Shown here piece by piece: positions 1-64,000 of a stretch of 64,000 bases of DNA. A model generated the notes under the pieces. That model did no database searches and was not told the DNA's origin. It saw only the letters and a program-made list of their open reading frames with translations. The DNA comes from Pascua guehoae (taxonomy: Eukaryota > Basidiomycota > Tremellomycetes > Trichosporonales > Trichosporonaceae), in NCBI GenBank assembly GCA_001600415.1, contig BCJX01000003.1:1373664-1437663 (forward strand), in the 5' to 3' direction. Every line of letters starts with the position of its first letter. Position 1 is the stretch's first letter. The translations under genes and the position numbers were made by a program.

Positions 1-706
1 GGCAGTACATTTCTCGGGTGCACAGGGCGTGGTGTCAACGGGGTGATGGGGTGCATGGTGTGACCTGGGGAAGACTAGTTTCTGGGGGTGGCGAAGAAGC
101 CGCGATGGTCAGAACACTGTTGCCTGTTGCAAGAAGAGAGCTCGGCGACGGAGGTCATGTGAGCTGCGGATTCAGGGTTTGTGCGTTGGTGCTCCACGAA
201 TGTCTCGGCGTAAGAATAGGCGCATCGTCGCCGGTCAACACGGAGCCGCGTTCATCTGCAGGATCTGATGTCCGCCATTCAAGAATGGGTGCGACTCTTA
301 TCCGACACTGCCGCTTTTGTACACGACTGTGTAGTTTTGTATTGTAGTGCGCAGACGGTACCGAGGTGCTGGCAACCTTTAAGCTGGCAAGCGGGAACGG
401 GAGCCCGTCAGCCTACGCTTTGTGATCCACCAGGCCCTCTTGTCAGCTGCGCTGTGATCTGAGATGCACGTGACGTGAACAATTGTGGAGGTGGTCCGCG
501 TCGTCGATTTCAACAACCTTTGCAGACGCTCTGACCACCACCAACCATCTCTGAACCATCATGGTGAGCCACACCCATACGAACATGACTGACAGCCCAG
601 CCTGCAGACGACGAGGTGTGTGACCCACTTGACACGTTGTGACTGTATATGCTGACCCGTGTCTGCTTAACCTTCCGGCCACCGCGACTATCCTTCCATT
701 GCCTTC
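1..706. other. no gene recognised
   Basis: The open frames here are short, lack a C/G-rich third-position bias and resemble no family I know. No RNA gene or repeat was seen. The stretch is upstream of the methyltransferase gene and may hold its promoter and first exon. Confidence 0.4.
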
Positions 707-2049
707 ATGATGCCTGTCCCCGTACCGCTGTTCCACTACCCCCCATGTGGTACAACTACTGCACCGCATCCTCTGTGGATCATACTTATTACTCGCTGCT
801 GCTGTTACGACATATGACAGCACGCCGCGAAGCGCGTCCGGCCCAACGTCGGCTCGGCTCTGCGCAAGGGCCCCCCAGGACCCGACTTTGCCAAGGGCGT
901 CCAGTACTGGGACAACATTGAAGCGAGCGTCGACGGTGTCCTCGGCGGGTTTGGCACCGGAGTGCGTCCTGAACAACTACCTGTTTGGGGCAACTGTATT
1001 TGCTGACCTACCAGCCAGTGCCCCACGTCGAGCAGCTGTCGTCGCGCATGTTCCTCCTCTCCCTCCTGCCCCAGCTGCACACGTTTGCGACCCCACTGAC
1101 CCCAACCCCACCCCCGCGCCCGTCGTACCGCCTGACAGCCCTCGATGTCGGTGCGGGCATTGGACGCGTGACGTCGACCGTGCTCCTGCCGTTGGTCGAC
1201 GATGTCGTCCTCGCCGAGCCCGTGCAGCACTTTCTCGACGAGGCGCACCGCGCCGCTGCTGTTGGCGAGTGGCGCGAGCTGCCCCGCCTCGGAGGCAAGT
1301 TGCGCGACGAGGCCGAGCAAAAGGAAAACAACCGGCGCGTGGCAGAGTGGAACAAGGGGCGCGGGAAGCGTGTGTGGTTTGTCCCCGCCGGTCTGCAGCA
1401 GCTCGACCCAAGGTACCCGGGCAAGACGGGCAATGACGGTCTCGTCGGCGAGGTGCGCGTGGGCGACGCGGGGTCGTTTGGCGAAACCGACGGCACGGTC
1501 GAGTATGATGTGTGAGTGGGGACGGACAGGCACTGGGGACGGCGGCTGACAGACAGGATCTGGTGCCAGTGGTGCTTGGGTAGGTAATAACGACCACCGT
1601 GGAGGGTGTCCCTCGCTGACTCGCAGGCCACATGTCCCACGCCGACCTCGTGGGGTTCCTCCGCCGCTGCAAGGCCGCCCTGCGGTCCACTGACATGTCC
1701 GACGATGACGGGTACGCCGCGCCAGTCATCATTGTCAAGGAGAATGTGTGCGAGGACGGTGTGGACGGACGTCCCCACGAGTTCCTCGACGAGGAGGACT
1801 CGAGTCTGACTAGGTGCGTGTCCTGCCTCGCATTGTGCTGGGTGTCGTTCGAGCAGCACGCGTACATATTCGTGACGCTGATGCCAGGTCGGACGGCAAG
1901 TGGCTCGAAGTCTTCATCGAGGCGGGCCTTTCGGTCGTCAAGGAAGAGGTGCAGATTGGGATGCCGCAGGAGCTGTTTATGGTCAAGACGTGAGTGGGGG
2001 TGAATGTCGATCAAGGGTTCCGCTGACGGGCAGTTGGGCCCTCCGGTAG
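707..2049 (+). CDS. alpha-N-terminal protein methyltransferase (NTM1/Tae1 family), six or more exons
   Basis: The family transfers methyl groups from S-adenosylmethionine to the N-terminal amine of proteins starting X-Pro-Lys after Met removal, mainly ribosomal proteins. Supported exons are 821-961, 1015-1511, 1557-1579, 1627-1813, 1888-1989 and 2034-2049. Phases agree throughout and give about 321 residues. Landmarks in order are YWDNIEASVDGVLGGFG (the family's substrate-binding start), SAM motif I LDVGAGIGRVT, VVLAEPVQHFLDEA, the aromatic IWCQWCLGH split over a 23-nt microexon, IIVKENV, and EEDSSLTRSD. A roughly 60-residue Lys/Glu/Arg-rich insert lies between the SAM motifs and the WCQW motif, making it longer than the ~220-residue animal protein. 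The first exon is uncertain. ATG at 707 spliced at a weak donor at 722 gives a phase-0 join, but a more distant start is possible. Confidence 0.85.
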
Positions 2050-3053
2050 TTCATATCAGAGTATGTGGATTGAGAACACCCGCGACGGCAAGGTCAGAGT
2101 GTACCATAGAGGGCTTGCAGGGAAGATGTGTCGAGCTCAGAGTCTGCCACATGCTAGAGCGGGTATGCATTGCATTCGTTATGAGTTGAGTGGTGAGCCT
2201 GTCAGATGGTGTCGAGACTGAGCCCAGGTGCTGAAGGGTTACAACAGAAAGCTGTGAGGTGTTTTACAGGAGAGTGGTAGCGTGGACAGCTAATCAAGCA
2301 GCTGGCAGACTGTATGCAAGCCCATGCAAGCCACTACGACATCAGACTGCTTCTGGGCGTTCTGAGCGTCCTGCCTCCTGTTGGGTCAGGAATTCACGCG
2401 CGAGGCGTGCGAGGGCACACCGGTACAGCGGCATAGTGGCACAGCGTGCACTACACCACAGAATGGCCCACCTGCCACCTAGCCAACCTGCTGCCACCTG
2501 CCACTTGGGTGCAGCAGGTATGCTAGGGATGCACATTCGAGAGAGGCGAAGCGCCACGTGGTCCACCGCCACAGGTCGGAAATATAATCCCGACCTAAAC
2601 TCCGAAACCAAACTCGCTGATTTTGGTTCCGTCGCACAATTGGTGCCACCCAGAGTTGCTGGCTGGAGGGAGGGGGGAGGGGGGGGGGACACGGTTCTGG
2701 GAGTCGGATTGCTGGGTGTGCCGCGATCCAAGTCGCAGACCTAGGTTGTTGCAAACTCCCCAACCAGCAAGCACCAGTCTGGTGAGCAACCCGCCGACAA
2801 CAGCGACAAGGACCGTTTTGCTGACCTAGTCCCTTCCCTCGTCCCCTCGCCGTCCTCGTTCCCGTCTATCACCTCTCGATCTCCGCGCTCGCTCTCTCCC
2901 CGCGCTCGCTCTCTTCATCTCCGCGAAACTTGGCTGCCCAATTCGCATTTCTGTGGTCCGCAAATTCTCCACTCGCGCGTCCCACACATTTCTCCTCTTG
3001 CCTTCGCTTTACTATCTCTCTCTTGCACACTTGCTCTCGCCTCGCAGTCAAAA
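2050..3053. other. intergenic; upstream and 5' leader of the eL32 gene
   Basis: No coding signal. From about 2830 to 3050 the + strand is strongly C/T-rich, with a repeated CGCGCTCGCTCTC word at about 2884-2910. That is typical of leaders and core promoters of fungal ribosomal protein genes. A G-rich tract lies at 2670-2690. Confidence 0.5.
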
Positions 3054-3646
3054 ATGGCGTCGACCATCCCCATCGTGAAGAAGCGCACAAAGGCGTTCAA
3101 GCGCCACCAGTCGGACCGCTACCACTCGGTCAAGGAGAGCTGGAGGAAGCCCAAGGGTATTGACAACCGCGTGCGTAGCATTGAGCAAGGGGGGGAGGGG
3201 GCCATCCCGTGTCGCCATGTGCTGTAGCGGCACTGGGGACAAGCAAGCTGAGAGAGTGAAAGATTGGGCACGGGGTGTTGGTATGACCAAAGTCTTCCAC
3301 TCCTCCCCGTGACTCTCTCCTCTCAACCGCTACCCCCCTCCCACGGTTCCCGAACCACATCTGACTCTCCCAGGTTCGTCGCCGCTTCAAGGGCCAGACC
3401 CCCATGCCCAAGATCGGTTACGGCTCGAACAAGCGCACCCGTCACCTCATCCCCTCGGGCCACAAGGAGGTCCTCGTCCACAACGTTGCCGAGCTCAACC
3501 TTCTCCTCATGCACTCTGGCAAGTACGCCGCCTCGATCGCCCACGGTGTTTCGTCCAAGAAGCGCATTGAGATCCTCGGCCGCGCCAAGGTCCTCGGCGT
3601 CAAGGTCACCAACGCCGCCGCCAAGCTCCGCACCGAGGAGGCGTAA
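3054..3646 (+). CDS. RPL32: 60S ribosomal protein eL32
   Basis: Struct​ural protein of the large ribosomal subunit. Two exons, 3054-3170 and 3374-3646, are joined in phase 0 across a 203-nt intron with donor GTGCGT and acceptor CTCCCAG. The product is 129 residues, matching the family's usual ~130. It opens [20 protein letters not shown] and contains [15 protein letters not shown] across the splice, [15 protein letters not shown], and a C-terminal alanine/lysine tail. The intron is long for this window, a common feature of ribosomal protein genes, and may serve expression control (inference). The start is fixed by the conserved N-terminus and the pyrimidine-rich leader before it. Confidence 0.97.
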
Positions 3647-4970
3647 TCGGATCCACCCTCCGACACGACTACCCCGATCCACACCCGGTTGGGGCGACCC
3701 CGACCCGATCGCGCTGTCACACGATAGACCACGCGAGCGGCTACGCGTTGATGGCAATGTATGACTGGTTGCATATCGAGGGACAATGGGGGTGTGCTGG
3801 CCTTTGGCTCGGCCCCTTCAAAACAGGACATGCACTGTTCTGCTGGACTTTTTTTGGGGAGCGCGTTGGGGGTGTTTTATGGCTGTTGCGGGCTGCTTGA
3901 TACTGACGCTGATGGTTGGAGCTGATGATTGGAGCCAACGGGCTGTGGTGGCGGTGCTGTGTGGGATTGTTCTGTTCGAGGGTTTTGCCGCTTCCAGCCT
4001 GGGCCTGAGGGCCTGACCCATGCTTGGGCGTGGTCCAAAGTTTCACTCGTGTGAAGTTTGGAAGGCGTTGGGGCTGCGGTCTCTCTGGCAACCATACGCT
4101 GATCTGGGCTGATCTGCGTGCATGCCATCGCTGGGCAGCACGCTGGCGGTCAGCGTCGCCTCGTGGTGCATCGTTTCTTTTTTCAGCCTCTGACCTTCAG
4201 ACTGACACATCGCTGCTAGCAATCAACTCCCTGGCATAACTCGTGCAGTCCGAGCTTTAACAGCGGGGACTGGAGATTATTAAGCACGCAGTCATGTCAA
4301 GTGTGCGGAAGAGGGTCCCGGGATGAACAACTGGCGAGCCTCGAGGGCTATAGGCCGTTAGGTTGACGAGTTTCAATGTCCGATCTACAGAGGTTGTGTT
4401 GCGCCAGACAGACTCAGCCATGTCCTGGCAGGTGTAAGCATTTGATCGCGAGAGATGACTTCAGCACAGGAAGGTCGGTGACCTATGGCCGACTGAGGGG
4501 GCATCGTCACGCTCGAATGCGCAAGCCCCCGCTTCGCTGGACCAGCCGATTGTGGCTCGACCCCGCGTGTCTGATACCCTACTAGGCCACTAGACTCTGC
4601 GTACCCCCCGGCAACTGTGGAGGTGAATTGAAACTGTTACGTCTTCGTTGTTGTCGTGGTCACGATTGAAGTGCCCGTGCCCGGTGCATTTGAATAACTG
4701 GCCACGCTGACCACACTCGTAGTGATCAGTGCAGACAGCAAGTGAGTGTGCCGCACCACACCTGACCCACTGCCAATCGTGCGAATGTCAAGATTGTCGT
4801 CCTCATCTCCATCATCATTGATGCCGACGGACTCTCAGTTCTCGGAAGAGAGGAGGCAAACGGTTCCTTCAATGACTAAGGACACTCCTGTTTGAGGCGA
4901 GTACTAAGTGGATTCTAGCAGTCAAGTATCCTGCAGCCTGCAATGTGGTACTCTAGCCGCAGTGTGCACC
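3647..4970. other. intergenic, no gene recognised
   Basis: Begins with the eL32 3' region. No frame shows coding-like third positions and no tRNA or repeat was found. Confidence 0.4.
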
Positions 4971-5201
4971 ATGCCTGTGGTCTTCTCCACGCCCTGCTCC
5001 TCGACGTACTGGCACCAGGCCGTGAACGGCGAGGACACCCTGCCGCTCTGGAAGTTCCTTGATGCCAAAACTGAGACGCCCGTCAACTTCATCCCTCATC
5101 GGCGCGCCAAAAAGGTTGGCTTGGGAGGAACTGAATCCCCAGTTGACGAGAGTGGGATTCGAACCCACGTCCGAAGACTGCGGCCGACACCGAGCAGCTA
5201 G
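4971..5201 (+). CDS. possible gene remnant beside the split tRNA
   Basis: A frame from an ATG at 4971 reads about 50 codons with strong C/G third positions (start MPVVFSTPCSSTYWHQAV) up to about 5120. It then runs into the antisense of a tRNA half, where it cannot be meaningful. It may be a truncated gene or chance. I recognise no family. Confidence 0.2.
   Translation: MPVVFSTPCSSTYWHQAVNGEDTLPLWKFLDAKTETPVNFIPHRRAKKVGLGGTESPVDESGIRTHVRRLRPTPSS
5144..5182 (-). pseudogene. 3' half of a leucine-type tRNA gene, interrupted
   Basis: Read on the minus strand from 5182 it gives the anticodon-stem 3' strand CGCAG, a variable arm TCTTCGGAC, a perfect T arm (GTGGG, TTCGAAT, CCCAC), the acceptor strand TCTCGTC and discriminator A. 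The 5' half is missing here, but a complementary one lies at 8984-9021 on the same strand. Its acceptor strand GGCGAGA pairs with TCTCGTC with one G-U pair. The discriminator A and arms resemble tRNA-Leu of the CAG type; the isotype is inferred. Confidence 0.75.
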
Positions 5202-5272
5202 CGCAACGCCGACGCCACCGCCGAGAAGCCCACGCCGAGAGCTACCGCCAGAGCCAACAACCATGCCGGAAG

Positions 5273-6343
5273 ATGGCTCCGTCGACGAGATCGGCGCTGA
5301 AGAAGATTTGCGCCACCTCACTAAAAAACGCACAGACCCTCCGAAACTTTGACACCCCGCACACTGCCGACGACAATACTGACACCGACGCGCAGCGAGC
5401 GGTGCCCTCCCCCCACCCCCCGCAAGCGCTGGTCGAAAGAACGGCGTCCAGGCCCCCCTCCACGGTCGAGACCATCGACATCGACGGTGACATCATCTTT
5501 AGCGCTCTGGCCATCTGCGACCTCTCTGAGTCGACGACGCCGACAAGCACTGCACACGCAGTAGAGCGCACTCGCAACCCCAGCACACCTCTGCAGAGCC
5601 GTGCGCCCTCCCCTGCACCCGCCGAGGCTGCCGATGCACCCCCCACCACCTCCACTGAGGCCACCGGCAACCACATCGCCACTGGTGGCAATGCTATCAC
5701 CCTCAACCTCTCCCCGCACCGCTCCTGGGCCGACGTTGTCGCCTGCCACCCACCTATCGGGTGGCACACCTCGTGCGGTGAGCGCACCACTGCACCCCTC
5801 CCCCACCGCCCTCCGCACGCCGTCGCCGACAGCCTTCCCCGCCGAGGCCTGGCCAACCTTCTCGCTCTGCAGCGGCCAGCCACCGCCGCCGCCCCCAGCC
5901 TTCCACGTCACCCCCTCCCTCCCCGCCCGCAATCGCCGCCCAGACGGCGCAGCAGCCATCGCTGCGGCCGCCGAGGCGGCCGCCGCGCACGTGAGTGGCG
6001 GGAGCACACCCCTGGCCATACGCACTCTCAGGTGCACACCGAGCCTACCCAATGGCAGCGTGCAAGCCCCCCGCACGTCCCCCATGGGCCCGAGCGCCGC
6101 GCGGACCCTCCCCATGCCCCCAGGGCCCCCAGCCTCGGCCTCGCCGGCCGCGCCGATGTCCTCCGGGCCATTGCGCAGGCCCTCGACGCCACGGACACCC
6201 CTACGCGCGACACTGTCGGCTCCACAGCTCTCGGCGTCGCGCGTGCCCTCATCCACGGCCTCACTGCCGTTGCGCGCCGGCACCCCACAGCCGCTGGCCT
6301 CACCCTCCACCTTGCGAGCGCTGCCCTCGGTGCCGACTGCTGA
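5273..6343 (+). CDS. N-terminal region of the retrotransposon protein
   Basis: An ATG at 5273 opens a 356-codon frame rich in Pro, Ala, Ser, Thr and Arg with strong C/G third positions. The last 70 residues before the TGA at 6341 look folded and alpha-helical (for example RADVLRAIAQALDATD). The reverse transcriptase continues in the next frame from about 6345. So this is either a first ORF with downstream frameshifting or, more simply, the 5' part of one ORF broken by an indel. I see no zinc finger of the kind found at the R2 N-terminus. Confidence 0.55.
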   Translation: MAPSTRSALKKICATSLKNAQTLRNFDTPHTADDNTDTDAQRAVPSPHPPQALVERTASRPPSTVETIDIDGDIIFSALAICDLSESTTPTSTAHAVERTRNPSTPLQSRAPSPAPAEAADAPPTTSTEATGNHIATGGNAITLNLSPHRSWADVVACHPPIGWHTSCGERTTAPLPHRPPHAVADSLPRRGLANLLALQRPATAAAPSLPRHPLPPRPQSPPRRRSSHRCGRRGGRRAREWREHTPGHTHSQVHTEPTQWQRASPPHVPHGPERRADPPHAPRAPSLGLAGRADVLRAIAQALDATDTPTRDTVGSTALGVARALIHGLTAVARRHPTAAGLTLHLASAALGADC

Positions 6344-6344
6344 G

Positions 6345-8939
6345 CCCACCTCCTCTGTGCTCGCCTCAGATGGCGTCTCTGGGGCCGCGCTGCTTGCCTA
6401 CCCTCTGTGCCACCGCTTGCCGAGCTCTACCGCCATCCGGCGAGCCTTCAAGTGCGCCGCTAGGCGGACGGCCTCGGCATATCTTGCCAACAAGTCAGAG
6501 CGCAACCTCCAAGCACTCCTACTCCTCCCCAAGCTCGGCCTTGCCACCAATGGCAACACTGCCGCCATACGCGCCCACCTTGATGCGTACCCTCACCTCC
6601 CAACTCCCCCACCACCTACACGGGCCGCTGGTAGCAGCAGCCCGCAGCACATGCTGGCCCCCCTCTTGCGTGCGCAGCGCCTTGTGCGCGCGGGACGGCT
6701 AGGCGCTGCTGCGTGCGCCCTCACGCCGACTGCGCTTGCCTGCGGGCAGGCAGTGATTGATGCTCTCGAGGCCCTGCACCCGCAAGGGCCGATGAAGCCA
6801 TTCATGGCTGCACTGGCGCGGCCGCCACAATCCCTGCCCGACGCCGACCTGGTCCTCACTGCCCTCGCCACCTTTGACGCCGGCATGGCTGCAGGGGTGG
6901 ACGGGTGGACCGTACCCCTCCTCAAGGTCGCCGCCAAGGCCGACGAGGTGCACAGAGCCCTTGTCACGCTCTTTGGTGCGGCCTCAGCTGGCGACGCTCC
7001 ATGCCGTGACCTCCTATGCACAGCCATGCTCACACCGCTAGCCAAGGCCGGTGGCGGCGTGCGTCCCATCACGGTAGGCTCACTAGTCTACAGGCTTCTT
7101 GCCAAGATGGCGCTCCGTGCCCTCCCCCTCGGCCCAAATGCGCTGCACCCATGGCAGCATGGTGTTGGCACGCCTGGCAGGGTCGAGCCCGCCCTAGGGT
7201 GGCTGTGGGGCCACCTTGACGCACCACCCGCCGAGGCCGAGCGCGTCCTCACGCAGCTCGACTTCAAGAATGCGTTCAATGCGCTAGACCGCTGCCTTGT
7301 CGCGCAGGGTGTCCGCGAGCACGCGCCGCAGCTGTACCAGTTTGTGCACTGGGCGTACAATGACCCCTCCGACCTCCTGGTGCGGGGCGACACCGGTGGC
7401 GTTGCCACTCTCTCCTCGACACAGGGAGTGCGACAGGGTGACCCCCTCGGCCCCGCGCTCTTCTCCCTTGCCATTGCGACCCTCCTCGGTGACCTGAGGG
7501 ATNCNCTNGGCCCAGAGTTNGACCTAGTCGCNTACCTAGATGATATCCACATCATTGGGCCCCAGGACGCACTCAATGAGGTCGCCACCTTCCTCGAGAT
7601 GCGCCACAACCCCCTTACCCTCAATCCCCACAAATGCAAGGTCATGACGCTCGACGAGGTCCGCGCACATGGTATCGAGGCCCTTGGTGCTGTCGTCAGC
7701 GGCCCAGCCGAAGTCCGACGCGCCTTCCTCGAGAGCACAATTGAGGCCGAGCAGCCTGCACTTGATTGCCTCGGTGCGAGCCTAGGCACCCAGGAGGCCC
7801 TCCTCCTCCTGCGGACTTGCCTACAGCACAATACGGCCCACCTGCTGGGCACCCTTGACCCTAGGGGGCTGGAGGATGCCTGGAGAGAGTGCGACAGTGA
7901 CCTCGCACATGCCCTGGCCGTTGTGCGTGGCCCCCCACCTAACCACCTTGCCAATGTCCTCAAAGTAGACGAGACTGTCGATGCCGATATACGAGCACTC
8001 CCTGCAAGGCTCGGCGGTCTCGGACTCTTATCGCACATTGAGCGCGCCACCCTTGCACATGAAGCGGCACGCGAGACAGCGAGATGGACCCTCATGGACG
8101 AAGAAGCTCGCGGTACGCGGCCACTGCTGCAACGGGCCCGCCACGCACCCCTGCTCGCCGAGCGCCACAAGCGGCTATGGGACTGACTCGACACGCCGCG
8201 CTGAGCAACGCTGCTCGAGAGCGCATCTCTCCTTGGCCGCCAATGGCTCTCTACTATCCCAACGGAGCGTGTGCTCACCATCCCCGACGAGGGTGTGTCC
8301 CTCACCCTCTACACACGCGCACTTGCAGGCCCCGAGGCCGCTGCTGCATGCGGGGCCTGCCCGACCAGAGCGATCCGCTATGGCCATGCAGACACGTGCA
8401 TGCACGACGGGATGCGCGCAGCACGCACCCGCGCACACGAGAGCATCAAATACGCCCTCAAGCGTCTACTAGACGGCATCGCAGGCAAGACGCAAGTTGA
8501 GCTGTGCATCGGCAGCCAGGAAGGTACTGCCGAGCTCCGCAATGACCTATGGGTTGTGCCCGCCGCCAGTGGGGCCCTGCTGCCTACGCCGTTCGAAGTA
8601 GATGTCTCCGTGACCTCCCTGACCACCAGCGATGCCGACAAGGCCATATGGAGGTTTGCGAGCGAAGTCGGCGATGATGCCACAGGCGTCGCGGCCGCCA
8701 CCAAGCACATCCTCGAGCGCGCAGCAGCCACCAAGCGCAAAAAGCAGCCCGGGGACCTCCCCATGATGCGCTTCATCCCCTTTGTCCTCTCGGCCGGTGG
8801 CGTCATGCACGCTGAGGCCGAGGGCGCAGTCCGAGAATGGCGCCGCCTAGCGGACTGCCATGAGCTCAGCCTTGCCCTCAACCACATATCCTGCAAGCTC
8901 CTCATGCGTCGTGTCCTCGACAGGCCCATCGTGGCCTAG
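6345..8939 (+). pseudogene. reverse transcriptase, zinc knuckle and restriction-like endonuclease region of the retrotransposon, with in-frame stops
   Basis: It copies element RNA into DNA at the target nick. Reverse transcriptase landmarks in order are GVRPITVGSLVYRLLAK, motif A TQLDFKNAFNALD, motif B GVRQGDPLGPALFSL, and motif C YLDDIHI with its Tyr codon at 7533. After the in-frame TGA codons at 8184-8186 and 8202-8204 the same frame resumes. It then shows a CGAC...H...C knuckle at about 8355-8400 followed by RNDLWVVP, FEVDVSV and RFIPFVLSAGG, in the order of the R2-like C-terminal endonuclease. Five Ns at 7503-7532 fall just before the catalytic box. They suggest that reads from several near-identical copies were merged. 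The product is probably inactive in this copy. Confidence 0.8.
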
Positions 8940-8983
8940 ACGCACTAGTTAGATGTCCTAGTAGAGCACCTACATAGCCGCCG

Positions 8984-9021
8984 CTGAAACCCAGCGCCTC
9001 AGAATGCTAGGCCATCTCGCC
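8984..9021 (-). pseudogene. 5' half of the interrupted leucine-type tRNA gene
   Basis: Read on the minus strand from 9021: acceptor strand GGCGAGA, TG, a D stem GCCT/AGGC around a 9-nt loop, G26, a CTGGG stem strand and TTTCAG, which resembles a Leu-CAG anticodon loop. The acceptor strand pairs with the 3' half at 5144-5182. The D loop lacks the usual GG, consistent with decay after interruption. Confidence 0.7.
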
Positions 9022-9346
9022 GAACACGTGAATGTGGCAGCCTGGTGCGGGTCGCGCGGGCCGGTGTCCGGAATGAATTTAATTTTCTGCCTGCCTAATG
9101 CGTGCCGGCATGCATACAGAGGCTCAGCGCATGCTTGGGATGGCGGACAGGACACTGGGTGAAAAGATAGGCGAGAAAGGCTGGTTGTGAGCCGTCGCGG
9201 CGATATTGTTGAACCACACCCGCCAGGGAAAGCACTTGGTCCAACCACCAAGCAATTGTTCTCAGTGCTGGTTATCGTCCAAACTGACCATCTGATGACC
9301 GGTACACCATCTCACAGCGCTGTGCAGTTCTCACCGAAATTGTCTC

Positions 9347-9432
9347 ATCGCTATGGCTTAGTGGGAAAGCGCCAGGCTCATATCTTTACAGATGGAACCT
9401 GGAGATCGCAGGATCGAAACCTGCTGGCGATA
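9347..9432 (+). tRNA. initiator tRNA-Met (CAT) with a short intron
   Basis: Acceptor ATCGCTA/TGGCGAT pairs fully. The D stem is GCTT/AAGC, the anticodon stem CCAGG/CCTGG with loop CTCATA plus one base, and the T stem GCAGG/CCTGC. Initiator features are the A1:U72 pair and the AUCGAAA T loop in place of T-Psi-C. A 14-nt intron follows position 37. The mature length is about 72 nt before CCA. Confidence 0.9.
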
Positions 9433-9438
9433 TATTTG

Positions 9439-9445
9439 TTTTTTT
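9439..9445 (+). terminator. RNA polymerase III T-tract
   Basis: A run of seven T starts 6 nt after the tRNA, and another T5 run follows at about 9462. Confidence 0.8.
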
Positions 9446-10520
9446 GTCTCTCTTTTTGCCAGGTGCATGCCTGTAGGCCACCACCAAAACCGGAGAACAG
9501 GATACGAGAGTGGAATTACTTCCAAACCACAACAACATCGGATATCGGTCCGACATGGTGATGTTCTTCTCCATTATGTGGGACTCCGGATGAGATTGCC
9601 GATGTATGGATTCATACCACGCTCTTCTACCGCCCAATCTGTGATATTAATAGTCACGAAGTCTAGGAAGGCGGCGTTTGCCGAGGACCTGACGTTCATT
9701 TGTGTGGTGTATTTCCATGTGTCCAAGTGCCCACCTGGTGACAGCTACGGGCACTGTATGGGCGCTTCGCCAGGCTCTGTGCTGCGGCCGTTTACCCCGT
9801 GCTCAGAGAAGGCCGATTGGGCAAACGACATTACATACCGGAGCCAACCCGGACCTACTTCGCGTGGCGAGTACGGAAGAGCACACACTCTGACACGCTA
9901 ACTCTATCTCGCGGCTGCAAGAAACGGCCGTTGCCCACTATTCCCCGGAAGTACCTTTGTTTGGCCCTACCTCCGGATGGGCCAATCCTTCCTGCTCTGC
10001 CTCGAGCATCGGGATATCTCAGTGACGTCGCTCAACGACAGCGGTATTCAAACTCGACGTCTTCTAGAACCCCGCAGTTTTGGTTCTTCCCCACTCCTAC
10101 CTTGCCCCGGCCCGGAGAGCCCCGCCTGGCACCACAGGGGACCCCGGATCTGTGTGAAAGCTTGCTTCTCTCTAACGTTTGTTCCTTCTGACCGTCTCGT
10201 GAGTTTGTAATGTGCCGGCATGTCTCCGAGTTGCAGTCATGCGCGAGGAACGCTCACTGTCTCAAACTTGCGACCGCTTCGGCTTCCGGTCCGGACGGGT
10301 GTCCATGTTCCGTGGGGATGATGTGGGGCCTGTCGAGGAAGAAGGATCGTGCTGAGGACTGGTTGTCATAGATTATGTTGTCCCCTTGTTGCTGAGGCTT
10401 GGCGAGCTGGAAATAGGAATGGGATTTATCTCAGGAAGTAGCGGGCGGTCTAGGAAGTAGCATTCGCTCGAACTCTGTCGTCGAGTGATGTTGGTAAGTG
10501 GTCCCTAACGATTGTCGAGA
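9446..10520. other. intergenic, no gene recognised
   Basis: Several open frames exist but none has coding-like third positions or a known motif. The last 100 bases are the GH79 gene's upstream region. Confidence 0.4.
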
Positions 10521-10530
10521 TGGAATAAAA
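10521..10530 (+). promoter_or_regulatory. TATA-like box of the GH79 gene
   Basis: GGAATAAAAG lies about 70 nt before the ATG at 10596. Confidence 0.4.
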
Positions 10531-10595
10531 GGCAGCCTGATTCTGGTGTTCAGCTCCACCACGACTCACAAACCTACAGAAACACTCTCGACATC

Positions 10596-12290
10596 ATGCG
10601 CATCCCCCTCGAAACGACCGTGCTCGTCGCTCGGGCAGTCAACATTACGGGCAATGTGACTGACACGACACTTCTCCTCTCATCCTCGCAGCCGTCGTTT
10701 GCCGAAAAGCTAGACCCCCAGATTGGGGCTTTCAGTATCGAGATGGACCACTGGCGCGACTGGGCCGGTAATGCCACTGGCCAGCCCAACACCTTTGTCA
10801 ACACTGCACTCGGGCACCTGAGTGAGAGGACCGGGGCACCAGTCTTCCTCCGTGTGGGTGGTGAGTTTGGATGTTGAGACGGATAACACCGCCACAAATA
10901 TCATTTATTCTTACACATTTAGCCAACTCTGAGGACCGGGCCACACTCGACCTTTCCGTCGACGTCATGGACGCCCAGTTCCCCGACCCGACTCCGGACG
11001 TTCCTGCCCCCGAAGCATCGAGCATCAAGATTGGTCGCGACTTTTACGCTCTCTCTGGCAATCTCCCGAAGGGGACCTTTTTCCACTGGGGTGTCAACCT
11101 CAAGATTCTGAACGATACCGAGACCGAGGCGCAGCTCAAGCACCTCGCCGACACGTTCCAGGGCTCGGGTAAGGCCAAGACCAAGAATGTCAAGCTCAAG
11201 CTCGTCGAGGTGGGGAAGAGCCCGACTTTTTCGCCGGGCTGCCACCCGACATTAACCCCGTTGGGAGGACTGGACTGCAGCCAACTACACTCAGACGTGG
11301 GCGAGGATCGCCAAGGCTGCCACGAACATTTTCAAGTTTGGAAAGGAAACCAAACTTGCCCCCGGGGCGTTCGCAAACTTTAGCCCACGATATGGCTCGC
11401 TCAGCTGGACGCCTGTTGTGGCGTACGAAAACAAGGTCTTTATCGACAAGAATGTCCGCAAGAACACTGGCCAGTGGAGCATGCACATGTACAGCGGTGC
11501 ATTCAGTGCGGATATTCCCGTCCACGTCGGCACACTCATGGACAAGGTCAACATTCGCACCAACCTGACGGCCAAGGCCGTCGACATCAAAGCTACTCGT
11601 GCAGAGGGCCTGCCCTATGTGATCGCAGAGGGCAACTCGTACGCCAAGTGAGTAGGAACAGCATATCCGAGGGTACATGGAACTAACAGTAGCCACGGTA
11701 TCCCAGGCCTCAGCAACGGCGGCGAGCAGGCCATCTGGGCAGTCGACCACCTGCTCCAGGGCGCGACAATGGGCATTGAGCGCTTCCACTTCCACAACGG
11801 CCGCGGGTTCAAGTATAACATTATCCAGCCCATTGCGCTCGAGGGTACCGGCGTCGACGACGGGACCGGCCGTCAAGATCGCCCCCACGTCATGTACCTG
11901 TACTATGCCATCCTGATTGTCAACGAGGCCGTCGGCAAGACTGGCAAGTCGTACGTCGCCGAGATCCCGACCACCACCAACTCGCTCTCCGCCTATGGTA
12001 TTTGGGAGAACGGCGACCTCGTCCGTGCTGTCGTGGTCAACTCGGACGTCTACACTGCCGACTCGCCTGCTCGCTCGGGCATTCGCCTCGCACTGTCCAA
12101 CCTCGGCAAGAAGACGGCTACTGTCAAGCGTTTCCAGACGCCTTACACAAACGCCACCAACGGGTTCACCTGGGCGGGCCAGAGCTGGGATACTGAGAGC
12201 GGTGATCCCGAGGGTGATGTCGTCGAGGAGGCTGTTGATGGGGCTGTGGAGCTCGAGGCGTCGTCGGTTGCTCTCCTTTGCTTCAAGTGA
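10596..12290 (+). pseudogene. glycoside hydrolase family 79 (beta-glucuronidase-like), frame broken twice at the active site
   Basis: GH79 enzymes remove glucuronic acid from glycans. The exons are 10596-10860, 10923-11647 and 11690-12290, with consistent splice phases. Landmarks are IGAFSIEMDHWRDW near the N-terminus, RVGANSEDR across intron 1, DFFAGLPPDINP, the nucleophile-type motif VIAEGNSY, and a C-terminal beta-sandwich with VVVNSDVYTA. In exon 2 the frame slips twice. Just after the Gly codon at 11213 one base is missing from what should be the acid/base motif GNEPD (GGG AA- GAG CCC GAC). A second single-base loss lies at about 11270. If both were read through, the protein would be about 530 residues. 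No clear signal peptide follows the chosen ATG, which is odd for this family. It is either a young pseudogene or carries two assembly errors. Confidence 0.8.
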
Positions 12291-12582
12291 GCCTGTGTGG
12301 GGTTGGAGGGTTTCAGAAAAGAGTATGGGAAGCGGGCACACAAAAGTTGAGTCTCGTGAAATTAAATAGTATTGATAAATGGTGTGAATGCAGGAGTTCG
12401 GCAGTCGGGCCTATGAGCTGGGGTGTTAGTAGAGTAGTAAACGCGACAGCTGTGAACGGTGTCCTGTTGACGTGAGTCCGATTACAGTGTCTAGTACCGT
12501 TCCCTTTACAATTGGTTCATCTTGGCGAGCTTTCTCCTCAATCTCCTAGCTACAATGATAATACACCCCGATACGCCCAGGC

Positions 12583-13440
12583 CTAATGCGCAGTGTGACC
12601 ACCGTCAATGATAATGTCGGAACCCGTCATGAAACTGCTCGCTTTAGACAGGAGGTAGATTGCTGTGCCCCTCATCTCGTCTGGGGTCGAGAGACGGCCC
12701 ATGAGCGACTCGGACGCCCATTCGTCGGGGAGCTCGGGACGCATCTTGAACAGCGCACCGGTTAGAGCCGTGACAATGTAGCCTGGTGAGATGGTGTTGA
12801 TGCGAATGCCCTTGGAGCTCCATTCGAGGGCGAGGTTGCGGGCCAGCTGGATGACACCAGCTTTGGAGGCATTGTAGGCGGGTGTCTGGAGACCTGTATT
12901 GGCGACACTGCCCGACATGGACCCGACGAGGACAATGCTCGCTTGCGGGCCGCCTGGAGAGCCTGTGGCCTTTGGGTGGAGAGCCTGCCACTCGCGCGCA
13001 AACGCCTGCGAGACAAAGAATGAACCGTTGAGGTTGATGTCGATGATACGCCTAAACTCTTCGGCAGTCACCTGGAGCGAGTCTTTGAGCAGCTGCACGC
13101 CCGCACAGTTGACCAGACCCATGACCGGGTAGTCCTTGCGTGCCTCTGCAAACGCCTTTTTAAACGCCGCGCCCACCTGCGGCTCGCTGGTAATGTCGAG
13201 CTGGGCGTATGAGATTGTCGTCCCGTGCTTCTTTGCAAGTGCCAGTGCTTGCGACCACTCGGGCTCGACAGGATCGGGCAGAACGTCGTAGCCGACGACG
13301 TCGCCGCCAGACTCGAGAATCGCTTGCGAGATTGTGACGCCCAGGCCGCGCGCGGCACCCGTCACGAGCACGGTCGTGTTGGCGAGCGAGAACAGCGACT
13401 GGGTGGGAATCGACGCCAGTGGGGCTGTACGTGTGAGCAT
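12583..13440 (-). CDS. short-chain dehydrogenase/reductase, polyol or keto-sugar type
   Basis: An NAD(P)-dependent oxidoreductase of 285 residues in one exon. The cofactor motif TGAARGLG is at residues 27-34, NCAG at 111-114, a catalytic Ser near 174 and the YNASK catalytic pair Tyr189/Lys193. ISPGYIVTALT follows and IDGG stands near the C-terminus. The family includes D-arabinitol dehydrogenases, L-xylulose and sorbose reductases; the substrate cannot be told from sequence alone. It is transcribed away from a transketolase-family gene 796 bp upstream, which fits pentose or polyol metabolism (inference). Confidence 0.85.
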   Translation of the reverse strand: MLTRTAPLASIPTQSLFSLANTTVLVTGAARGLGVTISQAILESGGDVVGYDVLPDPVEPEWSQALALAKKHGTTISYAQLDITSEPQVGAAFKKAFAEARKDYPVMGLVNCAGVQLLKDSLQVTAEEFRRIIDINLNGSFFVSQAFAREWQALHPKATGSPGGPQASIVLVGSMSGSVANTGLQTPAYNASKAGVIQLARNLALEWSSKGIRINTISPGYIVTALTGALFKMRPELPDEWASESLMGRLSTPDEMRGTAIYLLSKASSFMTGSDIIIDGGHTAH

Positions 13441-13576
13441 TGTGTTTGCGGCTTTCCCAATAGGTATATCTCACCCTCGGGGTTGGATTGGTCGACCATG
13501 GTGCACGTAAAAGAGAGGATGTTCTGAAGAGAAAGAGATAGATGGGGAAGAGGAGACCCGTCTCAGACACGTCTCT

Positions 13577-13586
13577 GGGTTATAGA
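13577..13586 (-). promoter_or_regulatory. TATA-like box of the dehydrogenase gene
   Basis: On the minus strand CTCTATAACC lies about 140 nt before the ATG. Confidence 0.35.
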
Positions 13587-14184
13587 GCGACGTCCCTTGT
13601 GGGCTAGTTACCCACGATATCGGCACAGCCAGTCTCAGGTGATCCCCATGGTTGCCGAAATGACGGCAGAGTCAGCGGCCATGTCCTGGTGGTGGGAACA
13701 GCCTATCCGCATCATACAGCCGCCCGCCAGCGCCACCACTTGAAACCCAGGTCAGCTGGAACTGTAATTTAGCCAAGCGACGGCAGGAACCCGTGAGTTG
13801 CCGCAAGGCACATTCTGGACTTCGGGGATGGTCCGAATGGAGATGGGCAGTGCAACAGCCCAACATGTAGGTCAGTAGAGTGTTAGGGGGTGCGCCAAGA
13901 GTTGCTGGGACCAAGACTGAGTATCGCGGGGACCCCTTGTATTGGTCTTGCATAACATTTGTCTGTCCAATAACCAACTGCGCCAGCCCTCAGCGCCATC
14001 GGCCTCCACATACCGGCCCTCCACACGCCCTTGAATTCGCCGATATTGATCCGCGAAATCGGCAGTCCCACCGGAAGTTGGTTCGGCAGTTCAAGACAAT
14101 GCAAACGACGTCAATCCCATCCCACCATGCCTCTCCAAACCTCATCTGCTAACTACAGAGTAACTTCAGCCAGCCATGGCGTGC
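13587..14184. promoter_or_regulatory. shared divergent upstream region
   Basis: The stretch lies between the dehydrogenase (minus) and transketolase (plus). I see no coding signal and no clear operator. Confidence 0.4.
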
Positions 14185-14192
14185 TATATAAC
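14185..14192 (+). promoter_or_regulatory. TATA box of the transketolase-family gene
   Basis: TATATAAC lies 45-52 nt before the ATG at 14237. Confidence 0.5.
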
Positions 14193-14236
14193 AGCTATCA
14201 GGATTATTGGGGAGCTGACATTGACACTCAACGACA

Positions 14237-16555
14237 ATGACCGTGAATCGTTTCCAGATAACCGAAGCGGACCGCCTGGCGATCCACACGGTGCGCACGC
14301 TCGCCGCCGACTTGTGCCAGCAGTTCAAGGGAGGACACCCTGGTACGGCCATGGGCGCGGCGAGCATTGGAGTGGCGCTGTGGAAGTATGTCATGAGATA
14401 CAACCCTGCCAACCCCGACTGGCTTGGGCGGGATCGTGAGTGTTAGGGAAACGTGATATCCCACTGGAGCGGGGCCTGTTTTATGGGAACGTTGTGGGAT
14501 AAAGCGTGGAGAAGTGATAGTGATCTCATGTAGGGATAGGGAAAAGTAGGAAGTGGGGAGTAGGCAATCGCCTCATGGAGAGTGGAGGGGGGGAAGGTCT
14601 CATCCCGCCCAAGGTCTGTTCGCTGACCCTACCCAGGCTTCGTCCTTTCCGCTGGCCATGCCTGCCTTCTGCAGTACATGATGCTGCACTTTGCAGGGTA
14701 CGAAGCGTGGCCACTCTCCGAGATCCAAAAGTACCATTCGCCGGCGCACGGCATGGCGGCAGGACACCCAGAGATTGAATGCCCCGGGATCGAGGTCACG
14801 ACAGGCCCACTCGGTCAGGGGATTGCCAACGCTGTGGGGCTCGCCATGGCTGGCAAGAACCTCGGCGCGACGTACAACCGAGACAAGCTGCCCATCTTTG
14901 ACTCGACCGTGTGGTGCTTTACTGGCGATGGGTGCCTGCAAGAAGGTGTAGGCCAGGAAGCGCTCTCGCTCGCGGGGCACTGGCAGCTGGACAACCTCGT
15001 GCTGATCTACGACAACAATGCTGTGACAGTCGACGGGCCTATTGACAATTGCTTTACGGACGATTCGAGTGCCAAGCTTGCTGCCACGGGTTGGCACGTC
15101 ATTGACGTGCACGACGGCAGCAACGACCTCGCCGCTGTCGTCACCGCACTCGAAGCGGCCAAGGCGTTCAAGGGCAAACCCGTGTTTGTCAACATTCGTA
15201 CCACGATTGGTATCGGGTCGGCGCACCAGGGCAAGGGCAAGGCCCACGGACAGGCGTTGGGCGACGACGACGTGGCGAGCGTCAAGCGCCAGCTTGGGTT
15301 TGATCCGCAGGCAAAGTTTGCCGTCCCGGAAAGCGTCTACCAGTACTGGGCCGACGCCAAGACGCGGGGCGCCACCGCAGAGCAGCAGTGGAATGCGCTC
15401 TGGCAGCGGTATCAGGCAACGTACGCGGCCGAGACAGCCGAGCTCAAGAGCCGCCTCGCGGGAAAGCTTGATGGGTGGGAGGCGCTCGTGCCCGCAAAGT
15501 CTGCGCTGCCTACCGCCCCGCAGCCGACGCGCAAGTCGAGCGGAATCATGGTGGAAGCGCTGGCACCGCGGTACAACAGCCTCATGGTCGGCAGTGCCGA
15601 CCTGCTCGAGAGCACATTCGTGTCGTGGAAGGGTATGCGCGAGTTCCAAGCCCCTGCGACAGGCCTGGGCGACTACACCGGTCGGCAGGTGCGCTACGGT
15701 ATCCGCGAATTCGCAATGGTGGCCATCGCCAACGGCCTCGCTGCCTTCCACAAGGGCATGTACTTGCCCGTCATGTCGACGTTTTTCATGTTTTGGCTGT
15801 ACGCCGCGCCGGCAGCGCGCATGTCGGCCCTACAGCGCCTGCGGTTCATCGGCATTGCGACGCACGACAGTATCGGCATTGGCGAGGATGGACCTACCCA
15901 CCAGCCCGTGGCTCTCGCCTCGTTTTACCGCGCACTCCCTGGGCTGAGCTTTATTCGTCCCGCCGATGCCGAGGAGGTCATCGGGGCGTGGCAGGTGGCA
16001 CTGCGAAACGAGGATCGGCCCGTGTTGCTGGCTCTCAGCAGGCAGCCGGTACCTCTCCTCGCTGGGTCCAGCCGAGACGGTGTCGCACGGGGCGGGTATG
16101 TCATCTACCCAGACAGTACATCCCCTGCCCCGGACCTCACGCTCCTGGCCACGGGTGCAGAGGTCGCACGTGCAATCCAAGTCGCCCAGCGCCTCGAGCA
16201 AGAGCTCAACCTCGCCGTCCGCGTCGTCTCGCTTCCAGACACCGCCGCGTTCGACGCCCAGCCTGCGGAATACCGCCGCACCGTCATTCCAAGCACCACG
16301 TCGCTCGTCGTTGCCATCGAGGCGTGGGCAAGCTTTGGGTGGGCACGGTACGCGCACGCCGGGTGCCACATGCACACGTTTGGCCTCTCGGCGCCGCAAG
16401 AGGTGCTGTTTGACCACTTTGGCTTTGGTGTCGACAATCTTGCGAGCAAGATTTCTGCGTTCGTGGAGAGGCAGACGCGGAAGGATGGAGAGGTTGTCGT
16501 GCCCGGCGTGGGCGAGTTTGAGGAGCTGCTCTTGGGGTATGTCGTCGAGCACTAG
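14237..16555 (+). CDS. transketolase-family enzyme (transketolase or dihydroxyacetone-synthase-like)
   Basis: A thiamine-diphosphate enzyme that moves two-carbon ketol units between sugar phosphates or to formaldehyde. Exons 14237-14435 and 14637-16555 join in phase 1 across a 201-nt intron, giving 705 residues. Landmarks are GGHPGTAMGAA, RFVLSAGHACLLQY, TGPLGQGIANAVG, the cofactor motif GDGCLQEG...LIYDNN, the transition to the pyrimidine domain (VRYGIREFAMVAIANGLA), and SIGIGEDGPTHQP. The C-terminus ends LLGYVVEH, with no peroxisomal SKL-type tail. That argues against a methylotroph peroxisomal dihydroxyacetone synthase. A housekeeping transketolase is expected elsewhere in the genome, so this may be a dedicated paralog serving the adjacent sugar dehydrogenase (inference). 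Pieces resembling its last 40-50 nt recur at 18.8 and 24.8 kb. Confidence 0.9.
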
Positions 16556-16944
16556 GCAGGGGGGACTTTTACACAGTATGTTCATCTCGTCTCCTGCACA
16601 TTCTATGACTGTCTCATCCTATGACCATCTCGCTAAACGCACTGAGTGAGCATGGCAAAGGTACCAAGTGACCAGTTGTGACTTGCGTCAATCTTTGAAC
16701 ACCCATCACACGCCACACGCCAACGCGAGCGATTTCCGCTGCAAACGTGAGCTTGGAAACGCCTCATATGGTCAGCGACGACTTACCAGACTGTCCCTCT
16801 TCCCTCGCCCCTTCTTCGCCTTGTGGTTCTCTTTGAGATGCTACTGGACTGTAATGTCAGAAAACTGTCTGTGACCGAGTAGACTCATGGTCGTGATTGC
16901 GCCCAACCCCCTAACGTTCTAACCCCCTAACCACCTAGCGCCCC
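16556..16944. other. intergenic, transketolase 3' region
   Basis: No gene seen. A short CCCCTAACC-type repeat lies near 16905-16940. Confidence 0.4.
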
Positions 16945-17366
16945 TCAAATGAGCCCCTCCGCACGGAGCCATGTCTTCTCAAGTTTGACCCGGTGACTCA
17001 TGAGGTCGCGGATGGCAACCATGTTCTGGTCACCGGGCACGTCCTCCAGGTATTGCCCGATCTCCTCCAAAAGTTCTTCTTGCAACTTCCAAGCAGCATG
17101 CACTTGCAACTTATCCTCACCTTTATATCACCGTGCAGATTGTTGACGTCTTCTTCATCGAGTCTTTGCTTGGCTGGGATGGTCAGGCTGCAAGAAATGT
17201 TACGCTTGCCGCGTTTCCCACGCTGGTCCTCGCATGCCTGACACTGGAGGGGACCCTTGTCGACATTTGGCAGGCGGATGCAAGGGCTCAGGCCCTACTT
17301 TCGGCAACGTCGACACCGGTCCCGCCCCCGAAGCGCCTCAAATGGCCTGCGCGATGACCAGGTCTT
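16945..17366 (-). pseudogene. decayed Zn2Cys6-like finger protein, C-terminal part
   Basis: Reading the minus strand from 17366 gives RRPFEALRGRDRCRRCRK, then an in-frame TAG at about 17305. The frame then resumes as GLSPCIRLPNVDKGPLQC and QACEDQRGKRGKR. The cysteines fit a loose C-x2-C-x7-C-x12-C-x2-C-x12-C pattern like fungal Zn2Cys6 transcription factors. After a likely intron (donor GTAACA, branch CTGAC, acceptor near 17130) the frame continues KLQVHAAWKLQEELLEE and ends WLRAEGLI at a TGA (16945-16947). No start was found. The nonsense codon and missing 5' end suggest a gene remnant, though undetected splicing could rescue it. Confidence 0.45.
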
Positions 17367-17979
17367 CTAGGCTCCAGCCTCCCTCACTGACGACCAGAGC
17401 GACCACCTGAGTGGCCACCCTGTTGCCGGAAGCCAGCGCGGCGGGCATGGTGGCACCCTCTCGCACTTGCGCCAGAACGACGAGATCGCGCGCGTGGTCG
17501 GCGACACGCAGCGACTCGGTGACGAGAGGCGACTGGGCCTAGTCCGTGTCGGGCGTGGTGGGGTTAGAAGGGGGGGCGATCGTGGCCGAGAGGAACTCTA
17601 CATGCCGGATGGCATCAGAGCACTGGTCTGGCGCAAGGGCGCACGCGCGAGCGATGAGAGTCGCCAAGACGACGGAGACGTTCGTGGCGGATCGCGCCGC
17701 CGCCGCTGGGTCACTATCAACGGTGCCACAGGCGCGCTGTACGGCTTGTCCGCCACTGTACGCGATCTCGCCAACGATGACGGGTGACTATGGTGGGGTC
17801 GGGGTCGGGGCGCGAGACGGTGTTGAAGCCGCAAGCGGCGAGGTGGGCGGAGCGCGGTCAGAGTGTGACCGAGGCGGGCCAGGAGCTGATGAGTGGAGCC
17901 CGACTATGTGGTGATATATACAGGATCTGGGTGTGAGATTGGGTGCAAAGGCAAGAAACTCACAATACACCACATCCAC
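17338..17979 (-). pseudogene. dead paralog of the accessory-island protein family (family 1)
   Basis: One minus-strand frame aligns end to end with the intact gene at 21528-22346. It has a Pro/Ser/Thr-rich start, SPVIVGEIAYSGGQAVQR, then AARSATNVSVVLATLIARAC, then SPLVTESLRVADHARDLVV, and ends EDLVIAQAI. The frame is cut by TAG at 17788-17790, exactly where the relatives have a Trp before SPxxV (a TGG to TAG change). A second TAG at 17539-17541 is in the same frame, before a TGA at 17338. Function is unknown for the whole family. Confidence 0.6.
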
Positions 17980-18660
17980 CGGCCAGCCATTCGGGTTGGA
18001 AATGCCCCAGAATCATCCTCGAGTTGGGCGAGTGGAGGAGTCGACAAGTTGACGATCTGATATTTTGCAGGAATGTCGAGCTGGCCAAAGGACGTAATTT
18101 TGGCGCCGCGTGAGCTGGTCAGCGGTAACGATGGGACTGAGCCCCTCGGCGAGTCCAGACGTTTAGAGTGCGCCGACGGAGTGGGCGGCGGCGTTGGGGA
18201 CGGCGGCGGCGAGTAGTGGCCAATATCGTCGTCGAAAAAGTTGCCTGGGTTGGAGAGGCGGGGAAGGTCGGACGCTGTCCCAGAGGCGGCGGGCGGGGAG
18301 GGTGCGCGGCAGGACGGCCCCGCTTCCGCAACAGGCTCTGCAACGACGACACTGGACTCGCAATCGAAGTGTTTCGCACGATTCGCAACGTCGCTGGCAA
18401 CCTTCCTCTTCTCTCCCTGGCGTAAACTCCCGGGGCGGTCGTTCACGCCCGCCACTTGACGCACATTCGGCTGGGGCTTGGCGGGCGCTTCTTCCTCGGC
18501 CAGCATCTGCGTCGCCCATTGTCGAATGTGCCGCAGAGGCGCCTGGGCCAACAGTCGAAGTCCCGTCAACACTGGGGCGCCATCGTCCGTCTTTGCGCGG
18601 GGGGGGGGGGGGCGGCTCGTGGGTGTAGGGGGGGGGGGGGGCCGCTTGACCAAGCTGGGG
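17904..18660 (-). CDS. proline-rich hypothetical protein, part after the gap (family 2)
   Basis: A minus-strand frame reads from the poly-C side of the gap through APVLTGLRLLAQAPLRHIRQ, a Lys/Glu-rich stretch, and NFFDDDIGHYSPPPSPTPPP. It then gives KRLDSPRGSVPSLPLTSS and ends near a good donor at about 17953 (GTGAGT). The acidic DDD then SPTPPxxP signature recurs in the neighbouring copy at 19189-20033 (DWDDDDVYQPLPSPTPP), so the two look like tandem duplicates. No known domain; function unknown. Confidence 0.45.
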
Positions 18661-18692
18661 GGGGGGGGGCCGCGAGGGGGGAGGAGGGGGGG

Positions 18693-18792
18693 NNNNNNNN
18701 NNNNNNNNNNNNNNNNNNNNNNNNNNNNNNNNNNNNNNNNNNNNNNNNNNNNNNNNNNNNNNNNNNNNNNNNNNNNNNNNNNNNNNNNNNNN
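18693..18792. other. assembly gap of exactly 100 N
   Basis: N run flanked by long G tracts (18600-18692 and 18793-18800). The round length suggests a placeholder, so the true distance and the reading frame across it are unknown. Confidence 0.98.
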
Positions 18793-19160
18793 GGGGGGGG
18801 CGTGAGGAGGCGGCGGGCGGTGTGGGCGAGTTTGAAGTGCTGCTCTTGGGGTATGTCGGCAAGACTCGGCTGGGGGCGGCTGTAATGTCAGTACCACACT
18901 CGTATGAGGTGGACTCACCCAGCGCGTCACTCGGGTGCGCATCGAGGTGAGCCTTGAGGCTGTTCAAGATTGCTTCTTCCAGGAAGTCGGCAACATTGTC
19001 GTAGTTTCGCTTGCCGTCGATAATCTCTTGCGCAAAACGATATCATCTGGAAGTGTTGAACGAGAAATGGCTGATTATTGCTAGCTTTGGGCACCACAAG
19101 CACTTCTTACATATCAATTGGATGGTTCTTCTTCTTCCGGCCCTTGAATGACAGCTGCCC
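18793..19160 (-). CDS. exons of the family-2 gene before the gap
   Basis: Minus-strand exon material: RISKHKKRGQLSFKGRKKKN (about 19160-19110), EIIDGKRNYDNVADFLEEAI through HPSDALG ending at 18919 with donor GTGAGT, and a last exon from 18879 reading into the gap. The end SLKAHLDAHPSDALG resembles SLKALNAHPEDALG at the matching splice site of the gene at 21528-22346. One in-frame TGA between the first two pieces shows either missed splicing or decay. The exon at 18879 is the antisense of a stretch that resembles the transketolase 3' end. Confidence 0.4.
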
Positions 19161-19188
19161 ACGTTTCTTGTGCTTCGAAATGCGTGTT

Positions 19189-20033
19189 TCACCTTAGCTG
19201 CACAGGTGGAGACGCTTTCCCGAGGGGAGAGACCGAGGGAAGGTCGAGACGAGGCTCGGGTGCCAGTCCTGGGGCCACCGTCAAGGGGGATGCCGGCGCC
19301 GAGCGCTTCAGGTCACACAATGACCCAGAACGAGCCGAGGGCGAAGCTGGTGGGGTCGGGGAAGGTAGAGGCTGGTAGACGTCGTCGTCGTCCCAATCGA
19401 AAGACTGTTTGTGGCGCCTCAGACTGGCGGCCGCCTGTGCCGGGGTGGCGGGTGCAGACACAAACGGACTTGGCGGCGCAGTTTCCTTTCGAATGGCGCG
19501 GTGTGACGAGCCCGACCCACTGGCAGGGGAGGATGGCGCACCCGGCAGGACATACTTTGGCCGTGGCGGCGTGGGGTCGCCATGCGCGCGCGCCATCCTT
19601 GCATCCCACTCCCAGCGCTCCTTGGCCTTGACGTAGTCTTGAACGCTCTGTTGCTGGCGCAACTGGCGCTGTACGTCCTCGTCCGTTTTGGGCCGGAGAC
19701 GCCTCAGAATTGCCAGAGCAGGATTGGTCCTGCTCTGCCAGGCCGGCCCAACGCGCGTAGCACTGGTGCGGGCCTTCTTGATGAAGCGCGGGGTGGAAGG
19801 CGTCAGAGCCTTCCGGGCGCGCTGGAACACGTTCAACGAAGAAGGTGGGGGCGTGACGGGGGGGGCTGGGGGTGCTGGGGGGGGCGCCGGGGCTGCCGGG
19901 GCTGCGGGGGCTGCGGGAGAGCGGGCTGGGACTGGGGTTGGGGTTGGGGCTGGGGCATGGGTGCCACTGGTGGTGGTGGAGCAGTGGGTGGCTGAGTATC
20001 ACCCTGGCCGTCACGGGCGGTTGGTGTTGACAT
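19189..20033 (-). CDS. proline-rich hypothetical protein (family 2), frame slip in a C tract
   Basis: ATG at 20031-20033 (MSTPTARDGQGDTQPP) opens a Pro/Gln-rich segment that stops at 19833. The coding-like frame continues one register away as SSLNVFQRARKALTPSTPR, then KKARTSATRV, QRQLRQQQSVQDYVKAKERW and the acidic DWDDDDVYQPLPSPTPP signature. The slip falls in G/C homopolymers at 19855-19890, so a sequencing error is as likely as a mutation. It probably splices on into the exons at 18793-19160. The start context ACACCATGTCAA resembles that of the related gene ending at 29397. Confidence 0.45.
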
Positions 20034-20813
20034 GGTGTTCTGACACAGTTGAGAAGCATGAAAAGAACAACAAAGTGTGTGGGGGCGTGACTGGGGCTGC
20101 TGGGGGGGTTGGGGGTTGGGGAGGGAGCCGGTCGAGGCTGGGACATGTTGATGAGCAGAGAAGCAGATGAGTGGTTATGGGCAACACGCGACCCCGACGT
20201 CGGTGAGCCGTATATGTTGAGATGAGAGAAGAAGCGATGCGTGAATAATCTAGAGGGATGCGAGTATTATATACAACTACGGAGCGGCTACATGGACAGA
20301 AGGCTGAGGCCTTGGTCACTATGTGGCAGAGCTGTGGCGGATGCGGGGGTGGCAGAAGTGCCACATTGACAGTATAATTGTACCGGCGAGGGTAGGTGCA
20401 CAGCATGCCCAAGCGCGTAGTTTGATCCACGCCAGTGGCTGTCGCGGGCATGCCATTACGAGCTGCGCTGCTGCACTGTTGCGTGCGTACTGGGCTCCAC
20501 GATGCCAAGAATGTCGATCAAAGGATCAAACATGGTTACCAGGGGAAATGCCACAGCCCAGAGCAGCACGGAGGCAACAGGCAACAGGCGGCGTAAAGGG
20601 CGCAGACGACCAAGAAGAAGTGCGGACAGAGGGCGCGCACCTCGAGACACGTACACACGCCGGTTGACGTGGAATAGCTGACACTCACACACTTGAACAT
20701 TATCATCTTCCACATTGTCCTCTCCAACTCTATCGGGCTCAAGGGTACGTACGGTGCAGTCTCATCACGATTAGAAGTGTTCTTGGCTAAACATCGCAGT
20801 CGTCAAAACGCAC
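20034..20813. other. intergenic, upstream of the family-2 gene
   Basis: No gene recognised; the open frames are short and unconvincing. Confidence 0.35.
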
Positions 20814-21068
20814 GATGGAGGAGGAACGCGAGTGGGCTGCCTTGGTGAAGGAGTGGCAGTTGTTGGAAGGAGTGCTCTCAGAGACGTCGGAAACGGTAAG
20901 ATGATTAGGCATTCTGCAGCTGACAGGGAGCAGAGCACGCAGCGTGAGACGAAGATTCGGGATGCTCAGGGCGATGACAAGACGACCGTCGAGACCAAGA
21001 ACGCCGAGTCGGACAGCGCCAACTCGCAAGCGGCAGGCGCGCGGCAGAACGAAAACACTTCCACTTGA
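20814..21068 (+). CDS. small hypothetical protein, 84 residues
   Basis: A single-exon frame from ATG 20814 reads MEGGTRVGCLGEGVAVVG. It turns strongly hydrophilic (REQSTQRETKIRDAQGDDK) and ends in an Asn/Ser/Glu-rich tail. Alternative splicing around a tiny GTAAGA...CAG segment at 20899 would change the frame. No family recognised. Confidence 0.3.
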   Translation, partial: DGGGTRVGCLGEGVAVVGRSALRDVGNGKMIRHSAADREQSTQRETKIRDAQGDDKTTVETKNAESDSANSQAAGARQNENTST

Positions 21069-21527
21069 AGCAGGATGTAAACACATTCTCCTTACGTTGC
21101 CCACCTTCTGGACCATTTCCTCTGCGTGGTGCTATGGACGGTTGGGGATTGGTGAAGAGATTACATAGTTTGATCAGGCATGGACAGCTTGCAGGACGTG
21201 GGTCCTGCCTTGTGACCCCACCCAATGCAATCACATATGTACATTCCCATCCGCGCATTTACAATAAAGTACAAAGCAACACAATAGAGACGAAGCTCGC
21301 GATCCTGTCGCCTCGCTTTGCACCGACCGGTCCTGCCGGTCCTGCCAGCCCTGGACGGTCAACTGGGTCTCGAAGGCCAAACGCTTACGTCCTGCGCGTC
21401 CGGTTTACTTCTGCCCATGCACAACGACGCCAACTTGAATGCACGGTCGCCTATGTCACAGAGCTGTGAACGGAGTGAGCATATATGCATATCGGATGAT
21501 AAGCTGCAACTCACTCTTCCATGCACT
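21069..21527. other. intergenic
   Basis: No gene seen. A short tandem GGTCCTGCC duplication lies at about 21328-21345. Confidence 0.35.
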
Positions 21528-22346
21528 TCACTCCTCGGAGAGGCGCGTCTTCTCCAGTGGAGCAGTGTCTGCAGCGTCAGTATGACATTCGGTATGACAT
21601 TCTCGTGAGGTCAACTTACCAAGCGCGTCCTCCGGGTGCGCATTGAGAGCCTTGAGGCTCTTTTCGACCTCTTGGAGCTGGGCCATATGCGAAGTCAGAG
21701 ACTTTTTGCCCGCCTCCCGTGTTGGCTGGGCGAGGACCATGATTCCAGTCCGCTCCGATCTGGAGGCGCCGCCATTGTTGGCAAAAAGAATGGCTACGTC
21801 CGCCCCGACGACTCCCGCGGTGAGCTCCGCCCGCGCCAGCGTGTCGCCGTTTGTTTGGCGTACTTTCTTGACCATCTCACGAGCGAGCGCAGCTGCATGG
21901 AGTGCCCCCTTCATGAGAGGCGACAGGACACGCACAGCGGGGTCGAGGCGGGGGGTGGTCTGCGCGGGAACGAAGTCGCTTGTGCGCTCAGCCAGCGACC
22001 TGGCGAGGGTTGCCGTTTTGACCATCTGGTCGGTAGTAGCGCCACACGCCGTCACGATGCGCAAAGCAACAGCGACGTCGACCTCTGTTGCCTGGTCGGT
22101 GGCGTTCGCGGCATCAACCCCGTTGGAGACCAACGAGTTCCAGACGGCTGCGGCCCCCCTGTAGGTGATGATGGCAACCTCGGCGGGTGACCACGGGCTG
22201 CCACTGGGGCTGTGCGAGGTGGGTAGCGTGGGCGCGAGATCAGTGGGATTGCCGCAGACGAGACCGAGGGTGGTGGCGAGAGCCGAGGTCTGGCTATCGG
22301 GGAGCGAGGTCGAGTGGGCGCCGGCCGAGGTCTGGTGGGGAAGCAT
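21528..22346 (-). CDS. accessory-island family-1 protein, 255 residues
   Basis: Exons 21620-22346 and 21528-21568 on the minus strand join in phase 1 (donor GTAAGT, acceptor GCTGCAG) to give 255 residues. After a Ser/Thr/Pro-rich start the protein is alpha-helical and Ala/Val-rich: PWSPAEVAIITYRGAAAVWN, VDVAVALRIVTACGATTDQM, SPLMKGALHAAALAREMVKK, GVVGADVAILFANNGG. It ends with a charged helix LQEVEKSLKALNAHPEDALG and a short tail EKTRLSEE. It shares these blocks with the pseudogene at 17338-17979 and with the genes at 23283 and 25672. I recognise no outside relative. No signal peptide or membrane segment is evident. Confidence 0.65.
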   Translation of the reverse strand: MLPHQTSAGAHSTSLPDSQTSALATTLGLVCGNPTDLAPTLPTSHSPSGSPWSPAEVAIITYRGAAAVWNSLVSNGVDAANATDQATEVDVAVALRIVTACGATTDQMVKTATLARSLAERTSDFVPAQTTPRLDPAVRVLSPLMKGALHAAALAREMVKKVRQTNGDTLARAELTAGVVGADVAILFANNGGASRSERTGIMVLAQPTREAGKKSLTSHMAQLQEVEKSLKALNAHPEDALGKLTSRECHTECHTDAADTAPLEKTRLSEE

Positions 22347-23282
22347 TACGAACGAGGCTGATGGAGTGATTTGGAAAGCGAAGTCGAAGCAGAGAGGTAG
22401 GTCGCGGGAACGATGAAGTGGTGAAAAGTTGGATAGATGACTTATTCAAGCTTGACTTGGGCGACTCGATACCGCTCACGCTGTCACTCTGACAGGTCCT
22501 GGAACCAAGTGGAAAATTTTTCGTGACTATGGCACGCTGCATCCGCAAGTCCGCAGCACTCCAGCACTGCATGCTGTGTGACAGCGACAGGGTGCGCGTG
22601 GGGACAAGTCCAGGCTCGAGATAATCTGATTCGCGTAGATCTATGTGCAGATGAAGCTCCTTTACACCCTGGCATGCCTCGCGCGGAGCATGCTCTCTGC
22701 ACTCTGCTCTGTGCGTGCTGCACATTTTGCTCTCTTTCAACGTGCTGGACATTGCGACGGTTGGGATGCGGGAGGTTTTTAAACGCTGACGAGAGGGAGA
22801 GTGGGGCGTAAGAGAGTTTACATGAGTAAGACCACTTCCGTGACGTATGCCACACTCCAGCCCATGTAGCCCCATCGACTTGCCCTCTAGCCATCGCGGC
22901 ACAATATTGTGCAGCCCGTCCACGATGGTATAAAACCCACTAATTTTACAGCAAGCTCTTCATGTAAATTCTGTGTGCTGGCTGTGCTCGTCGTCCCGCG
23001 TCTTGCCCCCCGTCTCCAATGATTGTCATTTTGCTGCGCAAATGCCACGAGGCGATACTGATCATCCTGTAAGCCATGGGCGCGGTCTTGGTTATTGCAC
23101 AGGCGCCCAAGGAGGTAGAGCACATACGGATTCTAGAGGGCGCAGGCCTTTTTGGGCCCTTGCAACTGGTGACCCCTCGTGACATTGCACACGTCAACCG
23201 ACATTGAAATAGTTTCTTCTTCCTTCACCCACACCTTTCACATCACACTTTTCACAACTTTATCACCACTCTACAGTCCAAT
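22347..23282. other. intergenic between divergent family-1 genes
   Basis: No gene recognised. It contains the upstream regions of the minus-strand gene at 22346 and the plus-strand gene at 23283. Confidence 0.35.
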
Positions 23283-24638
23283 ATGGTGTGTACAATCTTG
23301 CTCCCCCGCAATCCCCAAACCCCCCAACTGACTCTCCAGTCGTTCCCACTCGATGACGACCCGTTCCCCTTCACGGGTTCCGATGATTTCGACAAGGCCC
23401 GCGCTATCACCTTCGGGGCCCTGTACTTCTGGAGGGCGATAGGCGTGGTTGCGCTGGACGAGGTACATATACGCCATTGAACGCCCTACGACTGACACGC
23501 AGCATAGCCTGGATAGCCTAGTGGATTTTGTCGACAAATTGGTGGTGGCGGCCGCTCAACAGGTAGGTGTTACTGAGTGGCCAAATGTGGCGAGCACGAG
23601 ATTCTAATACACAGCGTGGCCAAACTCGCATGAGGCTCGGTGCCACCCTCAAACAGTTCGGTCGCACGGTGAGTACAGGAGCAAATGGTATTCATGATTC
23701 AATGTGGCCAAGTGCTTATTCTCAAAGGTTTGGCGTATCAGTTGCCTCCCCGTGACGTCTCTGCGTGTGCGCCCCAAGGTCGACCAGACGGAAAAGGTAA
23801 ATGGAATAGAAGAGTGACGAGAGAGAACTTGCTAACGCGCAGACGGTCACCCAAGATGGTCTTCCGTGTGATATTGCTGCGGCGCCTGGCTCCCCGTGCT
23901 CCACTGATACGACTCTCACTCCGGTGCACCTCGACTCCCCTTCCCCCGGCTCGTCCACCCCGCTCGGCTACCCCAACACTCTGACGGGGAATGCCCTTCA
24001 CACTGCCGCCCTCGCTCATGAGAGCGTGATGAAAGCCCATGAAATCCAGGGCGCGAGTCCGGAGGTGGCGCGGACGTATGCAACCCGCGCGAGCCAGAGG
24101 GTCGCCCTCGGCATTGCCATTGACGGCCTCGGCTCGCTGCTGGAGCAGGCCGACGCGCTCGTGCTCGCCGACCCCGCACCGGGCGTTAGTGCTCAAGAAA
24201 TCGCTCTCCATCTCGCACAGTACAAGTCTCCCAACTGGGTTCTGTACGCCAAGCACCAACACGACATGCGCAGCGGTCGGCCAGCCGCCGAGCGCGACTC
24301 GATAGAGGCTGCCAAAAAGGCCGCCCTCAACATCGGGATTGATCGCGGTGAATCGCCCGTGTGGCTGCTCGACAAGCTTGGCCGCGCCGATCCCGCACCG
24401 CCGCAGTTTTGCAGGCAAGAGATTCTCGCTCGTCTCGTCCATGCGCTGGACGTAAAGGACGACTTGCGCGAGCAGGTCGCGCGCAACCCGAATGATCATG
24501 CCCGTGAGTCCATGCAGGGGTGCAGTATTTCCTAACGTCGCAGTCGCAGAACGCCTCCTGTGTGCTGGCCTTGCCTCGTCGTCTTTCGAGTCTGCCCTTG
24601 AACGTACAGCCATTAAGGCGCGGGCGGACGGGCGATAA
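23283..24638 (+). CDS. accessory-island family-1 protein, seven exons, 354 residues
   Basis: Exons are 23283-23285 (ATG only), 23340-23462, 23503-23562, 23615-23668, 23728-23796, 23843-24503 and 24544-24638, all phase-consistent. Landmarks are a short acidic start (DDDPFPFTGSDDFDKARAIT), FGALYFWRAIGVVALDE, PNTLTGNALHTAALAHESVM, helical Ala-rich repeats, and LAERLLCAGLASSSFESALE at the C-terminus. The next gene (25672) has the same exon order with lengths 3, 126, 60, 48, 736 and 65. That marks the two as tandem paralogs despite low residue identity. Exon 5 is the least certain. Function unknown; soluble, helical. Confidence 0.65.
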
Positions 24639-24685
24639 GAGGGGCTATGTACACAGATTCATGTTCATAACCATGCATTCAGAAT

Positions 24686-24829
24686 GGGTACGGCAGACAA
24701 CTACTTTGGGCGCTCAGAGGCTCAGAGGAAGAGACTATCCACGTCATTGGGCGCGCAGAGTCACTGACCCACACCCGCAACATTGCACTCCTTGACGAGC
24801 TGCCCTTGGGGCATGTCGGTGTGCACTAG
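24686..24829 (+). pseudogene. fragment related to family 1, with a transketolase-like end
   Basis: A frame reads QLLWALRGSEEETIHVIGRA and then ESLTHTRNIALLDELPLGHV to a TAG. It shares GCGCGCAGAGTCACTG with the gene at 25672 (its ERAESL segment). Its last 38 nt match the transketolase 3' end at about 84%. No start; probably a leftover of duplication. Confidence 0.4.
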
Positions 24830-25671
24830 ATTACAGCTCTATATATCATCTCCACCGTAAGACCCTCCATACTGTACATACAAGTAGCATGCCAAGCATC
24901 AATCCAGACCATACTTTACACGCCTGAACGCACACTCTGAAAGGCCAAATCAACTTACAGTGCACATATCCCGTCGCCTCATTGAAGCGGTACGCCCCGC
25001 TCCACTCTCTGTTTCGCACACAACGAGGCTGTTTGGGTGAGCTTGGAGTCGATTCGAATGACCAACTGCAACTGACAGACTCTACTACACTCGCCCCCAG
25101 GATCTTCTCTATTCGGGTGGCGGTGTCGTCGGCCAGAGCGCTCGAAGGGAGCGGAATGGACGTCGGCGAACCGGCCGCATTTGGGGCTGGCGTGTCGTGC
25201 GAACTGGCGATCAGGAAGGGGGACGGACGATCTGGCAGGCGGATACTGGAGCCACCAAAGCCATAATGGAAGCTCCGACAGGCACCCGCTCGGCAGCCCT
25301 ATCTGCCACATTCAGGTCTCACAGTTCATGGTCGTCCAACTGTACAAGCCCGCCTCCGGCAATGCAACTCTCGTTTCTGCTCATTGGCAATCTCCCATAC
25401 TCTTCTCTTTGGCTCTGGCTGGATCGCTGGTATCATCGCCACGATCTCCACCAGCGTGTCAGTGACTGCTCCTTTTGGCAAATGTGACAACGGAAGGAGA
25501 TGATGATCGTCTGATCGTCGGCCCAGCCTTCTGCAGTCCTCGTGGTCGCATACGTGTACAGTTGGGGGCACGAGGCCGCGCGGGCGGCGCTTTGTCGTGT
25601 ACTCGGTTGATGTGATCAATTTTTCTTTCCTTCTCTTCACCACAACGCCATTGAGTACTCTCTAGGCCAAC
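24830..25671. other. intergenic
   Basis: No convincing gene. Possible decayed family-1 sequence is not clear enough to call. Confidence 0.3.
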
Positions 25672-26921
25672 ATGGTGCGTACACCTCGTCCTCAAGTCAT
25701 GACACTCGCAGCTGACTCCCAGTCGTCCGAGACCGACCCCGCAGCCGAGCCGCCTATGCGTTCTGCTTCGGTGGAAATCCTCCGGTCTCTGCACTTCGGG
25801 CGCGCTAGCATGCACTTCTGGAGGGCAGCGGGCTGGGTTGAACTCGAGGTATGATACTTTGCTCCACTTGAACTGACCGATAGGAGAACGTTCATTACGC
25901 CGGCGACGATACGGACGTTGACGAGGTGATGCAGTCTGACGAGGTGGGTGCTCAAGCCGCTGCTGATGTGTACCGGGGGAGCTAACGTACAGGATGCCAA
26001 CACGACAGAGGCGTCGGGTGTCAAGAAAGAGGAGCCTGAGGTCAGTTTGCAACGAGTGAGCACACTTGCTAACTGGCAGAGTGCGACGAACGCTGCATCC
26101 ATCCGCCCCCGCACTCGTCCTACCCTCACTTCGGCCCCCATCCCTATCACTTCGGAAATGGAGGCCGTAATGGCTCTTGCCCCACGCCGGGGATCTCTTC
26201 CCCCGAACCACAGGCCGACGCTACACAGCGCTCGTTGGTCGCCCGAAGCCGTGCTCCATGTGGCCAACCTCGCCGCACAGGCCGTGCGCCTCAACCTCGC
26301 GGCCAAGGACATGCATTCAGATATGGTGGAGAAGCTGGCGCTCCAGACGGCCGTGTACGTGGCTGGTCCGATTACAGAGGACTATTTTGGACGTGACGAG
26401 GACGAGATTACCGACATGACCGAGCGCGCAGAGTCACTGGCCTCGATCCCCGACTTTTCGATCCTTCGTAACCTCGCACCCGCCAACGGCTCTGCGGTCC
26501 CGACTCCGAACCCCGCGCCTCACAATGACCCCACACTCGCACTCGGCCCTCAGTCGCCTCTGCTTCAGGATGCACTCAACATTGGTGACATCGCTCGTGG
26601 AATGATCAATGCGCCCCGTCCCACGGGTCTAGACGTCGTCAGGGCCATCATCCATAACAGCGCCAGCTCGCAGATCGACAAGGTCGACGCGCATTCTATC
26701 TTCGATCTGGAGCCGCGTCTCTCCAACGACGACCTCATTTCCTACCTGAAGTGTGTGCAGCAGCTAGCGGTTTGGGTGCGCAAAGACGCCGAGGATTTCC
26801 CGGACGACCCCACCTGTGAGTCTCTACTCTCTCTGCTACGGGAGCTGACGTTGCAGTTGCTGCACGAGTCCAGGAGGTTCGTCTTTCTGAGGCGCATACC
26901 CTCCTTGCGCTCGAGCATTGA
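25672..26921 (+). CDS. accessory-island family-1 protein, six exons, 345 residues
   Basis: Exons are 25672-25674 (ATG only), 25723-25848, 25884-25943, 25993-26040, 26080-26815 and 26857-26921, with consistent phases. Landmarks are FGRASMHFWRAAGWVELE (compare FGALYFWRAIGVVALDE in the upstream copy), an acidic linker, RWSPEAVLHVANLAAQAVRL, SPLLQDALNIGDIARGMIN, and the C-terminal exon FAARVQEVRLSEAHTLLALE. Lengths and order of exons 1-3 match the upstream paralog almost exactly. No outside family recognised, no transmembrane segment. A regulatory or structural helical protein is possible, but that is only a guess. Confidence 0.65.
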
Positions 26922-28125
26922 TATACATTATTGTGATTGACGAAGGAGTAGGTGGGAGGGACAAGTGATACATGAGAATGTTCATAGTTGGTCAATTGGG
27001 GTGATTATATGGATGAATAAGCTGTGGTTGGGGGGAGGGAACGGGCAAGAGGTCTGCATGAAATTCAGTGGATGGTAAGAGGGACGAGGGGTACATGAGA
27101 CGGTAAATGGGCAGACAGTGGAAGGCAATGTGTCGTGGTGGAGATGGGGTTGCGCAAAACTAGACGTTCGAGCCGATGGTGTGTAGCAATGTGGCGACGT
27201 ACTAAAGCAGAAGACTCAGTTATACATTGGTCGAGGATATTTACAAGTGCTAACGTCCTCTTGTGGATGTCATCGCCGAGTGTACCAGGTTCGATGTCCG
27301 GTCCACTACCAAAGGTGATGCTAGTCGGCCCGACCGGAGTGGAGTCTAGCATGTGGCCGGGGAGGGAGTATCACAAAACGCGAGCAAATATCACTGCAAA
27401 GGTGAGCTTGGTAACGTGCCCAGTGTCGAGCCGTGACTTACACTCTACACTCACTCTTCTATTTCAACGAAGACCCCCGGCGCCGTATTGCACACACTCT
27501 GAAGGTACATATCGAGGAGCGATCCGCCACAAAGAGCATGTGCCACCACCATCAGCCATTCTATTTTACTTCCAAGACCTGGTACGTGCATCCAAGGATA
27601 ATGAAATGGGTATCATTCGATAGCTATGCATATCAGCTCTCCAACAAAAAGGCTTACACTCTGTTTGGCTTCATTACTGGGGTGGCAGCAGCCACTGAAA
27701 ACAACTATACCTTTTGGGGGTGGTTGTAGACAACCAAGGCTCCTCCAAGGTCACTCTCTATTGCTGCTGTGCAAGCTTTGACTATTAAATGTCTCTTGGC
27801 GCTCGAGATGCTCTTTCAAGTTGACCAAGTTCGATAAACAAGCAAATGGGCAAATGGGAGGGTCAAATGGGTGTCCAACCAACAAGACATTATGTTGGCT
27901 GGTATGTTTCCACCATGGACAGTGTTTCAAATGCTATTTATCCATAGCAGATATGTGTGGCCCATACCTTCAGAGGATATCTACATGCATGCCGAGTTTC
28001 ATCAAGCTCACTGCAATGGTTGTTGAGAAACAATTATCAAGATAACAGAGCGCATGGTCATGGTGAGTTTGAGAATCGTCCCATTAAATACACCTGTACC
28101 ACGCCAGTGACCAAATCAACTTACG
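26922..28125. other. intergenic
   Basis: AT content is higher than in the genes and no coding-like frame was found. Confidence 0.35.
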
Positions 28126-29397
28126 TCACATCTCCTCCTCACGCTCTCGCACAAGAATCTGTCCGGTAGCCCTGACGAGCGAATCGACACGCTCTGATTG
28201 TCCGTTCAGCTCACGAAACAAAAGGGATGATGTTGACACTCACGCTCGTGGACCGTGGCGCCGCCTCGGTCGGGGCGCTTGCCAGCGCGACACATTTCGC
28301 TCTCCATCAATCGCCCCGCCCATCAACCCGCCCAATGCGCCTGCAAGTAGTGTCTCGACAAGCGCAAGCCGCTGACCGCTATATCTTTCCTCTTCCCGAA
28401 CCGGGCTGATAGCCTTCACTCCTGCTGTTGCTGCCCGAGTCGCCAACAAGTAGTCGGGTGGGGCGGCGGGAGTGAGAGTGAGACGGCCGAGAACCTGCGC
28501 AATGGCCTCATCAGGGTGAGTCGGCGCAGGCTCCGGAGACGGCAAGCGAGGGGTGGGCGACACCAGTGCCGATGCCTCCTCAACAGGGTTGCTGGTGGCC
28601 TGCGGGTGGATGGACATGGGCGGGAGGGTGGGGGAGCCTCTGTCCCGGCCAATGGACGCATCGGAGGGAGGGATCCCATTCGCGTTGGTGGGTGGGGGCG
28701 GAGGCGAGGGGGACGCGCACCTGGACGGCGGGTTCTCCGTCGGAAATGAGACATGGACGGGCGCGTGGGGTGGAGGTGATGGTACGTTGACGGACGATAC
28801 TGTGACGGACGATGGCGCTGGCAAAGGCTTGATCTTGCGAGGGACCAGAGGAGGTTGCACACCCGTCGGGGTGTGGCGCGATGTGGGCAAGTCGACTGGG
28901 GGCTCTTGTGTTCCCTGTCTCTTGCGATACTTGAAGGGCTTTTGGAGTGACCAGTTTGAGAAGAAGTTTACCTGGCGGAGCTCCTTCTTGCGCTTTTCAT
29001 TCTCGTCAAATATACGCTGAGACTCCTTGCAGTCTGCTTCTTGCTTTTCGGCCAGCTTGCGCGAAATTTCCGCGTCACGCTGACGACTAACCTCCCTGGC
29101 CTTCTCCTTCTCTTCCTCACGCTCCTTCTGCTCCTCCAAAAATTTAGGATCAAAGAGAGCCGACCTACTTGCCGGGCGGGATTTCGAGGGCCTGGGAGCG
29201 ACCTCAGCCCCACTGGCACTCTCGTCCACCGTTGTCCGTTTGCCGCTGAGGCTCCGTCGAACTCCTGTAGGTGTAGGCGGCCGTTTAATGCGGGTCCAGC
29301 GCCTTTCGGGCGAGGCCGGCTGGGGCTTGGTACCGGTGCGCGGAGGAGAGAAGGGGTCTGGGTTCGGCGGACTGAGGAGGTCGGCCGTTTTTGACAT
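28126..29397 (-). CDS. proline-rich coiled-coil hypothetical protein, 399 residues (family 2)
   Basis: Exons 28244-29397 and 28126-28171 on the minus strand join in phase 2 (donor GTGAGT, acceptor GTCAG) for 399 residues. The N-terminus is Pro/Arg-rich (MSKTADLLSPPNPDPFSPPR). A charged coiled coil follows at residues ~85-150 (EEQKEREEEKEKAREVSRQR), then NFFSNWSLQKPFKYRKRQG and a long Pro/Ser-rich middle. A Gly/Ala-rich helix ALVETLLAGALGGLMGG stands near the end. The Pro-rich plus charged layout and the start context match the genes at 17904-20033. Function unknown. Confidence 0.65.
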
Positions 29398-29865
29398 GGT
29401 GGGTGTGTTGTATAAACTAGGCGGATAGAGTAACATGAAGAGCGGAGATACTGAATTGTACGCTTATAAGAGTGCGCGAAGTGCGCGAACGGCCGGGGGG
29501 GGCCGCGAGCAGCGCTACAAGCCAGTCTCTTATTACAACAGGTTGCAGGGCTGCGAGAGGACGTGACCGCCCCAGCTGGAATGAGTAGGGCAAGTGGGTT
29601 GGGCGGAGTGGCTCAGGTGGAAAGTTTGGTAAGCGTTCAACAAGCCCGTTACTTTTTTCATCTAATGCTCCGTACGGGTGTTGTTGTAGACGACGTTGCA
29701 TAAGAGAGATATGGGATACGAGCGAGAGTACTAGAGGTGCGGATGATCTCAGAGGCCGTTGGCGGCGCGTGGCACCACCGTCGGCGAGACGCTGTCCTCT
29801 ATAATCTCGGATTTAACGGGATACAGGCTTTAGATGGGCATTGAAACCCTCTACCGTCGACCCCC
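29398..29865. other. intergenic
   Basis: Divergent upstream region of the gene ending at 29397. Nothing recognised. Confidence 0.35.
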
Positions 29866-30273
29866 TTGCTGTGTTTCTGGGCGGAAAGGAGTTTGGGGGC
29901 CGCCTCCCGCGATCGGATCCTCGTCGAGCTGCTTCTGTGGCTCATGTCGCCACCGGCAGTGGCTTTGCTGTTATCTGAGGAGGTCCCCGACTGGAAGAGC
30001 ATGTTCCAAGATTTGGACGATGCCGGCGACGACGACCGCATGGTCGTATACTTGAAGGCTCTGCTGCCCAAAGAGGGTGTCGTCAATGACCCAGTGCCGG
30101 TGCGCGAGCTCTTCATGGTTTACGGCGGGAGCGCGACCATCCCTCAAGGGGGAATTGAGCGCGTAGCTAGCCACATTGTCGCCATCGTCACGGGCGCGAT
30201 CCTTGACACGCTCAACACCCACAGGGAAAGTTTTCCCGAAGTGGCACCATCTTTCGAGTCCCGTTTGTGGTGA
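29866..30273 (+). CDS. hypothetical helical protein, 5' end unresolved
   Basis: A frame with strong C/G third positions runs SRDRILVELLLWLMSPPAV, then SEEVPDWKSMFQDLDDAGDD, VRELFMVYGGSATIPQGG, and ends ESFPEVAPSFESRLW. No ATG opens this frame. The ATG at 29834 is one register off, so a first exon or a frameshift is missing. The end AILDTLNTH resembles AILNSLKAH of the family-2 exons at 19 kb, a weak hint of kinship. Confidence 0.35.
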   Translation: MLCFWAERSLGAASRDRILVELLLWLMSPPAVALLLSEEVPDWKSMFQDLDDAGDDDRMVVYLKALLPKEGVVNDPVPVRELFMVYGGSATIPQGGIERVASHIVAIVTGAILDTLNTHRESFPEVAPSFESRLW

Positions 30274-30617
30274 CTGTTGAAATAGAGACAGTCTTGTAGC
30301 CACGCGGCCCCGACGCCGCCTCGGCGCTTTTAAGGGTCGAGCGCCGTATCTAGTTCATCATGTTACTCTATTCTCTAGTTTCTACAACAGTGACGCCGTC
30401 CATGTCGCTCGATGTACTTGTTGGGTGCCGCATGCCGTTCCTCGTCTCTGAGGCTATTACCATTGCGTGGTTTCACGCGCACTTGGTTCTGCCAAACGGA
30501 ATGGCTTGACGGGAGGAGAGCTGGCTGCCAGCTCACCTGCGACGCCCCACGAGTCAAGGTTGTCGCCGGACTTTGATTTCGACCACATCTATGGCGTAAA
30601 CCGAGCCAGCGAGTCTA

Positions 30618-31290
30618 GTGCCAAGCGGGCGCCGAGCAGCATTAGGTCGGGAGAGGAGCACTGGCTTCCTCGGCAGCGCATCCGCAAACTGCTCCAGTCA
30701 GGCCGACCCTGCCGGTCAGCATGCTGCCGCCATGCTGTCACAACTCAAAGTCCCTCTTGGCGGCTACGAGTACAATGACTCGCGCGACAAGAGTGACAGC
30801 TCTAAGGTACACCGCGCGATGTTCGACGAGGCCAGGAAAGCCAAAGTTAAGAAAGACATGAAGGCCGCCAGCGCACGCCGAGACCTCCGTAAGCGGCTGA
30901 AGAAGAATAAGATCTTGATGAGTGTAGCAATGATCCACTCCCTCACAAATCCAACACCCTTTCTCGTGTATGGCGGCCATCTGACAAACAGGACAACAAG
31001 TGGAAAATGGAGGACCCCCCCCCCTCCCCTGCCACGCGACTTGAAAACCGGCACAAGTGACTTTCTTGAAATCATCGACTATCTCAAAAGAGATCCCCCC
31101 TATAAGATCCCGGAGGGCGCAGAGGAGGCCGCGCTGAAGTGGAAGGCGCGTAGTGAACGGCTGAAGGCTTCCAAGGAGGCGAGGGCGAAGAGCTCTGCCA
31201 GCAAAGGGCAAGGAGTGGGTACACGAACCGACCTGCTCTGACTCGGAGAGCGATGGCAACTCGTCGCTCTCGGACCTATCGGACGGCGAC
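30618..31290 (+). CDS. lysine-rich hypothetical protein, splicing unresolved
   Basis: Coding-like segments are GGYEYNDSRDKSDSSK, EARKAKVKKDMKAASARRDL, SDFLEIIDYLKRDPPYKIPE and KWKARSERLKASKEARAK. In the next frame they are followed by an acidic tail EWVHEPTCSDSESDGNSS to about 31290. A segment at about 30910-31010 looks non-coding and may be an intron. A basic coiled coil with an acidic tail is all that can be said. Confidence 0.35.
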
Positions 31291-31310
31291 TGTAAGGAAA
31301 ATGTCTGCAA

Positions 31311-32454
31311 GACTCAGGCTCCTATACTGTCATGTGTATGTATGAGATGCATCTGCGCAGCTGCAAGTCTGAAGTACAAGAGCTATATACTGTAAAACCG
31401 CCACAAACAGGAATTTTATCTGTAAACCCCACTTCGTGGGGTACAGGATTATGCGTCTGTGACGTGTGACAGGACTGGACACGGGTGGATTTTGGCCGAA
31501 ATTGGGGCAGATTAAGCACATTGTAATAGCAATAACTGCCCAAACAACAAGACTATGATGTGTTCTGTGACAAGACCGCATTTTTGCCTTGTGATGTGTG
31601 ACAGCAGTCCTGTTTACGGCGGTTTTACAGCAGACAGAATGGTGTGCACATGGAGGAGGTACATGCTGTGCACATGAAGCAAGCACATAATGGGTGTGAC
31701 AATCATAGGGAGTACACGGCAAGGGGTCCCGATGAGGTCAGAGTGTCATGCACACATGAAGGGGTCCTGATGAGATCAGGATGTCATGGTGGATGCATGA
31801 CAGCGACAGCTACGACCACTGGTCCAAATGCGTCTGGAGTCATTTGAGGCTACAGTACAGTGGCCGTCTTCAAGGTTACATAAGGTCCCTCGGTGGCGTG
31901 GACTTAGACAGGGTACCTCGGGGGAAACCTGCACCACCCTCCAGTACTCATTTCGCCGACCGTTGAACTCAGAGACGCGATTATTCAACAACCACAGAAG
32001 GTACGTGCAGCTCAAAGAGAGCTTCAAGAGAGAATCCATTTATCCCACTCATTATAGAGACAGAACAGGTTGGACACAAATCTTTGTACTTTGATGTCAT
32101 GCACGGCTTTTTACGACGGCCACTGTACTCGTCACGTCGTCGGCCCGACGCCTGCCCCGCACTTCGGCACGTTGCATCGCCAGATGTGACACACCACGTC
32201 TCGGGCCCCCCCCTCCCCTGTGACTGCTCTTGTCTCCCATCCTGTGTGTGCACTTCTCCGTCATGCCTCTGTAGACTGATTTCGCAACGAGGTGTGGGGT
32301 CAGTAGTCGGCATGCGGATTATGCTCCTGTAGTGGCAACGGAAGTAAGTTGCAAAAACTCGCCAGCGAGCTGCAACAATTCGGTGGCCTACACAATCTGC
32401 ATCGCGCGGCTATAGAACGGGAAGGAAAAGAGTGGAAGGTGGCTAAAGAAGAAT
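31311..32454. other. intergenic
   Basis: No gene recognised; it contains the short direct repeat at 31718-31800. The last 100 bases are the EF-1alpha 3' region. Confidence 0.4.
31718..31800. repeat. two imperfect direct copies, about 40 nt each
   Basis: AAGGGGTCCCGATGAGGTCA and AAGGGGTCCTGATGAGATCA recur about 37 nt apart, each followed by a GTCATG-rich tail. Confidence 0.6.
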
Positions 32455-34080
<1,626 letters not shown>

Positions 34081-36235
34081 TTTGAAGGTTTTAGAGCTGT
34101 AGAGCGTGAGCGAGTGTTGCAAAAGTGAAAAGAGAGTGTGGGTGGATAAAAGGAGAATGGAAAAGTGTGGCAAGGAGTGAAAAGTGGTTTCAGTCGACGT
34201 GGCGGTGGTGTGAAGCTTTTCGACTCGGGCAGCCCGCCAATCCCAATGTGGCACTTTGGCACTTTCGGAACCAACCCGAGCCTGTCCAGCCCCCAGCATC
34301 GAGCCGTACACAGACCAGGCCCTAGCCCGCGATTGCTTTCTGTTGGCCAGTCCAGGCCCCAGATGCTGGCGGGTCGAACCCGGCCATGCTTATCGCTGCG
34401 ATGGATTGTCGCCCCTGAGGGGCCGCCGCCGCAATTCAAGCGGTCATCGTCGTCGTCGAAAGGTAGGCGCTCGTCGCCCACTTACGCGGTGCGGTGGAGA
34501 GGGGAGGTGTAGATGGGAGTGTCGAGATGGAGTTCTGCTACTCACAGTTTTGGGGAGAGGGTTTTAGGGGGATGAGAGAGTGATGAAGAAGAGAAAGCGA
34601 CAATCGCTGGCGATGAAAAGGGGTCCGGCGGGGAGCGACTGGCGGCCACGATCCATCCATCCACACCATTCTCAGGGCACATTTTGTGAGAAAACGCCGT
34701 AATTCCGGGCGTGGCGACTTTGATGTTCGGAGCGTTGGAGCCCTAGCAAACGCCGGCGCCCACCGTAGAGTGCTGGAACAGTGTGGCACATTGAGCCATC
34801 AAGCCATTCCCACAGGGACCAAAAGGGCCGGCCAGAGCGGGGGCGAGGTGAGCAAGGGGAGGCGGCCAGAGGGGGTCATGGTCCCACGCGCCACGGTCCC
34901 CAACGCGCGGAACCTATGAGCTGGCTGCAACACAACGCATGCGACGCTCTGACCACTCTGACCGGCCAAGGCACTGCAAGGCGGGGGCGGACGGCACTAG
35001 CCACCGATCCACCGATTCATACCTGCCCCCCTACCCCCTACCCCCTGCTAGCCCCGAGCTCGCCGGGTCCGGAAACCCTTTTTGGGACTCTGTGCGGGGC
35101 GAGCATGCGACTCTTCCTATCAAAGGCACAGACCCGGGCCTCTCCTTTGCAATGAGGTCGACTGTGGCGTCGAGCGATTGACGATTTGTCCCCTCAATCT
35201 CACACCCATCTCACACATCCTCTCCAATAGTCGATGCTTGGATCGTTATTGTGCATCCGTGATGCGCGCTGTGGCAGCTTGTGTGCAGCGACAGAGCGGC
35301 ACAGGTGACGGAGGCGGACCAACAGATCCTCCCGAGCGGCGCGGTGGTTGCAGATGGGCCGCTTCACACCGTTTGCCGCAGCCAACCCGACCGTTACAAT
35401 CTTGCAGACGGATCCGTCGGCACAGAGATGATGGGCCTGAGGGATGAAACAGTGACGTAGCGCCTGCAGCTAGTTTGAGCGCCGCTCCCCATCATTTTCC
35501 ATTTACACGCCACGCAAAAAATTCTCGAGCTCGAGCGTGCCGTCGCACTCGTACGTGTGGCCAATGCGCCGTCGGCGTCTGGTTGGCATCGCCGCACGAC
35601 CCTGCAGAGGCTTGTTCTTGTTCGTTTATCCTGGGGGCCAAGGCTCCAATGCGGCCTGTGTGGCGCTACCAATGTACCACTCAATTCCAGCACGCACCAC
35701 GCTGGCGCCGAATGCGGCACATGTTGCACACACCATGACACTGGTGCTGGCCGTGATTTGTTATCTTGCACAGAGCGCCTGGCCGATGCGGCACGCTACG
35801 GCGCGACAGTGTGTCATGATGCAGGGCCGTTGATACTGCTCGTTGCTTCTCGTTGCCGCCCCGTGCTTTACATGCGTTTCTGCCGCCTGTGCAGTGTTCG
35901 CCACCACGTTGGAATCGAAAATGGGCAAGCAGGCCACAGACCATTTCGAACCGTAACGCAAACCTCTCATACACTGCTCACACTGGTACCCCGTCTACCC
36001 CTGCCCGCTTGACGCCGCCCCCGTCCCTCCACCGGTTCCACTGGTTCCACTGGTTCCACACATGACTCGTTAAGACTCGTTGGACGTGCCATGATGATCC
36101 ACCGACTCGCTTGGCCACCGCAACCCAGCGCTCGCTTGCTCGGTTCCGGTTGCCGTCTCCGTCATGGAAAGGCTCAAATGCATGGGTATGAGTGCTAGTA
36201 CAGTTACAGAAGAATGCAAAGGCCAATGGCCATGC
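34081..36235. other. intergenic, EF-1alpha upstream region and gene-poor stretch
   Basis: 34081-34700 is probably the EF-1alpha leader and promoter. The rest has no convincing gene on either strand. Confidence 0.4.
36030..36062. repeat. tandem 9-nt repeat GGTTCCACT
   Basis: About three and a half consecutive copies. Confidence 0.8.
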
Positions 36236-37511
36236 CTAAACAAGGAGAACCGAGTTGATGCAGCCGTCGTTTTCCGGGTTGTTGGTAATCTGGGCGTACT
36301 CTGAAACCTGTCAGCGCACAGCTCGCGCGCCATAAACACCACTTCAAGATCCCGCAATGCCGCCGGCGGTCCGCCACGAGCTTGGAGAACTTTGGCGGGG
36401 ATGCCCGCATCAACAACAAATCAAGACTCTACTCACTCGACCACACAACCTTGCCACCCGTAGTGACCAAACCCAGCTCGCTGACGTTGACCTCGATAAT
36501 CGTACCCTTGGTAAGCACACCAAGCGACGTGTACAGCGGCGACTGGGGGTTCTTCTTGACGCCAAGGATCGGGAGCTGGAACGTCGTCTTGAGCTCGGCT
36601 GCGGCATTAGCTCAACTGCGTCTCGCCACCCCTACAGGCGTTGTTGCCACTCACGATGCGTGACGTTTGCCTTGGTCATACGCTACAAGGTTAGCATTGA
36701 CTACTGTATACTCGTCGTCAACATCGTCAGCCTCTTGACGCACCAGACCCATAGGACGGATGAAACGCTCGAGCTTGACGGGTTTGCGGGTAAACGCGTC
36801 GCCGACAAAGGTGGCCTTGTTGACCATACGCTTCCAGCTCTTGCTCTTGTGCTTGCCGGTCTTGATGACCTTGAACATTTCCTCCTCGGCAATACCGCGG
36901 ACCTTGGGCAAGGGCACGGCATACTTTGCGGCGCGGTCTTTCCTCCTGTCCTTGATGGCCGATGAAAGCGCCTTGGCATCCTGGTCGTGTCAGCTACCCA
37001 CACACACACAAACACCAGGCTCGTTCCCATCGTTATCGAGGCATACCTTCTGGCCCTCGCGGTCGAGCAGGTAGGTAGGGAGCGCCCCCTCCTTGACGGC
37101 GCCGTCGTCCTTTTGCTTGACGTTGCGCTCGTCGTGCGCCTTGAGCTTCTTCTTCATCTGCACCTTCTCGGCGTGACGCTTGGCATGGTGCATCTTGGCC
37201 TTGTGGCCGACCATCTTCTGCGTCACCGCCGAGTTCTTGTGCACCTCACGCGCCTCGCGCTTGCGCCTGGGACACGATTAGTATTGTTTTGCCTCAGACG
37301 CCAGCTCTCTCTCGCATCCAATGCACGCACTTCTTCTCCTCATAGTCAAACCTCCGGCCGTGACGCCGGCGGTGCTCATCCATGTAATCGTTCTGGGGGC
37401 ATGGTCAGGGTTGCACGTGGGCGGCAAAAATCGACAACACAAACCTGGGGCTGTAGTGGTGTGAGCGCTCGTCCATCAGAGGAGTATCAGTGCATTTTCG
37501 GAGCGTACCAT
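36236..37511 (-). CDS. NSA2: ribosome biogenesis protein NSA2
   Basis: A nuclear factor of pre-60S maturation and 27S pre-rRNA processing. Seven exons on the minus strand are 37509-37511 (ATG only), 37331-37392, 37047-37266, 36744-36980, 36655-36682, 36437-36598 and 36236-36300. All are phase-consistent, giving 258 residues against ~261 in yeast. Landmarks are [111 protein letters not shown] and the terminal [10 protein letters not shown]. The family usually starts MPQN, whereas splicing here gives MNDY, so the first exon boundary is slightly uncertain. It is divergent from another ribosome-biogenesis gene. Confidence 0.95.
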
Positions 37512-37815
37512 GTTGCTTTTGTCCTCGGGGTGATTCTGGGTGCTCTAGGGATGCCGAGGAGGGCGAATGGATCGTGGTGTCAACGACGATGCCGAGTGGG
37601 TGGACGACGACCGAGATGGCGGGTGGAGTGAGTTTTGACGAAGTGGGTGGCGTGGGTGGTGGGGCCCAGGCAAAATTTCTGATTCCGGGGCCGAAGTGCA
37701 TGTGTGTCCGTCCACTTTCAGAGCCCATCATTTCTGTTGACAACCGAAAACGGCCTTCTGCACACGACCTGTCCAAATCTCTCACATTTGCATCTCGCAG
37801 CCAGCAACAGTCAAA
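37512..37815. promoter_or_regulatory. bidirectional promoter of NSA2 and PXR1
   Basis: Only 304 bp separate the two start codons, so the genes must share control DNA. I see no clear TATA box and name no specific factor site. Confidence 0.6.
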
Positions 37816-39313
37816 ATGGGCCTCGCACAGCGCAAGGACAAGCGTAAGTCACCCCCCTTGCAGAGTGTGCATGATGAAAACAAGCAGCTGACAACCAGAA
37901 CGCATCGGGTGGGACCCGCGCAACCTGACATGGTCAAACGACACGAACCGCTTCTCGTTCAAGCACATGACGGCCATGGGCTGGGACGAGTCGCGCGGCC
38001 TGGGCAAGAACCACACCGGTGACCCGACCCACATTGCCGTCGCGCGCAAGCTCGACAACACGGGTATTGGCATGGGCCGAGTCATGAAGGAGGGCCAGGA
38101 CCTGAGTGCCGGTGCGGGCCAGGCGGGTGCAGGTCTCGAGGATGTGCTCCGCCGCCTCGCGAGCCGCAGTGCGAGCGCCGCTGCCTCTGCCAGCCCGTCC
38201 GTCGAGGCGTCCCCGGCCCCCTCTCCAGCTCCCGCCAGCCCCCGTCCCTCTGCGATGCGGAACAAGATTGCGTGAGTCACCACCTCTCCCTCCCCACTCC
38301 GAGCACGTCTGACTCCCAGCTCGCGCCAGCGCCACCTGAACGCAAAGCGCATGGCGTCCCAGTCGCCCGCTGCGCTCGCCGAGATCCTCGGTGTCCCCGT
38401 CTCGTCCCTCCCTGCGACTCCCTCAGTCTCGGCCCCGACGTCTGGCGCCTCGACGCCCGCGCTCCGCGAGTCGTCCGCAGAGGCCGAGACGGCCAAGTCG
38501 GGCTCGGCCGTCCCCGAGGACCCGCAGCGCAACTCGCTCGAAACCATCACCACCTCGACTCTGTCTGTCGGCGATTACTTCCGCCAAAAGATGCGCGAGA
38601 AGATGCTCGCACGCCAGGCCGCGAGCGGATCCTCGTCACCGGCCCCCACCATGTCCGAGGGCAGCCTGGCGGTCATGAAGGAGGATGTCAAGGTCGCCGT
38701 CGGCGGCGTCGAGTGGGAGGGAAGCAAGATGAGGTTTGAGGCCCAAGAGACGACCATTGCCGACCTCGGTGGCGAGAACGGACCCTCTGTCGTCCGCTTC
38801 CAGGAGGTCGACATTGTCGAGGTCGAACGGGTGTCGAGCAGGCCAATCGAGCCCGTGGCGGTCGAGCCCGTGGAGGAGGAGAGGAAGGAGAAGAAGGAAA
38901 AGAAGGACAAGAAGGACAAGAAGGACAAGTCGAAGAAGAGCAAGGACAAGCGCTCGTCCTCTGACTCCACCCCCGAGGCCGGCCCAAGTACGCCCGTGTC
39001 CAGCGACGATAAGGCGGCAAAGAAGGCGCGCAAGGAGGCCAAGAAGGCCGAGAAGGCTGCCAAGGCCGCTGCTGCCGCCGCCGCGACGCCCACAGAAGCG
39101 ACTCCCGAAACTGCCACGACGACCCCCGCATTGTCCGAGGACGAAGAGAAGCGTCGACGGAAGGAGGCCAAGCGCGCGAAAAAGGCCGAGGAGAGCCGAA
39201 AGGACAAGGACAAGGACGAGGGCAAGAGGGAGAAGAAGGACAAGAAGGACAAGAAGCGGAAACGTGACGAGGACGGCGAGGACGAGGGCAAGCGCCGCAA
39301 GTCGAGCAAGTAG
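37816..39313 (+). CDS. PXR1: G-patch protein of the PINX1/PXR1 (GNO1) family
   Basis: A nucleolar protein for rRNA and snoRNA processing; relatives also bind telomerase. Exons 37816-37843, 37899-38271 and 38320-39313 join in phase to give 464 residues. It opens MGLAQRKDKQRIGWDPRNLTW. The G-patch follows at about residues 25-72 (SFKHMTAMGWDESRGLGKN). After that come a Ser/Pro/Ala linker, LEDVLRRL and GDYFRQKMREKMLARQA, and finally about 130 residues of KKDKKDKK-type repeats typical of the family's nucleolar tail. It is longer than yeast Pxr1 (~270) because of the linker and tail. Confidence 0.92.
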
Positions 39314-40663
39314 ATGGGAGAGTCTTCATAGAGCATTTGGGTATTGGTTCATTCTGCATGTTGGCATAGTCTTTCTTTCTGGTGTGCATGTTCGTTTGGC
39401 ACCCGGTTCGTACCCAACCCCAGTGGTATCACCTGGTGCCGGGATTGCAATTGCATCCGACCTCAGGCTGCAGAGGAACGTTTGCAATAGATCAGGCAAG
39501 CTATCTTGATCTACTTACGGTGAGGTTGCTTCGCATAAAATAGTGATACTTATTGTAGTTTTGCGATCCACAAAGAGTCGCAGTATCCACCACCCTCGCC
39601 TGTGTGAGGTCCGTATGGATAAATGGGCATATTCTAGATGTAAGCAGCGATCACCTTCCCCCAAACCATAGCATGGGGGAAATGGGCAGCGTCCAGTACC
39701 GGCTGGAAGGACCATCTGTTTACTGGCATCGTTACGGTAGTCAGGACTTTATAGCGTTCTCAAGACCAAGAACAGCTCTCCACTCAGCAGCCCACCCCAG
39801 TCTGTACTATCGAATGCCAGCATTGTTGGTGATACAGTATGGACTCAGGAAGTGATAGAGCATGGGCGGGGGATGTGATATCACGAATATCCTAGGAAAT
39901 CCCACTGTAATATCAATATATTAAAGGAACGCAAGAGTTGAGAAGGAGAGGGAGTCAGGGCGACGACGGATAGAATTGAATGCTCACTCCAACGGGACAA
40001 AGGCTATGACAGGTGAACGTTCATGTGGCACAAGTTCTCTGCAGGTGGCAAGTAACGCCATGTTGTACTTGACATCCACATCTGCCAGAAAAGATTGGCC
40101 CACTTCATTATTCACATATTTTGCGGTGGAGCACGTAGGTCGGCTTGAACTTGTTTTATCACGATGATGGGAGGACAAAAGGAAGGCCGCCGCTGCGAGC
40201 CATGCGGCCGCTGACGGTGTTAATGCCTACCCCTGCCACAATTATTCCACTTGCAAGGAGGTTGTCGACACCGAGCCCATGACATTGTATCACTGACATC
40301 TACTGCAGATCATCTGACATCACCACAATGGTATTTACATGTCGAGACAGCCCACATGGCAGCTTCGAAGAAGGCCGAGGAATCAGAGAACACACAACCT
40401 TCACTCGCAAACATGGGGACCAGAGGACACAGGCAGCAGGCCAGAGACATACCCCCGTAGACACATACTCTGCGGTACGCAGGGGAAGGGGAAGGGGGCA
40501 GCCACCACTGAATTGGGCGCCTGTCTCGAGCACAAGGGTGTAAAGAAGGAAGGGGTCCAGAAGATGGGAAGTGGAGAGACCACGTCTGTCTACCCATATT
40601 CTGCTCTCCGTGCAAGTCCCGTCGCAAGTCAATTCCCTCCCAGACAACACGCCCGCGACATCT
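39314..40663. other. intergenic, no gene recognised
   Basis: PXR1 3' region and AT-richer sequence. No coding frame or repeat of note. Confidence 0.4.
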
Positions 40664-40668
40664 AAAAA
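40664..40668 (-). terminator. RNA polymerase III T-tract
   Basis: Five A on the + strand (T5 on the minus strand) 6 nt beyond the tRNA 3' end. Confidence 0.7.
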
Positions 40669-40673
40669 GCAAG

Positions 40674-40767
40674 TGATCACTGACAGGATCGAACTGCCGA
40701 CCTTTGCATACACTAGTAACACGTCTTGTTATTAGTACAATGCTCTAACCAGCTGAGCTAAGCGACC
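40674..40767 (-). tRNA. tRNA-Ile (AAT) with a 20-nt intron
   Basis: On the minus strand the acceptor is GGTCGCT/AGTGATC, the D stem GCTC/GAGC, the anticodon stem TTGTA/TGCAA with loop CTAATA plus A, and the T stem GGCAG/CTGTC, with discriminator A. A 20-nt intron follows position 37. The mature length is about 74 nt. Confidence 0.93.
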
Positions 40768-42618
40768 GTGATGACGAGCTCGCTGGCCGTGGCGGCTCCG
40801 GCGCCGCCGAGGTTTGTGGCCTTGTGGAGCATGGGGAAGGGAGGTGTTGGTCAGGAGTGGGTGGTTGATTGCCGAGTGTTGCTGTTGTTTATGCTCTAAC
40901 GATGTGGTTCCAAGATGATATAAGCGACTAATTGGTGGGCTACCTTCCCCCTCTTCGAGTCCGTCCTTACTGCCTGTGTTCTTCACAGGTTCCACATTTT
41001 CTAAATCTCGCGATTCTCTCGCATTGCCATCCCGCTTGATCCTACGGGTTTACTAGCAGCTCAGATGCCTGAACGACCCCTGATACACTGAGCTTGTCCG
41101 ATGTTTTCGCCTTCCAGTATTGTCAACAGCCCGTCAATCCATGTCGGCGGCATTGAGCCAGTACACCATCGCCCACACCAAGTAAATGTTCCAGCCGCAT
41201 TCAGCATGATGAGACCCGAGCAGTAGTATACTGGATGAACTTTACGATACACCCACTGCTCCCCAATGGGCGACAAGAAGGGGAACCATTCACAAGCCAA
41301 GAAACGTCGAGGACATTATACCGCGAAGAGAGAGAGCTCTTGGTTTGGTACTTATCCCAGATGCAAGCAGGATGCCGAGGTGGCCCTTATCTGTGCAGAA
41401 GCTCAACTTGACGTGCGCACCCAAAACCCAATGTGACAAGCTGCCTTGCCGAGCGGGACGATACCCGAATACGCACAGCCTGTCTCGTCAATACTTGAAC
41501 AGGTAGTCGTCCTCGAAGCACACCGACGTCGGCAAGAAGCAACCTTTGTCGGGATCCCCAGGCGGGGGTACTACAAGTGCAGGCATTGCGAACAATGACA
41601 TTCTTCGAGAACCCTCCTTGGCGAAGGGTATTTCTGGCCTTGGCAACTGCACTAGCCCACCCGTGGCCACCTGCCCACCAGCCCTGCAGTGTACATCCTA
41701 GCACGTTCATATGCATCCAGCCAGGACAGGCATCCTTCTGTACGTCCATACATACTGTCCAGTACTCCGCAGAATCCACAGTTCCTAGTCTAACATCCAG
41801 ACACTCGACAAGTCGCCATTTGGAGCGCCTCAGCACCCGACCCGACGAAACGAGACACGCCACAACGCCTGCCCAGCGCCCAACGAGCGCCACAACACAA
41901 CGCCACCCCGAGGGCCCAAATATTCCATCGGCCCTTTTGCCGGTTTCCATCTTGAACCATCACTCGCACCTTGAAACGACTGCACAACTGTACCATGCTG
42001 CCATGGTGGTGGACACGGATGACTAGCGGCTCGACACGACGCACGCGCGGCATGTTTTATACGCGATAGCGCAGCGCAGCGCACGTCCCCACGACGCTGT
42101 GCCGGATAGCGTACGGTATGTAGGCGGGGCAAAGGGGGGGGGGGGGGGGGGGTGAGCACGGGCCGTCGTTTGGCTGCGGTATTTTCCTATACTGCGACCA
42201 GGGATGGGCACCTAGGCGTATTTGCCACCACCACCACCACGTACACCCTGCACAGTAGACCTCGTACAGGAGTGTACTCTCCCCTGTTGGTCCTCTGAGC
42301 GTGCTCCACCGGGCGTTGTTGCAAGTTGTGGGCCGTGGTGGGCCGTGGTGGCCGTGGTGGCCATTGTGGGCGTTTGGGCGCAAGTACAGACTTGTGGCGC
42401 ACGGATCCGCTTGCAACCTGGCCGTGTTTCCTGATACAACCTGATACAACCTGCCTGCGCTGCACCTTTGCTCGTCTCTTACTCTCCTGTACTCTGGCTG
42501 CTGCATGCTGCCCTGTAACCTGTTATCCTTGCCACACTCTACTCTTTCCATACTTGTCCATTGTTCTTGTTACTCTACAACCGCACTCACACTTACCGCA
42601 CACCACCACCTGCTCACA
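40768..42618. other. intergenic, no gene recognised
   Basis: Contains a run of 19 G at 42134-42152 and short GGCCGTGGT repeats at 42330-42365. The last 150 bases are a C/T-rich leader of the next gene. Confidence 0.4.
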
Positions 42619-45188
42619 ATGCCGCACAGCGACACCGAGTCTGCCGCGCGGGCCAGTTCCGACCTCGAGGTAGACGCTGTCAACTGGTCCCCTCCACCGT
42701 CTGCCGGTGCGAGTCCTGCCTCCAGCCCGACGCGCGATGGCCGCGAGATGGCCCTTCGCGAGTCCATCATTGCGTCTGTGAGTCGGCGTGCGCGATATGC
42801 TCGCGGCCGGTCGTGTCCTTGGAGGTGGTATACGCGAGTCGTGCTTGCTCGGCACCGCTCGCTGGCCCCAACTTGATTCTCCGTCTCGGCGCACAGCTCC
42901 AGCGACTAACCTTCCAGCGCGTCGTCGAGACCAACTTCAAGCACCTCGAAGTCGAGTGTACGTCCCCCTCCCCACGGTCCGCTGACAACTAGACACGACG
43001 CTGCACACGCGCGTGGAAAAGCTCGAGACGGCCCTGCGGACCATCCACACGACGCCGTCGCCATCACCGCCGGCGCGCGCCGAGACGCTCCCGCTCTCGC
43101 GCAGTGCGAGCCACGACAAGGCCCAAACCCAGAGCCAGATGCACCACTACAGCCTCCCGGCCAGCCAGCACCACGGACGCCCACCGAGCCCACTGCCCCC
43201 GAGCCCCCTGCCGCCCTCGCCCGCATCGCTCCGGAGCCGCTCGCCCATCCCGCCGGTCGCGCCCGTCTCGGGCCTCCCCCACGGCCTGGCCGATACGCCA
43301 ACCTACCAGCCCGCACCGCGTAGTCAGAGCCCGTCGCGCATCTCGATCATCTCCAGCCCAGCCAGCCCCACCTTGCAGGGGCGCCCGTTCTCCACCCCGC
43401 CCCCGCCCACGCCACAGACTCCGCCCAGCGGAGGCATGTTTTCGCGCTTCTCCCGCTTCAGGCAGAGCACCATCATCAGCCCACCGGCGTCCACACGGCC
43501 CCTCTCCCAGGACGACGTCAGCGCCAGCCTCCTCACCGTCGAGGGCAAGGTCAAGTCAAACGAGGAAAAGTGTGCGTGTTGGTTGGTTGGGACTTGTTTC
43601 TGGCTTCGCGGTGTTGGCGTTGGTTGGGAGCGACTGTGCGTCACCGGGGGTGGTCGCGATAGCGTACCTCTTGGCGCTCTCCTCGCACTGGTTCAAGGTC
43701 TGTGACTAGGCTGGCGGCCTTGCACAGGAACCACCCTGTGGACTCGCCCGGAAACTGCGTGCTCATGTCGCCCCCACCCACTAGTCACTCATCGCCCCCC
43801 CCCCCCCTCCCCAACCTCCTTGACACCCGCTGACGGCAGTGTACGCCCTCGCGATGACGCAGAACAACATGATCGCCTCACTCGTAAAGGAGCTCCAGTC
43901 ACAGGGCGAACAGCGTGAGTGGGGCCGCCACGACGTGCAGGAAGCACCCCTGCACGAGAATCGATTGGCGAGAACCGACTGCCTCTCCGTCACTGCCTAG
44001 TGTCCAGCACTTCATTTGCTGACATACAGTCGAGACTCTCAAGGCTTCGCAAGAAGGCCAGCGCGCTGAGAGTGAGTCCACCGTCTTCGTCCAGAGGGCT
44101 AGGAGCGCTACGGGGAGTTACCCTGCCCGACTGTCTACTGTCTCTCCTGGCATTCTTCTTCCACACTCCCTTGCCCAGTCTGAGTCTTTCACCGCCCGGC
44201 TCTTGCCTGCACCCTTCCTCCCACCACGTTCCCCGCCCCCCGGATCTCCTTACCCAACTACACCCCTCTCCCTTGCCTCATCCAACACTCCACTCGGTAC
44301 AGTACCACTAACGCCAGCCACAAACCTCCAAAACGCCTACCTCGAACTGAAAAGGGCGTACGAGAAACTAGTCGCCGTCGCGCGCCACGAGACCGAGATG
44401 AACATGCAGCTCGTCGAGGAGCTCGAAATGTCGCGCGGCGAAAACGCAAGCCTGCGTGCGGTGATCCGGAAACAGGGACAGGACGCAAAGGCGTGGCAGC
44501 GGCGGGGGAGCGACGGCGGCGCAAGTGTCGGCCGCAAGGCCGAGGGTATGCCTAATGGCATTTCCAAGGCGAAGGCCAACGGCAATATCATTGAGAACGG
44601 TAGCGGCAGCGGCAAGTCCAGCAACAGGGGTAGCGCCGATGTCTCAGCCAAAGCGGGCACCGATGCGGGCGCAGATGGGGACACTGACGGGGACACGGAC
44701 GGGGACGCCAATGGCAATATCAACGGCGGGTATGCCGACGCCGACGATAGCTGGGAGTTTGACCAGATTGGCCTTGTGAGTTTGCGCGAATGAGGGCTAC
44801 TTGACAGTCCAAAGACGGCGCTGATGTACAGGACCCCCCTGCTCCCTCACAGCCGCAACTGCCCTCTGAACTGTTCAGGTTGAGCCGCAAAAGTAGTGAG
44901 TTTTACACCTGTCGAGTTGGATCGTGTTGCTTCTCTGAGAATGGTACCGATGCCGAGCTGGCTCCCACCTATCGGGTTCCCGTGGCAACATACCTGTGAC
45001 CTGCCCTCATCGACACTTCTCTGGTCTCTTTGACAGCCATCTCCGAACCCAGCTCACACCAGACCCGCCACCACGCCTCAACATTGAGCCCTCGACCCCG
45101 ATCGCACCAGCGGCGCAACAGGCGCTCGTGTCGCCCACGTCGTAGGCTCTCTGCACACGACTCGTCCCCCGCACCCAGTTGCTTATAA
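42619..45188 (+). CDS. coiled-coil, proline-rich hypothetical protein, eight exons
   Basis: Exons are 42619-42777, 42918-42957, 42993-43571, 43840-43914, 44030-44071, 44318-44775, 44832-44895 and 45037-45188. Phases agree and give about 522 residues. It starts MPHSDTESAARASSDLEVDA. Helical segments are VVETNFKHLEVEYTTLHTRV, MTQNNMIASLVKELQSQGEQ and LELKRAYEKLVAVARHETEM. A Pro/Ser-rich block lies between them and an Asp/Gly repeat (DGDTDGDTDGD) near the end. The last exon is ambiguous. Another frame ending at 45145 (NIEPSTPIAPAAQQALVSPT) has better third-position bias but would need a different donor. No family recognised; a cytoskeletal or scaffold protein is possible but unproven. Confidence 0.65.
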
Positions 45189-45452
45189 CTTATAACCGAG
45201 TGCTAGCCATAACCACACCATAGACTCTCCTATATCTCCTAGCCATTGTCCCAAGGCACTCTGCTGCCGCGCATACTCGTCGCCTATCGCCATTGCGAAC
45301 GCCACTTGTCCAACAACCGCCAACCATCGCGCCTCTGAACTCTGCATTGCCACCCCGCACCACCCACCCCGCACAGCACCGCCACAGCCGCACCACCATT
45401 TTACCCATACCCGCTCCCAGTTTTGTGTTCCATGTACATGTCCCATTGTGGT

Positions 45453-47465
45453 CTATGCTATAATACAGTCCTTGTCCTTTTCGCCTGCCCGCCGCCTGCC
45501 CTCAGTCTTGCCCACGAGCTCGGCATAGCGGACCTGGTCGATCAACGGCGCGTCCCGCGGGTGAACATAGAGTTAACCCCTTACCTGCTCGGTCTTGGTC
45601 AGCAGGCCCTTGTCGTGGCGCGCCTTTAAGGCCTTGATCTGTGATTGGAGTTCGTCGTTTGCGCGTCTAATGTCAGCGGGTTGTCTTGGGTGATGGACAG
45701 GGCCAAGGAAGTAGAGATAGTAGTACGGCGGCGATGGTGCATGCCGCGATGGAGGCTAACAGGCCAACAGGACATCAGGTGGCCTAGCATGGGAGCAAGT
45801 GGCACATTCGTGTTGACTTTATCGAGCACCATGTAGGAGAATCCTGGTAAAGGAAACTTCTCGGTGATCCTCAACACGTATGTATGTGCCACAAGGAACG
45901 GCCAGCAAGCGAAAGCCAGCAAGCGAAAATCCGCAAGCGAACAACCAGCAAGTAGCGAGGCAGCAAGCAATGCAGCAAGCAAGACGGCGAGCAGCATAAC
46001 AAGCGAGCAAGGAGCAATCAAGGCAGCAGCAAGCAAGCCACCGCACAAGCTGCCAACCAAGCCGGAAGCAGACAACCCGCCCCAATGTCCCAACGTGGCA
46101 TTTACGCAACTCTCGCTGCCACCTTCCCCCCCGGCGGTGTCCCGGCCAAGTCTGACTCACTTTTCCGTCTTGGTCTTGACAAACGGCACCTTGACATCCC
46201 CCGCCCCCGCGCCCGCACGCTTGAGCGCCGCGGCCGCCGCAGCCGTCTTGGCCTCGATCTGCTGTCCCGCCGACGCCGCCGACGCCGACACCGACGCGGC
46301 AACGGGGCGGGGCTGGGGCTTTACTTGCGGCTTGGCCTGGGGCTGCGACTTGCTCGAGCTCGCACTCGTGGCGGAGCGTGATCCCGACGACGACGCCGAC
46401 GTGGTCTGGAGGAGGCGTGAAAACGCCGTCTTGCCACCGGGACGCGTGCCCGCTGCTGGCGTGGATGTGCGCGATGCACCGGGTGTGGACGTCGGCGTGC
46501 ATGTGTGCGAGGTGGTGTGCCGGTGTGTGGGGCAGAAGGAGCGTGAGCATGTCTAGGGCGTCAGTTGTGTTCGCGAGGGGTGTACAGCGGGGGCGGGTGG
46601 AAGGGTGGCTGTTCGTTTGCCACAGTGCCTCTGCAGAGGAGGCCTGTCGACGGACGAGCTGCCTTGGCAGCGCTGCAATCCAACCCTACGCCGCACGACA
46701 GCTACGACCGCGCCGCGCAGCACTGCCGCTACTCACATCACACTTCATCGGCACGATGAGGACCTTGGTACACCCGCGCCGGTAGCACACTTCGCCCTTT
46801 TCCTTTCGGCGCCGCAGCTCTGCCTTTTTCCGCGCCTCGCCGCCCTCCATGCTCGTGCATGTGCCGGCGGTAATGTGGCGCTCGACGGCCTCGTTGGGAT
46901 CCAGCTTGCCGGGCGGGTATGGCACGACCTCGTTGCACATTGGACACTGGGGCGCGATGCGGTCGACCATGGAGGCCGGGAGAGGCGCAGTGCATGAGTG
47001 CTGCGAGGGAAGGAAGTGGGGCTGGCAGAAGGAGAGGTGGCATGCGGGGCACTGGGGTGTTAGTGGGGAAGGGCGGAAGGAAGGAGGGAAGGAAGGAGGA
47101 GGAGGGAAGGGGTGAGGGTGGGGGAAGAGAGCTGGGGTGATGGCCGAGGGGTGAGGGGTGAGAAGGGCAAGCCAAGAGGGAGGGTTGGGGAATAAGATGG
47201 GAGATCAAGGAGGTGGATGTGGGGAGATGTTGGCGAGAACGTCGCGGACTCCGGGAGCTCGGAGTGGTTGAAGGAAGCAGTGGACGCTGATGCGAGCTCT
47301 CAGAGGGAAGGAAAGGAGCGAACGGAGGTCGCGGCACGACGCCGTCGGACTCGGACTCACGTTGAAGGGCAGAAAGTCGTGGAGGTGGCACGAAGGGTGA
47401 TGGCACTCGGTGCCGAGGAACATGAGTTCCTCGCGGTGCGACGACGTCGATGAGCGCGCGCTCAT
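45453..47465 (-). CDS. AN1-type zinc finger protein (ZFAND2/Cuz1-like)
   Basis: Relatives link the proteasome and Cdc48/p97 to stress, especially arsenite response. Exons on the minus strand are 47361-47465, 46737-47051, 46161-46552, 45585-45666 and 45453-45533, giving 324 residues with all phases consistent. First AN1 finger: FLGTECHHPSCHLHDFLPF joined to CPACHLSFCQPHFLPSQHSC. A CPMC-centred middle follows, then a second finger EVCYRRGCTKVLIVPMKCDT joined to CSRSFCPTHRHTTSHTC. A Ser/Ala/Lys-rich linker and a C-terminal helix QSQIKALKARHDKG come after. The fourth intron is about 490 nt and filled with AGCAAGC repeats. The start sits in a short but plausible context. Confidence 0.88.
45895..46045. 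repeat. degenerate AGCAAGC tandem repeat inside an intron
   Basis: Many AGCAAGC-like words within 150 nt, in the long intron of the AN1 gene. Confidence 0.75.
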
Positions 47466-48300
47466 TGTGAACAGTGGTGATGGGTAATGTGGTGATGAAC
47501 AAAGTCAAGTCAAGTGGCCAGGTGTGGTTTGGTTTGTTTGTCGTGGCCTCTGGGTCCGTGCGGACGAGGTAGTCGTCGAATGTTCAGTTGACAAAGTGGG
47601 TGTACAGTACCCCCCCCAGTTCTGCGTGTTAGGTGGGTATATGTAGGCTGTACGAGACGATGTCGTGGCCTGTGTCTGTTTTCTGATCTGTCAGCAGCAC
47701 CAAGCACCTGTACAGTACAGTAGTGGGTGTGTGGAATGGATGGTTCGAGCAAACAGACAGACGGCGGTACGGCGGCCAGATAGCCAGCGACGATGACGCG
47801 TTTGATGGCTGGCAAACTGCCACTGGCCACCGGAGGCACCCAGGGGCCAGGGGGCGGTGGCAAAACGCGTGACACTCGGTGCCAAGACTTGGAGATTGAC
47901 GGGAGCAAATTTGCTGATTAGCATGCGCCGATTGCGGGCGGCGTACGTTTCGTTGCCTCCTGGGTTGGTTCGTTCCAGCGTACCAGCGTCCGACGGCCGA
48001 CGGCGATTGCATGGCTGCGTAACCGCACGACGCCGCCCAGTCTGCAGCGCATGTGCTGCTGCTGTGCACCCTCTGGCTGCGCGCGTCGGCGGCTGGCTAC
48101 GCTTGCTTGACCGCACCCACAACGCATGTTACTCCTCTGGGTCACACCACACCCGCTTTCCACAGTCTCAACACACGTGCATAGGCGGGCACTACGAAAC
48201 GAACAAGGGTACGATTGACAAGAATGACAGACAGATACTGCCGGCGCCATTGTCAAGCGAGCGAGGGATGTACAAATGCAGAATGGATTGGCGTGCTCGC
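47466..48300. other. intergenic
   Basis: Upstream region of the AN1 gene and 3' side of the hydroxylase gene. Nothing else recognised. Confidence 0.4.
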
Positions 48301-50800
48301 TCACGCCGTCTGCTGGGCCGAGGCCATCTCGACGTCGGCGCCCTCCTCCTCTTCCTCTTCCTCGTCCGAGTCCTCCTCCATCTGGCCCACCTCCCACTCG
48401 CCACCGAGGTCCCAGCGCGAGCCCGGCGCGCTCGCACTCAGGTACTTGACAAAGCGCATCACACCGGGGTCGCGCAGGACAAGAAGGAACTTGTTAAACG
48501 ACACGGGCTGGGTGAGGAGCGGTCCGTCCTCGTCGCCCGCCTCGGACTCGTCCGTGTCAAAGTCGCCGTCCGAGAACTGGTCGGGGTCAAACTCGAGCTC
48601 GGTGCCGCCCATCGTGATCTTGGGGCCCTCCTTGACAGGCGACGGAGCCCTGTGGTGGTGGTTGTGGCCGGGGAGCTTGATGGGTACAGCACCCTTGACG
48701 GGCGACACGGCCGCCTCGGGGTGAGACGAGCCGTTGGCGTGGTCCTCGTTCTCGGGGTCGGTAATGACGGGGGTCTGGTTCTCGACGACGTGGTTGCGGG
48801 TTGGTTGCTCGCTGTCGTCTTTAGCGGCAGCCTCCTTGACGTCCTTGCCCTGCTGCTGCTTCTTTGGTGACGCCGCCTCGCCGTTGGGCGCCGCCGCGCC
48901 GCCCTTCTTTGCGTGCGCGCTCTGGTACGTCTCGGGGTCCTCACCCTCGTCTGGCGACGGGAGGTAGCACTCCCAACCTCCATGGTCGAGCAGCTGCTCC
49001 TCCTTCTTGCTGCCTGCGGGCACGTCGGCCCACCATGTGAGGCCTAGGTATGCGTCGAGGCGGACATCACCCGTGCGCTCCTCACCCGCCGCAAGCGTGT
49101 AGTCGAGACCGCGGCGGAACCTGCGCGCCTCGCCGCGGAAGCCCGTGGGCGCGAGCGACGACACGACTGATAGCCACGCGCGGAACGCCTCGGATGGCAG
49201 CACCTTTGTCAGAATGGTCTGCAGCGTCGGCGTCGCCTTGCTGGGCTCGGTCGTCAGGCTCGCGTAGCGGTGCTTGGACGACGGGCCCTGCAGCACCCAG
49301 CCGTCGCCCTCGCCCGTGCTATGCGGTGGAATGAGCTTGGAGTCTCCAAAGTCGCGCTTGTCCACCCCCTCGGTCTCGGCCTTGATCTTGGCCGCAATGT
49401 CGGGTGCCAGGAAATTGTGCAGCACAATCTCAGACGCAGCCACAAACTGTCCCCCCAGGCGGTCCAGCGTCGCCGGCGACAGGTACGACGACGAAATGTA
49501 GGGCTTGAGGAACCGCAGGTGTGCAGGTGTCAGGCCCGCAGGTGGCTCGGTCGGGTAGGGAATAATAGGAATGGAAGGTGCCGCCGTCTGTGCGCATTAG
49601 TTAGTTGCTTTGCCTTGCCGTGCCGCAAAACAGGACAGTGTGGCGGTTTCAAGACACAATCGATGTACTTACAATCTGAGCGAGCGAGCTGAGCGCTGCT
49701 TGCTTGTCCAGGTCCAGGTACTCGCCGTAGCCCTCCTCACCCTCGATGGGGCGGTGGAACCACCCGCTCACACCCAGCCGCTTCCGCCCGTCTGCGCAAA
49801 TCACCTCCTCTACCGAGTGATAGCTCAGTCCCGGCTGCACCTGGAACAAGTCAGCAAAAGGCTCCGAAAGTCGAAGCCAATACCTACCTCAAAGAAGATA
49901 ATCTGTCCCCACTGGGCGGGTAACGCGGAAATGGCCTTGTTGGCCGGCATGCCACGCTCCGCATTGTCGGCTACGGGGTAGAGCTCGAGCGAACCGCCCC
50001 ACTTGGGGTCCCATCCCTTTGTAAACTTGCCATTCTTGGCGAGAACCGTGTGAGACGACTCGGGGGCGTCCAGTGGCGAGCAGGGCAGGTAGAGAATGTA
50101 CGAAATAACACGGGTCGAGATTGAGTCGTCGTGAAGCAGCAGGTGCGATCTGGTCTCGTCAGCGGCCGCATTGTGTGTGTGTGTCGGTCACTTGACGCTT
50201 ACCCCTTGGTGTAAAGGCCGGCCGAGCCGTCCGTCTTCTTCCCCGACAGCGGTCCACAGCCGGTTACATCGCGGACAAACTTGCGAAACTGCTCCGAGTA
50301 GAGCGCATTCTTGAGCTTTGTAATGTACGGGAGGGCGTTGAGCGTCTCTTCTGGGAGATGCTCGGGATCGAGCGACGACAGGTCGGGCGTCTGCTGGATC
50401 TAGGCCGGGGTCAGCATGGTCGCCAAACCTCAGAGTCGCCACACAACACCCTACCTTGTAGATGTCCGTCTCCTTTTGCTCCCATCCCCAGCCCGGCAGG
50501 CTCCCTTCCTCTCCGCGGATACCATACGTCTCTGCCTCGGTCACGACGGCCTCGAGCTGTGTCGGTGTTAGCGCCCCAGCTCCATCCGGTCAAGCAAAGT
50601 GCCCTCTCTCTCACCAGGTCGTCGCTGAGTAACGAGGGGATGATCGTGTGCTTCCACGGGGTGGAGGCATCGTATGCCTTCCTCAGAGCGGCGCGGCCTT
50701 CGGGGTCGGGGAGGTTCATGACGGGGTCGACGGCGTTGCGCGCCTTCTTGGGAGCGCGACCAGCATGAGGGCTGCCTGAGCGTCGGACTGCACCACGCAT
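48301..50800 (-). CDS. TPA1: 2-oxoglutarate/Fe(II) prolyl hydroxylase, Tpa1/Ofd1/OGFOD1 type
   Basis: It hydroxylates a proline of ribosomal protein uS12 and in yeasts links oxygen to translation termination and sterol-regulated transcription. Six exons on the minus strand are 50615-50800, 50455-50556, 50203-50399, 49888-50149, 49673-49840 and 48301-49587, giving 733 residues. Catalytic-domain landmarks are ALYSEQFRKFVRDVTGCGPL, the iron-binding HLLLHDDSIS (His and Asp), GGSLELYP and the distal His in LSYHSVEEVI. The second, non-catalytic oxygenase-like domain starts near FLKPYISSSYLSP. It contains a long Lys/Gln/Glu-rich insert and ends in an acidic run. An in-frame ATG at 50837-50839 would add 13 residues. 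Confidence 0.92.
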
Positions 50801-51592
50801 TGTTGCTCGTAATGTGGGATAGGACTTGTTCTTGAACAAGGAAGAGACAGGAGACGAGCAGGGGACGGGCGGGGCAGGACGACGATTGAGCGGCGCGGCG
50901 TGGAGGAACGGGGCGGGTGAAGCCGGAGTCTGTCACGTCAAAATATCGAACACTCCCATCCGGTGGCACTCGGAGCGTGTGCGCGTGCACCAGGGGGCGC
51001 AGCAGCTCCCAGGCGCACCAGGCGGCACCCACCGCCCATTACTCTACACTCTACTCTTATGGCTGCTATAGGCACAAGGCACGGACATGGCGACATTCTC
51101 CTATTCCCAATGTCACGTGATCCTTTACTGTGAAACTTTGATTGATTAGTACGGGGCGCATTGAAAAGGTTTGATCCATTACAAAATAATTTTCAAAAAA
51201 AAAGAGTGTGTGTTCCTGTGTGAGCGTCATTTTCCTTTTGGTTTGTAATTTGTGCTATGTACTGATGGATGATCCGAGTGACACACCACTTGCCCCCCGC
51301 AGCCCTCTTGACCCGCCCCTCGCTCGTTCCTCGATGACCCCCCTCTGTCCCCTCTCTCTGTCCCCTCTGTCCTTTGTTGAACCCCTACAAACCCCGAACC
51401 CCGGCCGTGTGCCACCCGACACCCCCCCCCACCCTTGATTCCCAAAGATCCAACGCCTTGACCCACCCTCCCTTCCGCTTCCTTGCCTGTGCTGCGCTGC
51501 CTGTGCTGCCTGTATGTTGACATTATCGTGTCCAGCAAACTCACCTTGCCCCCGCAGAGACAACCACACACCCACACATACACCTGCACACC
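50801..51592. promoter_or_regulatory. divergent upstream region of the hydroxylase and CDK11-type kinase genes
   Basis: No coding signal. AT-rich at 51120-51210; C/T-rich leader with a likely intron acceptor at 51556 before the kinase ATG. Confidence 0.45.
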
Positions 51593-53529
51593 ATGAGCGA
51601 CGGGGCGGGCGGTACGATGACTACGCCGTCCAAGCGCCCCGCGTTCGACCACGACTCGGACGACGAAAGACACGATACACACGCCACCATCAAGCGACGA
51701 CAAGTCAGGGCCAAGAAGCTCCGGCGACACGAGCATGTCGGAGACGAACACGACGGATCCGACCGCCCCGATGCCACTAACGCGTCTGCGGCCGCTCCCG
51801 ACCTCCACCACGAGCGGGAGCACGACTCTTTGGCCGGTGGACCAGGTGGACCTGGCTCGACCACGTTGCCCGCTTCGGCCGGTGCTACGCTTGCCGCCAA
51901 CGCTGACGTTGCTGAGCCAGGCCGGCGCTCGAGGTCAAGGTCGAGGTCGAGGTCAAGGTCACGGTCACGGTCAATGTCCGGGTCGGGGTGGTCGAGGTCA
52001 CCTGCCACTGCTGCTGCAGCTGGAAGTGGGAGCGGTACGCATGCGCGCGATACGCGCGCAGCACGTGACGGGCACAAGCCACCTGGCGGACCGCCGGTCC
52101 CGGCCAGTGAAGGCGCGCGCATCGGCGTCGGGCTCGGCACTACTGGCGCGTCTGGCTTTCCACGCTCGACGCTCGCGCCGCCGCGCAGCGCACACCCGGC
52201 GCTCACCCCTTGCCGCTCCGTGTACAAGTACACGCGCCTCAACCACATCGAGGAGGGGACGTATGGCGTCGTGTTCCGCGCTCGCTGCAACGACACGGGG
52301 GACATTTATGCACTGAAAAAGCTCAAGCTCGACGAGGAAAAGCATGGGTTCCCCATTACGAGTCTGCGCGAGATTATGGCGCTGCAGACGGCGGGCGAGC
52401 ACGAAAACGTCGTCGGCATCCGCGAGATTGTCGTCGGCGACACGCTCAACCAGATCTTCATCGTCATGCCCTTTATCGAGCATGACCTCAAGACGCTCCT
52501 CGCCGATATGCCCCACGCGTTTCTCCAGTCAGAGGTCAAGACGATCATGGCCCAGCTCCTCTCGGCTGTCGCATACTGCCACTCGCACTGGATTGTGAGT
52601 GTCATGAGCCGCTTGGGAGGGATGCCAGAGTGCATGTCGAGCTACAGTGCCGACGAGTGCCTCTCGAGCCAAACCACTAAACTGCGCCCTCGCTCGCTAG
52701 GCTGCACGTTCACTACGACGGCCACAGACGCTAACTTTCCAGCTCCACCGCGACCTCAAGACATCCAACCTGCTCATGAACAACCGCGGCCAAATAAAGG
52801 TCGCCGACTTTGGCCTCGCCCGCAAGTTTGGCGACCCATTAGGCGAAATGACCCAGCTCGTCGTCACGCTGTGGTACCGTGCCCCCGAGCTCCTCCTCGG
52901 CGCAAAGGAGTACACGACCGCAGTCGACATGTGGTCGGTCGGCTGCATCTTTGCAGAGTTGATTCAGCGCGACCCGTTGTTCCCCGGCCGCGGCGAAATC
53001 GACCAGCTCAACAAGGTAGGTTTCATGCGTTCTGGCCGTGGCTAACCTACCAGATCTTCCACCTTCTGGGCCGGCCAAACGAGGACGCATGGCCGGGCTT
53101 CTCCAAACTGCCTAATGCAAGGAGCATCAACCCCGTTGGGCCAACGTGCGTCCCCCCTCTGCTTCTGCTTTACGGGCACGACACTGACATGAACGCAGAT
53201 TCTCCACCCTGCGCCAGCACTTCAAGCTCCTCTCGTCTGAAGGCCACGCGCTCATGGCCGCCCTGCTGTGGTACGACCCCGAGAGGCGGATCAGTGCCGA
53301 CGAGGCTGGCAAGCACGCCTACTTTACGTGAGCATTGCTCTGCAGCTATTTTATCGGAAAGATTGTAGCTGACAACAGCGAACTGCCATTGCCAAAGCAC
53401 CCAGACCTGTTCCCGTCGTTCCCCAGCGTGGCGTCGGGAGAACGGCGTCACAAGCTCCTGGCGAGCCCGCCGCCACCAGTGCATGTCGCAAAGACCGACG
53501 ACAAGATGGATCTCGAGTCGTTTGTGTAA
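51593..53529 (+). CDS. cyclin-dependent kinase of the CDK11/PITSLRE class
   Basis: A Ser/Thr kinase acting in transcription and splicing with cyclin L-type partners. Exons are 51593-52594, 52743-53015, 53054-53145, 53199-53327 and 53379-53529, giving 548 residues. The first ~200 residues are disordered, with an Arg-Ser repeat at about residues 104-125. The kinase domain shows the glycine loop [19 protein letters not shown], the defining [13 protein letters not shown], the catalytic loop [22 protein letters not shown], an activation segment [15 protein letters not shown], and [12 protein letters not shown]. The RS-rich N-terminus matches CDK11 rather than CDK10. Confidence 0.95.
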
Positions 53530-53734
53530 AACTCGGGCCGTTGTGTAACCGACGACGACGAGGAGGACAAGCCCTCGAGTCGTCCATGTAAACCTACAGC
53601 CAAACTGCATCGTCATCATATGTACAATAGAAATGCATAGGTACAACAGTGTAAACGTGCGGTGGTGCGCGTGCAAATGTGGAGAGAAGAGCAAAGGTGT
53701 CGCCTCGTCGTTTGTTTGGTTGGTTGGTTCAGTA

Positions 53735-56410
53735 CTAGACAAAGGCCGTGTCGAGACCCTCTGAAAAGTCGATGATGGCAATGTGCGCGTCAATGCCCGA
53801 GCTCACCACGCGCGTGTGGTCGCGCGTAATGGCAAACACGCGTCCGGTGTGGCACCCTTCAAAGTCAAAGATGAGCCGGCCCGACTGGCGGTCCCACATC
53901 TTGATGGTCGAGTCGTAGCTCGCAGAAAGTGTCACGTGGTCGCTCAGGTGGAGGCTGCGGACGAGGTCCTTGTGTCCGCGGTTGAAGCAGCGTCGGCACT
54001 CTGTCACATTCTGGACGTTGGAGAGCACGCACGAGCACATGGCGCGATACTCTACGCCGCGCTGGATGACGATGCGCCGGACAGACTCGTCTTCGCACAG
54101 GTCAAATGTGTCGAGGTGTAACATGTCGCGGAAGGTGAGCGCCTCGTCAATGTGGCGCTTGGCCCAGGGTGGGAGCTGGACAATGTGGAACGTTTTGATC
54201 GACGCATCAGACGAGCCAGTCACAATCGTTCCCAGTAACACCGACTCGGGCACGTCTGGCTCCCACCCAGCGAGTGGAGACGCAAATGGCTCAAACGTAA
54301 GGCTCGAGATGCCCTTCATGTGTGCGTCGATGCTGGCGAGGACTCGGCCAGTGTTGATGTCCCACACTTTGATGGATTTGTCGCCAGAAGCCGAGATGCT
54401 GCGCGTGAGCTACATTCTGCCAAGAGGAAGCAGCTAGCTCACATGAAGTCCTTGGTCAGAGCGACAGCGTTGATCGCCCCGCGGTGCCCGTCCGCATCTG
54501 CATGAATGATGAGTAGCTGTTCGAGGGTACGAATGTCGAACAGGCGGATTGTACGGTCTGGCATCAGTGACAGTCAATGAAGTACCACCTACCCTTGGAG
54601 CAGCTGACAATACGCTCAGTGTCGCCGCGCACAAAGAGGACAGAGTCGGTATGAGCCTTGACAGACTTTGTGGGGGTTCCGTCCCCATGCTCGATATCCC
54701 AAAGGCAAATCCGGCCATCACTGCCACCGCTGACAGCGACAAGGCGAGTGCTTGGCCCAGCACGCGATGGGGTACCTGGCGTCCTCATCGGTGACTTGGC
54801 CGACTTCTTACGCGGCGGTGGCGAGTCTGGAGCCTCTTCCTCAATGGGGATCTCGATAACAAAGTGCGACAGAATAGAGCCCTGGTGTCCTCCCGCAAAC
54901 ACCTTGACAACGCGTGGTGCAGCGCACCCAATCTGCCACAAGCGGAGTGTGCAGTCACGCGATCCTGAGAGCAGCCAGTCACGGCTGTGAACGACCGTCG
55001 TATGCTGCGGCGTGCGCGACATCCGGGATAGCCCAGGCCACGACGCCGAGACGGGTGTCCCAAATACGTCCGAGGTGGGCCACACGCGCGAGCGGCTTCG
55101 CGAATGCTCTGGCGCAAAGCGAGGCTCGACGACGTCTTCTTCATCAGAGAGCGACATGGTGATCCGCATGGGGCGCCGGAAGAGCTGGAGCGAGTAGATG
55201 CTTTCCGGGTGGCCAGGGAGGCCCCCGTTATCGGGCGATGTCTGGGGTTTGAGGATCGTGACGCGTGGGTTCCACGTTGGCGATGTGCGCCGTCCACTCG
55301 CGTTCGATTCGAGGTCGGCAGGGCGGCAGTCGGTCATGCGCCGGCTGAGAATCCGCCGCACGAGGAAGAGGTGCTTGTAGTTGACCTTTGGCATGGCAGT
55401 GGGGAGCTGGAGATGTGACAGGACTGGGGGATCCAGTGCCGATGGTGCCGAGAGACCTTGCGGAGTCGCCACCGGGCTCGCCAACTCGGGCGATATACGG
55501 GACATTCCAGCGGCGCGCTGGTAGGTCGGGAGTCCGCCGTGAGAGCGCTCCCACACCATACGACGCGCGCCGACATGACGTGGCGAGGGCGTTGCCGGGC
55601 TGGTGAGAGGTGCCAGTGGTGCAGGACTGGGACTGGTCGACGTCGAGGCAGAGGCAGAAGTGGGACTGCTCGCCTGCATGAGCTGTGAATCTCGCATGCG
55701 TTGGGTAAGCATGCTTAACTCATCGTCGGGGTACTCGAAGCTCTCGTCCAGAGGCGGTGACAAAATCCTCTGAGCGGCGTGCAGCCGTTCCCGATGGAGG
55801 TTGACATCGTTCCATGAAGTCGGCGAGGGTTCGATCGGGGGCACGTGGTTACGACACAGTTCGCGCCAGATCACTGCAGTCACGGTGTCAGTAATGCAAG
55901 TGTGCTTCTCCATTGCGTGCTGTGCGTCTTACATTGGTCGTCGCATAGCCGTGCCCAGGTCCGGTTAACACCCCGGCAGTTGAGGAGCTCATCGGCATCG
56001 AGGAGCGCGAGGATCCGAACACCCAGCTCGACTGGCAGGCACTGGCGTCAGTAGTGTCGTGACCGAGATGACGCACCCCGATGATATCCTTTTGCATCAT
56101 CTGAGCCAGGCGCTCATGGAGCTCAGTGACCTCTTGATTGTCAGCGCAACGACCTACGCACGCCCCGTATCCCAACTCACCTGTCCGGGGAAGCGACCAG
56201 ACCAACGCCGCCACCAGCTCTGCGCAAGGTCAGCTCGATCGAGGACCCGTTTACATACTCCTTCTGGCGTCGAGAGGGAGGTCGCGCGCGGCCTGTTCAA
56301 TGTCCTTGGCCGACATGCTCATCTTGGGAGAGTGGAAGAAGAAGAGTGACAACTGTGGTGTGGTCAATTCCAACACGTCTGGACAGACAGTCTGGAGCTC
56401 CTCTGGGTGC
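53735..56410 (-). CDS. F-box and WD40-repeat protein (SCF ligase adaptor), 5' end open
   Basis: It probably recruits substrates to an SCF ubiquitin ligase. Minus-strand exons are about 56259-56410, 56181-56219, 56077-56132, 55933-56041, 54593-55873, 54443-54557 and 53735-54398. The F-box is CLPVELGVRILALLDADELL followed by NCRGVNRTWARLCDDQLIWR. A Ser/Pro-rich linker precedes the WD repeats (RDWLLSGSRDCTLRLWQIG, SGGSDGRICLWDIE, DRTIRLFDIRT, SASGDKSIKVWDINTGR, SASYDSTIKMWDR). The layout resembles Pop1/Cdc4/Met30-type adaptors; the ortholog is not assignable by eye. Upstream of about 56410 no start was found, and a 46-G run at 56558 lies near. It converges with the kinase gene. Confidence 0.85.
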
Positions 56411-56555
56411 TCATGGTTGCCAGGCCGGTGGGTGATGCATCATCAGCCATATTCAATTCAGGGGCCGCATTCGACCGAGGACCACGTGGATTACACATGG
56501 CAAGAACCGAACACGTGATGCCACACGGCCTGCTTGAAGGGCAAATGCCGAAACC

Positions 56556-56557
<2 letters not shown>

Positions 56558-56603
<46 letters not shown>
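56558..56603. repeat. homopolymer of 46 G
   Basis: Uninterrupted G run; its true length is uncertain in any assembly. Confidence 0.95.
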
Positions 56604-56608
56604 CGCAT

Positions 56609-57356
56609 ATGGTGGTGACGCTTCTCGCACCAACGTCGTTCGTTCATTGTTTCCTGCTTGCCTGCCCCCCACCGCATCCACCCACCACCTCTTACATCTC
56701 TTCATCTCTTTCTTCTCTTCTCCCATCTTCTCTTACTGTATTCTTCGGGATTCATCCACGCAAGCCGGGACATCTGTGAGTTTCTCGAGTCCTACCCTTC
56801 CCCCCATCCCATTCCATCCTTTCCCGCATGTGATTAGGAACAAGAATCGCTACTCGAGACCAGGCCTACGGGCTGAAGACGACTCAATTATCTATAGTGA
56901 GTACAAGCGGCCAGCTCGAGGCAGCATGGCCCCGCCCACTGTTCTGTTGTGCTGACCATCCTTCTTCGTTGCTCCAAAACTTTGCAACCTGATTCGTTTC
57001 TACAGCCCAAATTGTGAGTGCAGTCGGTTTTCCCGTGAGAGGGCCTCCCGCTAACCGTCTCAGTATGATGCGCAATACCTCTTCCCCATCAATCAAAGCT
57101 CTGGCACAAACAGCCAGCTGACGCAGCGTTTAGCAAAGAGCAGTTCGCACCCGGCCGGTGTTGGTGAGTCACGGATCCGCTACATCTGTCCCCTGTGTGG
57201 TGGGGCGCACGTTCTCCCCACCATCTCTCAGGATTAATAAACACAAAAACAAGCATATGTAGGACCTTCGGGACTGACTACGAAACGCGTTATCTTTATG
57301 ACTCTACATTCCATCATGTTCTCGATCTATTTGAGGATGGCATGCTGACTGCCTAG
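56609..57356 (+). CDS. small five-exon hypothetical protein, about 152 residues
   Basis: No long open frame exists here. Exons 56609-56775, 56838-56896, 57006-57013 (8 nt), 57064-57163 and 57232-57356 have canonical donors and acceptors, join with matching phases at all four junctions, and end at a TAG. The spliced product reads NRYSRPGLRAEDDSII, then YTQIYDAQYLFPINQSSG, LTQRLAKSSSHPAGVG, TFGTDYETRYLYDST and VLDLFEDGMLTA. The first exon (MVVTLLAPTSF) lies in C/T-rich sequence and may be leader, and further 3' exons are possible. No family recognised. Confidence 0.45.
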
Positions 57357-57596
57357 CTCTGCGACATCCCATGTCGACGACAACCACGATTATCCCCTTT
57401 GTCACGTCAACGTGAGTGTCTCCCCCAAACCCATCTCGGACATCCTGCGAAATGATTATCAAACTGTGAACAATATCTGCATGCTTCGGCGGTGACGACA
57501 AAACCATCAACGCTTATTATCTTATGATCGCATCACATGTCCTTGTCATTTTCCGTCCAATCAGAGACTGACAAACATAGCCAATAATAATCGACC

Positions 57597-58931
57597 ATGC
57601 CTTCGCGGTTGAACTTTTCTGGCGGCCGTCGAGACCCTCCGCGGCAGGTCAAGCAGTCAGACCTCGAGTGAGTTTACATGGTACGCGGTTCAATGGTCGA
57701 TAATCTGACGTCCAGGGTGCTTCCATCCATGGACAACCCGCGGTACTATGACCCCCCTTCGCCGACATCGTCCACCTCGTCCGTCGAAGAGCGTCACGAG
57801 CACCTCGTGACCAACTCTGGCCACAAGGTGGAGCAGCAGGCGCGCTGGATCCGCAAGGGCAAGATGTGCGCGTGGGGCCCATCGTACGACGAGGCGCAGC
57901 GTCAACAACGCTCGCGCAAGAGGTTACAAACGTGCCTCGAGGAAATCCTTCCCGAGGCTGCTGCCGAGGTCGGCGCCGAGCCACCAGAGAACATTGTCAA
58001 GGCGGAGGAGCGTCGTCAACTACGCAAACGGCGCAAGATCGAGGACAAGGAGTGCCTCCTCCCACATCTTCGGAGTCCGTCCCCCCCACTGTCGACGCTG
58101 GACCTTGCGCCTATGCTCGCCCTCCCCCGCAGCTACCTCGACATTGTCACCAGCCCCGCCATGCGGCACTCGCTCGGTGACGACTCGATGGAGCGCGGCC
58201 TGCAAAAAACAGCAGCCGACCTCATCGAGTGCGAGAAGCCACTCCTGCAGGCCCTTGGCCGCCTGCGTGAAGTGCTCCGTTTAAGGAAGCGCGACGTCCC
58301 CAGCGAGGAGAACCCCCGGTCAGGGGAGCCACCGGCAGAGCCTGTTGCGAACGGCAGCCATGCAGTCACCAACGGCGATGGCGCAGAGGAGAACGGTACT
58401 GTGGCCAACGGTCACGGCGATTCGTCGGCCACCGCCACCAAGGACCTCATTCCTCCCCTCCCCCATGTGTCTGAGACCGACAACCTGTGGCGTGTCACCC
58501 AGGAGCTGCTCCAGACCCAGCCTCCACCTGCTCTCTCATATACCGTGACTCCGCCTGGTGCGGGTGCTTCTTCCAACACTGAGCCGGCGTACCTCACCCC
58601 TATCCACAAGCTGTTCACTTGCCCCTCGGGCATTACGTTCAACGCCGTTCCAAACCCGAACCACCCTGGCTTCGTGCAGCTGTCGCGCATGCACCCACTG
58701 TACCCGCGCCACGTCAAGTACAACCTCGACATGGCCAACCAGCAGCGCGCCGTCGACGACGCGCTGGAGCGTGTCAACGAGCTGCTCGCCGACTGCAACG
58801 AGTACAAGGAGCGTCTCGAGGAGGCACGTGAGCGCGTCGCCGACGTTGCACGTGCGCGCAAGGCGGTGTGGAAGGTGATCCAGCGCAGGGCTGGTCGCGA
58901 GCTTGACCGCATGGAGGGCAAGACGACGTAG
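57597..58931 (+). CDS. RXT2-like subunit of the Rpd3L histone deacetylase complex
   Basis: A chromatin-associated scaffold protein. Exons 57597-57667 and 57716-58931 join in phase 2 for 428 residues. The N-terminal block VTNSGHKVEQQARWIRKGKM and CAWGPSYDEAQRQQRS resembles the RXT2 N-terminal domain. Basic (RRQLRKRRKIEDK) and helical segments follow, then a Glu/Asn-rich linker and a C-terminal coiled coil with ANQQRAVDDALERVNELLAD. The family assignment rests on the N-terminal block only. An unrelated nuclear coiled-coil protein remains possible. Confidence 0.6.
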
Positions 58932-60432
58932 AGTTGTAGATTTAGTTTGTCACCGTTGTCGAACTGTGTTTATGTATTACGAGCGATGTACAAGCACACA
59001 AACACCATGGCACGGGAGCCGCGATTGCTTGAGGGATATTTTTCACTGATGCTGCCAGTCACTCGGTCTTGGGGCTAGTCGGGAGCGTCATGCATGTGTT
59101 CAAACATGTTGTCCCCATGTCCATTTCCCCTGCCTGTTGCATGTTGCAGATTGCAACGCACAGCAGTGTCAACAATGCCAGCGTCGGCTTATCAGATGGT
59201 GACAGGCACTCTGGGGGTCAGGAACTCGAGCGTGGAGGCACCTCTTTCCGCTACCAATCGTCCCCGCATACGAGGCACCGACACGCCCATCAGTCAACCC
59301 CTGCCAGCAACGAGAAGTCGGGCCCGTAGGTGCTCGGGACGACCCGTTTGAGGCAGGGCATGACAGCATGGCGGCTGTTGTTGCCATGCACTGACGCAGT
59401 ATGCATATCATGCTCGTCGTACAGCACACAGACACAGCCCCACGTCCCACGTATGCAACGCGGTGCTGTATTGACAGCTGTTGCTCGTCCAGCGATCCAG
59501 ATCTAGACTCTGCTCCACAGTTTCCAGTTCCTTGCGACACAGTTCCTTGTCGTGTACCTCTTACAGCCTTCACATACAGATATTTATGGACGCAACAGCC
59601 GCTTGTGGTAGACTATACACGCTGTGCTCGAGGCGCTTGCCCCAGTCTGTGGCGGTGAGAGGCTGGGAGTTGCGCGTCTGTTGAGAGTGGCGCGTCTGGG
59701 AATGGTTTCAGACTGGAAATGTGTCTAGAAACGTGTTTACAACCTACTCCAGAGAGCAAGGAGGCGTTCCTACACACGCGCTATGCCCTGTACAGCCTCA
59801 CGACGTCCCTCTGTGGGCTGTGCGCGTCTCTTATCGGCCCTTGTCTCCCCTTTAGCATCTCCTGTACCGTAACGGCTGGTCGAGGTACGGCTCTGCCCGA
59901 CGTCCGTGGCGGTGATGGTGGGCCAAGGATCCTCACGCGTCTCGCGTCTTGCGGTGGTTTCAGACTGGAAACACGTCGGCATACTAGTCCAGACACCAAA
60001 TAATCGGTCCTACACGCGCCCTGTACAGCCTCGCTACGTCCGTTTGGGTCCTGTGGCCCGCGTCAAGCCTCTCATGTGTTCTCATGTGTTATTGTGTCAA
60101 CCACTGGAGTTACTCTTCTAGGATCCGGTAGTGAATGGCTGGGCGTGGCGCGTTTCGCACAACATCTCGTCGCACGTGGCGCGGCACGTCTCGCCGTGTT
60201 TCAGACCAACCAAAGGCACTGCTCACATACAGACCACTGTTCACATGCAGAGCATCGCTACTGTGCACTCACACAACTAGTGGAATGCGACAACCATCTG
60301 GCATGTCTCAATGGACCCACACCCAAAATACCATCCTCACCCAGCCTAGACCTCGGCGTACTCCCATCTCCACACCTCCCGCCTCCTAGCCACCTCTGGC
60401 GCGTTCCTGCGCCGATTCTCCTCCAACTGTAG
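58932..60432. other. gene-poor stretch with degenerate repeats
   Basis: No coding signal; see the repeat at 59704-60063. Confidence 0.4.
59704..60063. repeat. two diverged direct copies, unit about 240-250 nt
   Basis: GGTTTCAGACTGGAAA at 59704 and 59956, and GCCCTGTACAGCCTC at 59785 and 60018, recur in the same order with indels between. Confidence 0.65.
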
Positions 60433-61056
60433 TCAAAGCCGGGCCTGCTCGGCCTCCCACCCCTCCCTCTCTTCACGCGTCATTGCCGCCATGCGCTCCG
60501 CAGCCGCGACGTCCCTGTACGCCCTCTTGGGCGGGGGCTCGGTGCCGAATGCCGCACACGACACGTCTGTGGTGGCGAGGTGGTAGCCGCGCTCCACGCA
60601 TCCCGCGCAGTGTGCGTAGACTGTGCGTACGGGGTCGGCGTCGGCGTCGGGGGGGTCCGTGGGTGGGGGTGTGCAGCGGACAAACTGATGGTCGGCAATA
60701 AACGCCTCGCGGTCCCCGCCCCGGCCGCCACACCGCGCCATGTATTTGACCTTGTACGCGTTGAGCGCCGGCGAGAGCGAGGCGATGATCTGGCCCTCGA
60801 CCCGGTCCCGCCCGCCAGTGTCCACATGGCAAAATGTCCCGTTGATGAACTCGCTCGTCGTCGTCCGTGCCTCGCCGTACCTCCACCGCTGGGCGTGTGC
60901 CTGCTCCTCCCCCCGGTCGTGCAGGACCACGGCGTCCGGGGAGACGGCGCCGCGCGGAGGGGAAGAGTAGCCTGCGTACAGGTCCGCACGCCATTCTTCT
61001 CCCGAGAGGGGGCGCGCTGGAGAGGATGAGGGAGCGGGGTCGGGAGGGGAGGGCAT
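60433..61056 (-). CDS. hypothetical protein, 207 residues
   Basis: A single-exon minus-strand frame with strong C/G third positions. It starts MPSPPDPAPSSSPARPLSGE. Inside are TSEFINGTFCHVDTGGRDRV, EGQIIASLSPALNAYKVKYM and a cysteine-containing YAHCAGCVERGYHLATTDVS. It ends in a charged helix (REEREGWEAEQARL). An antisense frame in the same region is a shadow. No family recognised. Confidence 0.6.
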   Translation of the reverse strand: MPSPPDPAPSSSPARPLSGEEWRADLYAGYSSPPRGAVSPDAVVLHDRGEEQAHAQRWRYGEARTTTSEFINGTFCHVDTGGRDRVEGQIIASLSPALNAYKVKYMARCGGRGGDREAFIADHQFVRCTPPPTDPPDADADPVRTVYAHCAGCVERGYHLATTDVSCAAFGTEPPPKRAYRDVAAAERMAAMTREEREGWEAEQARL

Positions 61057-62213
61057 TCGGTTCGGGGTTGGTTAATGGAGTTGAGAGTGAGTGGGTGTCA
61101 TTTCGAGGGCTCCGACTGTGCTAACACGACTTTTTGTGCATATACATTTGCTACTGTAGACTGTTGCCAAACCCAATGTCTATTTCTGCCACATGTACAC
61201 ATTGCTGGTGCATGTTGCTGACATTACTGAACCGCAATGGCGCAAGCGCATCAACCCCATTATGCCCTCGCCTTTGTGCTGGTGGGTCAGTGGAGCCGTA
61301 ACTGACGATGGTGCACAAGCGTCACCGACCTCATTACATCATTGCGAGGACCGGTATTCCTCTCGGCATTGTAAACCTGCTTCCTCCGAGATAAATAGAC
61401 TACAACACAACGTCCACACCACCGTGGCGCCGAAACAAGCTAGTAGTGGATCAGTTGATGGTAGTTGTGAGCTAGGCGAACAAGAGCAGGAACGCTCATC
61501 GCGGGGACGCTTGTACGTACATTTCCGTCATGCACCATGTGCACCATGTCACCGCGATCCTGCCCACAAACCGCCGATGGTGATACGATGATGCGATTTC
61601 ATGTCGAGCTGTTAACTGCTTCGAGGAGGTGGAAACTCAACAGTCGCCTCTAGGTACAGTTATCTTCAGTCGTTTACAATACTCTGGAAAATGACAACTT
61701 GCTCCTCAGTGCTACGTGTCAGCTGATCCCAGAATCACATCGACATATCTCGAAGCATCCCTTACTCATTAGGTGTTGACTTGGAAAGTACGTGCGGTGT
61801 TGGCTTCGAAAGTACGTGTACAGCGACGGCAGGCTCGAACAGCAAGTCTCTTGGCGTGGACAAAAGTCTATTTCCATCACATGAGAAACCTTCAGCTGAC
61901 AATTACTGACACTACTGAACTGCTACCTTCATCATCGTAACTGGCGCCTCTAGATGGAAGACAGAATTCCATGAGTCCTAGGAGTGCAGCGGTACTGACG
62001 TCCTAGTCTCCTTATGGAGACGGGTCTCATGTTTGCCTCGTGATATGGTCTGAAGATGAACGTGCCTACTGCCCCACTTGATGATGTCGATGCCCACTTC
62101 TCCAAGCGGGTCCTGGTTGTGCACGCTAGGGCTGGGATATTCAGAAGCTGATGAGAGCTCTTCATTGTTGAAGTTGAAGCAGGCGACTACACCTGGAGGC
62201 AGACACCGCCACG
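61057..62213. other. intergenic
   Basis: AT-richer sequence without a convincing gene. It includes the upstream region of the small gene at 62266. Confidence 0.4.
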
Positions 62214-62214
62214 A

Positions 62215-62221
62215 TATATAA
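62215..62221 (+). promoter_or_regulatory. TATA box
   Basis: TATATAA lies 45-51 nt before the ATG at 62266. Confidence 0.5.
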
Positions 62222-62265
62222 GGACAAGGCGAACGGAGTCTTGATCGACCACGACTCGCATCAGC

Positions 62266-62839
62266 ATGTTTGTACTATCCCGTCTTCCGCCTTGTTACGC
62301 TCGCAGCGACCAGCATCGCCGCGCCAGGGGCGACCCATTCCCCCCTCCCCTAGCCATCAAACTCGACGGGCCATCACCGTCGAGTCCTACACGACCTACA
62401 TCAACCACGCCATGAATCGCACCCGCCAGATTTTCGGTGTCGGCCCCTGCCACGTTCAACGACTACGCCGAGCTCGAAACGACAGCTACCGGCCACCCAA
62501 ACGTGGTCCTCATCATTGCGTACGACAAGTGGGCGCTCGCCGAGAACGGTATGGTGTTCGCATGGGCAAGCGACACGTACAGTGCCGAAATTACACAGCG
62601 CCGCCTGGCAGGCCAGCCACTCGACTCGAGCAACGAACGGCCAGAGGAGCTTGCCGCGTCTCGTGCCCCGGCCGTGGCACGATGGATCCCCACTCGGCGA
62701 CCCCCCGGGCCAGCAATGGCTACCCTGCTCACCTAATCAGCCGTGTGACATGGACGACGACTGCGCAATGTTCAGCTGCGAGTCGTGCGATGCCATCTAC
62801 CCTGAGATTGGGACGTGTTATGGCGATCTCCCAGAGTGA
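62266..62839 (+). pseudogene. small gene with an in-frame TGA
   Basis: ATG 62266 opens 49 codons (MFVLSRLPPCYARSDQHRRA) to a TGA at 62413-62415. The same frame then continues with coding-like sequence (FNDYAELETTATGHPNVVL, DKWALAENGMVFAWASDTYS) to 62736. After a likely intron acceptor at about 62750 a Cys-rich tail DDDCAMFSCESCDAIYPEIG ends at 62839. A CGA to TGA change would explain the break. Missed splicing is the alternative. No family recognised. Confidence 0.4.
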
Positions 62840-64000
62840 GAATATCAGCACTGTAGGATTATGCACATATACGCAATGATGTTAGGCTTGTGAGAGAGCA
62901 TAGCAGAGTAGAGCTACCTTGGAAACGCGCGGTTATCAGGTTAATCACAAGGGACGGCAAAGCATGCCACCCAGCACAGTGGCGCGCAACGTCGTCGCCT
63001 GTTTATGCTTCTGTATTTCACGGCGGCTGTATGTAGAGCTGCCGTCACACGATGCCAAGCTCATGCTGGATCATCCATGTGGTGGAATTGAGAAAACTGA
63101 GCAAGGCTGAACAGACATCATGGTGAGCAGTTGAATGGCCGTCAACGTTGGTTCGAGTTGGCCATCCACTTGCAGATCCAAGCCCCAAGATCATGATCAT
63201 GTGGCTCCGTCATCTGAGTGGATTTAGGTGACCCTGCCACTACTGGAACGCTCGGGGTGGATGGGAAACCCGAGACTCGGGTTTGCCTCCTGGGTCGCAG
63301 TGCGGTCCGAAACGAGCAAGCTGCTCTCTGCTGCCAGAGTGTGATACCAACTCAGCGTGACACCAGTTCCTGGCCTGATGCGTCCCGGTTAAGCGTAGAC
63401 ATCAACCAAAGTTTCAGTCTCATCGACGTCATCTCGTCGTCAAACCCCGCCCGCACCTTGTTGGAATGCGAACGCGTGGTCCATGGAGCTACGATAAAGC
63501 AGGACGACAGTCGAATAAAGTTGGGAAAGAGCTTCTTTAGCATATCCAAGTCGGCCCCTAGCTACCCAGCTACAACTCAGTTTGTTCCCGTTTGCCGGAA
63601 TATGGTTCAAACGCCTGAACGACCTACGGGAACAAGGCCATGGGAGCCAGAGTGTGCGTCGCCGATGAGGTATCTACCGCGCTGCATACCTTCGGTCAGC
63701 TCCGTTCGGTCTCCCCCGCGACAGGCGACAATTCACAGCACGCCGGCGGTCGGGTGCAGGAGAAAGGCACTGAGCGTGAGCCGTGGCTGCCAGGTACAGT
63801 TGTGTTGCGGAGGACCACGTCTGTACCACACTCGAAGACTGGGCGAACTGCCCCTCGGGCTTTCTCGAGGGATGGCGGTGTCGATTGCATCGTCTCCCAG
63901 CAGCGCCTTTTGACTTAGCCTTGTTTCGTCGTGGTCCTTGTATGAGGCGCAGTGATGGCAAATCCGCCAGGCATTCATGCGCGTTTGAGCCCTCTCAAAG
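62840..64000. other. no supported gene
   Basis: A 231-codon open frame at 63218-63913 (+) lacks coding-like third-position bias and its antisense is equally open, so I do not call it. Confidence 0.35.

Follow-up and report, generated by a model that had tools for sequence, protein, structure and literature searches.

The insert and the flanking tRNA sequences

The window, i.e. the whole stretch of DNA that was analysed (64,000 nucleotides), contains a tRNA-Leu gene that is interrupted by a retrotransposon of approximately 3.8 kb (Table 1). The preliminary description of this DNA had placed two tRNA pieces at 5144-5182 and 8984-9021, and both were indeed found there on the minus strand, in the order of a tRNA gene and with exactly one reverse transcriptase (RT) element between them. 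Their acceptor strands, GGCGAGA and TCTCGTC, pair at 7 of 7 positions, one of the pairs being G-U. The tRNA 3' part is most simply regarded as target DNA. The trailer type that follows it is also present in the 41 intact tRNA-Leu genes that were read, 40 of which contain the run of five T residues.

Table 1 Features of the interrupted tRNA-Leu locus (positions in the window)
Feature	Position	Strand	Remarks
Trailer 3' of the interrupted tRNA-Leu gene, with a T5 run and a conserved stretch resembling a hairpin	5107..5143	-	Part of a family-wide repeat, 5107-5183
tRNA-Leu gene 3' part: CCGCAG (anticodon stem), variable arm, T arm, acceptor, last base	5144..5183	-	5144-5181 has 0 mismatches to the family 38-mer
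Non-LTR retrotransposon, sense strand antisense to the tRNA	5184..9009	+	Common to three genomic loci
RT ORF, 861 aa, RVT_1 at residues 482-692	5601..8186	+	Pfam RVT_1, E 2.3e-16
Inter-domain stretch between RT and endonuclease	8184..8204	+	Stops: two in-frame TGA (8184, 8202)
C-terminal CCHC and restriction-like endonuclease domain, in the RT frame, stop TAG at 8937	8205..8939	+	
Element 3' end; final part (8984-9009) is an antisense tRNA-Leu 5'-half-like tail	8931..9009	+	8931-9021 identical in 3/3 copies; 0/52 canonical 5' halves match the tail
tRNA nt 1-12 (GGCGAGATGGCC), common to the target and the element tail	9010..9021	-	No difference between canonical genes and element copies; the leaders further out vary from copy to copy

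The tRNA-Leu genes and the copies of the element

The genome searched (33.6 Mb) is fungal and Tremellomycete-like. A pattern with free positions at the differing sites matched 55 tRNA-Leu 5' halves in it, 52 canonical and 3 of the element type. The 38-mer of the 3' half (5144-5181) had 51 exact and 3 one-mismatch copies, the window's own included; 11 further matches with three mismatches belong to another tRNA family. Of the 54 3' halves, 51 were paired with a normal 5' half and form intact genes, and the 3 unpaired ones are exactly the three element loci, where the three element-type 5' halves are unpaired too. One canonical 5' half (C3:65124) was also unpaired; it runs into a poly-C, which looks like an assembly artefact. 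The spacing between the 5' and 3' halves of the intact genes was 48-55 in 50 of 51 genes and 75 in the remaining one. In the 41 intact genes read, the anticodon was AAG (38 genes) or CAG (3 genes), followed by a short intron, and one additional tRNA-Leu gene carried the anticodon TAG.

In total, three copies of the element were found in the genome, at the window locus (C3), at C7:337408-341280 and at C15:963654-974704. Each of them sits in antisense orientation within a tRNA-Leu gene; the junction pattern does not vary between them, and neither does the tRNA 3' piece. Their outer flanks (508-1000 bp compared) share only the family-wide trailer of 34-41 bp, other matches being short and at chance level, and therefore three separate genes carry the element. 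The two flanks of the C15 copy, which resemble one another because of neighbouring tRNA genes on both sides, are the exception. Since the only unpaired 3' halves are those of the three element loci, site-specific insertion into a redundant tRNA-Leu family is indicated, on an evidence base of three copies in one genome. The preliminary description had suggested such an element, of R2/CRE type, and the search for other copies with comparison of their flanks bears this out, as 3 of 3 copies were at the same tRNA-Leu site between unrelated outer flanks.

The copy on C15 misses approximately 840 bp of the element and has an 8-kb insert between its ends; it was compared with the window at these two ends only. 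Stops or frameshifts are present in the two copies that were read completely or almost completely, and the two in-frame TGA codons mark the window copy as decayed. The genome contains 55 RVT_1 matches. ARAGORN detected no tRNA at any of five further RT loci that were checked (0/5), two of which (L094 and L095) matched the end of the endonuclease over short lengths only. Further target-specific families may exist among the RT loci.

Encoded proteins

A PDB search of the RT ORF returned five R2 sequences (best E 8.4e-5), and R2 proteins were the only significant matches. The endonuclease domain, which follows the CCHC motif, is of the R2 fold: restriction-like and PD-(D/E)XK-like. The features of R2/CRE-type elements are thus present, namely an R2-related RT, no LTRs and a C-terminal CCHC motif plus endonuclease. 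No repeats were found at the two element ends besides the tRNA pieces. A search of three ORFs matched no peptidase; the N-terminus of the decayed window copy is undefined.

In a protein search, the closest named relatives were three Cryptococcus proteins, which we take to be Cnl1, and one Berkeleyomyces protein. In a tree of 61 rows, with no CRE1, SLACS or R2 row among them, the window sequence was sister to P0001 (100/99), and the next fork was weak (82/39). The Cryptococcus proteins were placed elsewhere among the same relatives, and the composition of the window row was flagged as unlike that of the alignment.

Junctions and the replaced stretch of the target

The 5' piece consists of GGCGAGATGGCC followed by sequence that is identical in 3/3 copies of the element. 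The earlier reading of 8984-9021 as a tRNA 5' half was right in that nt 1-12 are identical to the tRNA and 17 of the 25 positions of nt 13-37 agree (shuffle p 1.5e-5 and 5e-6), but the piece carries changes common to the three copies of the element and seen in none (0/52) of the canonical 5' halves. Since the insertions bear the element's letter at tRNA nt 13, the primer end was most likely at or before nt 12. The 3' junction is in, or within 2 bases outside, 9010..9021. CCGCAG, which forms the 3' strand of the anticodon stem, is the point from which element and tRNA can no longer be told apart on the trailer side. Breaks at the anticodon, as described earlier, therefore fit the trailer side, but on the leader side the junction most likely lies at or before nt 12. 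The cut sites are bracketed by nt -2 to 12 at the leader and by the stretch from CCGCAG to the 3' end of the tRNA at the trailer; in principle, the 3' half could thus also be carried by the element.

From the spacing in intact genes, the replaced target stretch is approximately 34-41 bp (61 for the gene with a spacing of 75), and longer if the junctions lie further out. The region that begins at nt 13 and reaches as far as the 3' strand of the anticodon stem, comprising the D-loop, the anticodon and the intron, is replaced or missing from the target. The two tRNA pieces do not rebuild a tRNA; the idea that they are the halves of one gene cut at the anticodon is not supported, because the 5' piece past nt 12 belongs to the element and part of the target was replaced. 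It also counts against two halves of one tRNA-Leu that their exact join was called a tRNA-Ala of 77 bases by ARAGORN. When the end points were varied (8 x 14), the program reported a tRNA of one type or another (Leu, Ala, SeC, Gly and others) for 106 of the 112 joins, and the join test therefore does not discriminate. In addition, ARAGORN misses intron-bearing tRNA-Leu genes in this genome: it called none on L099, which holds one. Rfam at gathering score matched only two ordinary tRNAs within the window. With an E-value threshold, three sub-gathering matches were obtained in 5100-9060, a tmRNA covering the 3' half of the tRNA (E 2.1e-5) and two others (E 0.24 and 0.84), and an HDV-like ribozyme was not among them.

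A tRNA-derived tail

The terminal sequence is the same in the three copies, absent from the canonical halves and still tRNA-like, which indicates a tRNA-derived tail carried by the element itself. Its likeness score was reached at 2 of 127,950 window positions, the tail's own included. The changes in the tail include transversions; the D-loop GG, which is also where the Pol III A box consensus ends, is lost, and the element-type D-loop reads TAGCATTCTG. A search of the genome with a 30-mer of the tail (<=3 mismatches) returned the three elements and one canonical gene, and an 18-mer (<=2 mismatches) returned the three elements and two further places, neither of which is followed by tRNA sequence. 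In folding predictions the tail forms hairpins in pieces of 32 or 45 nt, and a piece of 85 nt folds otherwise. A tRNA-derived SINE, with a tRNA-like head, A and B boxes and many non-autonomous copies, was considered and rejected: here the tRNA part is at the 3' end, is without the A-box GG and has exact copies only in the three elements.

Divergence of the copies

The window and C7 copies are 6.5% different, with 225 transitions and 21 transversions. In 5183-8928, 172 of 939 CpG columns differed vs 74 of 2796 other columns, which is the pattern of C-to-T decay. The two ends of the C15 copy are 13.6% and 7.1% different from the window. The last 91 nt (8931-9021) are identical in all copies, whereas the rest is 6.5-13.6% different, with a C15 mismatch at 8930. 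At CpG-corrected rates, the chance of no change was 0.010 for window and C7 (93 nt) and 0.003 for window and C15 (91 nt); these values are suggestive only, because the boundaries were chosen after the mismatches were known. The tRNA 3' piece is likewise unchanged, with a chance of 0.06.

In the RT, 47 of the 122 transitions between window and C15 are nonsynonymous (null 75.1, s.d. 5.0; 0/2000 simulations as low). The RTs of these two copies have diverged under purifying selection, and coding function was thus kept between at least two insertions. Between window and C7, 45 of 78 transitions are nonsynonymous (null 46.6, s.d. 4.0; 777/2000). This divergence looks neutral, so that this pair alone gives no sign of separate retrotransposition. 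The endonuclease parts are in between, with 30/60 vs 37.1 (74/2000) and 18/35 vs 23.8 (44/2000).

Alternative explanations

Taken together, the evidence makes it probable that the element belongs to the non-LTR retrotransposons of the R2/CRE type and is specific for one site in tRNA-Leu genes, where it inserts in antisense orientation. The main rival is gene conversion among the tRNA-Leu genes. A single insertion into a mutated tRNA-Leu gene would then have been followed by ectopic gene conversion, with tracts ending in shared tRNA sequence, giving the other copies. Junctions inside family-shared sequence agree with this, as do the joint travel of the altered 5' part and the element and the neutral divergence of window and C7. 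However, the leader side shares only 12-14 bp, which is short for recombination, the RT divergence of window and C15 is purifying, and the protein resembles those of site-specific elements; we therefore consider gene conversion improbable. Insertion lacking sequence specificity, with tRNA genes struck by chance or through Pol III factors as in TRE5 and Ty3, is hardly credible, since 3 of 3 copies are inside the gene, at one site and in one tRNA family. The 55 genes of 90 bp make up about 1.5e-4 of the genome, and three such hits by chance have a probability of about 3e-12. Elements guided by Pol III factors do exist, but according to the excerpt of the source consulted (PMC5911963) TRE5 and Ty3 enter the DNA within a certain range of distances outside the gene, whereas the present element is inside it.

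A further possibility is a variant of the site-specific explanation and does not exclude it: the tail may be a passive relic of captured target, with the protein alone picking the site. The tail can indeed still be recognised as a tRNA 5' half, with drift outside nt 1-12, and three copies are few for showing constraint. On the other hand, the three copies agree over 91 nt but differ elsewhere, and there is an exact match at nt 1-12, the part that might pair with the primer, though these positions may be target DNA in each copy. A relic tail is therefore conceivable, but we doubt it.

Proposed mechanism of insertion

For the site-specific element we propose that the endonuclease would nick the strand of tRNA sense, at nt 12 or upstream of it. 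The 3' end released in this way (...GGCGAGATGGCC) could anneal to the RNA of the element, whose own 3' end (GGCCATCTCGCC) is complementary to it, and would then prime target-primed reverse transcription. On the opposite side, joining of the cDNA would take place where the 3' strand of the anticodon stem lies, and homology to the 3' half of the tRNA may assist it. The result would be replacement of the D-loop, the anticodon and the intron by the element. The host can tolerate such an insertion because approximately 51 sister genes remain.

R2Tg provides a precedent for annealing and priming in the proposed insertion. In the part of PMC12222951 available to us, its reverse transcription depends on annealing of the RNA to the nicked strand over no fewer than 4 nt of 3' homology, and its insertion is aided by 5' homology. 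Whether the tail has a priming role in reverse transcription is, in our estimate, about evenly balanced. It is a more tentative suggestion that the captured antisense tRNA half acts as a 3' homology tail and RNA guide, the site being set partly by RNA and the insertion swapping the D-loop, anticodon and intron. If true, loss of the A-box GG in the tail could keep the host tRNA machinery from antisense transcription into the element.

Relation to known elements

Endonuclease-type non-LTR elements specific for a tRNA gene, as the present element is, have been described: NeSL-1_TV (tRNA-Pro), LIN15_SM (tRNA-Arg) and LIN25_SM (tRNA-Glu), which are related to the NeSL clade (PMC4640811, seen in part). 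They differ from it in lineage, hosts and tRNA, and a tRNA-half tail is not among the features described for them in that part, where Utopia/NeSL elements are given a protease domain (PMC4640811). The fungal CRE-type elements Cnl1 (Cryptococcus), MoTeR1 and FoTeR have the same layout of RT and CCHC/endonuclease (PMC12857005, in extract). Unlike the present element, with its tRNA-Leu target, they are telomere-associated according to the extracts of PMC12857005 and PMC12810828; telomeric motifs flank both ends of FoTeRs (PMC12857005), and CNL1 has also inserted into a reporter gene (PMC12810828). The telomere or spliced-leader target of known CRE members is absent here, the target being tRNA-Leu. 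Targets vary within endonuclease-type clades, so a tRNA-Leu target is compatible with CRE; we still do not file the element as a CRE member.

Animal R2 elements share the R2-fold endonuclease, and the 3' homology of their RNA anneals to the nicked strand (PMC12222951, same part), but their target is 28S rDNA. In zebrafish, the DNA transposon Dada-tL_DR also targets tRNA-Leu genes, but Dada is a DDE transposon with target duplications, and Dewa lies in the tRNA-Leu spacer, whereas the present element is inside the gene (all from the portion of PMC3706591 consulted). In the open-licence literature searched, as far as its accessible text goes, no element of CRE type was found that lies in tRNA-Leu genes and ends in a tRNA-half tail. 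Since tRNA-targeting endonuclease elements are already in print, the element is not new in kind; it is new by its lineage (Cnl1-like), its target (tRNA-Leu) and its tail.

The element would extend the targeting of tRNA genes by endonuclease-type retrotransposons to the fungal Cnl1-like lineage, the described members of which are telomere-associated, and would show how target specificity can shift. Its invariant tRNA-derived tail makes site choice by RNA homology testable, which bears on R2-type gene-insertion tools.

Sequences related to the element

The copy of the element on contig C15 was interrupted by a stretch of 8,035 bp (G000:C15:964215-972249, G000 being the genome assembly of the fungus itself), which bore 617-bp repeats, 98.5% identical to each other, as its two termini and contained an RVT_1 domain match (RT match) at 967403. 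The insert is apparently an LTR retrotransposon nested in the element copy. RT matches in G000 were grouped in short stretches on contigs C3, C4, C6, C10, C11, C16, C20 and C26, some of these clusters being located at contig ends; this clustering resembles the pattern of retrotransposon-rich centromeres or subtelomeres.

Two further loci, L094 and L095, matched the end of the endonuclease domain with 40-42% identity (E 8e-8 and 5e-7). Such matches may be what is left of other families, or they may belong to a gene that has been domesticated.

Location of additional features
Feature	Position	Strand	Remark
Match to endonuclease-domain end	L094 4633-4788	-	short
Match to endonuclease-domain end	L095 4814-4969	+	short
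tRNA-Met gene	window 9347-9432	+	the interrupted tRNA-Leu gene lies 326 bp away, on the opposite strand

Assembly quality

The RT region of the element contains five single Ns (window 7503-7532), and a 100-N gap is present at window 18693-18792. The tRNA-Leu gene at L098 (C3:65124), with long poly-C on its flanks and its 3' end replaced by C runs, looks like an assembly artefact.

tRNA genes and the tRNA-Leu trailer

The initial tRNA search yielded 1359 candidates in G000, 63 of which were scored; the genome is possibly very rich in tRNA genes. The neighbouring tRNA-Met gene probably bears an intron, since 86 bases is long for a tRNA-Met.

Among tRNA-Leu genes the 3' trailer was conserved (window 5107-5143; loci L017-L054), consisting of a GRGGATTCAGTTCCTC-like sequence, able to form a hairpin, followed by T5, the latter in 40 of the 41 genes read. 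This trailer might be one component of the recognition target of the element.
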